From Tolumonas osonensis (GTDB lineage Bacteria; Pseudomonadota; Gammaproteobacteria; Enterobacterales; Aeromonadaceae), in contig NZ_JACHGR010000005.1 of the NCBI RefSeq assembly GCF_014202415.1, positions 1-64,000 on the forward strand: a DNA stretch of 64,000 nt, read 5' to 3'. Within the stretch, counting starts at the first letter, position 1. Each line of letters opens with the position of its first letter. The notes below the pieces were generated by a model that was given only the letters and a program-made list of their open reading frames with translations, ran no database searches and was not told the origin of the DNA. Positions 1-64,000 of the stretch are shown one piece after another. The position numbers were made by a program, and so were the translations under genes.

Positions 1-250
1 TTTCTGATTGGTTTTCTGTGTTCATAGTTATAAGCTCACTCTGCCTTGCTATACGGGCTCGAGGCCCCGATGACTGTCCGAGTTATCGCTAAAGAATTAT
101 GCAGCGCTCACACTTGTTATCGGTCTCTCAATGAGGAGCCAAACTTGAATCGAGCTACTGCATAAAGGCCCTCAACGGCCATTGAGGGTGGGCCTCTAAT
201 TTACCCGTTTTACTGAACACATTAACCATACAAAAATTTAAAGCTGGACG
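1..250. other. Left flank of the IS element, no gene recognised
   Basis: I see no credible coding region here. The stretch holds one perfect 7-bp stem with a 6-base loop (arms 169-175 and 182-188) that could be a weak terminator or a remnant of a recombination site. It lacks a clear T-run. Bases 221-233 (ATTAACCATACAA) recur at 4358-4370, at the same distance from a copy of the IS left end. Confidence 0.5.
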
Positions 251-278
251 TGGACTTCACCCACTTTTTCGGACACGC
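251..278 (+). repeat. IS left inverted repeat (IRL)
   Basis: Starts TGGACTTCACCC and ends CGGACACGC. It matches the reverse complement of 1491-1518 in the outer TG, the TTCACCC block and the final ACACGC block. Confidence 0.85.
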
Positions 279-304
279 ATTGATAACTAAAACAGAGGTC
301 ATCA

Positions 305-649
305 ATGCCTGCTTATACAAACCCTAAACGTATTTTTAAGTACTCCGACGAGTTCAAAATGAAAGCCGTCCAATGGAGTTTTGATCCCGAGCGCAGCGTC
401 AAAGAAGTCGCTGCTGCGCTGGACATTCATCCTTTTATGTTGTCTCGTTGGCGTAAAGAATTTCGTGAAGGTAAGTATGGTCCCATGAAGTCCACAACCA
501 AATCAGCGAAACCCAACGCTCAGCTCAAAGAGCAAGATGAACTGAAAAAACTCAGAAAGCGCATTGCTGAACTTGAAGAGGAAAATGACATCCTAAAAAA
601 GTGGCAACGCTTTCTGGCCGAGGAACGGCGGAAACCTTCCGGTTCATAA
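305..649 (+). CDS. IS3-family transposase OrfA
   Basis: This 114-residue protein is the DNA-binding half of the transposase. It has the usual OrfA layout: a helix-turn-helix at about residues 12-50 (FKMKAVQWSF, then SRWRKEF) followed by a leucine-rich coiled coil at about 75-105 for multimerisation. The frame ends at 649, inside orfB. At 595-601 lies the heptamer A AAA AAG in the orfA reading phase, so a fraction of ribosomes should slip -1 and produce the OrfAB fusion. Start ATG 305 is preceded by GAGG at 295-298. OrfA alone usually acts as a repressor or partner in IS3 elements. Confidence 0.9.
   Translation: MPAYTNPKRIFKYSDEFKMKAVQWSFDPERSVKEVAAALDIHPFMLSRWRKEFREGKYGPMKSTTKSAKPNAQLKEQDELKKLRKRIAELEEENDILKKWQRFLAEERRKPSGS
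595..601 (+). promoter_or_regulatory. Programmed -1 ribosomal frameshift site (A AAA AAG)
   Basis: The heptamer AAAAAAG sits in phase X XXY YYZ for orfA. The downstream orfB frame is -1 relative to orfA and open across the overlap. This is the classical IS3-family signal for making the OrfAB transposase. Confidence 0.85.
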
Positions 650-1485
650 AAAAACAGGCTCATCGTCTTTCTGTGGCCCGTCTCTGCCAACGGCTGGGCG
701 TTTCTCGCAGTGGTTATTATGACTGGCTGAAGCGCCCGCCCAGTGCTCATGAGCAACAGGATGCTGTATTACTGATGCATATTCGTCGCGTGTTCAAAGC
801 ATCTTCGGAACGTTACGGCAGTCCTAAAATTTATCAGGTACTTCGCTCAGAAGGCATTGTCATTAGTCGTAAGCGCGTTGCCAGATTAATGCGAGAAAAT
901 GGCTTAAAAGCTCGTGTTGAGCGAGTTTATAAGCGATTGAACAAGCTGCGGGCTGAATTAAAAGTGCTGCCGAATCATCGGTTACAGACACCGAAACCAA
1001 CAGGACCAAATCAACAATGGTCCAGCGATGTCACGTATATCCGTCATGGTCGCAGACATGTGTTTCTCGCAGTAATTGTCGATCTCTGGTCCCGAAAAAT
1101 TATTGGTTGGGCACTCCATGAAAAGCTCAATGCTGAATTGTCAGTAGCGGCTTTATATAAGGCATTGAAGCAACGGAAACCGAAACCAGGTCTCCTTCTT
1201 CATACTGACCGTGGCGTTGAGTTCAGAGCGCAAGCCATGCAAGTCTGGCTGAATAAGTTTGGTATTCGGCACAGTATGAACCGACCAGGTCAATGTACTG
1301 ATAATGCAGAGGTTGAATCGTTCTTTAAGACTTTAAAATCAGAACTGATTTACGAAAATTATTTTCCAACTGTAGCTGCATTGCGAGAGCAGATCAGTGG
1401 ATACATTCGGAATTTTTATAATAAGGTGCGGCTGCACAGTAGTTTGAATTACGTATCTCCGATACAGTTTGAACATGCCGCTTAA
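601..1485 (+). CDS. IS3-family transposase OrfB (DDE catalytic domain)
   Basis: The 294 residues carry an HTH_21-like region at about 45-105 and an rve-type integrase core at about 130-285. The catalytic triad is visible as D143 (SSDVTY), D203 (HTDRG) and E239 (AEVESF), with the D(35)E spacing typical of IS3. It is probably translated mainly as OrfAB through the slippage site at 595-601. The GTG at 601 may serve as an independent start but falls inside the slip site itself. All three acidic residues are present and there is no internal stop, so the transposase looks functional. Confidence 0.9.
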   Translation: MATLSGRGTAETFRFIKKQAHRLSVARLCQRLGVSRSGYYDWLKRPPSAHEQQDAVLLMHIRRVFKASSERYGSPKIYQVLRSEGIVISRKRVARLMRENGLKARVERVYKRLNKLRAELKVLPNHRLQTPKPTGPNQQWSSDVTYIRHGRRHVFLAVIVDLWSRKIIGWALHEKLNAELSVAALYKALKQRKPKPGLLLHTDRGVEFRAQAMQVWLNKFGIRHSMNRPGQCTDNAEVESFFKTLKSELIYENYFPTVAALREQISGYIRNFYNKVRLHSSLNYVSPIQFEHAA

Positions 1486-1490
1486 TAAAC

Positions 1491-1518
1491 GCGTGTCCGT
1501 TTTATCGGGTGAACATCA
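1491..1518 (-). repeat. IS right inverted repeat (IRR)
   Basis: Read on the minus strand it begins TGATGTTCACCC and ends ACGGACACGC, matching IRL at 251-278. Confidence 0.85.
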
Positions 1519-1553
1519 ATTGCTACGCAACCCCACAAGTAAAAGTTGTGCTG
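1519..1553 (+). repeat. Half attC-like site next to the IS right end
   Basis: The exact 17-mer CCCCACAAGTAAAAGTT at 1531-1547 recurs at 2431-2447. Similarity extends leftward (GCTACGC here, GCTCCGC there). In the second copy this sequence is the right arm of a hairpin ending in GTTAAAC. Here only the right half remains, cut close to the hairpin loop by the IS. I read it as the 3' side of a cassette recombination site truncated by the IS. The last core bases (GTTGTGC) do not fully fit GTTRRRY. Confidence 0.5.
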
Positions 1554-1634
1554 TCTTTATATATAGTCATATTAGTATCTAGCCAAAGGATAGTTGGCTA
1601 TCGTTGTAAACATAATGCTTTTAAGGGATAAATT

Positions 1635-2366
1635 ATGAGTGATTGGGATTTCCTTTATGATATGAATGCTCGCGGTTTCAGTTCCTCTGAAATTGCTGAT
1701 GCCGCTGCTTGTGGTTATGCCCCTTGGGAATATATTGACGACGATGATGAATGTGAAGAACAAATCCAATCAACTGTAGAACCCAAAAAGAAAAAAAATA
1801 AGCAGAAACAACAAATTAGCTACTCGCAAGCTTTTAATACCTTTGAATATTCCATCAAAGACGCTACAGAACTTCTAGATCATTTTGATTCCATTAACAC
1901 AAATCCACCTCCAAGTAATGCTGAAGTATTAAAAAGAGCTAGCCTAATAATGGCATTGGCGGCTCTAGAGACATATATAGAAGACAGAATTACAGAGGCA
2001 GCAAACAAAATTTCGACTAATAATGATGAAAATAAAAAATTACAGTCATTTTTTACAAGGTCGTTGCAGCATGATCTAAAAACATTCCATACACCTAGCA
2101 CTGACCGAATAAAGTCCATTTTCGTGAAATACTTTGATATCGATGTAACCGAAGGCTGGGTTTGGAATAACGTAGATCAAAATAAAGCCAAATCTGAACT
2201 CAATAAAGTTGCAAAAAAACGTGGTGATATAGCACACCGGTCTCTTAGACCACAGCCAGGACAACCAATGCCTCACGCTGTCACTCGTGAAGAATTGTCA
2301 AAACATATTAGATTTATTTGTAATTTAGTTCTTGCTACAGAAAAGTTCCTATTTGAAAAAATTTGA
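1635..2366 (+). CDS. Putative HEPN-domain protein (RiboL-PSP-HEPN-like RNase candidate)
   Basis: This 243-residue protein has an acidic, low-complexity N-terminal part (residues 1-65, with DDDDE and a lysine run). An all-helical C-terminal domain from about 66 follows. The C-terminal domain contains LETYIEDRI near 111-119 and RGDIAHRS, giving R196-x4-H201. That spacing is the catalytic Rx4-6H signature of HEPN ribonucleases. HEPN proteins of this kind commonly act in toxin-antitoxin or antiphage systems, but no partner nucleotidyltransferase or antitoxin lies beside it. AAGGGA upstream of ATG 1635 gives a plausible ribosome site. The gene is much more AT-rich than the core genes and sits between two attC-like sites, consistent with a mobile cassette. 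Function beyond the motif is inference. Confidence 0.6.
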   Translation: MSDWDFLYDMNARGFSSSEIADAAACGYAPWEYIDDDDECEEQIQSTVEPKKKKNKQKQQISYSQAFNTFEYSIKDATELLDHFDSINTNPPPSNAEVLKRASLIMALAALETYIEDRITEAANKISTNNDENKKLQSFFTRSLQHDLKTFHTPSTDRIKSIFVKYFDIDVTEGWVWNNVDQNKAKSELNKVAKKRGDIAHRSLRPQPGQPMPHAVTREELSKHIRFICNLVLATEKFLFEKI

Positions 2367-2400
2367 TGCTAAAGCTCATAATATCTCGGCAAACAGCACA

Positions 2401-2451
2401 ATAAAAACTTGGTATGGGACCGCTCCGCGGCCCCACAAGTAAAAGTTAAAC
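2401..2451 (+). repeat. attC-like recombination site
   Basis: The site has a GGGACCGC/GCGGCCCC stem (2416-2423 and 2427-2434, one A-C mismatch, loop TCC). An outer ACTTG/CAAGT pairing (2407-2411 and 2436-2440) flanks it. The 3' core GTTAAAC (2445-2451) fits the integron GTTRRRY consensus. The matching left core (RYYYAAC) is not clear. It shares 17 exact bases with 1531-1547. It lies between the HEPN gene stop and the next start, as expected for a cassette junction. Confidence 0.5.
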
Positions 2452-2472
2452 CGTTTCCTGGATTCAAAATTT

Positions 2473-3174
2473 ATGAATAATCAAATCAAAACTATCTATC
2501 AAAAACTTTTTGATTCGTTGATAAGTTCAAAATACAAAGGAAAAGACAAAAAACTATGTTTATTTAACGCTCAAGTTGGTAATCAATATGATAAAAAACT
2601 AATGATCGTTGGTAGAGCCGTAAATGGATGGAGTAATGAATTTACAATCAACAATATAAATAACACAGAACTATTAAGTGCATTAGATACACCAAAAACA
2701 TCTGAATGCCCACTAAAATGGATTATTAACACCTCAAATGAAGATGAAGGTTACAATTCAAATAGGTCTGCATTTTGGCGTATTGCTAAAAAAACAGCCT
2801 TTCATCTGAATCCTAAGTTATCAAATGATAGCTGGTCTTCATCGATTGTTTGGTCAAACTTATACAAAATTGCACCAAGTGCAGGTGGTAATCCATCTGA
2901 TTCCTTATGTGATCTACAATTCCAATTTTGCAATAAGATATTGCAGTTAGAAATTGAGTTATATAAACCAAAATATATTTTATTTCTTACTGGCATTAAC
3001 TGGTTCAATGGTTACCTTGAAGAAAATAATTCATTTAAAAACAATCTAGAATATAAATACATAGATGCAACAGGCACTTATTTGTCATCAAAAATCATTA
3101 TTGCCAAACACCCACAAGGCAAACCAGAGGATATTTTTATTTCTGAACTATCAAAAGCGTTTTCAACGGTTTAA
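2473..3174 (+). CDS. Unknown cassette protein, possible uracil-DNA-glycosylase-like fold
   Basis: I do not recognise this 233-residue soluble protein with certainty. It has a hydrophobic strand followed by VGRAVNGW near residue 50, then WSNLYKIAPSAGGNP near 130, YKPKYILFLTG near 170 and IIIAKHPQGK near 210. That order resembles uracil-DNA glycosylase superfamily folds, which have a glycine-rich loop, a central strand and a late H-P motif. The canonical catalytic residues are not evident. Its stop codon lies inside the left core of the next attC-like site, a typical gene-cassette arrangement. No Shine-Dalgarno is visible before ATG 2473. It is strongly AT-rich like its neighbours. The fold assignment is a weak inference. 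Confidence 0.45.
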   Translation: MNNQIKTIYQKLFDSLISSKYKGKDKKLCLFNAQVGNQYDKKLMIVGRAVNGWSNEFTINNINNTELLSALDTPKTSECPLKWIINTSNEDEGYNSNRSAFWRIAKKTAFHLNPKLSNDSWSSSIVWSNLYKIAPSAGGNPSDSLCDLQFQFCNKILQLEIELYKPKYILFLTGINWFNGYLEENNSFKNNLEYKYIDATGTYLSSKIIIAKHPQGKPEDIFISELSKAFSTV

Positions 3175-3245
3175 CAACCAATTTAAACTCGTTCGCTTTG
3201 CTCACTGGACGGCACTTCGTGCCGCCGCTTAATTGAAAGTTATGT
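3169..3245 (+). repeat. attC-like integron recombination site
   Basis: This is the best attC candidate in the window. The left core is GTTTAAC (3169-3175), and L'' AATTTAA (3180-3186) carries one extra base relative to L' TTAATT (3229-3234). The right core is GTTATGT (3239-3245). Between the arms is a perfect CGGCAC-TTC-GTGCCG hairpin (3210-3224). The unpaired base in L'', the overlap of the upstream stop codon with the left core, and the next start four bases after the right core are all usual for attC sites. The right core deviates from GTTRRRY at one position. Confidence 0.65.
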
Positions 3246-3248
3246 TTA

Positions 3249-3539
3249 ATGGAGATATATGTGGGTATACGTGAGATATATGCGCTCGGAACTTACGGCA
3301 AAGTCAAAGGTAAAAAATTTAAAGCTAGAAAAAATAGCAAAGGTTTCTATATTTTAAACAAAAAAGCTAAAGAAGATGGTGTCAATACTACTAACAGAGC
3401 AAAAAATATTGTTTTGGTTGAAACACTCGAAGATGCTCTTATTCTGCTCAAAACAAATGATTATCTAATAAATTTGGTTTGTGACGATAATACAAGAGCA
3501 TTAAGAGAGTACACCAAAGTCGTAGTGGATTTTTATTGA
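3249..3539 (+). CDS. Unknown 96-residue cassette protein
   Basis: I do not recognise this small basic protein. It has a lysine-rich N-terminal half (KVKGKKFKARKNSKGFY) that reads like a beta-rich fold, and a C-terminal half with VETLEDALILLK. No transmembrane segment or signal peptide is seen. The start lies immediately after the attC-like right core. The stop is 10 bases before the start of the Mrr-like gene, so the two could be co-transcribed within one cassette. It could be a regulator, immunity factor or accessory of the nuclease, but nothing in the sequence shows this. Confidence 0.6.
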   Translation: MEIYVGIREIYALGTYGKVKGKKFKARKNSKGFYILNKKAKEDGVNTTNRAKNIVLVETLEDALILLKTNDYLINLVCDDNTRALREYTKVVVDFY

Positions 3540-3549
3540 GGTTGTCCAA

Positions 3550-4362
3550 GTGACTATCGTTGAAGCAATTACATCTGTTCTAAAGTCCCAAAATAAGCCT
3601 CTTACTTACAAACAAATATACAATTTTATTATAGAAAATAATCTATATTCATTTGGTGCGAAATCTCCAGAAAGCATAGTAAATAATAAGCTAAGGAAAC
3701 ATTGTTTCGGCTTAGACTTCCCATCTGCAAGTCCTGAAAAATTTTTCATTATTAGTTCAATCGAAAATGAAACTAGATACTTTTTATATGACAAAAATAT
3801 AAATGAGCAAATAATTCCGAAAACAAAAGCACCAATTGATGCCGAAAAATTACCAGAAGAAAAATTAGAGGATGCCTACACTCATCATAGAGAAGGCATA
3901 AAAATTAGTTTACTTGAGCAAATATTACAATCTCCCCCATCATTCTTTGAAAGATTAGTTGTCGATTTACTTCTTGCCATGGGCTATGGCGGTGATTTTA
4001 AAGATGCAGGTATTGTTCAAGGTGGTACTGGTGATGGTGGTATCGATGGTGTAATTAAAGAAGACAAACTAGATCTTGATAAAATTTATATACAAGCAAA
4101 ACGATATACAGATAAAAAAGTTGGTAGACCAGAGTTACAACAATTTGTTGGGGCTATGGAAAATGTGCAAAAAGGCGTTTTCATAACAACTTCTGGCTTT
4201 AGTGCTGGTGCTATTGAATATAGTAAAAAACAACAAAAAAACATCGCATTAATTGATGGCACTGTTTTATGTGATTTGATGGTTACACATGGTGTTGGTG
4301 TGTCAAAATTAAAAACTTATACAACATTTCGTGTTGACTCTGATTATTTTAGTGATAATTAA
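3550..4362 (+). CDS. HARE-HTH plus Mrr-like restriction endonuclease
   Basis: The 270 residues form two domains. Residues 1-75 match the HARE-HTH pattern (ISVLKSQNKPLTYKQIYNFI style, then the SPESIVNNKLRKH element), a helix-turn-helix found in DNA-modification sensing proteins. Residues 125-250 form an Mrr_cat-like PD-(D/E)xK nuclease: FERLVVDLLLAMGYGG, then GGIDG with the catalytic Asp, then YIQAKRY with the Q-x-K. Mrr enzymes cut modified foreign DNA (type IV restriction). GTG 3550 is the chosen start, 10 bases after the preceding stop. It is AT-rich like the rest of the cluster. The specificity for a modified base is unknown. Confidence 0.8.
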   Translation: MTIVEAITSVLKSQNKPLTYKQIYNFIIENNLYSFGAKSPESIVNNKLRKHCFGLDFPSASPEKFFIISSIENETRYFLYDKNINEQIIPKTKAPIDAEKLPEEKLEDAYTHHREGIKISLLEQILQSPPSFFERLVVDLLLAMGYGGDFKDAGIVQGGTGDGGIDGVIKEDKLDLDKIYIQAKRYTDKKVGRPELQQFVGAMENVQKGVFITTSGFSAGAIEYSKKQQKNIALIDGTVLCDLMVTHGVGVSKLKTYTTFRVDSDYFSDN

Positions 4363-4401
4363 CCATACAAGTGACTGTAGATTTTAGTGGACTTCACCCA
4401 C
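4358..4401 (+). repeat. Second copy of IS left tip with matching flank
   Basis: ATTAACCATACAA (4358-4370), 17 unrelated bases and then TGGACTTCACCCAC (4388-4401) reproduce the arrangement at 221-233 and 251-264 with identical spacing. The rest of an IS does not follow. It is either a remnant of a second IS copy with its flank or a repeated target. The first block overlaps the end of the Mrr-like gene. Confidence 0.6.
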
Positions 4402-4555
4402 AATCCAAAGTCATAACAATGGACAAATCTCCGTGTTTGCCCATTATCAAAATATATCAGAAGCTCATGCCCATATTACAACCGTCAGGTCATTGAGCAT
4501 CAACCACCAACTTCCTCCCCCATTGCCTCAACACAACATTTCAGCATGAAAAAAG
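4402..4555. other. Intergenic stretch with one imperfect hairpin
   Basis: No gene is seen. An AATGGACAAA/TTTGCCCATT stem (4418-4427 and 4436-4445, one mismatch) might be a degraded cassette end or a terminator, but it lacks a T-run. The mukB-like homology begins at 4556. Confidence 0.4.
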
Positions 4556-4802
4556 GCAGCTTCGGTATTACCACCGAATCCACGCAGACCGACTACATGG
4601 ACATGTTCCTGCTTGCCATGCACCTTACGGATCAGTTTATACGTTGTGCCTTTTTCCGGACTGATATTTTCCGGTGCCGCAATCAGCAATTGTATATCCT
4701 GCCGTTCACACAACTCGAACAGGGCCGCAATCGACCTTGCATCCAGACGAGCTGCTTCGTCCAAGAACAGCAGGCGGCAAGGTTCCCGATCACTGCTGCG
4801 CA
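4556..4802 (-). pseudogene. mukB': Detached 3' end of a mukB homolog
   Basis: These 247 bases align without gaps to 6083-6329, the last 82 codons of the intact mukB. By my hand count there are about 22 mismatches (about 91% identity), and only four change the protein (L to R, K to R, T to A, M to I). The fragment begins just before the Walker B segment [11 protein letters not shown]. It lacks the rest of the ATPase and the original stop, reading on through about eight unrelated residues. The excess of synonymous changes suggests it came recently from a functional mukB in a related organism rather than by decay of a local duplicate. It lies in the same orientation as mukB, 1.3 kb downstream. 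Confidence 0.9.
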
Positions 4803-5028
4803 TGTGGTTCCATTGTCCGATCACAAATTCTGCTTACACAGATCTTATCGATATTAAAGAACAATATATACTTGAAAGTGTTGAACATATTGGTGAGAAA
4901 CATGTTACTGATATTTTTGAGCACATTGAAAAGCTCCCTATACACCCCCCATATGGATCGCATTGTTTATCTTGTGAGATGCTGACTTACCCCACGAACT
5001 CAAGTTGGGAGTATCCGGAGAGGATGAA
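4803..5028. other. AT-rich stretch between the mukB fragment and the Na/Pi gene
   Basis: No complete gene is visible. A plus-strand frame through about 4830-5025 gives a protein-like stretch (IDIKEQYILESVEHIGEKH, then VTDIFEHIEKL) without its own start. It may be the tail of a gene whose 5' end was replaced by the mukB fragment. GGAGAGG at 5017-5023 is the ribosome site for the next gene. Confidence 0.35.
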
Positions 5029-5973
5029 ATGGATATACAGGCAACCAGTCTGCAGACTTTATTCGGCGCCCTCTCCGCGATTATCCTGTTTATCTACGGA
5101 CTCCAAGGATTTAGCCGGGAGTTGCGGGCTGTCGGTGGACTTGCCCTGCAATTCTGGCTTGGGCGAGTGACGGCGAACCGTTGGCTCGGCTTCACCGTCG
5201 GTGCGCTAGCTACTGCTGTCGTGCAATCAAGCAGTGCAATCACGTCTTTGACTGCGGCCTTTGTCGATGCGTCAGCCATCTCGTTCCGTGCCAGTCTCGG
5301 GGTATTGCTGGGGTCCAATGTCGGCACGACCGCAACAGCCTGGCTAGTATCACTCAAACTTACAGATATCGGTCCATTCTTTATTGTTCTGGGTGCACTT
5401 ATATCCATACTGCCCAAGCGAGTGAGCGTGATTGGAAAAGCTGTCTTTTATTTCGGACTGATCTTCTTTGCGCTTGATCTCATTTCAGCAGAACTAACGC
5501 CGCTTCGCGAACAACCTGAATTCTCCAAATGGCTCTCCCTTGCTCAGGCACCATGGCTGGGCTTGGCCACCGGCTTGGTGTTCACCGCGCTTGTTCAATC
5601 GAGTAGCGTAACAACCGGGGTCACTATCCTGTTAGTACAGCAGGGAATGTTACCCGCTGAGTCAGCGATACCCATCGTGGTAGGAGCCAACGTTGGGTCG
5701 ACTTCGACAGCATTGCTAGCGAGTATCGGGATGAACGCTGTAGCCCGTGCAACTGCAATAGCCAATTTCCTGTTCAATGTCGCCGGCGCGGTTATCTTCT
5801 TCCCATTCTTGCAGCAGTTCGCTCACGCAATGGTGCAGCTTGCTGGAGATCCTGGCATGGCTGTCGCCTGGGCGCATCTGCTCTTCAATCTGACAACCGC
5901 GCTAGTGTTCCTTACTTCCATGGACTGGGTAGAGCCTCGGCTCCAAACGTTGCTGTTACGAAATCGTTCTTGA
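5029..5973 (+). CDS. Na/Pi-cotransporter II-related membrane protein, short form
   Basis: The 314-residue integral membrane protein has about eight to nine hydrophobic segments. It also shows the two inverted repeats that define the Na/Pi-cotransporter family: VVQSSSA at about 65-71 with GSNVGTT at 95-101, and LVQSSSV at about 189-194 with a later GANVGST. In family members these QSSS repeats form the sodium- and phosphate-binding core. The C-terminal PhoU-like domain found in YjbB-type proteins is absent. I choose ATG 5029 because GGAGAGG lies 5 bases upstream, although the frame also opens at TTG 5005. Its base composition is higher in GC than the cassette genes. It stands alone between two mukB 3' ends, so it is part of the inserted DNA. 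Phosphate or phosphonate export or uptake is inferred only. Confidence 0.82.
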   Translation: MDIQATSLQTLFGALSAIILFIYGLQGFSRELRAVGGLALQFWLGRVTANRWLGFTVGALATAVVQSSSAITSLTAAFVDASAISFRASLGVLLGSNVGTTATAWLVSLKLTDIGPFFIVLGALISILPKRVSVIGKAVFYFGLIFFALDLISAELTPLREQPEFSKWLSLAQAPWLGLATGLVFTALVQSSSVTTGVTILLVQQGMLPAESAIPIVVGANVGSTSTALLASIGMNAVARATAIANFLFNVAGAVIFFPFLQQFAHAMVQLAGDPGMAVAWAHLLFNLTTALVFLTSMDWVEPRLQTLLLRNRS

Positions 5974-6039
5974 AATTGATGATAAATACAGACAAAGGAT
6001 AAATATCGTATTCTGGTTGGCTCAATCGGCGAGTTAGAA

Positions 6040-6072
6040 TCAAAAACAAAAGGCAGCCTCGGCTGCCTTTAG
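6040..6072 (-). terminator. Terminator of the mukB operon
   Basis: Perfect 10-bp stem AAAGGCAGCC/GGCTGCCTTT (6049-6058 and 6061-6070), followed on the minus strand by TTTTGTTTTTG. It begins about 9 bases beyond the mukB stop. Confidence 0.85.
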
Positions 6073-6078
6073 ATTCTG

Positions 6079-9000
6079 TCATGCGGCTTCGGTATTGCCC
6101 CCGAAACCACGCAAACCGACTACATGGACATGCTCCTGCTTGCCATGTACCTTACGGATAAGTTTATACGTCGTGCCTTTCTCCGGACTGATGTTTTCCG
6201 GTGCCGCAATCAGCAATTGCATATCCTGTCGTTCACATAATTCGAACAGGGTCGCAATCGACTTGGCATCCAGACGGGCTGCTTCGTCCAGGAACAGCAG
6301 GCGACAAGGTTCCAGATCACTGCTGCGCAGACGACGATTTTCATCTTCCCAGCTCTGCAGCACCATCAGCAGAATAGCCTGACCCGTACCGATAGCCTCA
6401 CCGGTAGACAGTGCCCCACTCTCGGCCCGTAACCAGCCATCCACACCACGTAATACCTCAATTTCAAGTTCAAGGTAGTTGCGGTAATCCAGCAAGGCCT
6501 CGCCCAGTACCTGGAAGCTGCGGTCACCCTGATCGATATGCGGATTCAGGCGTTGGAACAGCTTGGCCATCGCTTCAGAGAAGGTCAGCTCGTTGCTGGA
6601 GAACAGATCCTGATGCTGCTGCGCATGTTCACCCAATGTTTGCAGTAAACGGGCATACGCCTCACGCACATTCACATTCAGACGCACACCACGGACCTGA
6701 CCGAAGGTAATATTCTGCAATCCCTGGTTCATAACGCGGATACGGTTCTGTTCCCGGCGAATAATATTCGTGATCTTCGCGGCCACTTCATGCGATGACA
6801 GGGACAGATGCGTTTCGCGCTGTTTTAGCTCATCCGCCAGACGTGCCAGCTCAATTTCCATTTCCTCGATCGCATCAATCGGATCATCCGAACGGATGAT
6901 GTCATGACGGATACGATCCTTCAGATAACGGTAAACCTGAATATAGAACTGTACCTTCTGCTCCGTCTGACGATTCCCTTCTGATAACCGCAGACTGTCG
7001 CGCAATGAGTCGTCACCCGCTACCGCCAGACGTAAGGCGCCAAGCGATTTATCGGACATGGAACGCAGATCTTCCGCTTCCAGATAAGCCAGTTCACGGC
7101 GGTTGAGTTGCTTCTCGACATTGTTGGTCCGGGCCAGTGACAGAACCCGGCTCCAGGTTTTCTTATGTTCCAGCAGCAGATGCCGTGCGGCGCGATACTC
7201 TTTGTTTTCCGAGTTAAAACGCTGATTCAGGCTGTCGATATCACGCCGGCAGATCTGGTATTGCGTCTCAGCCTGCGTACGGCGACTGCGGGTACGCACC
7301 AACTGATCTTCAAGATCACGTTTTTTGCTTCTCGCCTGATCTTCCATATCCGTCGCAACCTGCAGACCCATTTGCTGCAATTCACGCTCGAATTCCTGCA
7401 GCGTCTGTGTTTTTGCCTGCAAGCTGGAATTCAGTGCTGTCTGCACCTGGATCGCGTCCTGATACCGCTGAGCGATCTGTTTTAATTGCTCGGTCAGCTG
7501 ACGACGTAACTGCTCGGCATCCGCTAGTTTCTGTTTCAGACGTTCGCTGATCTCGGAAGTCTGACCCAGCAGGCTTTCCGCGTCGTGGTAGGCAAAATAG
7601 GCTCGGCGGGCAAAGAGTTCATCCAGCGCAAAGGCCTGACGACGAACCTCGGTCAACTGCTGCTCGGCAGCGAAGCCTGCCTGCTGCAATTCATCATAGG
7701 CAGCCGGATCTTCACGTAATACATCCAGCATCGTTTCCAGCTGACGGCATGCTTTATCGTGTTTATCCAGGAACTGCTGTGCCTGCTGGCAGGATTCAAG
7801 TTCTGTCTCGGCCTGCACCAGCCGTTCACTCAGTGAGGTATCAAACAGCAGACTGAACTGCGACTGCAGACGAACAACCAGTTGCTGTTGCTGCTGCAAG
7901 GCAGTCAGACGCTGGCGATATTGATGTTCATTCTGCTGCTGTTGCTGCAGATTATGTTCTGCCTGCCGAATTTCGGATTGTAAAGCCGCCAGGGCCGCTT
8001 CCGGATCATCCTCAAATGCCACATGCAGATGTTCCGTCATGAACTGGCTCAGGTGATGATACAGGCGGTTCTGTTTCTGCTGTTCAAACGCGGCTTTGGC
8101 ATAAGCCTCAACGATTTCATCACGCTGCGCAGACAGCAGTTCAATACGTTGCTCCCGCGCCGCCCGACCGAATACCGGTACTTCCGGATAACGCGAATAA
8201 CGGATTTCACGCTGACTGGTCCGCACCAGCACGGCTTTATCAAACTCGCTGGCGTCATGCAGATTTTCATCGAAGGCATCCGGATTACCCTGAATCAAAT
8301 AGATATCGTCAGGCAAATCCGTCAAGGTGTTCAGCTGCGTGATGGCACCGTCCAGATCCATAACGACAATCGCACTGCGTGCCGGTCCGAACAAGGCGGA
8401 ATAGTACGGCGCATCGTCGAGAGAGATATCGTCGTAAACATCGGTCAGCAGCACGCCGCCCAATTGCTCACAGATACGAACCAATTGCGGATCTTCGTTA
8501 CCGGCAAATTGCTGCAGATTGCGGAGCTGCTGCTCTAGCGACTCTTTCTGCTGCTGCAGCCGGTGCTTTTCCTGTTCCAGACGACGTTCTGATTCCAGCG
8601 TGCGCTGCAACAACTGACTGATGGCCACAGGCGATTCCAGCGTTTCGCCGGTCATCTCCTGCAATTTATCCAGTTTTTCATGCGCCACCAGCCAGGCGGG
8701 TGCTTTCTTGCGCAGTTGCTCGATCTGCTGACGCGTCGCATCCAGCTGGTGATGTACGCGGATGCGATCCTGCTGATCATGCTCCAGCTTCTGCTGCAGC
8801 GTATCCTGCTGTTCTGTTAATGCGGCGGCTAACTCACCGAGTTGCGCATTATCCGTCAGGTCATAGTGATTACCCTGACTTTCCAGCTGGCGTAACAGTT
8901 GTTCCTGAATGGCAATCAGGGCATTTTGCTGTTCAAGATCGCGGCTGATATCCTGCAGAGCCCGTTCAGCCTGCTGACGACGAGCAATCGCAGTCCGGTA

Positions 9001-10521
9001 GCTCCGGGCCTGTTCAATCACGCTTTGCGCCTGTTCCCATGCCTGTTCGCGGGAAATCGGGCCGGTGATTTGCTGTAACGCAGCAAATGCTTTTTCATAC
9101 TGGTCTGCAGCCGCTTTGGCCAGTCGTAACCGTTGTTGCAATGACAACACCTGATCGGTCGCCTGCTGTTCCTGATCACGCAGCGTTTGCTGGAAACCAA
9201 CCACATTGTCCGGTGTCAGATCCGGTAGGTCACACAGCTTCTGCGCCTGTTCCAGTGCATTCACTGCCTGACGGTACTGAATTGCCCGCGTTTGCTGTAC
9301 ATCCAGCGCCTGCTGATAGTCTGCCAGCTGACTTTTCAGGCTGTCGGCTTCATCTTCACTTTGCGCCTTGCGTAATTCCAGCTCGGTTTTTTCTTCAGCC
9401 AGTTCAGCCGTAATCGCAGACTGTTCTTCGGCTTTCAGCGTCAGCTCTTCAACATCTTCCCGGTACTGGACGATCTTGTTGGTCAGGCCGGTGGCTGCCA
9501 TCACCTTGGCCAGATGTTCTGCGGCTAGTTCCAGATCTTCCGTCAGATGTTTTTCGCGTGCAGTCATCTGTTCAGCTTCTTCCGCCAGATAGATTGCCCG
9601 CTGTTTTTCTTCACGGATCAAACGCTGCTTGTCCTGCAACTGCTTACGCCCCTGCAGCGCCAGCTCGGACAAACGCTGTTTCTCGCTCTGATTCCGCACA
9701 TAGTCCGCAGCCACGTAATTCGTGGTTTCAGTGATCAGATGGCGGAACAAGTCGCGCTGCGTCTGCGTCTCTTTAATCGCATCCAGCGTCCGGCGGTTTT
9801 CATGAATCGCCGCTTCCATATCCTGGAAGGCCTTACGCACACCGGAGTTTTCCGGCAACAGATATTCACGCAGGGAACGGCTGATGGAAGAAGAAATACC
9901 ACCGTACAGTGATGCCTCGATCAGGCGATAGAATCGGGAACGATCACGCTGATCACGCAGCTTCTTCGCGGTAACCCCGTATTCGAACATGACGTTGTGA
10001 TAATCGGTCACCGAATTGAATTTCACAAAACGGATGGCACCCAGCTCGGCCGCGTATTTGCGCAATTCATTGAACGGACGAACCTTTGCTTTATCCCCGT
10101 CCAGCTTTTCCAGAAGAAAATCGGTAGGTTGCAAATTTTCCGGTACATCCAGCATACAGAATGGCGTGATATTGACTTTATTATCACGGTTAGCCACCTG
10201 CTCCAGATGCACACCAAACCACAGGCGCTGGCCTTTGGAGTTACGGACATCAATCATCGAATAGCAATGACCACGCTGCAGTTTGCCGTACAGCCCGCGG
10301 TCCCGGCTGGCAGAAGAACTGCCCGCCTCTGTGGTATTACGGAAATGCAGCAAAGTCTGGTCGGGAATCAGTGCCGTGATCAGCGCCGCCATACTGGTCG
10401 ACTTACCCGCACCGTTACCGCCGGATAATGTTGTCACCATCTGATCCAGTTCAAAGGTCCGGGCAAAGAACCCGTTCCAGTTGATCATGGTGAAAGAGAG
10501 AAATTTACCACGCGTGATCAT
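6079..10521 (-). CDS. mukB: Chromosome partition protein MukB
   Basis: MukB is the SMC-like ATPase of the MukBEF condensin, which compacts and segregates the chromosome and works with topoisomerase IV. At 1480 residues it matches the usual length of about 1486. The N-terminal head has Walker A GGNGAGKS at residues 34-41. Long glutamine-rich coiled coils flank a central hinge at about 645-785. The C-terminal head has LSTGEAIGTGQ near 1366 and Walker [13 protein letters not shown] near 1405. The start overlaps the mukE stop by 4 bases, so translation is coupled. The last 82 codons are duplicated at 4556-4802. The gene is intact. Confidence 0.98.
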   Translation of the reverse strand: MITRGKFLSFTMINWNGFFARTFELDQMVTTLSGGNGAGKSTSMAALITALIPDQTLLHFRNTTEAGSSSASRDRGLYGKLQRGHCYSMIDVRNSKGQRLWFGVHLEQVANRDNKVNITPFCMLDVPENLQPTDFLLEKLDGDKAKVRPFNELRKYAAELGAIRFVKFNSVTDYHNVMFEYGVTAKKLRDQRDRSRFYRLIEASLYGGISSSISRSLREYLLPENSGVRKAFQDMEAAIHENRRTLDAIKETQTQRDLFRHLITETTNYVAADYVRNQSEKQRLSELALQGRKQLQDKQRLIREEKQRAIYLAEEAEQMTAREKHLTEDLELAAEHLAKVMAATGLTNKIVQYREDVEELTLKAEEQSAITAELAEEKTELELRKAQSEDEADSLKSQLADYQQALDVQQTRAIQYRQAVNALEQAQKLCDLPDLTPDNVVGFQQTLRDQEQQATDQVLSLQQRLRLAKAAADQYEKAFAALQQITGPISREQAWEQAQSVIEQARSYRTAIARRQQAERALQDISRDLEQQNALIAIQEQLLRQLESQGNHYDLTDNAQLGELAAALTEQQDTLQQKLEHDQQDRIRVHHQLDATRQQIEQLRKKAPAWLVAHEKLDKLQEMTGETLESPVAISQLLQRTLESERRLEQEKHRLQQQKESLEQQLRNLQQFAGNEDPQLVRICEQLGGVLLTDVYDDISLDDAPYYSALFGPARSAIVVMDLDGAITQLNTLTDLPDDIYLIQGNPDAFDENLHDASEFDKAVLVRTSQREIRYSRYPEVPVFGRAAREQRIELLSAQRDEIVEAYAKAAFEQQKQNRLYHHLSQFMTEHLHVAFEDDPEAALAALQSEIRQAEHNLQQQQQNEHQYRQRLTALQQQQQLVVRLQSQFSLLFDTSLSERLVQAETELESCQQAQQFLDKHDKACRQLETMLDVLREDPAAYDELQQAGFAAEQQLTEVRRQAFALDELFARRAYFAYHDAESLLGQTSEISERLKQKLADAEQLRRQLTEQLKQIAQRYQDAIQVQTALNSSLQAKTQTLQEFERELQQMGLQVATDMEDQARSKKRDLEDQLVRTRSRRTQAETQYQICRRDIDSLNQRFNSENKEYRAARHLLLEHKKTWSRVLSLARTNNVEKQLNRRELAYLEAEDLRSMSDKSLGALRLAVAGDDSLRDSLRLSEGNRQTEQKVQFYIQVYRYLKDRIRHDIIRSDDPIDAIEEMEIELARLADELKQRETHLSLSSHEVAAKITNIIRREQNRIRVMNQGLQNITFGQVRGVRLNVNVREAYARLLQTLGEHAQQHQDLFSSNELTFSEAMAKLFQRLNPHIDQGDRSFQVLGEALLDYRNYLELEIEVLRGVDGWLRAESGALSTGEAIGTGQAILLMVLQSWEDENRRLRSSDLEPCRLLFLDEAARLDAKSIATLFELCERQDMQLLIAAPENISPEKGTTYKLIRKVHGKQEHVHVVGLRGFGGNTEAA

Positions 10522-11240
10522 ATATCCAGCCCCAGTTGCTCTTCGTCTTCTTCTGCTTCATCCAGTGAATCCCATACGGTTTCACGGGTTGGTAATTCGT
10601 CATCATGCAAAATCGCTTCGCCTTCACGGATCATGCGCAGTTGCACTGCACGCGCATCTTCATCGGTGCGGACATCCGCGGCGAACCGGAACACAGCTTC
10701 ATTCACCCGGAATCTGTCCCCGGTTCCCAGCGCCGTTACCATACCGAGACGGCGCAGACGGCGCATGGAGGTACGAATACGTTCCTGCAGTTTTTTCTTG
10801 TCTAAATCGGTACCACCACTACGCTGGTTTACCATGCGCAACAACTGACGTTCATCTGCCAGGGAAACAATCTCTTCCTGCAGATCCTGCAATGAAAATA
10901 TGCCTTCATTCGCCAGACGATCAGGGCTCAGATAGAGATAGCACAGAACCTTACCCACCAGCATATCCAGCTCAGACAGCACGGAGGTGCCGATTTCAGA
11001 AGTTGAACGCGGACGCAGATAGAAGAAGCCTTCCGGAGCTTTGATGAGCTCAACCTGATAACGGCTGTAAAAACTTTCCAGCTCGTCATGGTAATCCAGC
11101 AGATAGGAATGACTGTCCAGATCATCTGCGCTGATATGCTTACCACTACGTAAAGCCGTATCTAGTTTGGGAAATAATGGATTAGCAATTGCCTGCGCCA
11201 GACGCAGAGCAATAGGAAGTTCAGTATTGATCAATGACAT
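10518..11240 (-). CDS. mukE: Chromosome partition protein MukE
   Basis: MukE is the winged-helix KITE subunit that bridges the kleisin MukF and the MukB heads. The 240 residues are close to the usual 225-235. A conserved N-terminus (LPIALRLAQAIANPLFPKLD) is followed by two winged-helix domains and an acidic tail (DEAEEDEEQLGLDI). It overlaps mukF by 20 bases at its start and mukB by 4 bases at its end, giving the canonical mukFEB order. Confidence 0.97.
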   Translation of the reverse strand: MSLINTELPIALRLAQAIANPLFPKLDTALRSGKHISADDLDSHSYLLDYHDELESFYSRYQVELIKAPEGFFYLRPRSTSEIGTSVLSELDMLVGKVLCYLYLSPDRLANEGIFSLQDLQEEIVSLADERQLLRMVNQRSGGTDLDKKKLQERIRTSMRRLRRLGMVTALGTGDRFRVNEAVFRFAADVRTDEDARAVQLRMIREGEAILHDDELPTRETVWDSLDEAEEDEEQLGLDI

Positions 11241-12558
11241 GAGCCTGTACCTTGGCGCCTGAATTATTAATAGGTTTCCATTTAGGATGACGAATGCCGC
11301 TTAACTCGGTGGCCGAATAGCCAAGACGAACCGCCTGATCCACCAGCATGCGGGCCACATCAAAATGCTGATATTCGGGATATTGCAGCAGATACTCTTT
11401 CAGGATGTCGGCCATATCCAGCGGTTTGCCATGTAACTGGAAGTCAGACAGATAAACACCGATATGTTCCGACAGTTTTTCATCCAGCGCCTGAATTTCC
11501 TGGAATTCCAGTGTGGCTGGTAACTCGCCGGTGATTTCATCGTTATGCAGTACCAGTGTCTCATCCCGCAATTCCAGCAGACGATTTTCCTGTGCCACCA
11601 GCAGTAACCAGTTGTGATTGTCAAAATCACGGATGGATTCACGAAGGCGCTGGCTGAACACGCGGTTCTTATCCATATCAATCGCATTACGGATAAATTT
11701 GTGCACATGGCGGTCATACCGGGCCCAGAGCTCGATACATTGCTGGCCCCAGTTCAGAATCGCATCAATACGGCTTTGCAGATCAAAAGTCAGCTGTTCG
11801 ACATGCGCAGAAGAAACGGCCTGCTCGCGGGCAGTTTCCTGAATATTCAGCAGACCGGATTGCAGTTTATGCCCGGCCGCGTCCAGCGTATCCTGCAATT
11901 CACGCAGCGTTTGTCCTGTTTCCCGCAGCAGCTTTTCACAGTTATGAATGGCCTGCGTCCAGTCCTGATTCAGAAGATCAGCGATATCCGCTTTTACCTG
12001 ATTTTGTTGATCATCCATCGCCCTTTGAATCAGATCGATACGACTCAGGATCTCTTCAACCGAGTATTTAAGACGTGGGTAGACTTCAGCATCCCAGGCT
12101 GATTCGTCAGTAGCATGCAGTGCGGCGGAATACGCCTTATCCAGCTCGCCGGCAACCTGCTCCAGTAGCAGGGACAGTTTCACGCTGTTAACCTGCTGCT
12201 GATCGAGATAGAACTCGATAATGCCGACCGCAAGCCGGGTCAGACGGTAAACGCTTTCACCAGCGACCGGATCCGTATTAAAACGTGACAACAGTCGTTG
12301 ACGAACAAGTTCATTGATGGCGTTATTAGCCCGGATTGTCAGGGTTTCATCCATGAGACCATAAAGCTGGCTGACATAACCAAACGCGTCATGCAGTGTC
12401 GCTTCGCTTAATTCCTGCGTTTGCTCATCCCGTGCCATTGAGGAAATAGCGATCAAAAACGCCAGTCGTTCATTACCAAGATGAAGTTCCAGCTGTTCCT
12501 GTTTCACCCAACCCACCAGTTCCGGCAGGCTGCGCTCAGGCCTTAGTTGTTGGTTCAT
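11221..12558 (-). CDS. mukF: Chromosome partition protein MukF (kleisin)
   Basis: MukF is the kleisin subunit that closes the MukBEF ring and binds the MukB heads and MukE. The 445 residues compare with about 440 in E. coli. The N-terminal winged helix (LPELVGWVKQEQLELHL) is followed by a helical dimerisation region, a middle linker and a C-terminal winged helix (SATELSGIRHPKWKPI). It is second in the cmoM-mukF-mukE-mukB operon, starting 23 bases after the cmoM stop. Confidence 0.97.
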   Translation of the reverse strand: MNQQLRPERSLPELVGWVKQEQLELHLGNERLAFLIAISSMARDEQTQELSEATLHDAFGYVSQLYGLMDETLTIRANNAINELVRQRLLSRFNTDPVAGESVYRLTRLAVGIIEFYLDQQQVNSVKLSLLLEQVAGELDKAYSAALHATDESAWDAEVYPRLKYSVEEILSRIDLIQRAMDDQQNQVKADIADLLNQDWTQAIHNCEKLLRETGQTLRELQDTLDAAGHKLQSGLLNIQETAREQAVSSAHVEQLTFDLQSRIDAILNWGQQCIELWARYDRHVHKFIRNAIDMDKNRVFSQRLRESIRDFDNHNWLLLVAQENRLLELRDETLVLHNDEITGELPATLEFQEIQALDEKLSEHIGVYLSDFQLHGKPLDMADILKEYLLQYPEYQHFDVARMLVDQAVRLGYSATELSGIRHPKWKPINNSGAKVQAHVIDQY

Positions 12559-12581
12559 TATAGTCTCTTATCAATCATAAT

Positions 12582-13355
12582 TTACTGGCACGGTTTACTG
12601 GCCAGCAGATGCATGTAACGTCCAAGATGAACGAACGGCTCCTGCTGACAATAACGTAATTCCATTTCCAGTAAATCGGAAAATTTTTTGTGCTGATCTT
12701 CTTTATGACGCATGTAATCGTGAATCACCCGCACACCGCTGCGACATAACAGTGGCATCTTCCACTCTTCCAGCCATTGATATACATCGGCTGGCTTCTG
12801 CGGATTGGTGGGCGTCAGCTTTTGCTGACGTTTTTTTACCAGACCCGCCCGGATGTAGTCAAAATTACCGACCACCAGACTCTGGAACAGCAACGCATCG
12901 CGGTTATAAAACAGCAGCGAAAAGAGTCCGCCCGGTTTCAGGTAGTTCAGTAAACCGGCCAGCGTTTCTTTCGGATTGGCCAGCCATTCGACCACGGCAT
13001 GGCATAACACCAGATCGAAACTACCATGTACATGAATAGGCAGATCCTGAATAGAACAGTGCACCAGCCGGATACGTTCTGTCAGGCCTTTTTCCGCAAC
13101 CTGTTCTTTTGCCAATGCCAGCATATCAGCCGAAAGATCACATAGTGTGACATCATGACCCAATGCCGCCAGCTTCTGGGCGAAAAAGCCAAAACCGCCG
13201 CCGGCATCCAGAATCCGTAGCGGTCTGTCACCCAAATGAGCCAACCCCTGTTCCAGGTCACGCCAGACCACCGCAGTACGTATTTTCCCTTTACTGGTGG
13301 CATAAATATTCTGGGCAAATTTTTCTGACAACCCATCAAAAGAGTGATCTGACAT
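12582..13355 (-). CDS. cmoM: tRNA 5-carboxymethoxyuridine methyltransferase CmoM
   Basis: CmoM is a SAM-dependent class I methyltransferase that converts cmo5U34 to its methyl ester in a set of tRNAs. The 257 residues show the SAM motif LRILDAGGGFGFFAQKLA near 43-60. Acidic ribose-binding and post-II motifs follow (VTLCDLSADML and FDLVLCHAVVEW). It was formerly smtA. Placement directly ahead of mukFEB and divergent from elyC matches the E. coli arrangement. Confidence 0.93.
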   Translation of the reverse strand: MSDHSFDGLSEKFAQNIYATSKGKIRTAVVWRDLEQGLAHLGDRPLRILDAGGGFGFFAQKLAALGHDVTLCDLSADMLALAKEQVAEKGLTERIRLVHCSIQDLPIHVHGSFDLVLCHAVVEWLANPKETLAGLLNYLKPGGLFSLLFYNRDALLFQSLVVGNFDYIRAGLVKKRQQKLTPTNPQKPADVYQWLEEWKMPLLCRSGVRVIHDYMRHKEDQHKKFSDLLEMELRYCQQEPFVHLGRYMHLLASKPCQ

Positions 13356-13449
13356 AAGCGTTTGTTCTGCTGCAAGCGATAAAAAAGGCCGTTATTCTGT
13401 CACAAGCCGTGAAAACGGGGAATTTGGATCATCAAATCGGAATGAAGAT

Positions 13450-14205
13450 ATGGTTTTTGTGCTTAAAAAATGGCTTGGTTTACTGCTGATGCCATTACCT
13501 TTCTGCTCATTATTGCTTTTATTGGGCTTAATCCTGTTATGGGCAACCCGCTGGCAAAAAAGCGGAAAACTGTTCATATCGGTTGCCACCGTATTACTTA
13601 TCACCTTCTCCCTGCGTCCGGTCAGCGTTGAATTAAACCGACCACTGGAGCAGCTTTACCCACCCTTCCCGGAAGAGCAGCCGGTTGATTTCATTATTGT
13701 TCTCGGCCATGGCCATGTTTCCGATCCCGCCGTTCCGCTCGCCAGCCAGCTGACCGAAGCCGCTTCAGCGCGGATACAGGAAGCCATCCGGATCAAACGG
13801 TTAAATCCGGCTGCACATCTGATCTTCTCCGGCAGCATTGCCGGCGATCCGCTCTCGGGAGCCGAGATGTACGCCCGTATTGCCGAAGCCAGCGGGATTC
13901 CCCGTAGTGATATGACTCTGATTGAAAATGCCCGAGACACCGAAGAGGAAATCGCGCGTGACAGCCTGCTGATCAAAGGGCACCCGACCGCGTTGGTGAC
14001 GTCGGCTTCGCACATGCCCCGGGCCATGACGCTGTTCAAAAATACCGCTGCGAATATTATCCCGGCACCGGCACAGTATGTGGGCCGCAGGGCTCAGGGG
14101 GAGATTCCTCTCTACGGGTATTTACCATCCGGCCGTTATTTGATGTACTCTGAAATGGCACTGCATGAATGGATTGGCGCACTGTGGAATCGTATTCGTA
14201 ACTGA
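13450..14205 (+). CDS. elyC: Envelope biogenesis factor ElyC (DUF218/YdcF-like)
   Basis: An inner-membrane protein with two N-terminal hydrophobic helices (residues 8-30 and 38-55) and a periplasmic DUF218 domain. The domain signatures are VDFIIVLGHG near 77-86, the polar substrate loop LIFSGSI near 124-130, and LVTSASHMPRAM near 180-192. At 251 residues it is close to E. coli ElyC (about 259), which is needed for normal cell-wall assembly. It is divergent from cmoM, as in E. coli. Confidence 0.9.
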   Translation: MVFVLKKWLGLLLMPLPFCSLLLLLGLILLWATRWQKSGKLFISVATVLLITFSLRPVSVELNRPLEQLYPPFPEEQPVDFIIVLGHGHVSDPAVPLASQLTEAASARIQEAIRIKRLNPAAHLIFSGSIAGDPLSGAEMYARIAEASGIPRSDMTLIENARDTEEEIARDSLLIKGHPTALVTSASHMPRAMTLFKNTAANIIPAPAQYVGRRAQGEIPLYGYLPSGRYLMYSEMALHEWIGALWNRIRN

Positions 14206-14337
14206 TTTGTTAATTTTTGACGATTAATTGAACGGTTTCGTTACTTTCGAGTGAAGTTTCTGCTAATAGCTGGTGAGCAGAATAAAAAATTACGGGCAGT
14301 AACAAAATGGCGTCTATTCGTCAGGCGTCACACCTTC

Positions 14338-14343
14338 TATAAT
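14338..14343 (+). promoter_or_regulatory. Probable -10 element for tpiA
   Basis: A perfect TATAAT lies 50 bases ahead of the tpiA start in a 187-base intergenic gap. No good -35 hexamer stands at the expected spacing. Confidence 0.4.
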
Positions 14344-14392
14344 GCGGTGCAAATACTTATAAACATCACAAACCATCCTGAGGATACAGCAA

Positions 14393-15148
14393 ATGAGACA
14401 ACACCTGATCATGGGTAACTGGAAACTGAACGGTACTAAAGCGTCTGTTGAAGCTCTGGTTGAAGGTCTGAAAGCACCGGTAGCTGCAGCTGCAAACGTT
14501 GAAGTTGCTGTTTGTGCGCCTGTTATTTTCCTGGGTCAAGTTGAACAACTGACTGCCGGTTCTGCACTGAAATACGGTTCACAAGACGCAGACGTTCACA
14601 CTTCCGGCGCATTCACTGGCGAAAACTCTCCGGTTATGCTGAAAGAATTCGGCTGCAAATACGCTCTGGTTGGTCACAGCGAACGTCGTACTCTGCACGC
14701 AGAAACTGACGCTGTTGTAGCTGCTAAATTCGTTGCTATCCAGGCTGCTGATCTGGTTCCTGTTCTGTGCATCGGTGAAACTCTGGAACAATTCGAAGCT
14801 AACCAGACTAACGCTGTTGTTGAAGCTCAGCTGAAAGCGGTTATCGACGTAGCTGGTATCGAAGCTCTGGCTAAATCTGTTATCGCTTACGAGCCAGTAT
14901 GGGCTATCGGTACCGGTAAAACTGCAACTCCTGAAATCGCTCAGGCAGTTCACGCTCACATCCGTGCTTACCTGGCTGGTTTCAATGCTGACGTTGCCGC
15001 TAAAGTACAGGTTCTGTACGGTGGTTCTATGAACGCTGCAAACGCTGCTGACCTGCTGGCTCAGGCTGACATCGACGGCGGTCTGATCGGTGGTGCATCT
15101 CTGAAAGTAGCAGACTTCACTGCTATCATCGAAGCTGCTGCCAAGTAA
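14393..15148 (+). CDS. tpiA: Triosephosphate isomerase
   Basis: Interconverts dihydroxyacetone phosphate and glyceraldehyde 3-phosphate in glycolysis and gluconeogenesis, in the cytoplasm. The 251-residue TIM barrel shows NWKLNG with the active-site lysine near residue 11, VGHSERR with the catalytic His near 95, and AYEPVWAIGTGK with the catalytic Glu and flexible loop near 167-175. The phosphate-binding YGGSMN is near 208. AGGA precedes the start. Very biased codon use fits a highly expressed gene. Confidence 0.98.
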   Translation: MRQHLIMGNWKLNGTKASVEALVEGLKAPVAAAANVEVAVCAPVIFLGQVEQLTAGSALKYGSQDADVHTSGAFTGENSPVMLKEFGCKYALVGHSERRTLHAETDAVVAAKFVAIQAADLVPVLCIGETLEQFEANQTNAVVEAQLKAVIDVAGIEALAKSVIAYEPVWAIGTGKTATPEIAQAVHAHIRAYLAGFNADVAAKVQVLYGGSMNAANAADLLAQADIDGGLIGGASLKVADFTAIIEAAAK

Positions 15149-15158
15149 TATGCTTTGT

Positions 15159-15186
15159 AAGGCATCCCGTAAAGGGGTGCCTTTTC
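15159..15186 (+). terminator. tpiA terminator
   Basis: AAGGCATCCC pairs with GGGGTGCCTT (one G-T pair) around a GTAAA loop, followed by TTTT. It starts 10 bases after the tpiA stop. Confidence 0.8.
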
Positions 15187-15313
15187 TGTATTACACAGTC
15201 TGGGTATGACCAGGGTGAATATCGAGACAGCTGATATAATCATAAAGACAGGCTATGTGTAGTACGTGACTCGAGAATCTGTTTTTTTTGTATTTCATAA
15301 ATAGAGGCACACT

Positions 15314-16276
15314 ATGATCAAGAAGATTGGTGTTCTGACCAGTGGTGGTGATGCACCAGGTATGAACGCAGCCATCCGTGCTGTAATTCGTGCGGCACTG
15401 GCTAAAGGTATCGAAGTTTACGGTATTCACGACGGCTATCTGGGCCTGCATCGTGACCGTATCGAAAAACTGGATCGCCGCAGCGTTTCTGACATCATTA
15501 ACCGTGGTGGCACCATGCTGGGTTCCGCGCGCTTCCCTGCATTCAAAGAGGAAAGCGTTCGTCGCGAAGCTATCGCCAACCTGAACAAACACGGCATTGA
15601 AGCGCTGGTTGTTATCGGTGGTGACGGTTCTTACATGGGTGCTAAAAAACTGACTGAAATGGGTTATCCATGTATCGGTCTGCCAGGCACTATCGACAAC
15701 GATATCGCTGGTACTGATTTCACTATCGGTTTCGATACCGCTCTGAACGTGGTTATGGAAGCGATTGACCGTCTGCGCGACACCTCTACTTCTCACAAAC
15801 GTATTTCTGTGGTTGAAGTAATGGGCCGTCACTGTGGTGACCTGGCAATGGCTGCTGCTGTTGCGGGTGGTGCAGAGTTCGTTATCGTTCCGGAAAAAGG
15901 CTTCAAAAAAGAAGAACTGCTGGCACAGATCGATGAAGGTATTGCAAGCGGCAAACGCCACGCAATCATCACCATCTGTGAGCATGTTACCGACGTGAAC
16001 GCTCTGGCTAACCTGATCGAACTGCATACAGGTCTGGAAACCCGCGCAACCATCCTGGGTCACATCCAGCGTGGTGGTTCACCAACAGCGCGTGACCGTA
16101 TCCTGGCCAGCCGTATGGGTGCCTATGCTGTTGATCTGCTGATCGATGGTCAGGGTGGCCGTTGTGTCGGTCTGCTGAAAAACGAACTGATCCATCATGA
16201 CATCATCGATTGCATCGAGAACATGAAGCGTCCATTCAACGAAGAACTGTTCAACCTGACCAAGACTCTGTTCTGA
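15314..16276 (+). CDS. pfkA: ATP-dependent 6-phosphofructokinase
   Basis: Phosphorylates fructose 6-phosphate in the committed step of glycolysis and works as a cytoplasmic homotetramer. The 320 residues are exactly the usual length. Visible motifs are [15 protein letters not shown] at the ATP site (residues 9-23), GGDGS near 102 (Mg and ATP), and the catalytic GTIDNDI near 124-130. MGRHCGDL near 169 and [13 protein letters not shown] near 249 contribute to the effector and substrate sites. It has its own upstream gap of 165 bases after the tpiA terminator, with AGAGG before the start. Confidence 0.98.
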
Positions 16277-16294
16277 TCCGGTTGTCTCTTTGTG

Positions 16295-16326
16295 AAAAAA
16301 GCCTTCCCTGATGGAAGGCTTTTTTA
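16295..16326. terminator. Bidirectional terminator between pfkA and the OLD nuclease gene
   Basis: GCCTTCC (16301-16307) pairs with GGAAGGC (16313-16319), with six A before and six T after. It can serve both convergent genes and overlaps the stop codon of the minus-strand gene. Confidence 0.88.
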
Positions 16327-17955
16327 TGCCTGCCGCCTGGCCAGATCAACCACCCGGTCAAACATCTTCTGTAATAAAACCGGTACGCTATCAACCCCCC
16401 GCTGCATTGCTTCCTCAATAACAGCCAGTGCCATGCCCGGTTTGGAACGACGGGATACCGCGCGTTCAATAATTTTATTTGGCGGCAGATTACGCAGATC
16501 GCGGAGCACCGCTTCCCGACGGTAAACATCAGCAAAACCATGCATATAAAGGAAATGTTCGATATCCCTGTTGGGTAATAATGTCAGACCACCGCCACTG
16601 CTGCCGTTACGCTGATGTTCATCGGTCAGTAATCGTCTGGCACCATGAATATAACGGATACCGGCTTCGTCACCGTCAGCCAGCATATGCCAGTTAATCC
16701 CCAGGTCATTCGCCAGCTTGATCAGTGGGGAAAAACCACACTGTGCATATTCAATAATACGGACCCCTTCCCCCGGGAGATGATAACCACATAACTGAGC
16801 CAGTTCAGATAACAGCCACAGCTCCGTCTCACCTTCCACTAATAACCAGCAGCGGGCAAATAATGACATCGGCCGGTTGATGCGGACATGAAAGGTTATC
16901 TTGCGCAGATCATCGGCCGAAAAACGGTTTTCATCCATCAAATAACTGTGTGTCGTGCCATTAACCCTGACCAGCCGCCGGATTTGCCCCAAGGGTAAAG
17001 TGGCCAGCAGATCGCCGGAATTGGTTGTCAGTATTTTTTGCCCCGGCAATTGCTGGATCAGGCCCCAGGCAATCGACATCATGGTGGGATGCAAGCGGCT
17101 TTCCGGGTCTTCCAGGATATAAATCGGCCGGGCTTCGTTTTCCAGATCTCGTCCGGAATGCGCTGCCAGCAAAGCGTGACCGATACGGGATAACACCTGC
17201 TGCATGGTGTCATTATCCATATTCCGCAATAAGTCATGCCAGTCAGTCAGCCCGTGCAATGCGCCCGGTTGATTAATGATATCGCGCTGACTGCGCTTGC
17301 TTCTGCGTGGAACGTTCATGAAATAACGATCAAGCAGATATTCTGCCGCGTACACACCTTCCGTAATATGTTGCTGCCGTTCGGGTGTACAGTCCTGCAG
17401 AAGATCGGAAATATCTTCGATGTAATTATCCGATTCAACCGTCGGGCCGGAAAGACCGCTGATTGAACGGGAATCCCGCAAGCGGAGCACCGGATTCATT
17501 GAGCTCAGCAAACGGATCAGTTCATCGGTATTCTCATCCGGTATTCTGCTGCCGTGCGCGTCTTCGAAATAGTGCTCGGTAATAACGCCACCCGTTTGCA
17601 GGCGGGCTTTAGCGACATAATGGATACGATGAAACATATCCATATGATGACGGGTCCAGATGGCGGACAAACGATTCAGACGCTGGGAATGCTGACTGAT
17701 CCCCGGCCGGTGTTCCCGGAATGTCAGGCGGATGGCCAGTTCCTGGTCATTGATACCATCACAGGCGGCGCGGTAAAAATCCTCTGCCACAAACTGGTAT
17801 GGTATCTCATCGTGTCCCATGAGACTCCATAGCGCACGTAGCAGACTGCTTTTACCCCAGGTGTTTTCACCGATCAACGCGGTAGTCTGGCCTAAGCTGA
17901 CCGATAATTTGGATAGACCACGGAATCCGGTGATATCTATTTTTTCCAGAAACAT
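16324..17955 (-). CDS. ybjD: OLD-family ATP-dependent endonuclease, YbjD-like
   Basis: A 543-residue ABC-type ATPase fused to a TOPRIM nuclease domain. Walker A is ALIGENTWGKSSLL at residues 26-39. A long insertion and the ABC-ATPase segment (YILEDPESRLHP) lie around 285-296. TOPRIM begins at WLLVEGETELWLL near 370 and carries the Mg-binding acids, with HMLADGDEAGI near 425. OLD proteins are nucleases found both as core genes of unclear role and as phage-defence factors. Length and layout match E. coli YbjD (about 552). No partner helicase lies beside it, so it is a solitary class 2-like type. Confidence 0.85.
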   Translation of the reverse strand: MFLEKIDITGFRGLSKLSVSLGQTTALIGENTWGKSSLLRALWSLMGHDEIPYQFVAEDFYRAACDGINDQELAIRLTFREHRPGISQHSQRLNRLSAIWTRHHMDMFHRIHYVAKARLQTGGVITEHYFEDAHGSRIPDENTDELIRLLSSMNPVLRLRDSRSISGLSGPTVESDNYIEDISDLLQDCTPERQQHITEGVYAAEYLLDRYFMNVPRRSKRSQRDIINQPGALHGLTDWHDLLRNMDNDTMQQVLSRIGHALLAAHSGRDLENEARPIYILEDPESRLHPTMMSIAWGLIQQLPGQKILTTNSGDLLATLPLGQIRRLVRVNGTTHSYLMDENRFSADDLRKITFHVRINRPMSLFARCWLLVEGETELWLLSELAQLCGYHLPGEGVRIIEYAQCGFSPLIKLANDLGINWHMLADGDEAGIRYIHGARRLLTDEHQRNGSSGGGLTLLPNRDIEHFLYMHGFADVYRREAVLRDLRNLPPNKIIERAVSRRSKPGMALAVIEEAMQRGVDSVPVLLQKMFDRVVDLARRQA

Positions 17956-18033
17956 AAGGCACTACCAGCATTTATTTTTAACTATAACTGACTGATAGCA
18001 AAGCTGCCTTCTGTTCTGCAACAACAAGCTTAA

Positions 18034-18150
18034 TTATCTTTCGCTGACCTTGACAGGCGTCATGTTCGGCTGGTCCGCTGGCGATAATTCATACTGCCAC
18101 AAATTAAACCACATATGGCGTTGTCTGTTCTGTTTACGACGTGATTTCAT
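18034..18150 (-). CDS. Small ORF, 38 residues, unknown
   Basis: Starts MKSRRKQNRQRHMWFNLWQY and ends PVKVSER. A strong ribosome site, AAAGGAGA, lies seven bases ahead of ATG 18150 on the minus strand. The N-terminus is very basic, followed by aromatic residues (WFNLW). The ORF fills the otherwise empty 259-base gap between the yfcA-like gene and the OLD nuclease gene and runs in the same direction as both. I do not recognise the family. It could be a leader peptide or a nucleic-acid-binding microprotein. The excellent Shine-Dalgarno is the main support. Confidence 0.55.
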   Translation of the reverse strand: MKSRRKQNRQRHMWFNLWQYELSPADQPNMTPVKVSER

Positions 18151-18214
18151 AGGCACTCTCCTTTATTTGTCCTATTCAGAGTGCCCGGAATAAATGACAA
18201 CAATATGACTAAAT

Positions 18215-18976
18215 TCAGCTTATATAATGCTGCCACAGTAATCTGGCTGACATAATCAATGACATTGAAACCAGTAATGGCCGGATAATCTTGCTTCCTT
18301 TACTGACTACCATCCTGGAACCCAGCCGGGCACCGATAAATTGTCCGACACCCATAATCAAACCTATCTGCCAGAGGATCTTTCCGCCCAGCATGAAAAA
18401 CAGGAGCGAGGCTACATTCGAGATGAAATTAAGCAGTTTGCTGTACGCCGTGGCTTTGGAAAGATTGAATCCGGCCAAGGCGACAAAGGCGATGGCGAAG
18501 AACGAACCGGTACCGGGGCCGAAAAAACCATCATAAAAGCCAACACCCAACCCCACCAGCAATGAAAACAGGAAAAAGCTGATGCGTTGCTGGCGATCTT
18601 CGTCACCGATTCGGGGAGAAAAAATGAAATACAGCGCAAAACCAATCAGCATATAAGGGATAGCCTGTTTCAATGCTGACGGGTCGATCTGTTGAACCAG
18701 TAATGTTCCGCACGCACTACCGATAAACGTAAAAATGACGCCGTTTCTGATCAGTTTCAGATCGATATAGCCCCGGCGCAGAAAATAAAATGTGGCCGAA
18801 AAACTGCCAAAACTGCTCTGTAACTTATTGGTGGCAAGTGCATGGGCCGGAGGGATCCCGACACTCAATAAGGCCGGCACTGTCAGTAGCCCGCCGCCAC
18901 CGGCAATAGAGTCAATAAAACCGGCCGCAATACTGCAGCCAAAAAGTAAAACCAGTGTGGAAAGCCCGATATCCAT
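18215..18976 (-). CDS. yfcA: TSUP-family membrane permease, YfcA-like
   Basis: A 253-residue protein with about eight hydrophobic helices and the TauE/SafE family signatures: AAGFIDSIAGGGGLLTVPAL near residues 17-36 and a second related repeat GFYDGFFGPGTGSFF near 145-159. TSUP proteins move sulfite, organosulfonates or other anions across the inner membrane. The substrate here is unknown. Length is near E. coli YfcA (about 269). Confidence 0.85.
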   Translation of the reverse strand: MDIGLSTLVLLFGCSIAAGFIDSIAGGGGLLTVPALLSVGIPPAHALATNKLQSSFGSFSATFYFLRRGYIDLKLIRNGVIFTFIGSACGTLLVQQIDPSALKQAIPYMLIGFALYFIFSPRIGDEDRQQRISFFLFSLLVGLGVGFYDGFFGPGTGSFFAIAFVALAGFNLSKATAYSKLLNFISNVASLLFFMLGGKILWQIGLIMGVGQFIGARLGSRMVVSKGSKIIRPLLVSMSLIMSARLLWQHYIS

Positions 18977-19113
18977 AATTCTGATGACCGATGAGGAAAA
19001 GCGAGCATCATCACATAATTACCCCCTTATTTCTATGGATACAAATTTGCTATTTCGCGCTTCATCTCCTACTCTGTCGGCTTGTTTTTTATTCGCCGGA
19101 AATCTGTATAAAT

Positions 19114-19365
19114 ATGACCCAACCTCAATCAAAAGATCCGTTACATGGCATAACACTGGAGCGGATCGTGACAGAACTGGTTGAGCATTACGGCTGGAAT
19201 GAATTAGGTCAGCGGATTGATATTCGCTGTTTCCAGCATGAGCCCAGCATCAAGTCCAGCCTGAAATTCCTGCGGCGGACCCCCTGGGCCCGCGCCAAGG
19301 TTGAATCATTGTATGTGATCACGAAAAATTCACCCTGGGCCAAGAAAACATCGTCAGAAGAGTAA
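19114..19365 (+). CDS. VF530-family (DUF2132) small DNA-binding-like protein
   Basis: An 83-residue protein containing the whole VF530 domain: [28 protein letters not shown], then [22 protein letters not shown]. The family has a solved helical fold with proposed DNA binding, and its role is unknown. The frame is open upstream to 18991, but the family begins at about ATG 19114, preceded by a weak CGGAAA. It is 5 bases upstream of ygjP and probably co-transcribed. Confidence 0.85.
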
Positions 19366-19370
19366 TAGGC

Positions 19371-19886
19371 ATGTCTGACTTGATCTATCTCCGAGGGTAT
19401 CCGGAACAAATTCTGCAACAGGTCAGCCAGCTGATTCACAAACAGCAATTAGGTGACTGGCTGGCCAAGCGCTATCCGGCGCAGCATGAAATCCAGAGCG
19501 ATCTGGCCTTGTTTGATTATGTGACCGAGTTGAAAAACCGTTACATGCGTAATGTGTCCGCAATCAGTAAAGTCCGCTATGACAGTAAACTGTCTGTGGT
19601 GCACCATGCCCTGGGATTAAATGTCCGTAAGGCTCAGTTGCAGGGAAACAAGATCCGGCGCAAACATGACATCATCATTGCCAGTGTGTTCCGGGAAACC
19701 GCGCCGGAATTCCTGCGAATGATCGCGGTGCATGAACTGGCGCATCTGAAAGAACCGCAGCATGATAAAGCGTTTTATCAATTGTGCACACATATGGAGC
19801 CCGCTTATCATCAGCTGGAGTTTGATTTCCGGTTGTATATGACCCAAAGAGATCTCGTCAGGAAAAGCCAGAATACGGAAGAGTGA
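19371..19886 (+). CDS. ygjP: YgjP-like zinc-metallopeptidase-domain protein
   Basis: 171 residues of the YgjP/DUF45 family. The zinc motif HELAH stands near 123-127, with the downstream third-ligand region EPQHDKAFYQLC. The E. coli homolog is reported as a UTP pyrophosphatase despite its protease-like fold. It starts 5 bases after the VF530 gene and likely belongs to its transcript. Confidence 0.8.
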   Translation: MSDLIYLRGYPEQILQQVSQLIHKQQLGDWLAKRYPAQHEIQSDLALFDYVTELKNRYMRNVSAISKVRYDSKLSVVHHALGLNVRKAQLQGNKIRRKHDIIIASVFRETAPEFLRMIAVHELAHLKEPQHDKAFYQLCTHMEPAYHQLEFDFRLYMTQRDLVRKSQNTEE

Positions 19887-19941
19887 ATTTTCCGCTACAA
19901 TACACACCATCGTTATAATCCACTGAACTTGGAACCTAAAA

Positions 19942-20298
19942 ATGACCGATCATACTGAACAGCATATTCCGGAAAAATTTATCACTGAAGTTAAAGACAG
20001 CGGTGTATTGTGGGGGCTGCAGTTTGAGGATGAATGGGTAGTTTGTGATTCTCAGGATGACGATGCCATTGACGTCATGCCTTTATGGTCAACTGAACGT
20101 GCGGCAAGACTGCTATGCTGCGACGAATGGCAGGATTACGAGCCGGCTGCAATCCCGCTGGATGAATTCTACGACGAATGGGTAAACGATCTTCACGCCG
20201 ATGGCGTACTGATTGGTGTGGAATGGGATGAAACGCTGACGGGTGCAGAAATGGACGTCATGGATTTTGCCCGCGCACTGTCTCACTTCGAACAATAA
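19942..20298 (+). CDS. DUF2750-family protein
   Basis: A 118-residue acidic cytoplasmic protein. It has the DUF2750 pattern: VKDSGVLWGLQFEDEWVVC near 17-35, PLWSTERAARLL near 47-58, then IPLDEFYDEWVNDLHADGVLIGVEW near 70-95. The function of the family is unknown. It has its own ribosome site (TTGGAA) and follows ygjP by 55 bases. Confidence 0.8.
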   Translation: MTDHTEQHIPEKFITEVKDSGVLWGLQFEDEWVVCDSQDDDAIDVMPLWSTERAARLLCCDEWQDYEPAAIPLDEFYDEWVNDLHADGVLIGVEWDETLTGAEMDVMDFARALSHFEQ

Positions 20299-20345
20299 GC
20301 CTGAAACAGATATGAGGGGGCTGCCCCTCATATCTCCCTCTCATT

Positions 20346-21245
20346 TCAGTAACTGTCTGAAACCTGTTCCCGCACTGCCGCGCGCTTCTCCGGTAACTGA
20401 CTCATCACAACGCCGGCAAATACCACGCCGCAAGCCACGCACTGCCAGAAATTTAATCTTTCGTTCAATAGGAAGAAGGCCAGTAATAGTGTAAACACTG
20501 GGATCAGATTGATATAAGCGCTGACCAATGATACTTCCACCTGGCTGATCGCCCAGTTATACAACCAGTACGCGCCGATAGTCACGATCGTTCCCAGATA
20601 GACCAGAGAGCTTATCTGCAAAACAGAAATATTCGCCGGCAGCACATGCTGCAAGGCTAATGGCCCGAAAAAGAAAATGCCGACAAAAGCCTGAAAAGCG
20701 GTTAACACCAGCGCTGAATAACGGGACGACAGTTTGCGGATAGAAATGGAATAAATCGTTCCACACACCATGGCCATAAATTCCAGCGTATTCCCCAGTA
20801 GCGGATTGCTGGCCTGCACATCACTCTTCCCGGCCAGACTCAAGGCCGAACAACCCAGAATGGCGATAATGAATCCCAGAATCTGAGGCTTGCCAATACG
20901 TTCCTTCAATATCAGATAGGCGGCTACAGAAACCAAAAGCGGTAACGTCGCGGTAATCACGCCAGCCTGTCCCGCAGTCGTATATTGCAGTGCCGTAGTT
21001 TCAAAAAGGAAATAGAGGCACGGTTCTGCTATACCCATAATCAGCAACCAGCGCCAGTCTCCGGTCTGATAGCGGAAGTTCAGGAGCTGCCGGCCAAAGA
21101 ACAAGAAACAGCCACTGGCAATCAGCATACGGATGAAAACAATCTGGGTCGGATGGAAAAAATCCAGCAGATATTTTAATGCGATAAAAGCACTGGACCA
21201 GAGCAGCATGGCGAGAGTAAGTGCCAGCATCGGAAGAACGCCCAA
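20346..21245 (-). CDS. EamA-type drug/metabolite transporter
   Basis: A 299-residue inner-membrane protein with ten hydrophobic helices in two EamA repeats. The first repeat begins LALTLAMLLWSSAFIALKYLL. The second contains GTIVTIGAYWLYNWAI and ends in AFFLLNERLNFWQCVACGVVFAGVV. The substrate is unknown. I choose TTG 21245 because GGGAGG lies 5 bases upstream. ATG 21230 is the alternative, and the frame is open further upstream. It is divergent from rsxA. Confidence 0.8.
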   Translation of the reverse strand: MGVLPMLALTLAMLLWSSAFIALKYLLDFFHPTQIVFIRMLIASGCFLFFGRQLLNFRYQTGDWRWLLIMGIAEPCLYFLFETTALQYTTAGQAGVITATLPLLVSVAAYLILKERIGKPQILGFIIAILGCSALSLAGKSDVQASNPLLGNTLEFMAMVCGTIYSISIRKLSSRYSALVLTAFQAFVGIFFFGPLALQHVLPANISVLQISSLVYLGTIVTIGAYWLYNWAISQVEVSLVSAYINLIPVFTLLLAFFLLNERLNFWQCVACGVVFAGVVMSQLPEKRAAVREQVSDSY

Positions 21246-21386
21246 GATAACCTCCCAGGAAAAGGGCAGAAAAGAGCAAAGTCTAGCCGTTCGGTATATT
21301 AATATCCAGAAACCCTTCGGTTTAACGGTTGTTAAGCTTCGGACATCCGAAGATAATATGCCGGCTTGCAAGCTGAGGTATGTATC

Positions 21387-21968
21387 ATGTTGGAATACCT
21401 GTTACTTTTGATTAGTACAGTCCTGGTTAACAATTTTGTTCTGGTTAAATTTTTAGGTTTATGCCCGTTCATGGGGGTATCCAAAAAAATTGAACCCGCT
21501 ATAGGTATGGGGATCGCAACCACATTCGTGCTGACCCTGACCTCCGCCTTCTGTTATCTGGTCCAGCAGTATTTACTGGTTCCTCTGGCTGCAGAGTCGT
21601 TGAGTACACTGGCCTTCATTCTGGTCATTGCTGTCGTTGTGCAATTTACCGAGATGGTGATACATAAAAATGCGCCGGACCTCTACCGCGTTTTAGGTAT
21701 CTACCTGCCTCTTATTACAACTAACTGCATTGTGCTGGGTCTGGCTTTGCTGAATATCAACCTGCAACATAACTTTATGCAGAGTGTGATCTATGGTTTT
21801 GGCGGTGGTCTGGGTTTTATGCTGGTACTGGTTTTATTCGCCAGCTTACGTGAACGGCTCGCCGCCGCAGATGTGCCTGCGCCCTTTCAGGGAATTGCAA
21901 TCGGGATGGTGACAGCGGGACTGATGTCTCTGGCATTCCTTGGCTTCACTGGCTTAATCAAGCTCTAA
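21387..21968 (+). CDS. rsxA: Electron transport complex subunit RsxA (RnfA)
   Basis: Integral membrane subunit of the Rsx/Rnf complex, which uses the ion gradient or NADH to drive electrons and in enterobacteria keeps SoxR reduced. The 193 residues have six hydrophobic helices and the family signature [20 protein letters not shown] at the N-terminus. ATG 21387 is chosen over an upstream in-frame start because it has GAGG at a good distance and the family begins MLEYLL. First gene of rsxABCDGE-nth. Confidence 0.95.
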
Positions 21969-21972
21969 TATC

Positions 21973-22530
21973 ATGAATCATATCCTATTAATCATTATTA
22001 CTTTTGCTGTCCTGGCGTTGATCTTTGGATTGCTGCTCGGTTATGCCGCCATTCGCTTTAAGGTTGAATCGGATCCTATCGTTGATCAGCTGGATGCGCT
22101 GCTGCCGCAAACACAGTGTGGTCAGTGCGGATACCCCGGATGCCGGCCGTATGCCGAGGCGATCGCCAATGGCGATAGCATCAACAAATGTGTGCCGGGC
22201 GGAACACAGACTATCCAGAAAATTGCCGATCTGATGGGTGTTGAGCCGCCGGCCGATGATAATGAACTACTGCTCAACCCGCCGAAACGGGTCGCTTTTA
22301 TTCATGAAAATCTGTGTATCGGTTGTACCAAATGCATTCAGGCCTGCCCGGTGGACGCCATCGTTGGCGCACCGAAACTGATGCATACGATTTTACGCAG
22401 TGAATGCACCGGGTGTGACCTGTGTGTTGATCCCTGCCCGACCAACTGTATTGAAATGATTGAATTACCCGCTACGCCTGATCGCTGGAAGTGGGATGTT
22501 GAAACAATTCCAGTGAGAATGGTGCAATGA
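21973..22530 (+). CDS. rsxB: Electron transport complex subunit RsxB (RnfB), ferredoxin
   Basis: 185 residues: one N-terminal membrane anchor (1-24), then a [16 protein letters not shown] 4Fe-4S motif near 48-63. Two bacterial-type 4Fe-4S clusters follow ([12 protein letters not shown] near 116-127 and [12 protein letters not shown] near 146-157). It passes electrons within the Rsx complex on the cytoplasmic face. It starts four bases after rsxA and overlaps rsxC by 4 bases. Confidence 0.95.
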
Positions 22531-24653
22531 GTATTGTTGATATCATCAGTAAAATCCGCAAAGGTAAAATCTGGGACTTTCATGGTGGATTGCATCCCGA
22601 TGAACACAAGCGTGAATCCAGTGAAGCTCCATTAGTCGACGCGGGAATCCCGCCATTCATTGTGCTGCCAATCAAACAGCACAGTGGCCGTGTCGGCCGT
22701 CTACTGGTGAAAGTGGGCGATCGCGTCCTGGCCGGACAGCAACTGACCGCCAGTGACCACCCGATGGAAGTGCCGGTTCATGCCAGTACTTCCGGCGTGA
22801 TCTGTTCGATTGAATTACATACGGTGGCTCACCCTTCCGGTCTCAGCGAACCTTGTATTCATATTAAACCTGACGGTCTGGATACATGGCGTGAACGTGA
22901 CCCGTGGCCCGACTTCAGACAGCGGGATGCCGTACAGTTGTTTGAACGTATTCGCCAGGCCGGTATTGCCGGGCTGGGCGGTGCGGGCTTTCCGACTTAC
23001 GCCAAGTTAAGTGTTGCGCGTGAAAAATCAGAAATTGTCATTATCAACGGTGCGGAGTGTGAACCTTATATCACTGCCGATGACCGTCTGATGCGGGAGC
23101 ATGCCCGTGAAATTCTGGAAGGCGTGGAAATCATCAAGCATATTCTGCGCCCTACCGTCACGATCATCGCCATTGAAGACAATAAACCGGAAGCGATTTC
23201 TGCCTTCCTGTTAAATCCGCTGCCGGATGATGTGATCGTCCGTGTCATACCAACGAAATATCCATCCGGAAGCGCCCGCCAGCTGATTGAAATCCTGACG
23301 GGTAAACAGGTTCCTGCCGGCGGACGTTCGCTGTCATTAGGCATAGTAATGGTTAACGTCGGTACGACCTATGCCATTCGACAAGCGATTGTCGAAGACG
23401 AGCCACTCATTCGTCGCGTGGTGACCCTGACCGGCTCGCAGTTTAAGCACCCCGGTAATGCCTGGGTTCGTCTCGGTTCATCTGTACGCTGGCTACTGGC
23501 ACAGTTCTCTTTGATCCCGGAACCACGGCAACGCGTGATCATGGGCGGTTCAATGATGGGCTTTACCCTGCCCCATGCTGACGTCCCCGTAGTCAAGATC
23601 ACCAACTGCCTGCTGGCACCGAGTGTGGCAGAGTTGCCGCCGCGTGATGATGAGATGAACTGTATCCGCTGCAGTAAATGCGCGGAAGTCTGTCCGGTGA
23701 AGCTGCTGCCGCAACAACTTTATTGGTACAGCAAAGCCGGCGATCACGAGAATGCCGAAAAATATAACCTGGCGGACTGTATCGAATGCGGCGCCTGTGC
23801 CTGGGTTTGTCCGAGCAATATTCCACTGGTGCATTACTACCGTCAGGAAAAAGCCGAAATCCAGCATCTTCGTGAAGAAGCTGCGCAAGCGGACCGGGCT
23901 AAATTACGCTTTGAAGCGAAAAAACAACGACTGGAAGAAGAACGCCGTGCGCGTGAATCGGTTGTACCACCAGTAGCGCACCGTGCTGTCGGGCAATCCG
24001 CTGATAGCGATCCGGTTGCGGCAGCGATCATGCGTATCAAGGCGCAACAAGCGCAGACCGTGCCAGGTACTACCGATATCCGGGCGGAACGCGAAGCCCG
24101 CAAAGCGCAGGCTATCCGTCATCAGGCTGAAAAAGCACAGTCTGCCGAACAGGCAGCCTCTCCTGCCGGAACGACTGATGATGCCAGAAAAGCGGCTGTC
24201 GCTGCGGCCCTGGCCAGAGCCAAAGCACGTAAGGCTGAAATTGTTGCATCCGATGTGGCTTCATCTGCACCCGCAACAAGTACAACTGAAGATCCGGATG
24301 CAGCAAAAAAAGCAGCGGTTGCCGCCGCCATTGCCAGAGCCAAAGCGAAAAAAGCTCAGACTGAACAACAGCCTGCGAATGAGGCGGATAAACCTCAGCA
24401 AGCCGCTTCTGAAAATGATCCGGATGCCGTCAGAAAAGCCGCTGTTGCCGCAGCCATCGCCAGAGCCAAGGCGAAAAAGGCACAGGCTGAACAACAGCCT
24501 GCGAATGAAGCAGATAAACCTCAGCAAGCCGCTTCTGAAACTGATCCGGATGCTGCAAAAAAAGCAGCGGTTGCCGCCGCCATCGCCAGAGTGAAGGCGA
24601 AAAAAGCACAGGCTGAAGCCGAGGCCGCTCAGAATAAAGAACCACAGGAATAA
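22527..24653 (+). CDS. rsxC: Electron transport complex subunit RsxC (RnfC)
   Basis: NADH-side subunit of the Rsx complex, 708 residues. The SLBB and complex I 51-kDa-like core includes [17 protein letters not shown] near 147-163 and [17 protein letters not shown] near 173-189. Two 4Fe-4S motifs follow, [12 protein letters not shown] and [12 protein letters not shown], near 375-430. From about residue 440 it becomes a charged coiled coil. It ends in four alanine/lysine repeats of a roughly 42-residue unit. The C-terminal tail varies in length between species and is not catalytic. Overlaps rsxB by 4 bases. Confidence 0.95.
24180..24615 (+). repeat. In-gene tandem repeats of about 126 bp in rsxC
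   Basis: Units carrying [16 protein letters not shown] begin near 24182, 24304, 24430 and 24556. The two central spacers ([17 protein letters not shown]) are nearly identical in DNA at a 126-base period. Such repeats can change number by slippage or recombination. Confidence 0.85.
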
Positions 24654-24658
24654 TATTC

Positions 24659-25705
24659 ATGTCTTTTGCGATTGCCGTTTCACCACATGGCCACAGCCAG
24701 AAAAACACCAGCAGTGTGATGCGACTGACATTCATCGCATTAATTCCGGGGATTGCTGTACAATGCTATCTGTTTGGCTGGGGCGTATTATTCCAGCTTG
24801 GGCTGGCGATATTAACCGCGCTGGTTTCCGAGGCCTTCATTTTACGTCTCCGGAATTATTCGGTATCAACAGCATTACGGGACAGCAGTGCACTGCTTAC
24901 TGCTTCCTTGATTGCGGTTGCCATTCCGCCGCTGCTTCCCTGGTGGATGGTGGTTCTGGCGACTGCGTTTGCCATCATCATTGCCAAACAGCTGTATGGC
25001 GGACTGGGCCAGAACCCTTTTAACCCGGCCATGGTGGGTTATGTTCTGTTGCTGGTTTCTTTCCCGGCCCAGATGACAAACTGGTCCACACCGTTGGCAA
25101 TCGCAGCAGAGCGACTTTCGCCGATTGAAACAGCCTCTGTCATTTTCCAGGGGCAGACCAGCAAGGGGCTGACCAATTATCAATTAAACAAACAGGTTGA
25201 CGGAACCACGATGGCCACGCCACTGGATTATCTGAAAACCGAATCTCAACGTGGCCATGCGGTCGATTCACTGGTGGCATCTGACAAATTTACCGCAGTG
25301 AGTCACGATGGCTGGCGATGGATTAATCTGAGTTTTCTGGCCGGTGGCATTCTGTTGTTTTTACTGCGTCTGATTCCCTGGCAGACACCGGTGGCTATGC
25401 TGGGTACCCTTGCCGGAGCCAGTGCGCTGGCGCATTACCTCGCGCCGGCACAATTTCCCATACCGGCGATAGAGTTGCTGAGTGGCGCAACCATGTTGGG
25501 TGCTTTCTTTATTATTACTGATCCGGTAACCAGCAGTACCACGCCTCGCGGACGCCTGATATTTGGTGCTCTGGTAGGCGGCATGGTGTTTATGATCCGG
25601 CATTTCGGTGGTTACCCGGATGGTGTGGCGTTTTCAGTATTGCTTTGCAATATTCTGGTACCACTGATCGACAAATATAGTCAGTCTCGCGTTTACGGAC
25701 ACTAA
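24659..25705 (+). CDS. rsxD: Electron transport complex subunit RsxD (RnfD)
   Basis: 348-residue membrane subunit with about nine to ten helices. The flavin-attachment type motif SGATMLGAFFIITDPVTSS lies near 278-296, where the Thr is expected to carry covalent FMN. N-terminal SPHGHSQKNTSSVM and GQNPFNPAMVGYVLLLVSFP near 118-137 are family-typical. It follows rsxC by 5 bases. Confidence 0.95.
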   Translation: MSFAIAVSPHGHSQKNTSSVMRLTFIALIPGIAVQCYLFGWGVLFQLGLAILTALVSEAFILRLRNYSVSTALRDSSALLTASLIAVAIPPLLPWWMVVLATAFAIIIAKQLYGGLGQNPFNPAMVGYVLLLVSFPAQMTNWSTPLAIAAERLSPIETASVIFQGQTSKGLTNYQLNKQVDGTTMATPLDYLKTESQRGHAVDSLVASDKFTAVSHDGWRWINLSFLAGGILLFLLRLIPWQTPVAMLGTLAGASALAHYLAPAQFPIPAIELLSGATMLGAFFIITDPVTSSTTPRGRLIFGALVGGMVFMIRHFGGYPDGVAFSVLLCNILVPLIDKYSQSRVYGH

Positions 25706-25707
25706 TC

Positions 25708-26334
25708 ATGCTTCAATCAATGCGGAAAAATGGTCTTCGTTTAAGTTTCTTTGCGTTAGTGTGTACAGGCGCCATCGTCTTTACTGATTATAAAACGCAC
25801 AACACCATCGCGGCACAGCAACAACTTCAGCTCCGTCAACTGCTGGTAAGTATGTTGCCGGCCGAAAGTTACGATAATGATTTGAGCAAAGAGTGTCATT
25901 CATTAACCTCTGACTATCTGGGTAATCAGAAGGCACATCCGGTCTATATCGCCCTAAAAAATGGCAAGATCACTGGCTATGTTATCGAGTCAGTCGCACC
26001 TGATGGTTACAGTGGGTCTATCCGTTTGTTAACGGGTGTCAGTCCAGATGCAGTTATTCAGCGTACAGAAGTACTGGAACATCATGAAACACCAGGCCTC
26101 GGCGATAAAATCGAACGCCGTAAAAGTGACTGGATAGATAGCTTTAATCATCAGCAATTAACCGCTGAAAACAGTACGCTCTGGGCAGTAAAGAAAGATG
26201 GTGGCCAGTTTGACAGTTTTACCGGCGCAACAATCACACCGCGTGCCATCGTCAGACAGCTTAAGAATGTCTTGCTACTGGTACAGCAACATCCCGAACT
26301 GATTGAACAGGCACCGGCCTGTGAGGCGAAATAA
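25708..26334 (+). CDS. rsxG: Electron transport complex subunit RsxG (RnfG)
   Basis: 208 residues with one N-terminal membrane helix (13-30) and a periplasmic FMN-binding domain. [15 protein letters not shown] near 102-116, [10 protein letters not shown] near 128-137 and [12 protein letters not shown] near 171-182 mark the family. The Thr of GAT is the expected site of covalent FMN. Two bases separate it from rsxD, and it overlaps rsxE by 1 base. Confidence 0.95.
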
Positions 26335-27077
26335 TGGAATCTTCACCAAAAGGGTGTCATGACCTCTCCCCACAGCAAAAGGTCAGCGGAAATGGTTTAG
26401 CTGAAATAACCAAACAGGGTTTATGGAAAAACAACCCGATTCTGGTTCAGATCCTGGGGTTGTGCCCTACTCTGGCAGTAACTAACACGGCAGCAAACGC
26501 CATCGGTATGGGTATCGCCACCATGCTGGTGCTGACGCTCTCGAATCTGGGCGTTTCTCTTTTCAGACGCTGGATCCCGAATGAGATCCGTATTCCTGTC
26601 TATGTGTTACTGATCGCTGCGCTGGTGACTTGTCTGCAACTGGTGATGAATGCCTATTTTTATGAGTTATATAAATCACTGGGTATTTTTATCGCATTGA
26701 TCGTGACTAACTGCATCGTCGCCGGCCGCGCCGAGGCTTTTGCCAGCAAGAATAGCCCGCTTAAATCGGTTTTTGACGGTTTTATGATGGGGATGGGCTT
26801 TGCAATCACGCTCTTCATGATGGGCGCTATCAGAGAAATTCTTGGCGAAGGAACCCTGTTTGCCGGTGCAGATGTGCTGTTCGGCCCATGGGCTGCCGCA
26901 TTACGCGTTGATGTTTATCATAGTGACACCACTTTCCTGCTGGCCATTCTGCCCCCTGGCGCTTTTCTGGTGCTTGGTTTCCTGATTGCCGCTAAAAATG
27001 CCATCAATACGCGTTTTGCACGGAAAAAAGCGCCGGTCAGAGCACAGGTAGAACGCGTACGGGTAACAACATTCTGA
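26334..27077 (+). CDS. rsxE: Electron transport complex subunit RsxE (RnfE)
   Basis: Membrane subunit homologous to RsxA, 247 residues with six helices. [20 protein letters not shown] near 33-52 and [19 protein letters not shown] near 121-139 are diagnostic. It has a longer hydrophilic N-terminal extension (about 25 residues) than E. coli RsxE. The start at 26334 overlaps the rsxG stop. Confidence 0.95.
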
Positions 27078-27081
27078 TTAT

Positions 27082-27723
27082 ATGAATAAAGATAAACGTC
27101 GTCAGATCCTGGAGCGCTTACGAGATGCGAACCCGCATCCGACAACGGAGCTGGAATACACCACTCCGTTTGAACTGCTGGTTTCCGTCATTCTGTCGGC
27201 ACAGGCAACCGATGTCAGTGTGAACAAGGCAACAGCGAAGCTGTATCCCGTTGCCAATACCCCGGAATCCATTCTGAATCTGGGGGTTGGAGGTCTGAAG
27301 GAATATATAAAAACGATTGGCCTTTATAACGGCAAGGCAGAAAACATCATCAAGACTTGCGCTATCCTGCTGGAAAAACACCAGGGTAAAGTACCGGAAA
27401 ACCGGGCTGCACTGGAAGCGTTGCCGGGTGTCGGACGGAAAACAGCCAATGTCGTGTTGAATACTGCTTTTGGCTGGCCAACGATTGCCGTGGATACCCA
27501 TATCTTTCGGGTCGCCAACCGTACGGGATTTGCCCCCGGTAAAGATGTGAACGAAGTTGAAGACAAATTACTCAGACATGTCCCGGCCGAATTTAAACAG
27601 GATGTGCATCACTGGCTGATTCTGCATGGCCGCTATACCTGTATCGCCCGCAAGCCGCGATGTGGCTCTTGTCTGATTGAAGATTTATGCGAGTATAAAG
27701 ATAAAACTGAACCCGAGGAGTAA
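27082..27723 (+). CDS. nth: Endonuclease III
   Basis: DNA glycosylase/AP lyase that removes oxidised pyrimidines in base excision repair. The 213 residues match the family. The helix-hairpin-helix [12 protein letters not shown] holds the catalytic Lys near 120, and VDTH supplies the catalytic Asp near 138. A C-x6-C-x2-C-x5-C cluster binds 4Fe-4S at the C-terminus. It is four bases behind rsxE, the order also seen in E. coli. Confidence 0.98.
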
Positions 27724-27725
27724 TT

Positions 27726-28133
27726 ATGCGCATTCTGCATACCATGTTACGTGTTGGCAATTTAGAACGTTCCATTGAATTTTATACCAAAGTATTGGGC
27801 ATGAAATTACTGCGTCAGAGCGATAACGAAGAGTACAAATACTCTCTGGCTTTCGTTGGCTATGGTGAAGAAACCGACGAAGCCGTCATTGAACTGACAT
27901 ATAACTGGGGCGTTGAAAGCTATGAGCTGGGTACAGCTTATGGTCACATCGCGCTGGAAGCGGAAGACATTTACGCTACTTGCGATGCGCTCCGTGCGGC
28001 TGGCGCGAAAATCACCCGTGAGCCAGGTCCGGTCAAAGGCGGCACTACGGTGATCGCGTTTGTTGAAGATCCGGACGGTTACAAGATCGAGCTGATTAAC
28101 AAGAAAGATGCAGGCAAAGGCCTCGGCGCTTAA
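27726..28133 (+). CDS. gloA: Lactoylglutathione lyase (glyoxalase I)
   Basis: Converts the methylglyoxal-glutathione hemithioacetal to S-lactoylglutathione. The 135-residue vicinal-oxygen-chelate fold shows metal ligands at His5 (MRILHTML), Glu near 56 (AVIELTYN), His near 74 (YGHIALE) and Glu near 122 (YKIELI), the pattern of nickel-type bacterial enzymes. It starts 2 bases after nth and may share its transcript, ending at the terminator at 28146. Confidence 0.96.
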
Positions 28134-28145
28134 TTCAATGCTATA

Positions 28146-28174
28146 AAACGGCCTCTCGATGAGGCCGTTTCTTT
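28146..28174 (+). terminator. Terminator after gloA
   Basis: AAACGGCCTC/GAGGCCGTTT stem (28146-28155 and 28161-28170) with loop TCGAT, then CTTT. Confidence 0.82.
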
Positions 28175-28332
28175 AAACACACGGCTCAATTCCGGCGGTG
28201 GCCGGCACAGCATTAAAATCCAGAATCACCCGCTATTTATGCTGTTTCCCATATAAATGAGAACCCGTTTTTGCGATAATGCTCCGATTTTTTGGATTTT
28301 ACTATTGCTTCACTCAAAGAAAGGAGGCGTCT

Positions 28333-29598
28333 GTGCGCAGACAGATCATTCAGGTTGATGAACGTCCACCGTTACTGCAATCCATTCCGTTAAGCCTGCA
28401 ACATTTATTTGCCATGTTCGGCGCGTCTGTTCTGGTGCCGATGCTGTTCAAAATCGATCCCGGTACTGTTCTGTTGTTCAATGGTATTGGTACCTTGATC
28501 TATCTGGCGTTATGTCAGGGTAAAGTACCGGCATACCTGGGTTCCAGCTTTGCATTCCTGTCCCCCGTATTCGCCGTGATGAGCACACTCAGTTATGAAG
28601 CAGCGCTGGGCGGCTTTATTGCGTCAGGTCTGATCTTCATCACCGTTGCCCTGATCATCAAAACCTTTGGTCATCGCTGGATTGATGTGGTGTTCCCTCC
28701 GGCTGCAATGGGCGCCATCGTTGCCATCATCGGTCTGGAACTAGCACCGGTTGCCGCCGATATGGCAGGATTAACCGCTAAAACGCTGGATATGAGTACG
28801 GTTACCGTCTCCATGTTTACCTTTGCGGTCGTAGTTTTCGGTTCTGTCTTGTTCCGTGGTTTCCTGGGCGTGATCCCGATCCTGATTGCTATTGTTGCAG
28901 GTTATCTGCTGGCGCTGTCGATGGGTATGGTGAAATTTGATGCCGTGAATACTGCCGCTGTATTCTCTATGCCGACCTTCTACACACCAGTACTGAACTG
29001 GGGCGCGATCATCACTGTGCTGCCTGCCGCATTTGTTGTCATCGCCGAACACATCGGTCACTTTATCGTGACTGAAAAAATCATCGGTAAAGATCTGAAA
29101 AAGGACCCGGGCCTGCATCGCTCACTGATGGGTGACGGCGTCTCCACGACTCTGTCCGGTTTCTTTGGCTCGGTACCTACCACGACTTATGGTGAAAACA
29201 TTGGTGTTATGGCTATCACCCGTGTTTATAGTGTCTGGGTTATTGGCGGCGCCGCACTGATCTCTATCGTGATGGCCTTCATGGGTAAATTTACTGCGAT
29301 CATCGGTAGTATCCCGGTACCAGTCATGGGTGGTGTATCGTTGTTACTGTTCGGTGTTATCGCTGCGTCAGGTATTCGTATGCTGGTTGAATCCAAAGTG
29401 GATTACAGCAAACCAAAAAACCTGATCCTGACTTCTATTGTTCTGATTGTTGGTTTATCCGGCGCTCATGTTGAAGTTGGCACCGTGTCTCTGAAAGGTA
29501 TGGCACTGGCGACTTTACTTGCGATTGTAGTCAGCCTGCTGTTTGGTCTGTTTGAAAAAATGGGTCTGATGAGCACTCAGGAAATCCGTGAGCCTTAA
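28333..29598 (+). CDS. uraA: Uracil permease (NCS2 family)
   Basis: Proton-coupled uracil uptake across the inner membrane. The 421 residues compare with about 429 in E. coli UraA. Fourteen hydrophobic segments are expected. AEHIGHF near 236-242 carries the substrate-binding Glu and His, and GSVPTTTYGENIGVM near 278-292 holds the second conserved Glu. I choose GTG 28333 because AAAGGAGG is six bases upstream and the protein then begins like the family. A longer frame opens at 28279. Confidence 0.92.
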   Translation: MRRQIIQVDERPPLLQSIPLSLQHLFAMFGASVLVPMLFKIDPGTVLLFNGIGTLIYLALCQGKVPAYLGSSFAFLSPVFAVMSTLSYEAALGGFIASGLIFITVALIIKTFGHRWIDVVFPPAAMGAIVAIIGLELAPVAADMAGLTAKTLDMSTVTVSMFTFAVVVFGSVLFRGFLGVIPILIAIVAGYLLALSMGMVKFDAVNTAAVFSMPTFYTPVLNWGAIITVLPAAFVVIAEHIGHFIVTEKIIGKDLKKDPGLHRSLMGDGVSTTLSGFFGSVPTTTYGENIGVMAITRVYSVWVIGGAALISIVMAFMGKFTAIIGSIPVPVMGGVSLLLFGVIAASGIRMLVESKVDYSKPKNLILTSIVLIVGLSGAHVEVGTVSLKGMALATLLAIVVSLLFGLFEKMGLMSTQEIREP

Positions 29599-29632
29599 AA
29601 ATTTATAATTAATTCTGAGTTGGTATCTGTTT

Positions 29633-30259
29633 ATGTGCTTGAAAGAACGCTTTCGTGGTTATTACCCGGTTGTCATTGATGTTGAAACAGCAGGGTTCAA
29701 CCCGAAAACGGACGCATTACTGGAAATGGCAGCGACAACGTTAAAGATGGATCAGGATGGCTGGTTATTCATCGACCAGACTATCCATTTCCATGTTGAA
29801 CCTTTTGAAGGCGCCAATATTGAAAAAGCGGCCATTGAATTCAATGGAATTGATCCGTTTAACCCGCTACGTGGCGCTGTCAGCGAACATGATGCTTTGC
29901 ACGAAACGTTCAAAATCATCCGTAAAGGAATGAAAAACGAGGGGTGCAACCGGGCAATCGTGGTCGCGCATAATGCGACTTTTGATCATAGCTTCATCAT
30001 GGCGGCCTCTGAGCGGGCGTTGCTGAAACGTAATCCGTTTCATCCGTTTGCCACGTTCGATACGGCAACCCTGGCTGGTCTGGCTCTGGGCCAGACTGTG
30101 CTGGCTAAAGCCTGCCAATCTGCGGCGATCCCTTTTGATAATAATGAAGCGCATTCCGCGTTATACGATACCGAGCGTACCGCGGAATTATTCTGCTATA
30201 TCGTCAACAAGTGGAAAGCGCTGGGAGGCTGGCCGTTACCGGACTCAGAACAGGATTAA
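29633..30259 (+). CDS. rnt: Ribonuclease T
   Basis: DEDD-type 3'-5' exoribonuclease that trims tRNA and 5S/23S rRNA ends. The 208 residues show [11 protein letters not shown] near 16-26 (Asp and Glu metal ligands), [13 protein letters not shown] near 107-119, and the final [13 protein letters not shown] near 173-185 with the catalytic His and Asp. The gene is 34 bases after uraA. Confidence 0.96.
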
Positions 30260-30262
30260 TCG

Positions 30263-30290
30263 AAGCGGGCTCAGGCCCGCTTTGTTTTTG
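30263..30290. terminator. Terminator between rnt and dusC
   Basis: AAGCGGGC/GCCCGCTT stem with loop TCAG, followed by TGTTTTTG on the plus strand. The dusC stop codon falls within the loop. Confidence 0.75.
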
Positions 30291-31248
30291 CAGCAGTCAG
30301 TTGCTCAATGAATGTCTGGGTATCATGAACCGTTCGGATCGACATAAACAGATCAGCCGCTTCGGAATACTGTTGTTTCAAGAAAACCAGCCACTGTTTG
30401 AGCCGGCTGGGCAAATAATCCGCTCTTGGTTGCTGCAACGCCGCTGCCGCATATTGCAGCAATAATTCCAGTACGGCAGACCAGCTCATCTCTGGTTCTG
30501 CTTTTGCGATCACGGCACCCAGATTCGGAAGTTGCAAGGCCCCTCGCCCGACCATCAGGTCGCTGCAGCCGGTAGCCTGCCGGCAACGCGCTGCGTCATC
30601 CGCATTCCAGATCTCGCCATTCGCGATCAACGGAATATTGATTTTAGGACGTAACGTGTTGATCCATTCCCACTTAATAGCATCGGCCTTATAACCATCT
30701 TCCTTGGTGCGGGCATGTATCGCCAGTTCACCGGCACCGCCTTGCAATACGGCATCAATGATTTCATGACATTCGTCAGGCGAACTCCAGCCCAGCCGGA
30801 CTTTCGCTGATAAAACCTGCTCAGCCGGTAATGCTTCCCGTACCGTTTTCAGGATCTGATAAATCGTTTCCGGTTCTTTTAATAACGCAGCGCCGCCACA
30901 AGACTGGTTAACTCTTCTGGCCGGACAACCGAAGTTGATATCAATTCCGGGCGATCCCATTTCCGTTGCCAGCACCGCATTCTCCGCCAGCCATTGCGGA
31001 TGCTGACCTAATAGTTGCACCCTGACTGGTGTTCCGCTGCGGGTTTGACCATTTTGTAAAAGTTCCGGACAGAGACGCAGCAATGTTTTACGGGTGAGCA
31101 GTTGATCGACAACCCGGACAAATTCTGTAACGCACAGATCATAATGATTCACGGCGGTCAGAATTTCCCGTAATAACGGATCCAGAACCCCTTCCATGGG
31201 AGCAAGAATGATACGCCCAGGCTCAGGCAGAACAGATGAAAACGACAT
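30271..31248 (-). CDS. dusC: tRNA-dihydrouridine(16) synthase DusC
   Basis: FMN enzyme that reduces uridine 16 in tRNA. The 325 residues show the FMN barrel start RIILAPMEGVLDPLLREIL, the catalytic Cys region INFGCPARRVNQSCGG near 94-110 and HARTKEDGYK near 168-177. The DusC rather than DusA/B assignment rests on length and overall resemblance to E. coli DusC (about 315). Confidence 0.9.
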   Translation of the reverse strand: MSFSSVLPEPGRIILAPMEGVLDPLLREILTAVNHYDLCVTEFVRVVDQLLTRKTLLRLCPELLQNGQTRSGTPVRVQLLGQHPQWLAENAVLATEMGSPGIDINFGCPARRVNQSCGGAALLKEPETIYQILKTVREALPAEQVLSAKVRLGWSSPDECHEIIDAVLQGGAGELAIHARTKEDGYKADAIKWEWINTLRPKINIPLIANGEIWNADDAARCRQATGCSDLMVGRGALQLPNLGAVIAKAEPEMSWSAVLELLLQYAAAALQQPRADYLPSRLKQWLVFLKQQYSEAADLFMSIRTVHDTQTFIEQLTAAKTKRA

Positions 31249-31327
31249 GGTGCAACCTCTGAAAATGAGGTCGCTATTCTACTCATCCGTCATCAATTCG
31301 CCAATTTAATCACCGTGACATGAGCAG

Positions 31328-32245
31328 TCAGCGATCGGTATTTTTCTCTGTGAATAATATTTTTTTCGCAGCCTGACTGACCGCCAGAACCGCAGGATGA
31401 GTAATGCGGCGCTCAACGGATATCGCGTAATACCGGATAAGGGCATCCGGTATGACACCCAGTACATCGGCACCGTATTGTCCTCTGACTTCCTCTACCA
31501 TGACCGACGGTACCGGAAATATCCCAGCACCGGCTTTTCCGAACGCTTTCATCAACGCGCTGTCATCAAATTTACCAATGATGTGCGGGTGGATCTGGCA
31601 TTTACTGAACCAGCGATCAAGCAATGCCTGCATTGCAGTTTTATCACCCGGCAATAACATCGGTGCATTATTCAAGGAAGATGGGAATGCCGGACTATAC
31701 CGTTCGACCAATTCAGGCACCGCACAAAAGGTAACCGAACAACGACCCAGTTCATGGTTATACCCCTTTACGCCCAGCTCAGAGGGTAATGGCTGATCTG
31801 CAATCACCAGATCCAGCTTATGAATCGCCAGTTCCGCGAATAACCGATCCAATTTATCTTCATGACAAATAAGACGTACCGGCACGGGAAGCGATATCAC
31901 CGGGGCCAGCAACTGGTAGGCCAGCGATCTCGGCACCGCGTCGGCAATACCAACCCGGAACGACTGTTCACTGCTATTCACACCATGACGCAGTAATTGT
32001 TCCAGCTCATTACCGATCTGAAACAGATCATCCGCATGGGATAACGCCATCTTACCAGCTGTTGTCAACTCAAACCGTTTGCCAACCCGCCGGAACAGAT
32101 CAACGCCTAAATTCCTTTCAAATTCGGTTAACTGGCCGCTGATTGTTTGCGGCGTCAGGTGCAGTTTTTCCGCAGTGCGGGTAATGCTTCCGGTTTTGGC
32201 GACATTCCAGAAATAGTAGAGCTGCTTATAGTTCAGCATTGCCAT
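31328..32245 (-). CDS. LysR-family regulator, NhaR-like
   Basis: A 305-residue transcription factor. The N-terminal winged HTH is YKQLYYFWNVAKTGSITRTA followed by EKLHLTPQTISGQL at about residues 7-42, strikingly like NhaR. A LysR effector-binding domain occupies about 92-295. It is divergent from the SbtA/SbtB genes, with 154 bases between starts, so I infer that it controls them. MAMLNYKQ gives two possible ATG starts six bases apart. An NhaR-like role in sodium response would fit a sodium-dependent transporter neighbour but is unproven. Confidence 0.85.
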   Translation of the reverse strand: MAMLNYKQLYYFWNVAKTGSITRTAEKLHLTPQTISGQLTEFERNLGVDLFRRVGKRFELTTAGKMALSHADDLFQIGNELEQLLRHGVNSSEQSFRVGIADAVPRSLAYQLLAPVISLPVPVRLICHEDKLDRLFAELAIHKLDLVIADQPLPSELGVKGYNHELGRCSVTFCAVPELVERYSPAFPSSLNNAPMLLPGDKTAMQALLDRWFSKCQIHPHIIGKFDDSALMKAFGKAGAGIFPVPSVMVEEVRGQYGADVLGVIPDALIRYYAISVERRITHPAVLAVSQAAKKILFTEKNTDR

Positions 32246-32399
32246 AACCCTTCATCAGTTTTTCTCGAATATTTCTCAGTAATAATCTGATTTTTTCGAT
32301 TAACAAACAAGTCTACCATGGCGCCGTCGATACCCTGTCGGCTGTCTTTCCAGAAGAGCAGGTGTATCTGAATAATGTCCGAATTCAGAGTTAAGGAGC

Positions 32400-33353
32400 A
32401 TGAAGTCGTCTATGCCGGATATTGTGGTGCTTTTTTTCCTGTTCGGGTTACTGGCTGGTCTGGTGAAATCGGAACTTAAATTACCTTCTGCGCTTTATGA
32501 TTCTTTGTCTGTATTTTTGCTGATAGCTATCGGGCTTAAAGGCGGCCAGGGGTTGGCGCAACAATCAGTTTTGTCCCTGGCACCACAGCTTTTGGCTGTC
32601 ATTTCCCTAGGTATTCTGCAGACACTGATTGCCTTTTCCATTCTCAAGTATTTATGCCATTTCGATCGGGCTAATGCCGCTGCAACCGCGGCCCACTACG
32701 GTTCCGTTAGTGTTGCCACTTTCGCAGTAGGCTCTAACTGGCTGATAACTAATAACATCTGGTTTGAATCACAGATGGCGATCTTTTTGGCGGTGATGGA
32801 AATCCCCGCCATTATGGCAGGCATCATTCTGGTTCGTGGCGTTAAAAAAGGAACTGACTGGCGACAACTCGCGCATGAAACCTTTTTCGGCAAAGGGGTC
32901 ACCTTACTGCTGGGTGGCATGATCATCGGATGGATTGCCGGGCCGGACGGACTCTCATCCATCAAAGGCTTGTTTTTCGACCTCTTTAAAGGCGCGCTTG
33001 CTCTGTTCCTGATGGAAATGGGACTGATTGTTGCAAAACAGGTTGGCGTCCTGCGCCGTAATGGCATCGTCATCATCGCATTTGGCATCACGATGCCACT
33101 GATATCCGCGGTACTCGGTACAGCCTGTGGTGTCCTTATCGGCTTATCCGCCGGAGGTATTACCTTGCTGGCTGTCCTGGCTGCGAGCGCATCCTATATC
33201 GCGGTTCCGGCAACGATGCGTTTAGCCGTACCTGAAGCGAATCCTGCCCTCTCTTTATCTGCAGTACTTGGTATCACCTTCCCCTTCAACATCATCATTG
33301 GTATTCCCTTGTATCACCATGTTGCACAAATGCTGACCGGAGTGAGTTTATGA
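32400..33353 (+). CDS. sbtA: SbtA-like sodium-dependent bicarbonate permease
   Basis: A 317-residue membrane protein of the SbtA (DUF897) family with ten hydrophobic helices in two halves. The start IVVLFFLFGLLAGLVKSELK and LLIAIGLKGGQGLA near 40-53 are characteristic, as is LAASASYIAVPATMRLAVPE near 259-278. SbtA imports bicarbonate with sodium in cyanobacteria. In a heterotroph it may feed carboxylations, for example by supplying bicarbonate to purK next door. AAGGAG at 32393-32398 is too close to ATG 32400 and 13 bases from ATG 32412. The family starts at about the latter. It overlaps the PII-like gene by 4 bases. Confidence 0.85.
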   Translation: MKSSMPDIVVLFFLFGLLAGLVKSELKLPSALYDSLSVFLLIAIGLKGGQGLAQQSVLSLAPQLLAVISLGILQTLIAFSILKYLCHFDRANAAATAAHYGSVSVATFAVGSNWLITNNIWFESQMAIFLAVMEIPAIMAGIILVRGVKKGTDWRQLAHETFFGKGVTLLLGGMIIGWIAGPDGLSSIKGLFFDLFKGALALFLMEMGLIVAKQVGVLRRNGIVIIAFGITMPLISAVLGTACGVLIGLSAGGITLLAVLAASASYIAVPATMRLAVPEANPALSLSAVLGITFPFNIIIGIPLYHHVAQMLTGVSL

Positions 33354-33649
33354 CATTACTGACAGAGAAAAGAACCTTGCTCACCATTATCACTGAAGCG
33401 GCGATAGAACAGTCCATCCTTCGGGATGCAGAACAACTGGGTATTACAGGCTATACCGTTTCTGATGCCCGGGGCCGGGGACGACATGGTCTGCGCGATG
33501 CCGCCTGGGATGAAACAGCCAACATCAGAATTGACGTGATATGCACCCGAGCGCAGGCAGAACAGGTGCTGACGCATATTAAAAAACGTTATTACCCCGA
33601 TTACGCCATGATGGCCTTTCTTCAGGAAGCAGAAATTCTGCTTCCCTGA
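33350..33649 (+). CDS. sbtB: SbtB-like PII-family regulator
   Basis: A 99-residue ferredoxin-like PII-family protein. The first beta-alpha-beta unit contains [21 protein letters not shown] short T-loop region [14 protein letters not shown] and the second unit [17 protein letters not shown] follow. SbtB proteins form trimers that bind adenine nucleotides and block SbtA. The 4-base overlap with sbtA strongly supports a functional pair. Confidence 0.85.
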
Positions 33650-33693
33650 GATTTTTAATATCCCGCAAAAATGACCTTAATACCGGAGTAAAC

Positions 33694-34221
33694 ATGGATC
33701 AGGAAAACAAAACAACACCGATTATTGGTATTGTGATGGGCTCGAAGTCTGATTGGCCTGTGATGCAGGCAGCCGCCGCCATTCTGGATGAATTTGGCGT
33801 TCCTTATGAAGCCAAAGTCGTCTCAGCACACCGGACGCCGGATCTCCTTTTTAGTTATGCCGCAACGGCCCGGCAACGAGGATTATCTGCCATTATTGCC
33901 GGTGCTGGTGGTGCGGCGCATTTACCCGGCATGCTGGCAGCAAAGACAACCGTTCCGGTATTAGGGGTTCCTGTTCCGTCCAAATATATGAAAGGGATGG
34001 ATTCGCTTTTATCCATCGTCCAGATGCCGAAAGGCATTCCGGTTGCGACCTTTGCGATCGGCGAAGCTGGCGCGGCCAATGCGGCACTGTTTGCGATTTC
34101 CATGCTTTCAGCCGGTCACCCGGGATATATCGCCTCGGCTGCGGAACAACTGGCAACGTATCGCCAGCAGCAGCAAGAGATGGTTATGGAAATGAGTCTT
34201 GAACCGGAGAACGTCGAATGA
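33694..34221 (+). CDS. purE: N5-carboxyaminoimidazole ribonucleotide mutase
   Basis: Moves the carboxyl group of N5-CAIR to give CAIR in purine synthesis. The 175 residues show the family motifs GSKSDWPVM near 17-25, VVSAHRTPD near 43-51 and the glycine-rich [11 protein letters not shown] near 69-79. Overlaps purK by 4 bases. Confidence 0.97.
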
Positions 34222-35360
34222 TATTGCCACCTGCAACCATAGGCGTTTTAGGCGGCGGTCAGCTGGGTCGCTACTTTGTTCTGGCCGCACATAAACTGGG
34301 TTATCGTGTGCTGGTGCTTGATCCTGACAAGCAAAGCGTTGCCGGGCAAGTTGCCGATGAACACATCATCGCGGCTTACGATGATGTTAATGCGCTGAAT
34401 TACATCGCGGCAACCTGCGCCGCCGTTACCACCGAGTTTGAAAATATTCCGGCGGATACGCTGGATTATCTGGCGGGTCACATCCCTGTGCGCCCTAATG
34501 CAGCGGCCGTACGGATCTGTCAGAACCGGCGTCTTGAAAAACGGTTTCTGCTGACCCATGACATCCCGCACGCCACCAGCCTGAACATTACTTGTGAACA
34601 GGATATTCTGTTGTCACCGACCAGCATCTACCCGGGAATCATCAAACTCGCCAGTTCAGGATACGACGGTAAAGGCCAGCAAATTGTAGAAAACAAATCT
34701 GAAGCATTAGCCGCGTTCAGCCAGTTCAACTCGCAGCCATGTGTGCTGGAAAAAAAACTGGAGCTGGATTACGAGATCTCTGTCGTTCTGGCCCGGGATG
34801 AAGCTGGCAATATTGCATTTTTCCCGGTTGCACAAAATCTGCATAAACACGGCATCCTGGATGTTTCGGTAATGCCAGCACCGGCATTACCGGACGATTT
34901 AAAAACAGAAGCAGAGCGCATTACCGGACTGATTGCCGGGAAAATGGATTATATCGGAACAATGGCAGTCGAGTTTTTCATAGCCGGTGGCCAGCTACTG
35001 GTAAATGAAATTGCACCCAGACCGCATAACTCGGGGCATGCGACCATTGATGCCTGTTATTCCTCGCAATTTGAACAACAGGTTCGGGCTTTGTGCGGTT
35101 TACCATTAGGTGATAGCCGCGCACATTCATCCGGTATCATGGTCAATCTTCTGGGTGATCACTGGTATCCGGATTCAGACGATCAGGTAAAAACACCAGA
35201 CTGGCCCGCATTGCTGTCCATCCCTTCCCTGAAACTCCATTTATATGGCAAAGAGGAACCCCGTCCGGGCAGAAAAATGGGACATTTCACAATCCTTGCC
35301 GGTCAGTCTACCGACTGGGCAGAAATAGTCGCCACTGCGCGTCAAAAGTTATCCGCGTAG
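34218..35360 (+). CDS. purK: N5-carboxyaminoimidazole ribonucleotide synthase
   Basis: ATP-grasp enzyme that makes N5-CAIR from AIR, bicarbonate and ATP. The 380 residues have the N-terminal [12 protein letters not shown] near 9-20. The ATP-grasp core includes [12 protein letters not shown] near 143-154 and [19 protein letters not shown] near 258-276. Translationally coupled to purE. Its need for bicarbonate makes the neighbouring SbtA-like transporter noteworthy. Confidence 0.97.
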
Positions 35361-35368
35361 AAAAAGAA

Positions 35369-35398
35369 AAAGGACAAGCCTGAGCTTGTCCTTTCTTT
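35369..35398 (+). terminator. purEK terminator
   Basis: AAAGGACAAGC/GCTTGTCCTTT stem (35369-35379 and 35384-35394), loop CTGA, followed by CTTTC. Confidence 0.82.
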
Positions 35399-35417
35399 CA
35401 ATATCAACGAGGGGTGA

Positions 35418-36095
35418 TTAATCAGCTAACTGCTGACACTCCAGCGTCTTGTCATCCCAGTAGATAGTCGCAGCCTGTTTACGTTCCACCAACGTCAGTT
35501 CATGAGATGTGTACTTAACCCCACGGCTAAGAGGCCCCATGAATGCTTCCCGGTATTGATCGTTATTTTTCACGATAACGGCAGGCAGTGATGTAGCGTA
35601 AAACGTCAGCCAGACATCCTGTTTTTCCGGTCCGCACTGATAATGAATTGGCCCCTCTTTCGGCACCAAATCAAACTGGGACTGCAATTCAGACAACCTT
35701 TCCATATAGGAAAGTTCCAGACACATTTTCAGGTCTTTATCTTTCATGCACTCATCATGGCGGGACAGCCAGGACTGCTGATCTTTCTGCAGATCCACAT
35801 AAGGATATTGAGCTTGCTTAGACGGCAACTCCTGCATCAGCTGACGGATCTGCCCGTCGAGTTTCGTCAGGACCGGCCGTTCACAAAAAGCCAGCAACAA
35901 CGGCTCTTTGACATCATTACAGTTCGGTTTTTTGTCCAGTGTCTGCTTGGTGATGGCATATTTCGCCATCATCTCCGGCGTCACCAAAGATGGTTTCGCC
36001 GAAGCACCTTTTTCACCAGAGTCTGTTGCAGCGACAGAGACAGTCTGAATTCCACTCAACAGCAATGCTGCTAATAAGAATTTGCTTATGTTCAT
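35418..36095 (-). CDS. Secreted LprI-like/MliC-like two-domain protein
   Basis: 225 residues with an N-terminal signal peptide (about 1-23). Residues 55-150 form an LprI/DUF1311-like helical domain with paired cysteines (KPNCNDVKEPLLLAFCERP, then HDECMKDKDLKMCLEL). Residues 152-223 resemble MliC, a lysozyme-inhibitor domain (IHYQCGPEKQDVWLTFY, then ATIYWDDKTLECQQL). Both domain types are linked to inhibition of C-type lysozyme or related periplasmic protection. The protein has no lipobox, so it should be soluble in the periplasm. It lies 22 bases downstream of gyrA on the same strand and may be partly co-transcribed with it. Confidence 0.75.
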   Translation of the reverse strand: MNISKFLLAALLLSGIQTVSVAATDSGEKGASAKPSLVTPEMMAKYAITKQTLDKKPNCNDVKEPLLLAFCERPVLTKLDGQIRQLMQELPSKQAQYPYVDLQKDQQSWLSRHDECMKDKDLKMCLELSYMERLSELQSQFDLVPKEGPIHYQCGPEKQDVWLTFYATSLPAVIVKNNDQYREAFMGPLSRGVKYTSHELTLVERKQAATIYWDDKTLECQQLAD

Positions 36096-36116
36096 GTACT
36101 ACATCCTCTCCAGAGA

Positions 36117-38795
36117 TTATTCAGCAGACGGCTCTGCAGAAACGTCGATATCGCCTTCAGCATCAGTGTCATCACCTTCCGGTTCAGCAACGCGCTCCAG
36201 GCTTACCAGTTTCTCATCATCGCCAGTACGGATCAGACGCACACCCGCAGTGTTACGGCCAATCAGACCCACTTCAGACACACGGGTACGCACCAGCGTA
36301 CCGGCGTTGGTGATCAGCATGATTTCATCAGTTTCTTCAACCTGAATCGCACCAACCACTTTACCGTTACGCTCTGAAACCTGAATGGAGATAACACCCA
36401 GTGTTGCACGATTCTTCAGCGGGTATTCAGACAGCGCAGTACGTTTGCCATAACCGTTTTCGGTTGCAGTCAGAATTGCGCCTTCACCGCGAGGAACGAT
36501 CAGTGATACCACCTTGTCGCCTTCCGCCAGTTTGATACCGCGAACACCGGCTGCAGTACGACCCATTGGGCGAATACCTTTACCTGAGCTGCTGGATTCT
36601 GCGTTCTCGTTTTCTGACTCTTCCGCTTCATCATCGGCATCGCTGTCAGTATCGCTACCACGGCTGTTGCCTTCAGCGAAACGAACCACTTTACCTGCGT
36701 CAGAGAACAGCATGATCTCGTTGGTACCATCGGTAATATCGACACCAATCAATTCATCGCCGTCTTTCAGTGTGATGGCACGAATACCAGAGCTCAGCGG
36801 ACGTGAGAACGCAGACAGCGCAGTTTTCTTCACTGTACCGTTAGCGGTTGCGAAGAAGACATATTTGTCATCATCGTAAGATTTCACTGGCAGGATCGCC
36901 GTGATACGTTCATTTTCATCCAGTGGCAACAGGTTGATGATCGGACGACCACGCGCAGTGCGGCTGGCTTCAGGGATTTGATACACTTTCAGCCAATACA
37001 CTTTACCCAGTGTCGAGAAGCACAATACGGTATCGTGTGTGTTCGCCACCAGCAACTGCTCTACAAAGTCTTCATCTTTTACTTTCGCCGCCGCTTTACC
37101 GCGGCCACCACGACGCTGCGCTTCGTAATCAGACAGCGGCTGATACTTCACATAACCTTCGTGTGACAGGGTCACGACTACGTCAGTTGGCGTGATCAGA
37201 TCTTCCATGTTGATCTCAACACTGGCAGCCTGAATTTCGGTGCGGCGTTTATCGCCGAACTGCGATTTCACATATTCCAGCTCTTCGCGGATCACTTCCA
37301 TCAGACGTTCGGTGCTTGCCAGAATCCGCAGCAGCTCTGCGATTTCGTTCAACAGTTCACGGTATTCTTCCAGAATCTTTTCGTGTTCCAGACCGGTCAG
37401 TTTGTGCAGACGCAAATCCAGAATAGCCTGAGCCTGTTGCTCGGTCAGGAAGTAATGGCCATCACGGATACCGAATTCCGGCTCCAGCCATTCAGGACGC
37501 GCGGCATCATTACCGGCACGCTCCAGCATGTCAGCAACCGCACCCAGTACCCAGCCACGGGATACCAGACCTTGCTTCGCTTCCGCCGGGCTGGCGGAGT
37601 TTTTGATCAGCTCGATAACCGGATCAATGTTGGCCAGCGCGATCGCCAGACCTTCCAGGATATGAGCACGTTCACGCGCTTTACGCAGTTCGAATACGGT
37701 ACGGCGGGTCACTACTTCACGACGGTGATCGATGAAGGCTTCCAGCATCTCTTTCAGCGTCAGGGTTTTCGGCTGACCATTGACCAGCGCCACCATGTTG
37801 ATGCCGAATACGTTCTGCATCTGGGTGTGCGTGTACAGGTTATTCAGGATAACCTCGGCCACTTCGCCACGACGCAGTTCGATCACAACACGCATACCGT
37901 CTTTATCAGACTCATCGCGCAGTGCCGTGATACCTTCCACTTTTTTGTCTTTTACCAGTTCGGCAATTTTTTCCACCAGACGGGCTTTGTTGACTGTGTA
38001 TGGCAACTCGGTAACGATGATGGATTCTTTGCCTGATTTCTCGTCGGTTTCAATTTCAGTGCGGGCACGCACATAGATCTTGCCGCGGCCAGTACGGTAG
38101 GCATCGATGATGCCGGAACGGCCATTGATGATACCGCCGGTCGGGAAATCAGGGCCCGGGATCAGTGGTAACAGTTCATCCACGGTCAGAGTCGGATTTT
38201 CCATCAGCGCCAGACAGCCGTCTACCACTTCGGTCAGGTTATGCGGCGGAATATTGGTCGCCATACCTACCGCGATACCGGACGAACCGTTTACCAGCAG
38301 GTTAGGAATTCTGGTCGGCAGAACAGCCGGAATTTGTTCGGTACCATCGTAGTTAGGCACCCAGTCTACGGTTTCTTTTTCCAGATCAGCCAGCAGTTCA
38401 TGCGCCATGCGATCCATACGGATTTCGGTATAACGCATTGCTGCTGCGGAATCGCCGTCAACAGAACCAAAGTTACCCTGGCCATCGACCAGTGTATAAC
38501 GCATGGAGAAATCCTGCGCCATACGGACAATCGTGTCATAAACCGCAGAGTCACCATGCGGGTGATATTTACCGATAACGTCACCGACGACACGAGCAGA
38601 TTTCTTGTACGGTTTGTTCCAGTCGTTACTCAGCTCATGCATCGCAAACAAGACACGACGATGTACAGGTTTTAAGCCGTCCCGCACGTCTGGCAGCGCA
38701 CGCCCAACGATAACACTCATCGCGTAATCGAGATAAGAGTTGCGCAACTCGTCTTCGATGTTTATCGGGATGATCTCTTTGGCTAGATCGCTCAT
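36117..38795 (-). CDS. gyrA: DNA gyrase subunit A
   Basis: Cuts and reseals DNA in the gyrase A2B2 complex to introduce negative supercoils. The 892 residues carry the catalytic tyrosine in AAMRYTEIR near 122. The quinolone region [11 protein letters not shown] has Ser83 and Asp87, the sensitive form. The C-terminal beta-pinwheel includes the GyrA-box QRRGGRG near 562. An acidic, serine-rich insertion (about residues 710-736, [19 protein letters not shown]) interrupts the C-terminal domain, and the tail is also acidic. This makes it longer than the E. coli protein (875). Confidence 0.98.
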
Positions 38796-38957
38796 ATAAT
38801 TATGTATTCCTACTTCAAGCTACTTGAAAGCAATGGGCGACGATTCTACCACAAATGATGGATTTCCCCAATCGCTGACAGAGAACCTGTTTAAAGCTAA
38901 CCCGTTGGATATAATGCACAGAATTCATCCTTTTACTGTCACGAAGGACAGCCCGCA

Positions 38958-39656
38958 ATGAACGTTGATTCGCAGGAAATCGCAAAATTTGAGGCCATGG
39001 CCAGCAGCTGGTGGGATCCGCATGGTGAATTTAAACCACTGCATCTGATGAACCCGCTGCGTCTGGAGTGGATATCCGATCATTGTGAGGGATTATTCGG
39101 CAAACAGGTGCTGGATGTGGGCTGTGGCGGCGGCATTCTGAGTGAAAGCATGGCCAGACAGGGCGCCAATGTACTGGGTATTGATATGGGGAATGAACCG
39201 TTACAGGTAGCCCGCCTGCATGCGCTGGAACAGGGCATCAAGCTTGATTATCAGCGTATTCCGGTGGAAGAGCTGGCCGAACAGCGTCCGGCTTCCTTTG
39301 ATGTAGTCACCTGTATGGAAATGCTGGAGCATGTGCCGGATCCGGCATCGATTGTCCGCGCCTGCGCCAAATTGGCCAAACCCGGAGGAAAACTGTTTTT
39401 CTCCACGATCAATAAAACAAAAGAATCCTGGTTGCTGATGATTCTGGCGGCAGAACAGATCCTGAAAATTGTGCCGAAAGGTACGCATGATCATAAGAAG
39501 TTTATCCGCCCAGCCACGTTGATCCGCAGCTGTGATGCCGCCAATTTATTAACCAAGAAGGTCGCGGGTGTGCGTTATAATCCGTTGACTGAGCGTTTTA
39601 AACTCTCTGATGACGTTTCGGTCAATTATCAGATTTATTGTGAAAAACCATTATGA
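38958..39656 (+). CDS. ubiG: Ubiquinone biosynthesis O-methyltransferase UbiG
   Basis: SAM-dependent enzyme for both O-methylations of ubiquinone synthesis. The 232 residues open with [20 protein letters not shown], have the SAM motif [16 protein letters not shown] near 50-65 and the post-motif [13 protein letters not shown] near 114-126. It is divergent from gyrA, as in E. coli, and overlaps gph by 4 bases. Confidence 0.97.
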
Positions 39657-40321
39657 TCCATTCTCGTTTTTCTGCCGTATTGTTTGACCTTGATGGCACT
39701 TTGCTGGATACCGCACCTGATCTGGGAGCGGCAGCAAACCATGTATTGCAACGCATCGGCAAAGCCGCCCTGTCAGATAGAGTAATCAGACAAACCGCTT
39801 CTGATGGCGCATTGGCGTTGATTAAGGCTGGTTTGTCTGAAGCGGAACAGACTGAGCATGATCTGACCGAATTACGCCAGCAATTACTGGATTATTATGC
39901 TCAACATCTTTATGTCGGTACCCGCCCCTACACAGGCATGACCGAGCTGATTCACTGGTTGAATCAACGTCTGATCCCGTGGGGTGTCGTGACAAACAAA
40001 CCGGCTTTTCTGACCGAGCCACTGCTGGCGCAGGTCACCGAATTGCCCGGTTGTGCCGCCATAGTGAGCGCGGATACATTACCAGTCAGAAAACCCCATC
40101 CGGAGCCATTGTGGCATGCCTGTGCCCAGATGAAGGTGACCGCAAGCGAGTGTCTGTATGTTGGCGACCATATTCGCGACATTGAAGCTGGCCGTAATGC
40201 CGGGATGAAAACAGCGATTGCCGGCTGGGGCTATATTGCCGAAACGGAGGTACTGTCAGAATGGCGTGCAGATGTCACCATGGCTGATCCGTACAGTCTG
40301 TTGCAGTGGTTATCCTGCTGA
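39653..40321 (+). CDS. gph: Phosphoglycolate phosphatase (HAD family)
   Basis: 222-residue HAD hydrolase that clears 2-phosphoglycolate. Motif [16 protein letters not shown] near 10-24 provides the nucleophile and acid/base Asp. [14 protein letters not shown] near 109-122 is motif II, KPHPEPL near 145 holds the Lys and [16 protein letters not shown] near 165-180 is motif IV. The gene is coupled to ubiG. A role as an N-acetylmuramate-6-phosphate phosphatase (MupP-like), known for ubiG-linked homologs in Pseudomonas, is an alternative. Confidence 0.85.
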
Positions 40322-40435
40322 AAATCCGGTTTATTTTCTGACAAACAGCGCGTTCCTGGCGCTGTTTATTTCTCTCCTTCCTGTGATTTACTGCTAAATT
40401 TTTCATCAGGCGATTTTTGTCAAGCTATCACTTTT

Positions 40436-40451
40436 AATCTTTATGTTGTAT
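40436..40451 (+). promoter_or_regulatory. Probable distal NrdR box
   Basis: 11 of 16 positions fit the NrdR consensus acaCwAtATaTwGtgt. It lies exactly 32 bp upstream of a near-perfect box, about three helical turns, as in known tandem NrdR sites. Confidence 0.55.
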
Positions 40452-40467
40452 TTTATATACATCATAG

Positions 40468-40483
40468 ACACTACATATTGTGT
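40468..40483 (+). promoter_or_regulatory. NrdR box upstream of nrdA
   Basis: ACACTACATATTGTGT matches the NrdR consensus at 15 of 16 positions, 27 bases ahead of nrdA. NrdR is the zinc/ATP-cone repressor of ribonucleotide reductase genes. Confidence 0.85.
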
Positions 40484-40510
40484 TTTTCCTAAACAACAAC
40501 GGGAGTCACC

Positions 40511-42790
40511 ATGACAGCTAGCCTGATGGTCACGAAACGGGATAATCATACCGAAGCACTGGATCTGGATAAAATTCACCGCGTTGTCACCTGGGCCGCC
40601 GAAGGCCTGCAAGGTGTATCAGTTTCTCAGGTTGAACTGAGCGCACATATCCAGTTTTATGACGGCATTCGTACCTCTGATATTCATGAAACGCTGATCA
40701 AATCAGCAGCCGACCTGATTTCTGAACAGGCACCGGATTATCAGTATCTGGCAGCACGTCTGGCGATGTTCCATCTGCGTAAAAAAGCGTATGGCGGCTT
40801 CACACCACCGTCACTGTATGAGCAGGTAAAAACCCAAGTCGAAGCCGGCCGTTATGATCAGCAATTGCTGACCGATTACTCCAAAGAAGAGTTCGATCTG
40901 CTGGACAGTTATCTCGTGCATGATCGTGATATGCACTTCGCCTATGCGGCTGTCAAACAGCTGGAAGGCAAATACCTGCTGCAAAACCGCGTGACCGGTG
41001 AAATTTATGAGAGCCCGCAGTTCCTGTATATGCTGGTGGCGGCTTGTCTGTTTGCAAATTATCCGCGCACAACACGTCTGGATTACATCCATCGTTTCTA
41101 TGATGCGGTATCTACCTTCAAGATTTCACTGCCAACGCCGATCATGTCCGGTGTGCGTACCCCTACCCGTCAGTTCAGTTCCTGTGTTCTGATCGAGTGT
41201 GGCGACAGTCTGGATTCAATCAACGCAACCGCCTCTTCCATCGTGCGTTATGTGTCTCAGCGTGCCGGCATCGGTATCAACGCCGGCCAGATCCGGGCAC
41301 TGGGCAGCGAGATCCGTGGTGGCGAAGCGTTCCACACCGGTTGTATCCCGTTCTATAAATATTTCCAGACTGCCGTGAAATGTTGCTCGCAGGGCGGTGT
41401 TCGCGGCGGCGCGGCGACTGTGTTCTACCCAATGTGGCATCTGGAAGTGGAATCACTGCTGGTACTGAAAAATAACCGTGGTGTGGAAGAAAACCGTGTC
41501 CGCCACATGGATTACGGCGTACAGATCAACAAGCTGATGTATCAGCGCCTGATTCAGGGCGGTAACATCACACTGTTCTCACCTTCGGATGTTCCTGGCT
41601 TATACGATGCCTTCTTTGCCGATCAGGCCGAATTTGAGCGTCTGTATCTGCAATACGAGCAGGACCCTGCGATCCGTAAACGTCAGCTGAAAGCGGTCGA
41701 ACTGTTCTCGCTGCTGATGCAGGAACGCGCCAGCACCGGCCGCATCTATATCCAGAACGTGGATCACTGCAATACGCACAGCCCGTTTGATCCAGCGGTA
41801 GCACCGGTTCGCCAGAGCAACCTGTGTCTGGAAATTGCGCTGCCGACCAAAGCACTGGATCATTATCTGGATGAAAACGGCGAGATCGCGCTGTGTACTC
41901 TCTCTGCCTTCAACCTGGGTGCGATTGAATCACTGGATGAGCTGGAGCCGCTGGCGGAACTGGCTGTCCGTGCGCTAGATGCGCTGCTGGATTATCAGGA
42001 TTACCCGATCCCGGCCGCAAAAAATGGTGCAATGTGGCGTCGTCCGCTGGGTATTGGTGTCATCAACTATGCCTATTATCTGGCGAAAAACGGTGTACGT
42101 TATTCCGACGGTTCAGCGCTGGGTCTGACCCACCGCACCTTCGAGGCGATCCAGTATTACCTGCTGAAAGCCTCGGTAAAACTGGCTCAGGAATATGGTG
42201 CCTGCCCTCGTTTCAATGAAACAACCTACGCTGAAGGTATGCTGCCGATCGATACTTACAAGCGCGATCTGGACGATCTGTGTCAGGAACCACTGCACCT
42301 GGATTGGGAAAGTCTGCGCGAAGAAATCAAACGTTATGGCCTGCGTAACTCGACCCTGACTGCACTGATGCCGTCTGAAACATCCAGCCAGATCGCCAAT
42401 GCGACCAACGGTATTGAGCCGCCGCGGGGCCTGATCAGCGTCAAGGCATCGAAAGACGGTATTCTGCGCCAGGTGGTGCCGGATTACACCGAGCTGAAAG
42501 ACAAGTATGAATTGTTGTGGAATCAGCCTAATAACGACGGCTATCTGCAACTGGTTGGCATCATGCAGAAATTTGTCGATCAATCGATTTCTGCCAATAC
42601 CAGCTACGATCCAAGCCGCTTTGAAGGGCATAAGGTGCCGATGAAGCAGTTGCTGAAAGATCTGTTAACTGCTTACAAGTATGGCCTGAAGACATTGTAT
42701 TACCATAACACCCGTGATGGTGCTGACGATGCACAACTCAGCCAGGCCGCTCAGGCCGATGATTGCGCTGGTGGCGCATGTAAGATTTAA
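40511..42790 (+). CDS. nrdA: Ribonucleoside-diphosphate reductase class Ia, alpha subunit
   Basis: Large subunit that reduces ribonucleoside diphosphates aerobically with NrdB. The 759 residues begin with an ATP-cone ([20 protein letters not shown]). The substrate region has [15 protein letters not shown] near 222-236, and the catalytic [11 protein letters not shown] near 436-446 follows. The C-terminal redox pair is present as CAGGACKI at the very end. GGGAGTCACC precedes ATG 40511. Confidence 0.97.
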
Positions 42791-42798
42791 ACAGGAAC

Positions 42799-42822
42799 AG
42801 CCTCTCTGCGGAGAGGCTTTTA
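42799..42822 (+). terminator. Hairpin with T-run between nrdA and nrdB
   Basis: AGCCTCTC/GAGAGGCT stem, loop TGCG, then TTTT. It is probably a partial terminator or mRNA stabiliser setting the nrdA to nrdB ratio within the operon. Confidence 0.65.
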
Positions 42823-42846
42823 TCCTTGCTAGCAGGAACAACCAAG

Positions 42847-43980
42847 ATGGCGTACAGCACTTTCTCTAAACAACCAAACGATGCCCGCAAAGAACCGATG
42901 TTCTTTGGTCAGACCGTCAACGTGGCACGTTATGACCAGCAAAAATATGAAGTTTTCGAGCGTCTTATCGAGAAGCAACTCTCTTTCTTCTGGCGCCCGG
43001 AAGAGGTCGATGTCTCACAGGATCGTATCGACTATCAGGTTCTGCCACCGCACGAGCAGCATATTTTTATCTCTAACCTGAAATACCAGACACTGCTGGA
43101 TTCTATTCAGGGACGCAGTCCGAACGTGGCATTGCTGCCGCTGATTTCAATTCCGGAGCTGGAAACCTGGATTGAGACCTGGGCTTTCTCGGAAACCATC
43201 CATTCCCGCTCTTACACGCATATCATCCGTAATATTGTGAACGATCCGGCGGTTGTTTTTGATGATATCGTGGTGAATGAGCAGATCATCAAACGTGCGG
43301 AAGATATTGCCGGTTATTACGACGAACTGATCGAACTGACACAATACTGGCAGTTGCTGGGTGAAGGTACGCATCAGGTGAATGGTAAAACCGTCGTTGT
43401 TTCACTGCGTGAACTGAAAAAGAAACTCTATCTGTGTCTGATGAGTGTCAATGCGCTGGAAGCCATCCGTTTCTATGTCAGTTTCGCCTGTTCTTTCGCG
43501 TTTGCCGAGCGTGAACTGATGGAAGGAAACGCCAAGATCATCAAGATGATCGCCCGCGATGAAGCGCTGCACCTGACCGGCACACAGCATATGCTGAACA
43601 TACTGCGCGACGGCCATGATGATCCGGAAATGGCAGAAATTGCCCGCGAACTGCAGGATGAATGTTTTAATCTGTTCAAAAAAGCGGCCGAGCAGGAAAA
43701 AGAATGGGCGGCTTATCTCTTTAAAGACGGCTCTATGCTGGGTCTGAACAAGGATATTCTTTGCCAGTACGTGGAATTTATTACCAACGTGCGCATGCAG
43801 GCAGTCGGTTTACCGCTGGCATTTGATGCTGATCGTCAGAATCCGCTGCCGTGGATCAATACCTGGCTGAATTCCGATAACGTTCAGGTCGCACCGCAGG
43901 AGGTTGAAATCAGCTCTTATCTGGTTGGCCAGATTGATGCTGAAATCAGCACGGATGATCTCGATGGATTTGAACTGTGA
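42847..43980 (+). CDS. nrdB: Ribonucleoside-diphosphate reductase class Ia, beta subunit
   Basis: Diiron-tyrosyl radical subunit, 377 residues. [10 protein letters not shown] near 116-125 carries the Glu and His iron ligands and the radical Tyr at the E115/H118/Y122-type spacing. A further ligand helix is at [16 protein letters not shown] near 231-246. ATG 42847 is chosen because AGGAA lies eight bases upstream and the family starts MAYSTF. Overlaps yfaE. Confidence 0.97.
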
Positions 43981-44267
43981 GTTCAGTGAAAATTACCATT
44001 AATAATCAGACAGTTCACGGTAATACCCGTGAGCTGTTACTGGATCAGCTGGAACAGGCTGGTTTTCATCCGGAATACCAGTGTCGCAGCGGATTATGCG
44101 GTGCCTGCCGCTGCCGTCTGCAGCAAGGCGAAGTCGCTCAGCTTGATGCCCTGGCCTTGACCGGTAAAAATGAAATTCTGATCTGCCGCACCATCCCCAA
44201 ATCCGATGTGGAGCTAGTTTTTCCCTATCAGCTCAGATGCAATGAAGATGCTGAGGATATGTTATAG
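43977..44267 (+). CDS. yfaE: 2Fe-2S ferredoxin YfaE
   Basis: Maintains the NrdB diiron cofactor. The 96-residue plant-type ferredoxin fold has Cys36, Cys41, Cys44 (CRSGLCGAC) and Cys70 (ILICR) as cluster ligands. The GTG start at 43977 overlaps the nrdB stop by 4 bases, completing nrdAB-yfaE. Confidence 0.94.
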
Positions 44268-44308
44268 ATTTTGCTCTATAATCAAACAATCTGGGGGTAA
44301 TCACAACG

Positions 44309-44794
44309 GTGGATATGACTGCCATGCCAACAGAAAAACGTTCCGCAAATGAGCATGAACCTGGACACGATCTTCCTTTAGAGCATGAAGATCCCACGAT
44401 CAGATTTTTACATCGGATAATAAGATATGCCGTAAAAATACTCGCCGTCCTTATGGTACTTGTGATCGTATGGGGGATAGGAGATGTTATTTATGTTTTA
44501 TATCAGCGGCTTACTCAACCACCATTCCTGCTGCTGCAAATAAATGACATACTTGCAACATTTGGTGCGTTTCTGGCTGTTCTGATAGCAATAGAAATAT
44601 TTATTAATATCAGCATGTATCTCAGCACCAATGTCATTCCTGTACGACTTGTTATCGCAACAGCGCTTATGGCTATTGCACGAAAAGTTATCATCTTTGA
44701 TTTCGAGAGAATAACCCCACCATTGGTGTATGGAACGGCCGCTGTTGTTCTGGCTCTTGGAATAACATATTGGTTAATCACAAAAAGAAACTGA
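44309..44794 (+). CDS. PsiE-like phosphate-starvation membrane protein
   Basis: 161 residues with an acidic N-terminal 35 residues and four hydrophobic helices (about 38-62, 76-98, 108-124, 133-155). Conserved PsiE-type features include LQINDILATFGAFLAVLIAIE near 74-94 and ARKVIIFDFE near 123-132. The role is unknown beyond phosphate-starvation induction in E. coli. GTG 44309 and ATG 44315 are both possible starts. It is relatively AT-rich compared with its neighbours. Confidence 0.75.
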   Translation: MDMTAMPTEKRSANEHEPGHDLPLEHEDPTIRFLHRIIRYAVKILAVLMVLVIVWGIGDVIYVLYQRLTQPPFLLLQINDILATFGAFLAVLIAIEIFINISMYLSTNVIPVRLVIATALMAIARKVIIFDFERITPPLVYGTAAVVLALGITYWLITKRN

Positions 44795-44841
44795 AAGCAT
44801 ATCTGTGAAACCACCATATCAGCCCGTATTCCATTAAATCA

Positions 44842-44878
44842 GGGCACCACAAATAATGCTGGTGCCCCGGCACCAATT
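44842..44878. terminator. Probable hairpin between convergent genes
   Basis: GGGCACCA/TGGTGCCC stem (44842-44849 and 44860-44867) with a 10-base loop, just before the stop of the minus-strand gene. The T-run follows only after about 14 bases on the plus strand. Confidence 0.5.
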
Positions 44879-45410
44879 ATTTTTTATCTCCGATAGGCAC
44901 CATGATGTGGGCATAAGGCGTGTCTTTCCACATAACATAAGGGCCACCGTTATGGGGATCCGTTGGTAAAGAATTTAAATGATCCTTATCCGGAGTGATA
45001 ATCATCAGATGCGGTCCTTCTTTTACCCACTGATTATCTGCGGTTTCACCTTTGGCATACGGGTCTATATTACTAGCCCCCTCATCACCTGCCAGCATGT
45101 ATGAAATACCGATGGTTTTAGCTTCAAATGGTTTTTTGTTCATCCATGCATCAGCCCATTCCATCCAGGCTGCATCCATACACATTGGCGCAGTGCCCTG
45201 TAACTGAGCAGGCGTTGGAAAACACGTATACGTACCCGTTCCCTTCTGGAGTACGTTGTGATTCCAGTCCATGACGGTGACTTTATCGCGCAAAGAAGGA
45301 GGCGCAGCGCTGAGCGCATCTTTCAGAAGTTGTTCATTATCTGCGGCGTTGACACTAAAAACAGACATTAATATCAGCCAGGCTGACATGGAGTTTGCGA
45401 TAACTTTCAT
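44877..45410 (-). CDS. Secreted protein of unknown function
   Basis: I do not recognise this 177-residue protein by name. It has a signal peptide (1-22, cleaving after VNAA). The mature part is soluble and contains VTVMDWNHNVLQKGTGTYTC near 44-63, MCMDAAWMEWADAW near 76-89 and a C-terminal GGPYVMWKDTPYAHIMVPIG. Methionine, tryptophan and two conserved-looking cysteines are frequent, so a metal or small-molecule binding role is possible but not shown. It lies downstream of the GH3 gene on the same strand, with 165 bases between. Confidence 0.7.
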   Translation of the reverse strand: MKVIANSMSAWLILMSVFSVNAADNEQLLKDALSAAPPSLRDKVTVMDWNHNVLQKGTGTYTCFPTPAQLQGTAPMCMDAAWMEWADAWMNKKPFEAKTIGISYMLAGDEGASNIDPYAKGETADNQWVKEGPHLMIITPDKDHLNSLPTDPHNGGPYVMWKDTPYAHIMVPIGDKK

Positions 45411-45575
45411 AGCAATATCCTTTGATTGATTTCATCAAGAAGAAGATGCATTTAAAAGTATAGTTCTAGAAATGATTTTCATTCCTATTTGTGGGGTTTA
45501 TTTTTCAGTGGTCAGGTTAGTCTGTAAATTTAGTTTCGTGAGCAGACAGGTTACCCCGTCTGCCCTCAATGATGA

Positions 45576-48197
45576 TTACAGATTTAACTCAATTTCAGTC
45601 TGTAATTTATTGTTATCGCATGCGGATGAATCACAGATCAGCACAGTTCGTTTACCCTGTAATACTTTCCAGCCATGTGTCGTCACATCCCAGTAAGAAA
45701 ATGCCCGTTTATCCAGCTGGAGACTGACTGTTTTACTCTCACCTTTAGCCAGTGTGACCTTTTCAAATCCGGCCAGTGATTTGGCAGCCATTGGAATCGG
45801 AGCATCCGCGGCAGCACCAAGATAGACCTGAGAAACATCAGTACCGTCACGATCACCGGTATTGGAGACAGTAAAGCTGACCTGATAACCATCGGTGATT
45901 GGTTTCACTTCCGGGGCACTATATTTAAACCGGGTATAAGAAAGACCGTGACCAAACGCGAATAGTGGTTTGATTGCTTTCGTGTCATACCAGCGGTAGC
46001 CAACCAGAAGACCTTCGCTGTAATTCACGCGACCTTTCACGCCCGGAAATTGTTCAGCCGTCTGCAGCGGCGTATCCTTTTCCGTCACAGGGAACGTAAC
46101 CGGCAATTTACCGGACGGATTTACCTTACCAGTAAGGATATCTGCCGTAGCCATCGCGCCTTCCTGACCGGAATACCACATTTGCAGTACAGCCGCAGCC
46201 TTCTGAGCCCATGGCATGGTCACCGGATCACCGGTATTTAATACCACGACAGTATTCTGATTCGCCTTCGTAATCGCAGAAAGCAATTCATCCTGTCCAT
46301 CCGGCAATGCCAGTGAAGGACGATCCTGCCCTTCTGTTCCTTCATTAAAGGCAAAGACAAGAACTTTGCCTTTATGCTGTTTTGCCGCCGCTACCGCTTT
46401 CTGCAATTCGGCCTTACGTTGTGACGGTGTAACCCACGCCATCCGGATTTCCAGCGGATCATCCGGGCTGGTAATGCCATTGGAAAGCATATTGGCTTCA
46501 CCCGCCGACCCCGTAACTGTCAGAGGCAATTGTTCCCCTTTTTTCAGCAGGATCCGGAAAGACGCGATATCCATTCCTTCCCGTGACGGCAGTAAGCGAT
46601 TGGTGGTGGCGAAGAATCCGTTACTGTTCAGTTGCGGCTCACCTTTGGCATCACCGTTGCCCAGTTTCAGGGTAGCGGCACCGCCCCGGATATGGAGTTT
46701 GATATCATATTCCCCGGTTTCCGGTGCTGTCAGCATCCCCTGCCATGTCACCTTGCTATACGCAGGCAGCGCATTTTTCTCACCGGCCAGATCAATGTTG
46801 GCAACAGTAATCGTGCTGTTTTTAAGCTTGCGGGTTAAACCGCTCTGACCATCTGCTGTTTTTAAAGCAGACATTGGAATTGCGGTACCATCCAGATCAA
46901 TACCCAGAATTGCCGTCTGTGCTTTACCCGCCACATCATTCAACGCCTGTAAAGGAGAAATACTCTTTTTCGCTTTAACATGCGAACTGCCACCACCGCC
47001 GATGACCGGCACCTGAGCTGTCGACCCGATAATCAGCAAATCATTCAGATCTTCTGCGGATAACGGTAGAACTGACTGCCGGTTCTTAAGTAAGACAGCG
47101 CCTTCCCGGGCAGTTTTTAAGGCAATCGCCGCATGTTCGGCAGCCACATCATCCATCTTCGCCCGGGCAGGTAATTTACCATCCAGCATATGGAACCGTT
47201 CCATCTGTGTCAGAATACGGCCAACGGCCTGATCAATATCGGAAACAGGAATATCCCCTTTTGTCACAGCCTGTTTTAACGGTTCACCGAAGAAGAAGCC
47301 GGATGGCATCTCCATATCCAGACCCGCCTTGATTGGCGTCGGATCGGGCGCTTTCCCTTCAAATAAGGTGGCATACCAGTCGGTCATGACAAACCCTTTG
47401 TAGCCCCACTGACCGCGCAAAATATCCGTTAGTAACATTTCGTTCGCACAGCTGTAATCGTTACCTTTGCCATCTATAGCCAAACGGTTGTAAGAACACA
47501 TGAACGAAGCGACATCTGCTTTCACTGCCTGTTCAAACGCCGGCAGATAAATTTCCTGCAGCGTGCGTTCATCAACCACGGAAACGCCTGTACCTCGGTC
47601 GGTTTCCTGATTATTAGCGGCGAAGTGCTTCACCGTTGCCATCAGGCCTTTGTCCTGAATACCTTTGATTTCAGATGCCACCAGCTTTCCGGCAAGCAAA
47701 GGATCTTCACCCAGAGTTTCAAAATTACGCCCGGCCTGAGGTGTTCTGACAATATTCACCATCGGGGATAACAGAATGTCCTGATCCAATGCCCTGGCTT
47801 CAACACCAATTACGTTGCCATATTGCTCCGCTAAAGCCGGATCAAAACTGGCCGCCAGTGCCACCGGTGACGGCATCGCGGTCGCCAGATGCATTGGGTG
47901 TCGCGCCCCCGCCGGGCCATCGGTTAAACGTAAAGCAGGAATACCTAATCGCTTCACACCCGGAATAAAGCCAACAGCCGCTTTATTTTCCGGATCATGC
48001 TGATTCGCCATATCAAAGCCTTGCACAGTACCGTGCAGGAAGCTGATTTTTTCATCCAGCGTCATCTGGGCAATCAGTGAAGTAATTTTATCGGATACAG
48101 GATTTGTCTGGGCGACAACAGACTGACTGGTCAGTGTGATTAATGCGGTGACAGCTGCGGCAATGGCACTCTGTCTGAATGTGTTCTGTTTTTTCAT
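45576..48197 (-). CDS. Secreted family 3 glycoside hydrolase (beta-glucosidase) with PA14 domain
   Basis: 873 residues with a signal peptide (1-29). The GH3 N-terminal barrel has the nucleophile Asp in GFVMTDWYATL near 275. The C-terminal GH3 domain is split by a PA14-type carbohydrate-binding insert (KVTWQGMLTAPETGEYDIKL near 480-500). A fibronectin-III-like end (VSFTVSNTGDRDGTDVSQVY near 780-800) closes the protein. These enzymes release glucose from beta-glucosides in the periplasm or outside the cell. A LacI-type palindrome lies 61 bases upstream of the start, indicating sugar control. Confidence 0.9.
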   Translation of the reverse strand: MKKQNTFRQSAIAAAVTALITLTSQSVVAQTNPVSDKITSLIAQMTLDEKISFLHGTVQGFDMANQHDPENKAAVGFIPGVKRLGIPALRLTDGPAGARHPMHLATAMPSPVALAASFDPALAEQYGNVIGVEARALDQDILLSPMVNIVRTPQAGRNFETLGEDPLLAGKLVASEIKGIQDKGLMATVKHFAANNQETDRGTGVSVVDERTLQEIYLPAFEQAVKADVASFMCSYNRLAIDGKGNDYSCANEMLLTDILRGQWGYKGFVMTDWYATLFEGKAPDPTPIKAGLDMEMPSGFFFGEPLKQAVTKGDIPVSDIDQAVGRILTQMERFHMLDGKLPARAKMDDVAAEHAAIALKTAREGAVLLKNRQSVLPLSAEDLNDLLIIGSTAQVPVIGGGGSSHVKAKKSISPLQALNDVAGKAQTAILGIDLDGTAIPMSALKTADGQSGLTRKLKNSTITVANIDLAGEKNALPAYSKVTWQGMLTAPETGEYDIKLHIRGGAATLKLGNGDAKGEPQLNSNGFFATTNRLLPSREGMDIASFRILLKKGEQLPLTVTGSAGEANMLSNGITSPDDPLEIRMAWVTPSQRKAELQKAVAAAKQHKGKVLVFAFNEGTEGQDRPSLALPDGQDELLSAITKANQNTVVVLNTGDPVTMPWAQKAAAVLQMWYSGQEGAMATADILTGKVNPSGKLPVTFPVTEKDTPLQTAEQFPGVKGRVNYSEGLLVGYRWYDTKAIKPLFAFGHGLSYTRFKYSAPEVKPITDGYQVSFTVSNTGDRDGTDVSQVYLGAAADAPIPMAAKSLAGFEKVTLAKGESKTVSLQLDKRAFSYWDVTTHGWKVLQGKRTVLICDSSACDNNKLQTEIELNL

Positions 48198-48257
48198 TTT
48201 TGTGGAAACCCCGGTTAAATAACTGCTTTAGAATATTCATTCTATAATCACAGCTAT

Positions 48258-48271
48258 TGAAACCGGTTTCA
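48258..48271. promoter_or_regulatory. LacI-family operator upstream of the GH3 gene
   Basis: TGAAACCGGTTTCA is a perfect 14-bp palindrome with the central CG typical of LacI/GalR-family sites. A second sequence ending in TATAAT (48242-48247 on the plus strand reads TATAAT with flanks) lies close by. No LacI regulator is in the window, so its identity is open. Confidence 0.7.
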
Positions 48272-48370
48272 TGGTTTAGCGCAAAGATTTATAACCGCAT
48301 GAATCTCCTTTTATCTCGATTTGTTAACTCGTTCACAACTTACGCCTCATCACAAACCTGACTTGAAAGA

Positions 48371-49051
48371 TTAGGCTTCTTTTTTGTGGTGGGGTTTCAT
48401 CATCAGATAACGTTCCCGGAAAAGCGTGAACCACTGCTGTAATGTCGTAGCTGCTGCAAGATCCCCTTGCTGCTGCAATAAACAACCAGCAACTTCCGCC
48501 GTACACAAGTGATGATCATGCGCAGCAACACGCAGCCGGTATGCCGACAGGGTTTCCGGCTGAACAGAAATCACCGGAAATTTATCCAGATACGGACTTT
48601 TGCGAAACATCTTGCGTGCCTCGCTCCAGGTTCCATCCAGCAGAATATAGAGTGGGCGCTTGGATAGAGTCTCTGTTGATCTCAGCGTCGCCCTCTCTTC
48701 TCCTTCTCTGACATAACTATCAGGAAAAACGACAACCGGAGAGAAATCCGGATTATTCAGCAACGCCAGCAAGGCCTCGTCCGGATTTGTCCGTGACCAT
48801 AAAAAGGCAGATGTATTTTCCGGAAATACGTCAGCAATCAAACGACCGGTATTGGAAGGTTTCATGGGTTCGGTGTCATACATCAGCAGACAGAAATCAG
48901 CTTCCGGAATAGCCGATGGCTTCAGATGACAGGCGCAATGAATTTCAGGTAACCCGCAACCTTCACAGCGAATGATGGAACCACCTCTGGCCTGAAATGG
49001 CCGGGTAGACATAGCGATACGTTGCCTTCTGAGACGTTGGAATGCATTCAT
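48371..49051 (-). CDS. tapT: tRNA-uridine aminocarboxypropyltransferase (DTW family)
   Basis: Transfers the 3-amino-3-carboxypropyl group of SAM to U47 of tRNA. The 226 residues include a zinc-binding CEGCGLPEIHCACH near 29-42 and YILLDGTWSEARKMF near 131-145, the DTW signature (here D-G-T-W). Length is near E. coli YfiP (232). The frame begins at ATG 49051, and a shorter start (MSTRPF) at residue 14 is possible. Confidence 0.9.
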   Translation of the reverse strand: MNAFQRLRRQRIAMSTRPFQARGGSIIRCEGCGLPEIHCACHLKPSAIPEADFCLLMYDTEPMKPSNTGRLIADVFPENTSAFLWSRTNPDEALLALLNNPDFSPVVVFPDSYVREGEERATLRSTETLSKRPLYILLDGTWSEARKMFRKSPYLDKFPVISVQPETLSAYRLRVAAHDHHLCTAEVAGCLLQQQGDLAAATTLQQWFTLFRERYLMMKPHHKKEA

Positions 49052-49066
49052 TTGAAAAAACCGGAA

Positions 49067-49103
49067 AAAATAAAAGGGGTAACCTTTCGGTTACCCCAAA
49101 AAA
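49067..49103 (-). terminator. Terminator of the candidate sRNA
   Basis: A 9-bp perfect stem (49076-49084 and 49089-49097) with a GAAA tetraloop on the minus strand and a long T-run after it. It lies upstream of tapT, where no protein gene needs it, supporting a separate transcript. Confidence 0.85.
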
Positions 49104-49237
49104 CGAGGCACTGACAATATCAGCAAAAAGAAAGCCCTTTCAACTGGTTTTAGTGGGGGTGAATCACCGGCAACCACTTGGGGGCAACAACACACAACAA
49201 CAAAGGAAACATGACGACAAAGCGGAAGCTAAGTCAA
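49067..49237 (-). ncRNA. gcvB: Candidate GcvB-like Hfq-dependent small RNA
   Basis: The minus strand carries a GU-rich stretch (TTGTTGTTGTGTGTTGTTG, complement of about 49186-49204), as in the target-binding region R1 of GcvB. A GGTGATTCACC stem within a larger AGTGG/CCACT stem follows. The end is a strong terminator, GGGGTAACC-GAAA-GGTTACCCC followed by TTTTATTTTTT (49066-49097). A plausible promoter is TGGACA, 17 bases, AAAAAT ending at 49245. The predicted length of about 170 nt compares with about 200 for E. coli GcvB. gcvA, the usual neighbour, is absent, so the name is tentative. Confidence 0.55.
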
Positions 49238-49389
49238 TGGGTGTATTTTTGATCCTGATAGAACAAATGTCCAGCACATTTTGTAATTTTTTTACGTACA
49301 AAAAATAAATCCCGGTTAACTAATAGGCACAACCCTGTCATTTATTGCGTTAGATCATTTTTTACCAGTAATTTATATTGTTTTAATTT

Positions 49390-49416
49390 CATTTATGTAA
49401 CCAAATTACATAAATG
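49390..49416. promoter_or_regulatory. Long perfect inverted repeat upstream of ycbZ
   Basis: CATTTATGTAA and TTACATAAATG form two 11-base arms around a 5-base spacer, about 90 bases before the Lon-like gene. The symmetry suggests a regulator binding site. The regulator is unknown. Confidence 0.6.
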
Positions 49417-49504
49417 AGTCTATTCCATTGCTAACAGAAGAGATGGGTTTGACGCCAAGGTCAGGTATAATCATCTATGTCTATTGCAAAGGAATTAAAT
49501 CTAA

Positions 49505-51496
49505 GTGACAGAACTAGCTGCAGAAGCCCTTCTCCCCGACTTTTCAGATTTGTCGTGCGAAAAATTATCCTCTGTTCAACCGATTAGTTTTGCAGAAACG
49601 CAGGGACGCGCGGCCTCCGCCATTCAGCGTCTCAATGCTGCCAGTCAGAGTTGCCCTGCCTTGCTGCTGAACGGTTATCCCGGCATTAACTACGAAAAGG
49701 TTATCATCGATCTGATCGATGATTGCCCGGTACCCTATAACCGTAGTTTTGACCTTTGCTATACCGAGAATCTGGAAAATCCGTTCCGCCCAATCTGGCT
49801 GAAACTGAAAGCCGGTACGGGTCCGGAATTCTGTGAAATGCTGGACGACCTGTTCAAGTTATTACGTCTGCATTTAGATGCGGAAGAGGTCGTCAATAAA
49901 ATCCTGCGCAAACAGGATAATGATGAAAAACTGGCAGAATACCTCACCGAATTGTCGGCGCATGTCGCCCAGGATGGCGTATTCACGCATCCGGTACTGA
50001 TGAACCTGATGATCCACCAGCTGCAGGATCAACCGCCCGTCATCTATGCCCGCGATTTAACCTGGCGTTCATTATTCGGTGCCATCAATTATGTCACCGA
50101 GCAAGGCAGTGTTTACAGTAACCATCATCTGCTGGAACCAGGCCTGTTACGTGAAGCCAACGGTGGCTATCTGATCATGCCAGTCGATGAACTGCTGATG
50201 AAACCCCATCTCTGGTTCAAACTGCATAATGCGCTGACAACCGGCTATCTGGACTGGTCCGCACAAGAAGATACGCCGCCACAGACCCCATTCTTTCAAC
50301 CGGAAGCGACGCCGCTTGATATCAAGCTGATTCTGGTTGGCGATCGGATTTCTATTGCCGAATTCAATCTGCTGGATAATACCTTTGCCGAGAAAGTCTT
50401 TTTGCGGACCGATCTCATCACCGAATTCCCGTACGATGAAGAATCCCGGAATCTGTTTATCGGCTTGCTGAGCCATATCCGCCAGACATGGAACATGCTG
50501 GATTTCGATCATTCAGCCATTAAAGAATTGATGCGCTTTTCCTGCCGGTTGTGTGAGCATCAGCGTATTCTGTCATTTGCCGAAAATCAGCTGACCGCGT
50601 TGATGCAACTGGCGCACAGTATTGCCCAGGAACAAGGTGCAGAGCTGATTTCCGTGTTGCATATCAAGGCTGCATTAGCAGAACAGGAATACCGGCTGAA
50701 CCATATTGTGGATATGTCCGATCAAGGCATTGTGGATGAACAAATCCTGCTGCAAACCGAAGGTGAAGTCGTTGGTCAAATCAACGGACTTTCCGTCATT
50801 CAGATCATGGGACATCCTTATGACTTCGGAGAACCCGTTCGTCTGACCGCTACGGTGCATATGGGTGACGGCGATGTCTCCGATATTGAACGTAAGGCCG
50901 AACTGGCCGGACACATCCATGCCAAGGCCATGATGATTATTCACGGCTATCTCTCCACATTATTTGGTGCCGAAAACCCCTCGCCGCTGTCTGCCAATCT
51001 GGTTTTTGAGCAATCATACAGCGAGATAGATGGTGACAGCGCGGCCCTGACCGGACTGTGTGCCCTGCTTTCTGCGCTGGCGAAACAACCGATTTATCAG
51101 CATCTGGCCGTAACAGGCGCCGTTGATCAGTTCGGCAATGTTCAGCCTGTCGGCGGACTGAACGAGAAAATTGAAGGCTTCTTCCGGGTTTGTTCTATTC
51201 AGGGTCTGAATGGCAAACAGGGCGTTGTGATCCCGGAATCGAACCGTTTGCAGTTAATTCTGTCCGACGAAGTGATCGAGGCGGTTGAAAACGGCCAATT
51301 CCATATTTATCCCGTCAGTCACGTAGAAGAAGCAGTCGAATTATTGATGGGCTGTCCGGCAGGTTCAATCGATGACGATCAGACTCTTTTCGGGCGAATC
51401 CGGCAGCGACTGGACGATTTAAACGGCTCTACAGGCAGAAATGGGCTATTCAGCACACTTTTCCGCAGATTACACTCACTGGTTGGACTTGCTTAG
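49505..51496 (+). CDS. ycbZ: Lon-like ATP-dependent protease, YcbZ type
   Basis: A 663-residue LonB-type protein, somewhat longer than E. coli YcbZ (about 586). The AAA-like N-terminal part is degenerate at its nucleotide motif (LLNGYPGINYEKVIIDL), and the helical middle includes MQLAHSIAQEQGAELI. The C-terminal S16 protease domain has the catalytic dyad Ser512 (EIDGDSAAL) and Lys555 (GGLNEKIEG), 43 residues apart as in Lon. GTG 49505 is the start. It lies immediately ahead of fabA, as in E. coli. Confidence 0.88.
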   Translation: MTELAAEALLPDFSDLSCEKLSSVQPISFAETQGRAASAIQRLNAASQSCPALLLNGYPGINYEKVIIDLIDDCPVPYNRSFDLCYTENLENPFRPIWLKLKAGTGPEFCEMLDDLFKLLRLHLDAEEVVNKILRKQDNDEKLAEYLTELSAHVAQDGVFTHPVLMNLMIHQLQDQPPVIYARDLTWRSLFGAINYVTEQGSVYSNHHLLEPGLLREANGGYLIMPVDELLMKPHLWFKLHNALTTGYLDWSAQEDTPPQTPFFQPEATPLDIKLILVGDRISIAEFNLLDNTFAEKVFLRTDLITEFPYDEESRNLFIGLLSHIRQTWNMLDFDHSAIKELMRFSCRLCEHQRILSFAENQLTALMQLAHSIAQEQGAELISVLHIKAALAEQEYRLNHIVDMSDQGIVDEQILLQTEGEVVGQINGLSVIQIMGHPYDFGEPVRLTATVHMGDGDVSDIERKAELAGHIHAKAMMIIHGYLSTLFGAENPSPLSANLVFEQSYSEIDGDSAALTGLCALLSALAKQPIYQHLAVTGAVDQFGNVQPVGGLNEKIEGFFRVCSIQGLNGKQGVVIPESNRLQLILSDEVIEAVENGQFHIYPVSHVEEAVELLMGCPAGSIDDDQTLFGRIRQRLDDLNGSTGRNGLFSTLFRRLHSLVGLA

Positions 51497-51553
51497 TCGT
51501 CGCATGTTGGGTAGATTCTCCAGTTCAAAATTGACTATAAGGATTTAATAAGC

Positions 51554-52111
51554 GTGTCAGCAGAAATGACCAATACTCCTAAAGTATCCCTGTGCGATCA
51601 GGGTCGTAACAGTTTCACCAAAGAAGACCTGCTGGCTTGCAGCCGTGGTGAGTTATTCGGTGAAGGCAACAGCCAGTTACCAGCACCTAACATGCTGATG
51701 ATGGATCGCATTGCTAAAATTACTGACACTGACGGTGCTTTTGAGAAAGGCGAAATTATCGCTGAGCTGGATATCACTCCGGATCTGTGGTTCTTCGATT
51801 GTCACTTCCCTGGTGATCCGGTAATGCCTGGTTGTTTAGGTCTGGATGCAATGTGGCAGCTGGTTGGTTTCTTCCTTGGCTGGAAAGGTGGCCCGGGTAA
51901 AGGCCGTGCATTAGGCGTGGGTGAAGTTAAATTCACCGGTCAGATCCTGCCTGGCGCCAAGAAAGTGACTTATAAAATTCAGATGAAGCGCGTCATCATG
52001 CGTAAACTGATCATGGGTATCGCTGATGGTGTTGTTGAAGTCGATGGTCGTCCAATCTACTCTGCAACCGATCTGAAAGTGGGTCTGTTCCAGGATACAT
52101 CATCCTTCTGA
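51554..52111 (+). CDS. fabA: 3-hydroxydecanoyl-ACP dehydratase/isomerase
   Basis: Introduces the cis double bond of unsaturated fatty acids. The 185-residue hot-dog fold includes [15 protein letters not shown] near 22-36, [12 protein letters not shown] near 42-53 and the active-site His in [20 protein letters not shown] near 79-98. The annotated GTG gives an N-terminus about 13 residues longer than E. coli. ATG 51566 is an alternative. Confidence 0.97.
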
Positions 52112-52131
52112 TCTATCCGGAATCCCCCAAT

Positions 52132-52160
52132 AAAAAGGCTCACAGTTGTGAGCCTTTTTA
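52132..52160. terminator. Bidirectional terminator between fabA and rmf
   Basis: AAAAAGGCTCACA/TGTGAGCCTTTTT, a perfect 13-bp stem with a 2-base spacer. Suits both convergent genes. Confidence 0.88.
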
Positions 52161-52174
52161 TTCTGAATTCGTAA

Positions 52175-52351
52175 TTAGTTAACCATATATCCCTGAGCAC
52201 GCTCATCAACAGCGTCTCGCCAGCCACCCAGCCAATAGCCTCTTGCATCTATGCATTGATAAGGACAGAGCTCTTTAGAACGCCCAGCCAAACCAGCCTG
52301 GTACCCTTTAGTACGCGCTCTTTCTAAACGATCTCTTTTCTGTCTCTTCAT
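52175..52351 (-). CDS. rmf: Ribosome modulation factor
   Basis: 58-residue basic protein that dimerises 70S ribosomes into 100S particles in stationary phase. MKRQKRDRLERARTKGYQAG at the start, CPYQCIDARGYWLGGWR in the middle and a short tail match RMF. The ATG at 52351 is used, with GAGG ten bases upstream, rather than the longer open frame. Convergent with fabA, as in E. coli. Confidence 0.96.
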   Translation of the reverse strand: MKRQKRDRLERARTKGYQAGLAGRSKELCPYQCIDARGYWLGGWRDAVDERAQGYMVN

Positions 52352-52501
52352 ACTTATTAATCCTCTTTTCCACAATGAAAAAAGACGACAGATTCTGTAT
52401 CTCTGTCGTCTTAATTGATATCGGATTAAACCGTCGGGATCAATAGCAGATCGCTAGTTTTTTGCGCTGAAACCCAATTTCACCACGTTATCGTGACAAT
52501 A

Positions 52502-54220
52502 TCATGACCCTTTCTTTACAAAACGGCGATATTGCCCTAACAGCGCGGCACCAGCCATAGCAAATAAACCAAAGAAGCCAAAGCTGCCACCACCACTGCT
52601 GCTGTCACTGGCACCGTAGTCAAAGACCGGCAACTGGTTATCGATCACATAAGCAGATGGCACATCACCATTGGCATCAAATGCTGTTGAAGCAGACACT
52701 GCCAGTTTCACAACCACATTGGTACCATTGCTTAATGTAGACCAGTCATCATAGTTGTCAAAACGACGCGCTGATGCCAGAACAGTACCGTCATCGAGGA
52801 TGTCGTTAGCATATTCGATGTAATAGTATTTGCCGCCCTGCGCACATGACGTTGTACTGCTACAAATCAGATCATTGATAGCATAACGGCTACCCGTTTT
52901 GATGTTATACAGGAACGCTTCCTGCAGACGCGGTACAGAGCCATAAACTGGCTGAGTAGTCACACTGCGTTCATCCGTCCAGCCGACAACCTGGTTGCTA
53001 TTGTTCAATGCCGCAGCTTCGGAGTTAACGCCATCCGTTGATACAGGAATCGAGGTAGAGGTAATTGCCTGTGAACCTGCGTCGTATTTGGCAACAAACA
53101 TCTGTGTCGGGTAATTACGGCTAACCAGTTTGCGGTAGACGCGGTTACCAACGATATAACCATCCGAGTTGATGTCTACTGCCCAGCTATTATCAATATC
53201 AATATCTTCGTCAGTACCAGGGTTATCGCTGGAACTGACGAAAATCGCTTTAGAGCCCAAAGCAGCAGGTAACGCGCCATCACTCAATGTTCCCAGATTC
53301 CAGAAAGTTGCCAGATTTTTCGGTTTGGAGTTGTCCCCTTCTGTCGCTGAATAACCCACAGCAACATACTTGCCATCCACATAGGCCACTTTCATGGCAC
53401 TGGCGGTGTAAGGATAATCGGTCGTTTCCGATGTATCGTAGGATGTCGCGAGCTGTTTCGTCTTAACGCCAGCCGAGTTAACCAGCCAGAACGCAGCCTG
53501 CGTTTCATAACCAGGGCAATATTTACTGTTACTTTCAATGCTGGAGTTACTGTAGCAGTTCGTATATGCCGTACTCTTTTTGTTCCCGGCAGAGCCCAAC
53601 ACCAGATAATCGGTACCGACCGGAATAATGTCATAGGCAGAAGCAAAGGCATAATCCGTCCCGGTAGTGACATCCACTGAAGTATCAGCAATGGTTGCTA
53701 CCGCCTTTCGCTTATGCTCAGAAAGAGAGACATAACCTACGGAGGTCACTTCACTATCATCACGACCATAGCGGGTAACGATACCTTCCGATTCAGCGAC
53801 GACATTAGCAGAGATTGCATCTGAATCGACACCACTGGCAATCACGTTATACGTTTGATCAGCATTACTACTGCTTAAATCAGCGAACCATTGTGCGGCA
53901 TAATTCGAGTTATCCAGATACGCATCACATGCAGCAGAACTAAGAGGTATATCGGTACAAGCTGTTTCATAACGGAACCGGTGAGCCAGATCCATACCTG
54001 ACGGCGCCATCCGGAAATAGGAATACCAGTTGCTTTTTACCGCCAGCGCACTGACAGTGGAACCATCTCCGGAGATACTTAAGGCCCACGGACCAAATTT
54101 GGCATCGCCCCGGGCAGAAGAAGTGGCAACCTCGGTAATGGTATAAAAAGGATCCTGTGCAGCGGAAACTGCACCAGCCAGCAACAAAGGTAGCAAAGCT
54201 GCAATTCGGCTTATTTTCAT
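52502..54220 (-). CDS. DUF3466-family secreted protein with GlyGly-CTERM sorting signal
   Basis: 572 residues with a signal peptide (1-20) and a long beta-rich extracellular body with repeated acidic and aromatic segments. The C-terminus has SSSGGGSFGFFGLFAM, a membrane helix and then QYRRFVKKG. A glycine patch, transmembrane stretch and basic tail is the GlyGly-CTERM signal recognised by rhombosortase. DUF3466 has no assigned biochemical role. It sits between rmf and uup, where E. coli carries pqiABC. Confidence 0.82.
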   Translation of the reverse strand: MKISRIAALLPLLLAGAVSAAQDPFYTITEVATSSARGDAKFGPWALSISGDGSTVSALAVKSNWYSYFRMAPSGMDLAHRFRYETACTDIPLSSAACDAYLDNSNYAAQWFADLSSSNADQTYNVIASGVDSDAISANVVAESEGIVTRYGRDDSEVTSVGYVSLSEHKRKAVATIADTSVDVTTGTDYAFASAYDIIPVGTDYLVLGSAGNKKSTAYTNCYSNSSIESNSKYCPGYETQAAFWLVNSAGVKTKQLATSYDTSETTDYPYTASAMKVAYVDGKYVAVGYSATEGDNSKPKNLATFWNLGTLSDGALPAALGSKAIFVSSSDNPGTDEDIDIDNSWAVDINSDGYIVGNRVYRKLVSRNYPTQMFVAKYDAGSQAITSTSIPVSTDGVNSEAAALNNSNQVVGWTDERSVTTQPVYGSVPRLQEAFLYNIKTGSRYAINDLICSSTTSCAQGGKYYYIEYANDILDDGTVLASARRFDNYDDWSTLSNGTNVVVKLAVSASTAFDANGDVPSAYVIDNQLPVFDYGASDSSSGGGSFGFFGLFAMAGAALLGQYRRFVKKGS

Positions 54221-54226
54221 CAGACT

Positions 54227-56146
<1,920 letters not shown>

Positions 56147-56149
56147 TTC

Positions 56150-58279
56150 TTATGCTTGTCCGTGTTCTGTAGCTGCGTGACGGATCAGCCAGCAGTTGTG
56201 GATCTGCGGGTTACGCGCGAAATCTTTCGGTAAGGTTTTGGCACTGATATTCTCGGCCACCAGCCCTAACGCCTCCAGTCCGGCAAAGTCCATCTTGAAA
56301 TGTCGTTTGTTGTTCGAGAACACGATCAGGCCATCCGGATTCAGAATATTTTTCAGCATCATCATCACATCAATATGATCACGCTGTACGTCAAATGTAT
56401 CGTCCATCCGCTTGGAGTTGGAGAACGTTGGCGGATCAATAAAGATCAGATCAAAAGTCTGCTCACAATGGCGTAGCCAGTCGAGACAATCCGCCTGTTC
56501 AAATTTGTGCTGCCAGCCAGTCAGACCGTTATGCCGCATGTTGTCGCGTGCCCAGTTCAGATAGGTACGTGACATATCCACGGTCGTGGTAGTACGCGCC
56601 CCGCCGAGCCCGGCGTGAACTGAAGCAGTACCGGTATAAGAGAACAGGTTGAGGAAGTCCTTACCTTTCGCCATTTGACCTAACATGCGACGGGTATAAC
56701 GGTGATCCAGGAACAGGCCGGTATCGAGATAATCCCGCAGGTTGACCAGAAACTTCGCGTTGTACTCTTTGACTTCGAGCAACTGCCCTTCAGCATTCAG
56801 TTTCTGATATTGCGATTCACCTTTCTGACGCTCACGCACTTTCAGAATGACGTTTTTACCCGGTACGCCGGTGACTTCGATGGTGGCTTGCATCAGATCC
56901 AGCAAACGCTGACGAGCCACATGTTCCGGAATGGTTTTCGGCGGCGCATATTCCTGAATGACCAGATACTCGCTATAACGATCGATCGCGACGTTGTAAT
57001 CCGGCAGATCGGCATCATACAAACGGTAGGCGTCGATACCTTCCTGTTTGGCCCATTTATCCAGCGCCTTGATGTTTTTCTTCAGACGGTTGGCAAAATC
57101 TTCCGCCACCATTTTCTGTGAAGCAACAGAGTTTTCCGCAATCTGGTAGTTGCGCAACTGACATTCCAGCGCGCCGTTAAACAGGCGGTATTGCTTTTCT
57201 GCGCGCAGACGCAGACAGCTCAGCAGTTCAGGAGATGCTGACAATATCGTGACTTTCCAGCCCTGGAATTGGGTACGCAGTGCATTACCCAGGCTCTGAT
57301 AAAGTTTCAGCAATTCAGGGAATTCGCCCAGACGCTCACCGTATGGCGGGTTACTGATCAGGAAGCCTTTGCTGCCCGGCCACGGGTTATTCAGCTTCAT
57401 CGCGTCGGCTTGTTCAAAACGGATCAGATCACCAACACCGGCCCGGTTGGCGTTCGTTTTCGCGCGTTGCAACACGCGGTTATCAATATCGAAGCCGACA
57501 AAACGATCCGGTTGTTGTAATGCTTCTTTATGGCCGCGCTTCGCCCGCACGGAGGCTTCAGCAAACAACGGCTGCCAGATTTCCGGCTGATGTTGCAACC
57601 ATTTTTCAAAACCAAAGCGGCTGCGCAATAACCCTGGGGCCATGTCGCACGCCTGCATGGCAGCTTCGATCAGCAAAGTACCGGAACCACACATCGGGTC
57701 CAGCAATGGTTCATTCTGCCAGCCACTACGCGCCAGCACGGCAGCCGCCAGATTCTCTTTCAGTGGTGCTTCGCCGGTTTCATCACGGTAGCCACGCTGG
57801 TGCAGCGCCGGGCCGGATAAATCCAGAGAGACGCTGACCGTCTCTTTTTTCCAATGAACCAGCACACGGGCATCAGGGATTTTCTTGTCAACGGACGGAC
57901 GAATACCGGAGCGCTTGGTGAAGCGATCCACAATGGCATCTTTGACCTTTAAGGCACCATACTGGGTATTGTTGATGGCTTTTGACGTACCGGAGAAATC
58001 GACCGCAAAGGATTGATCGACAGAGAAATGCGTTTCCCACGGCACATTGAAACAGCCAAGATAGAGATCCAGATCGGTATCAGCGCGGAAGGAAGTCAGC
58101 GCCAGCGCGATACGGGACGCATAACGACTCCACAAACATGCCCGGTACGCCACTTCCAGTTCACCACTGAATGCGACACCTGCGACGGTTTCTTTTACGT
58201 CGGATGCGCCCAGTTGGGTTAATTCAGCAGCCAGTATAGATTCTAACCCTTTCGGGCATGTTGCAAAAAAGTCAGCCAT
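56150..58279 (-). CDS. rlmL: Bifunctional 23S rRNA methyltransferase RlmKL
   Basis: Methylates G2445 (m2G) and G2069 (m7G) of 23S rRNA. The 709 residues comprise an N-terminal THUMP domain (FFATCPKGLESILAAEL), an RlmL methyltransferase with LLDPMCGSGTLLIEAAM near 190-206 and ISNPPYGERLG near 308-318, and a C-terminal RlmK part. The RlmK part has FLNLFSYTGTASVHAGLGGA near 544-563 and LIFIDPPTFSNSKRM near 613-627. It precedes uup on the same strand, as in E. coli. Confidence 0.96.
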   Translation of the reverse strand: MADFFATCPKGLESILAAELTQLGASDVKETVAGVAFSGELEVAYRACLWSRYASRIALALTSFRADTDLDLYLGCFNVPWETHFSVDQSFAVDFSGTSKAINNTQYGALKVKDAIVDRFTKRSGIRPSVDKKIPDARVLVHWKKETVSVSLDLSGPALHQRGYRDETGEAPLKENLAAAVLARSGWQNEPLLDPMCGSGTLLIEAAMQACDMAPGLLRSRFGFEKWLQHQPEIWQPLFAEASVRAKRGHKEALQQPDRFVGFDIDNRVLQRAKTNANRAGVGDLIRFEQADAMKLNNPWPGSKGFLISNPPYGERLGEFPELLKLYQSLGNALRTQFQGWKVTILSASPELLSCLRLRAEKQYRLFNGALECQLRNYQIAENSVASQKMVAEDFANRLKKNIKALDKWAKQEGIDAYRLYDADLPDYNVAIDRYSEYLVIQEYAPPKTIPEHVARQRLLDLMQATIEVTGVPGKNVILKVRERQKGESQYQKLNAEGQLLEVKEYNAKFLVNLRDYLDTGLFLDHRYTRRMLGQMAKGKDFLNLFSYTGTASVHAGLGGARTTTTVDMSRTYLNWARDNMRHNGLTGWQHKFEQADCLDWLRHCEQTFDLIFIDPPTFSNSKRMDDTFDVQRDHIDVMMMLKNILNPDGLIVFSNNKRHFKMDFAGLEALGLVAENISAKTLPKDFARNPQIHNCWLIRHAATEHGQA

Positions 58280-58427
58280 TCGTCTCTAATTCATTGGAAC
58301 AAATAAACGCGTATTATAGCCGTGAATTGCTAAAACAGATATGAATTGCAGGTAAGTTACTGATTGCTGAAATTTAACGCGAATTGCCAACTTATTGAGC
58401 AATTGACTAATAATCGGAAAATACCGC

Positions 58428-58456
58428 TTGCCATCCGTGATCATGATCACTAATAT
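58428..58456 (+). promoter_or_regulatory. Promoter for tRNA-fMet
   Basis: TTGCCA, a 17-base spacer and TAATAT, followed by GCGCTCC, a GC-rich discriminator typical of stable-RNA promoters. Transcription should begin a few bases before the tRNA. Confidence 0.75.
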
Positions 58457-58468
58457 GCGCTCCATTGA

Positions 58469-58545
<77 letters not shown>

Positions 58546-58550
58546 AATTT

Positions 58551-58580
58551 AAAAGGCCACTCAGACGAGTGGCCTTTTTC
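58551..58580 (+). terminator. Terminator after tRNA-fMet
   Basis: AAAAGGCCACTC/GAGTGGCCTTTT stem around AGAC, then a T-run. Confidence 0.88.
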
Positions 58581-58676
58581 GTTTGCGCTTCCCGTACAAA
58601 CCTCTGTATGACTGCTGATTTCCGCTATCCTTAATGAAGAAAAACGATGCTTTGACTCATTCAGGACACCATCTTT

Positions 58677-59060
58677 ATGCCCATATCCGAATCTGATCCT
58701 CGTGTATTTTTTGCTGCCGAGCGTACCCTGCTGGCATGGTTACGCACAGGACTCACCATTATTGCTCTTGGTTTTGTTGTATCCCGCTTTGGATTATTTA
58801 TTCAATTGTTTGAAACTCAATTACAAAGCACCCCGGCAGTATCACATACGTCTTTATCCGCCTTCATGGGTATCCTTTTTGTTCTCACCGGTTCGTTGAC
58901 CATCATTGTGGCCGCCATTCAGCACTACCGGTATATCTCTCTGTTACCTCAGGCCGATCTGCCCCCCAGATATTCCAAATCGTTTGTCGTCTTTTTATCG
59001 TTTCTGCTTGGAATACTCGGGATAGGCCTTGCCGGCTATCTGCTACTGAGTCAGCCCTGA
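58677..59060 (+). CDS. DUF202-family inner-membrane protein (YidH-like)
   Basis: A 127-residue protein with three hydrophobic helices (about 19-42, 58-81, 99-123). The family signature FFAAERTLLAWLRTGLTIIA stands at residues 11-30. The function is unknown. It is 49 bases upstream of the SPL-like gene, which may share its promoter. Confidence 0.85.
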   Translation: MPISESDPRVFFAAERTLLAWLRTGLTIIALGFVVSRFGLFIQLFETQLQSTPAVSHTSLSAFMGILFVLTGSLTIIVAAIQHYRYISLLPQADLPPRYSKSFVVFLSFLLGILGIGLAGYLLLSQP

Positions 59061-59109
59061 GTCATGAGATCACAGCCTTCATATACTTTTTCCTGAGGGT
59101 AAATAATGT

Positions 59110-59853
59110 ATGAACGTAAACGAGATTCAATCAAAGTCGATTCTTTCTGCATCTAAAGTGTATGACTATGTGATTAATCCTTATGTGGGATGCCAGCATG
59201 GTTGCTCATATTGTTACGCGCGATATATGAAACGGTTTACCGGACATAAAGAACCCTGGGGCGAATTTGTTGATGTAAAAGTTAATGCTCCCGAGCTATT
59301 ACAAAAGGAAATCATCAGAAAAAAGAAAGCCCAGGTATGGATCAGCGGAGTATGCGACCCCTATCAACCGCTGGAAGCAAAATATGAGTTAACCAGAAAA
59401 TGTTTACAGATATTGGCTCAGAATGATTGGCCCGTTGTCATTCAGACGCGTTCGCCGCTGGTGCTCCGCGATATCGATATTATTAAACAGGCAAAACACT
59501 TCGAAGTCGGGTTTTCCGTCACAACTGCGGACGATGAGATCAGGAAACTGTTTGAACCACATGCACCTTCAATAATGGATCGCTTAAACGCGCTATCCGA
59601 GTTGCATCAGTCCGGTATCAGAACTTATGCAATGATTGCCCCTATCCTTCCGGGCGCAGAATATTTGGTAGAAAAGCTCGAAGGGATCGTGGATTACATC
59701 TATGTTGATCGCATGAATTACAATTATGCGGATTTCATTTACAAAAAGTACCATCTGGAAGATAAACGCTCTGATGAATACTTTGAATTTGCGGGTCAGG
59801 AAATTATGTATCAATGCAAACAGCGGGGCATCGCGTGTCAGGTATTCTTCTGA
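59110..59853 (+). CDS. SPL-family radical SAM protein
   Basis: 247 residues with C28-x3-C32-x2-C35 (GCQHGCSYCYARY), the radical SAM cluster motif. WISGVCDPYQPLEAKYELTR near 77-96 is shared with spore photoproduct lyase-like and related small radical SAM proteins. It is shorter than true spore photoproduct lyase (about 340) and lacks its conserved C-terminal catalytic cysteine region, so thymine-dimer repair is not implied. Its substrate is unknown. It converges with the DUF1848 gene, two bases between stops. GAGG precedes the start. Confidence 0.82.
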   Translation: MNVNEIQSKSILSASKVYDYVINPYVGCQHGCSYCYARYMKRFTGHKEPWGEFVDVKVNAPELLQKEIIRKKKAQVWISGVCDPYQPLEAKYELTRKCLQILAQNDWPVVIQTRSPLVLRDIDIIKQAKHFEVGFSVTTADDEIRKLFEPHAPSIMDRLNALSELHQSGIRTYAMIAPILPGAEYLVEKLEGIVDYIYVDRMNYNYADFIYKKYHLEDKRSDEYFEFAGQEIMYQCKQRGIACQVFF

Positions 59854-59855
59854 AT

Positions 59856-60737
59856 TCAGCTCTGCAAGAATGGGCTGGCCGGATCATGCTGTTTATAATT
59901 TCTGACCGCCTGCTGATGATTGTAGGTTGCATAGCAATACTGGCAGCCATGCACACAGGTGTTATACGCGCCGATATCAACGCTGTGCGCACATAAACAT
60001 TCTGCGCGCTGATTTTTATCTTTCTTCAATGACAAATTCAGATGAAATAGTTTTTCTATCAATGCCGCATCAATACAGGCGCCATGAGGAATATCCTGTT
60101 CCGGAATGACCGCTTTTTCTGAACAGGTCCTGATCTCCATTCCATTTGCCGCGGCAATCATCATAAACGCTTCCGATACGCGCAAATAATCAGCCTCATT
60201 TTGCATAATATCACGCGAATTTAACTCGCTGATGCGCAGCAGATTTCTTTCCGTTTTCTTATAAAAATCGGCAAAACTGATAACAACCCGTTCTGTATAT
60301 CCGGCTAATAAACCGGCAATTTTCGAGAATAGCCGGATGTGTTCCCCGACCGGCAACAGATCACATAACAACACCGGATCATATCGCCAGATCACTTTCT
60401 CCCTGCCAATCTGTTGCGACAACTGAATAAAATGATCGATCGCTTTTAATGGATGCAGGGTTGCCGTTTCCAATGTCCGGGGATAACCGGTGATCGTGTA
60501 CTGAAAATAATAATGGTAACCCATGTCATCCAGTAATTTCAGATCGGATTGCAAAGGTGCGCTGTTGCGGGTCCAGAATACGATGACATCAACGTCTTCA
60601 GGCCGTAATGAAATCTGCCTGGTTTGATGATAATTAAATGGATTCCGCGTCATCACAAATCCGGCTTTTATCCGGTTCATAAACCAGGTGGAATAAAAAG
60701 CCGGAATATCAGTCCGTCGGCTGACGCTGATGATCAT
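59856..60737 (-). CDS. DUF1848-family protein with C-terminal radical-SAM-type cysteine motif
   Basis: 293 residues beginning IISVSRRTDIPAFYSTWFMN, the DUF1848 signature. It includes VDVIVFWTRN near 49-58 and an arginine/aspartate pair RYDPVLL near 118-124. The C-terminus has C247-x-C249 and then C261-x3-C265-x2-C268 (CVHGCQYCYATY), nearly the same as the N-terminal motif of the neighbouring SPL-like protein. A radical SAM cluster at the C-terminal end instead of the N-terminal end is unusual, though seen across this family. The reaction is unknown. The neighbouring pair may act together, but opposite strands mean separate promoters. Confidence 0.82.
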   Translation of the reverse strand: MIISVSRRTDIPAFYSTWFMNRIKAGFVMTRNPFNYHQTRQISLRPEDVDVIVFWTRNSAPLQSDLKLLDDMGYHYYFQYTITGYPRTLETATLHPLKAIDHFIQLSQQIGREKVIWRYDPVLLCDLLPVGEHIRLFSKIAGLLAGYTERVVISFADFYKKTERNLLRISELNSRDIMQNEADYLRVSEAFMMIAAANGMEIRTCSEKAVIPEQDIPHGACIDAALIEKLFHLNLSLKKDKNQRAECLCAHSVDIGAYNTCVHGCQYCYATYNHQQAVRNYKQHDPASPFLQS

Positions 60738-60739
60738 AT

Positions 60740-61201
60740 TTATCGCTGTGAACGGCGCTTATTCAGTTCTGCTGCCGCACTCTGACCACGGACGGCTTCC
60801 GCTAATTCTTTCGGCACGATAGTCATACCGATCGGTGCCAGCGCAATACCTGCCAGTTTCAGATGCTGAATGGCAAACGGAATACCGATGATGGTGACAA
60901 AACAGGCGATGGCAGAACAAATGTGCCCGAATGCCAGCCAGATCCCGGCAAACAAAAACCAGATCACATTACCAATCAGACCGAACGGCCCGGTACCAAT
61001 ATCTTCTTGCAGATAAAGATCTTTACGGCTGACCGCTTCTTTCCCGAACGGGAAAAAAGAAAACTGACCAATGACAAAACAGGCTTTTGCCCATGGAATA
61101 CCCACAATGGTAATTAATGCCAGTAAACCAGCCAGCCACCAGCCCAATCCCATCAGTACGCCACCAAAAACAAACCAGATAATATTGCCCAGTAAGCGCA
61201 T
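60740..61201 (-). CDS. yccF: YccF-family inner-membrane protein
   Basis: 153 residues with two DUF307 repeats, each having glycine-rich hydrophobic helices (LLGNIIWFVFGGVLMGLGWW and GNVIWFLFAGIWLAFG) and the paired signature TIVGIPWAKACF and TIIGIPFAIQHL. The function is unknown. ATG 61201 is chosen because GGGAGAG lies five bases upstream, dropping 24 upstream residues. Two bases separate its stop from the DUF1848 gene start, so they may be co-transcribed. Confidence 0.88.
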   Translation of the reverse strand: MRLLGNIIWFVFGGVLMGLGWWLAGLLALITIVGIPWAKACFVIGQFSFFPFGKEAVSRKDLYLQEDIGTGPFGLIGNVIWFLFAGIWLAFGHICSAIACFVTIIGIPFAIQHLKLAGIALAPIGMTIVPKELAEAVRGQSAAAELNKRRSQR

Positions 61202-61362
61202 CGTTCTCTCCCGTTGTTTACAAAGCGTTATCAGGTTATCCGTATTTCCTGAAAAACAGCTTAAGTGCATCAATAATCATTTTTACTCAAGATCCAGCGT
61301 AAATGAAATTCAACGCAAATTCATGACATAATGCATTGATTCAACCATCTCGAACGCCGTCC

Positions 61363-61992
61363 ATGTCTGCTTCTTATAACATTCCTGCCGCTGAAAACCA
61401 GTTCGAATTCGAAATCAAACGCAGTCAGTTCATTAGTTATGCCGCGCAGGCCAGTAATCGCCAGGCTGCAGACACCTTTATTCGCTCAATCCGGGATATG
61501 CACCCACAGGCCCGTCATGTCTGCTGGGCTTATATTGCCGGTGCACCCAATACGACCGAAATGTCGATGAGTGATGATGGCGAACCCAGCGGTACCGCCG
61601 GACGCCCGATGCTCAAAATTCTGCAGCACAGCGGCCTCGGCGAAATCGTTGTGGCAGTGGTCAGATATTATGGCGGTATCAAACTGGGTACCGGCGGACT
61701 GCAGCGGGCATACTCCGATGCGGTCAGTGGTGTACTGGATAATTTATCTGTAAAACTGAAAGTGCCGCGGACAAAAATAGCACTGCGCTATGACTACGCG
61801 CTGGAATCGCCGGTGCGGCACGTACTGAGCCGTTACGATACAGCAGAGGAAGAGCAGAGTTATGATCTGCAGGTTGCAATGACGTTACAACTGGCCACGG
61901 CACAGCTGGCTGCCTTTAGAACCGAACTGACCAACCATTGCGCCGGAGCTGTAGAAATCATGACCGTAAACACAGAAGAAAATCTGACTTAA
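61363..61992 (+). CDS. yigZ: IMPACT/YigZ-family protein
   Basis: 209 residues of the YigZ family. The N-terminal UPF0029 domain contains EFEIKRSQFISYAAQ near 15-29, SDDGEPSGTAGRPML near 69-83 and VVRYYGGIKLGTGGLQRAY near 100-118. A C-terminal DUF1949 domain follows. The role is unclear, perhaps linked to translation or nucleotide binding. ATG 61363 matches family length (E. coli 204). No strong Shine-Dalgarno is seen. Confidence 0.88.
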   Translation: MSASYNIPAAENQFEFEIKRSQFISYAAQASNRQAADTFIRSIRDMHPQARHVCWAYIAGAPNTTEMSMSDDGEPSGTAGRPMLKILQHSGLGEIVVAVVRYYGGIKLGTGGLQRAYSDAVSGVLDNLSVKLKVPRTKIALRYDYALESPVRHVLSRYDTAEEEQSYDLQVAMTLQLATAQLAAFRTELTNHCAGAVEIMTVNTEENLT

Positions 61993-62060
61993 TGGCAGAC
62001 AAGATTCAAAAGCCATACACTACCCGGCAATCAATACTCTCTGTTACAGACTGACAAATC

Positions 62061-62756
62061 ATGCGATTAGATAAACATCTTCATCAATGTCTTGGTATTT
62101 CCCGTTCTCAGGCATCTCAGTTACTGAAAACCGGCCGTATCAGCGTCAACAATCTGATCATCAAAAGTGGCGCGCACCATGTAACAGAGCAAGATCTCAT
62201 TCTGCTGGATGGTGAACCACTGGATACCCCCGGCGAAAAACATTATTACTTTATGCTGCATAAGCCACAGGGGTATGTATGTGCTAACGGTGATGCCAGC
62301 CATCCGGGTATTGCACGGCTGTTTGATTTGCCTGGTGCCAGTGAATTGCATGCTGCCGGCCGGCTTGATGTCGATACTACCGGGCTGGTGCTTGTTACCA
62401 ATGATGGACAGTGGTCTCACCGCGTCACCTCCCCCCGGAAACAATGCGATAAAACCTACCGCGTATGGCTGGCCGAACCACTCTCCCCAGAAACAGAAGA
62501 AGTATTCGCTAACGGTATTTTACTACGCAGTGAAACCCAGGTGACACGACCGGCGCAACTGGAAATCATTACCCCGCAGGAAGTGTTACTGACCATCCAT
62601 GAAGGAAAATATCATCAGGTCAAGCGCATGTTCGCGGCCGTCGGCAATCATGTGGAACGGTTACACCGTGAACGCATTGGTGAACTGGTGCTGGATCCGG
62701 CTGTCCCGGAAGGCAGTTACCGGGAGCTGACCCCTGAAGAGATTGCTCTCTTCTAG
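62061..62756 (+). CDS. rsuA: 16S rRNA pseudouridine(516) synthase
   Basis: 231 residues, as in E. coli. An N-terminal S4 RNA-binding domain (MRLDKHLHQCLGISRSQASQ) is followed by the synthase domain. The catalytic Asp is in GRLDVDTTGLVLVTNDG near 99-115 and the Lys-containing KTYRVWL near 130-136. EGKYHQVKRMFAAVGNHV is near 181-198. It overlaps the convergent transporter gene by 4 bases. Confidence 0.95.
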   Translation: MRLDKHLHQCLGISRSQASQLLKTGRISVNNLIIKSGAHHVTEQDLILLDGEPLDTPGEKHYYFMLHKPQGYVCANGDASHPGIARLFDLPGASELHAAGRLDVDTTGLVLVTNDGQWSHRVTSPRKQCDKTYRVWLAEPLSPETEEVFANGILLRSETQVTRPAQLEIITPQEVLLTIHEGKYHQVKRMFAAVGNHVERLHRERIGELVLDPAVPEGSYRELTPEEIALF

Positions 62757-63637
62757 CGGGCCAGTACCAGCGCCGTTCCGGTCACGACTAATACAGCCCC
62801 CAGCCATGAGCCGGCGCCGGGTCTCTGCCGGGTAAAAATCCAGAGGATCGGCAACAGCATCACCGGTGAAGTGGATGACATAATGGCCACTAATGTCACG
62901 TTGCCATGCTTCAGGGCAAACAAGAAGATCGTCATCCCGAGCACCATCGCCAGCAGACCATTCAGTGTGATGATACCCAGAATCCGCAAATTGATCGGTG
63001 ATATGGCTTTGCTGAACGGCACTTGTGTCAGCCTCAGCGCGGCATGTGCAGCAAAAGCAACCAGCATCCGGATACATGACGCGGCAATGGGATCTGCCCC
63101 GGCCATCATCACCGGTTTGGCAATAATAGTACCCAGCGACTGACACAATGCCGCCATGAGTCCCAAACACAGGCTCAGCCACAAGGCACCATGGCTATAT
63201 TCGAGTTTTTGTGTTTGAGAACCACTAAAAGCGACCGCAATCAAAACGCCGGCAAATACCAGCGCAGCCCCACTCCAGCCTTGCAAAGAGAGCTGTTCCT
63301 GAAACAACCAGATACCGAATAGGGCCGAGAATGCCGCATGCGTAGCGAAAAGCAGACTGGATCGGCGGGGACCAATACGGTTCATGCAGGCATACAGACA
63401 GGTATCGCCGATAAAAATACCGATCAATCCGGAACTGGCCATCATTCCCACCTGAGTCAGGGATAGAGAATAAAAACCACCACTGACCAGCCCCATCACG
63501 CCCAGCATCAGACTGACACAGGCCATTCGCCAGCGACTGAACGCAAACGTACCCAGATGTCTTGCCGGAACAACAGATAACAGACTGGCACAGGCCCATA
63601 AAAAAGCTGACACTAGGGCCAGCCATTCCAGAGACAT
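62753..63637 (-). CDS. DMT-family transporter (EamA)
   Basis: 294-residue inner-membrane protein with ten hydrophobic helices in two EamA repeats. The first includes LSLTQVGMMASSGLIGIFIGDT, the second LNGLLAMVLGMTIFLFALKHGN and SSTSPVMLLPILWIF near the end. The substrate is unknown. Its stop overlaps the rsuA stop by 4 bases on the opposite strand. Confidence 0.85.
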   Translation of the reverse strand: MSLEWLALVSAFLWACASLLSVVPARHLGTFAFSRWRMACVSLMLGVMGLVSGGFYSLSLTQVGMMASSGLIGIFIGDTCLYACMNRIGPRRSSLLFATHAAFSALFGIWLFQEQLSLQGWSGAALVFAGVLIAVAFSGSQTQKLEYSHGALWLSLCLGLMAALCQSLGTIIAKPVMMAGADPIAASCIRMLVAFAAHAALRLTQVPFSKAISPINLRILGIITLNGLLAMVLGMTIFLFALKHGNVTLVAIMSSTSPVMLLPILWIFTRQRPGAGSWLGAVLVVTGTALVLAR

Positions 63638-63700
63638 AACAACCTCAAGACAACACGGCAGATCGGCCAGATCCGACCTGCCTCAGAAAAGAGTTACCGA

Positions 63701-64000
63701 TCAGAGAAGACCCGGTTCATCACGTTTCAGCGGATCCAGTTCCCAACTCAAAGCCGGACCTTTAATTTCCACCTTGCCGTTCTCATCATGTAATTTGATC
63801 TTCAGCTTCAGGTTATTGACGGAGTCTGCGTTACGCAACGCTTCATCTTCATCAATCACCCCTTCGCAATAAAGCTCAAACAGACACTGGTCAAATGTTT
63901 TCATGCCCAGGTTGACCGATTTTTCCATAATATCTTTGATATTGGAGAAATCGCCGCGACGGATCATATCCTGAATCGTTGCCGTTCCTAACAGCACTTC
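63701..64000 (-). CDS. pilU: Type IV pilus ATPase PilU, C-terminal part (cut by window edge)
   Basis: The last roughly 98 residues of a PilT/PilU-type twitching ATPase, starting beyond 64000. TATIQDMIRRGDFSNIKDIM and LGMKTFDQCLFELYCEGVID are the PilU-type C-terminus, and PALSWELDPLKRDEP is the tail. PilU supports pilus retraction together with PilT. An upstream PilT is expected just outside the window. Confidence 0.9.
   Translation of the reverse strand, partial: EVLLGTATIQDMIRRGDFSNIKDIMEKSVNLGMKTFDQCLFELYCEGVIDEDEALRNADSVNNLKLKIKLHDENGKVEIKGPALSWELDPLKRDEPGLL

Follow-up and report, generated by a model that had tools for sequence, protein, structure and literature searches.

Why does the genome of Tolumonas osonensis carry, beside an intact mukB gene, a second and diverged copy of the end of that same gene, with unrelated DNA between the two? 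The window considered here (the whole stretch of DNA that was analysed, 64,000 nucleotides) comes from a draft genome of 3.29 Mb, in which it forms the beginning of contig C5, and the features on and around the two mukB ends are the following.

4387 to 4550, minus strand: 3' end of a HigA-like (HTH) antitoxin gene with its downstream sequence, on the 3' side of the mukB copy
4556 to 4802, minus strand: orphan copy of the end of mukB; identity 91.1%, stop codon of mukB lacking, four codons replaced
4802 to 4972, plus strand: decayed start of a phd-type antitoxin gene and piece of a parE-type toxin gene, carrying internal deletions; it directly adjoins the mukB copy where the latter is truncated on its 5' side
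5029 to 5973, plus strand: intact Na/Pi symporter gene, 314 aa from the ATG at 5029 (a longer ORF starts from the TTG at 5005), convergent with mukB
6041 to 6078, minus strand: terminator-like hairpin of mukB (inverted repeat I19, and sequences after mukB in relatives)
6079 to 10521, minus strand: intact mukB (NCBIfam PRK04863, MukB, residues 1-1477), of which 6083 to 6329 is the repeated part

The repeated mukB end and its neighbours

The two ends form a gap-free direct repeat of 247 nt with 225 identical positions (blastn E about 1e-97), the 22 mismatches being distributed 3/2/17 over the first, second and third codon positions. The first-pass annotation had described a repeat of about 91% with mostly synonymous changes, its copies lying 1.3 kb apart in direct orientation with a Na/Pi-type gene between them, and this description holds; the gap measures 1,280 nt and contains the decayed phd/parE piece as well. 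The gene at 6079-10521 is intact, with a product of 1480 aa that the NCBIfam MukB model matches at 2013.6 bits, and it has the same length in the related genomes G007 and G002. The copy is a dead fragment, on which the 3' arm of the terminator-like hairpin may survive.

Most of the gap between the two ends is taken by the Na/Pi gene, whose product matches Pfam Na_Pi_cotrans and exceeds the cut-off of the NCBIfam subfamily model Na_Pi_symport; it is near full length against the 308-position family model, below the cut-off of that model. The GC content is 53.7% for this gene, 53.4% for mukB and 30-36% for the four cassette ORFs further along. No match was found in the ten other genomes of the genus, several of which are incomplete, and no origin was found in wider searches, where the best other match was 41% in 75 genomes of the family and 45% both in 394 genomes of the order and in 369 genomes of the class, every match among 408 matching plasmid records being below 60%.

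Read in the sense in which mukB is transcribed, the gene with its terminator-like hairpin is succeeded by the Na/Pi gene on the opposite strand, the decayed phd/parE piece and the mukB copy; past the copy come the antitoxin remnant (3' end and what follows it), 15 nt left of an IS3 end and an Mrr-type gene. The copy is thus bordered on both sides by truncated toxin-antitoxin genes. The phd/parE piece is recognisable because intact pairs exist in four loci of the same genus (L018 to L021), which it matches at 25 of 26 nt and at 80-83% over a further 149-150 nt; in L018, the intact antitoxin belongs to the Phd/YefM family (phd_fam, PhdYeFM_antitox) and the toxin matches Pfam ParE_toxin. The junction at 4802 is abrupt, the similarities to mukB and to the antitoxin sharing a single nucleotide, as in a joint made with little or no homology. 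On the other side, the remnant at 4387-4550, for which the name higA is our own label, ends at its far side in the IS3-end remnant (4387-4401, a 15-nt exact match). It is 74% identical to another place in the same genome (C1:406778-406946); there, genes for an HTH antitoxin and a HigB-like Gp49 toxin have as neighbours an attC-like site and the IS3 end seen here, and an intact HTH_3/Gp49 pair is present in locus L069. A search for the origin of 4360-4560 returned no plasmid match and only one other place in the genome itself.

An arrangement of this kind could have been produced by an assembly that joined two strains or two loci, given a draft of 30 contigs with a contamination estimate of 1.22% and a window whose first nucleotides are a contig edge made up of an IS110-type end. 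The sequences compared contain no long identical repeat near the junctions (26 nt between the two mukB ends, 26 nt with L018 and 15 nt with L069), and we consider an artefact extremely improbable.

Some prophages inserted at icd carry a replacement gene end, and an integrative element of this kind is expected to leave an intact gene and, in direct orientation to it, a 3' end that is displaced and diverged. The locus has this layout and could be read as the remnant of a site-specific element that used the mukB 3' end as its attachment site and brought a replacement end with it. However, no recombinase gene was found in the 1,280 nt between the copies, where only the toxin-antitoxin relic and the Na/Pi gene were recognised, and the longest stretch that the two ends share without a difference is 26 nt; both findings speak against such an element, which we judge very unlikely. 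The suggestion that the direct repeats delimit a discrete piece able to excise is not supported on the same two points, and the flanks are truncated toxin-antitoxin genes and not recognisable element ends; rare recombination between 247-nt repeats with 9% mismatch could take place.

Against such an element also stands that no second genome with two mukB ends was found in the order. Of the 25 matching genomes in a set of 41, one (G004) matched only the 26-nt antitoxin piece and the other 24 matched the mukB end; two mukB ends occur in one of the 24, the present genome, and the extra hits elsewhere are pieces of 26-29 nt. A survey of 394 genomes of the order gave the same picture, with 173 matching the 82-aa end and this genome alone having two. 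In E. coli, a search tuned to near matches found 722 places in 721 of 5426 genomes (rows listed at 76.9%), one genome having two places. No paper was found that links mukB with an integration site and a genomic island.

Divergence between the two ends

Over the whole repeat, the copy and the intact mukB differ in 18 codons by synonymous and in four by non-synonymous changes; over the 230 comparable nt, the figures are 16 synonymous changes and four replaced codons. For the same 230 nt, the intact gene differs from G007 and from G002 by 29 synonymous changes each, with one and no replaced codon, respectively. All four replacements lie on the copy, three of them at sites invariant in the ten relatives compared, and the fourth is a K to R change for which one relative has the base of the copy. 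The changes that could be polarised are few, with seven on the copy, four on the intact mukB and nine undecided, and the four assigned to the lineage of the intact gene are all synonymous third-position changes.

These numbers bear on the simplest explanation, a partial duplication of the genome's own mukB 3' end followed by neutral decay, which the first-pass annotation had named as the finding that would overturn its view. The intact mukB is indeed the nearest match of the copy, and the IS copies nearby could promote rearrangement. For a neutral duplicate beside a constrained parent, we calculated that about 50-62% of changes should be replacements (four values of transition bias, from 1 to 8), and the probability of four or fewer in 20 differences is then 0.0002-0.0054, the changes being treated as independent. 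The ratio of synonymous to replacement changes therefore disfavours a plain local duplication with neutral decay, as do the exclusively synonymous third-position changes in the lineage of the intact gene, and we hold this explanation to be unlikely: the own-lineage affinity stands, and the neutral decay fits badly.

The signal of selection is a mixed one. Since the divergence is mostly synonymous and the replacements are on the copy, it seems that most of it was gathered while both mukB ends were working, and that the copy lost constraint afterwards. With 16 synonymous changes against four replacements and a poor fit of the neutral duplicate, the data point to two ends from different lineages, in agreement with the earlier proposal that the copy has its origin in a related lineage. 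The comparison with mukB genes of relatives, which had been suggested as a way to find the donor, did not yield one: after the intact gene, the closest sequences are those of G007 (85.8%) and G002 (85.0%). A tree of 12 fragments also places the copy together with the intact mukB, with modest support (81/85) and an unsettled bootstrap. Because the copy is nearest to the intact gene by both tree and identity, the other lineage was probably a close, unsampled sister.

The same pattern would arise if the 3' end had been duplicated within the genome and the end of the intact gene had later been replaced by homologous recombination with a sister lineage, the copy keeping the older allele. Such a history predicts a divergence indistinguishable from that of the displacement described below, but it requires two independent events, and the 3' end of the intact mukB has no clear step in identity; it appears quite unlikely, a little below the plain duplication in our estimate. 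In windows of 247 nt, the intact gene is 81-91% identical to G007, the last two windows being rather higher (89 and 91) and high against G002 too. No clear mosaic or crossover step was seen along it against either genome, and a breakpoint is neither shown nor excluded by this comparison.

A proposed displacement of the gene end

The reading that we favour, and which in our view has about as good a chance of being right as of being wrong, is a displacement of the gene end by homology-facilitated illegitimate recombination, the copy being the leftover 3' end of the former resident mukB allele. DNA of a sister Tolumonas, consisting of mukB with its own downstream Na/Pi gene and toxin-antitoxin piece, would have entered the cell and paired with the resident mukB, so that one side was exchanged by homologous recombination while the other was attached by an illegitimate joint at a point within the resident gene, some 250 nt short of the gene's end. 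Homology would have restored an intact mukB; one full gene would have been kept, the Na/Pi gene gained and an orphan tail left behind, which would now be drifting. The repeat with its boundaries, the decayed genes next to it and the mixed signal of selection are observed, whereas the identity of the resident copy, the order of the events and the pairing of one homologous with one illegitimate junction are inferred. The attraction of displacement is that one event accounts for the intact gene, for a tail that is collinear with it and oriented alike, and for the unrelated DNA that separates the two. Against it stands that the copy abuts an antitoxin remnant and not the native downstream gene, so that further rearrangements are needed.

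According to the main rival, the mukB fragment is debris within a foreign mosaic of sister-strain cassettes and toxin-antitoxin relics, joined illegitimately on both sides, the intact mukB never having been exchanged. Both edges of the fragment meet truncated toxin-antitoxin genes, the region is rich in cassette-like genes and IS scars, and the divergence suits an origin in a sister lineage. A random fragment would, however, hardly be expected to come to rest 1.3 kb from its parent gene and in the same orientation, and we regard debris as a possible but somewhat unlikely explanation.

Homology-facilitated illegitimate recombination has been described in three species with natural competence, and in E. 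coli conjugation it has been measured at a low frequency (PMC3240628). The likeness to the displacement proposed here lies in one homologous side, another side joined without homology and a gain of DNA; the difference is that our case is read from one genome and was not selected in the laboratory. Orphan 3' ends in Vibrio T6SS and rhs loci, and also orphan immunity genes, are tentatively attributed to an akin mechanism in PMC5361080, where the mechanism is also called rare. At these effector and rhs loci, an old 3' end is likewise shifted past the gained DNA and kept as an orphan (PMC5361080; PMC2935791); mukB, by contrast, is a conserved housekeeping gene, and the tail therefore adds no new function. 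On this reading, the locus adds one more case to a type of scar already described, and a fairly ordinary one. It resembles what DNA uptake that is partly homologous and partly illegitimate would leave in nature at a housekeeping gene, a process reported from the laboratory and inferred at toxin loci; if true, a conserved gene end can anchor the gain of unrelated genes without damage. Effects on the cell are probably small.

Relatives show what follows mukB elsewhere. In G002, it is a gene for a 304-aa protein that neither Pfam nor NCBIfam models match, with a gene for an aromatic aminotransferase coming next. The 304-aa protein was found in seven of the eight genomes searched, and in five of the seven (G002, G003, G005, G009 and G010) its gene begins within about 100 bp of the mukB match, leaving the junction empty. 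The empty junction that had been called for does exist, then, although in other species and not in strains of this one. In G007, mukB and the 304-aa gene are about 2.4 kb apart, and the DNA between them holds the transposase gene of an ISAs1-family element as well as a trxC-like gene that seems to be truncated. In the present genome these neighbours are split: mukB is found close to where C5 begins, and the other two genes are on another contig (C2:1386-2285 for the 304-aa protein, C2:2402-3589 for the aminotransferase); the starts of C5 and C2 both carry IS110-type sequence, similar to an IS110 element in L020, and judging by the gene order the two contigs would adjoin at these ends. In G007, too, an IS3-end scar and a weak attC-like half site come after mukB, a likeness which suggests that the orphan side is the older downstream side. 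The sequence after the terminator of the intact mukB is not significantly similar to that of G007, 27 of 500 shuffles being as good.

A broader idea, speculative and rather doubtful in our opinion, is that the gap after mukB is a recurrent landing zone for integron-derived DNA in the Tolumonas clade, opened by an IS3-family element, and perhaps also by an IS110-type one, inserting into the apical part of attC hairpins; foreign DNA would enter there by pushing aside the end of a gene that organises the chromosome, whose function would be kept.

Cassette-like units and insertion sequences

Beyond the Mrr-type gene, again in the direction of mukB transcription, there are two further cassette-like units, followed by the IS3 copy and, at the contig edge, by the end of an IS110-type element.

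1 to 233, minus strand: IS110-type element end at the contig edge, 98.3% identical to C7:1-233
246 to 1513, plus strand: IS3-family element (NCBIfam transpos_IS3) between attC-like halves, the left half weak
1635 to 2448, plus strand: cassette-like unit, a HEPN-domain gene (Pfam HEPN_RiboL-PSP) and then an attC-like site at 2400-2448 (attC-like repeats and fold)
2473 to 3246, plus strand: cassette-like unit, a 233-aa gene without Pfam match and then an attC-like site at about 3172-3246 (repeats and fold)
3249 to 4362, plus strand: cassette-like unit, a 96-aa ORF without Pfam match and an Mrr-type restriction enzyme gene (Pfam Mrr_cat; PADLOC mREase_IV)

The attC-like sites were called by repeat matching, by eye and by folding; only two full attC-like hairpins and one clear half site were seen in the window. 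After the unit at 3249-4362 no attC-like site was seen, and IS-end scars, recognised by eye, are found instead. The IS110-type end is 72% identical to the sequence that starts the IS110 transposase gene in L020. CALIN is the term for integron cassette clusters without an integrase; the present cluster resembles them in having cassette-like genes that appear to be separated by attC-like hairpins and no full integrase found in the genome, and differs in that the mukB copy has no attC and that full sites are so few. No full integron integrase exceeded the cut-off in the genome, whose assembly is gapped, or beside the cluster, and six of the 11 genomes of the genus have one; weaker matches include a 59-position N-terminal piece at C5:314759-314935. 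Among the matches listed in a literature search there was no paper on a Tolumonas integron.

Six of the 11 genomes of the genus contain matches to the window's IS3-family element. Integron IS3-family copies of V. cholerae are described within cassettes, one of them in a coding sequence (PMC11023631); attC sites are targeted at one end by some members of the IS1111 family (PMC11187229), and REP palindromes are targets of other IS elements (PMC1525189). Four copies of the present element are complete, in this genome and in G007, and a target duplication of 3 nt borders three of the four; attC-like hairpins are the site of two of these three, and the third is in a hairpin of another kind. The copy in the window has no target duplication and lies between two unlike attC halves, the left one weak. 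When the 11 distinct left ends of the element were inspected by eye, an attC-like half preceded six of them clearly, two weakly and three not.

Cassette-like units and integron integrase remnants

Among the genes of the window's cassette-like units, one encodes a protein with a HEPN domain and another a restriction enzyme of the Mrr type; both have possible roles in defence.

Window 1635-4362: cassette-like units, including these two genes

Six of the 11 genomes of the genus gave an integron integrase match above the family cut-off. In this T. osonensis genome the integrase is reduced to an N-terminal fragment (G000:C5:314759-314935, locus L050), and that of G007, another genome of the genus, was matched as three pieces (G007:C1:791296-792041, locus L051).

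Insertion sequences at attC-like sites

Across Tolumonas genomes, the apical part of attC-like hairpins, which resemble integron recombination sites, is a frequent position of one IS3-family element, three of whose four complete copies in these genomes are flanked by 3-nt target duplications. IS110-type sequence is present at both the start and the end of C5, the contig of the window, and at the starts of C2 and C7.

Window 246-1513; loci L073, L078, L081, L074, L075, L080, L084, L085: IS3-family element
Window 1-233; L018 1-273; L049 1-356; L050 19592-19738: IS110-type sequence

In L018, a locus with an intact phd/parE pair, the end of an IS110-type element, read by eye, directly adjoins an attC-like sequence.

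The mukB end in other genomes

In G007, an apparently truncated trxC-like gene (locus L011, 11712-12068), adjoined by an ISAs1-family transposase gene, separates mukB from its usual neighbour, the gene for a 304-aa protein. A search of E. coli genomes found a single genome in which the mukB 3' end matches at two places rather than one.
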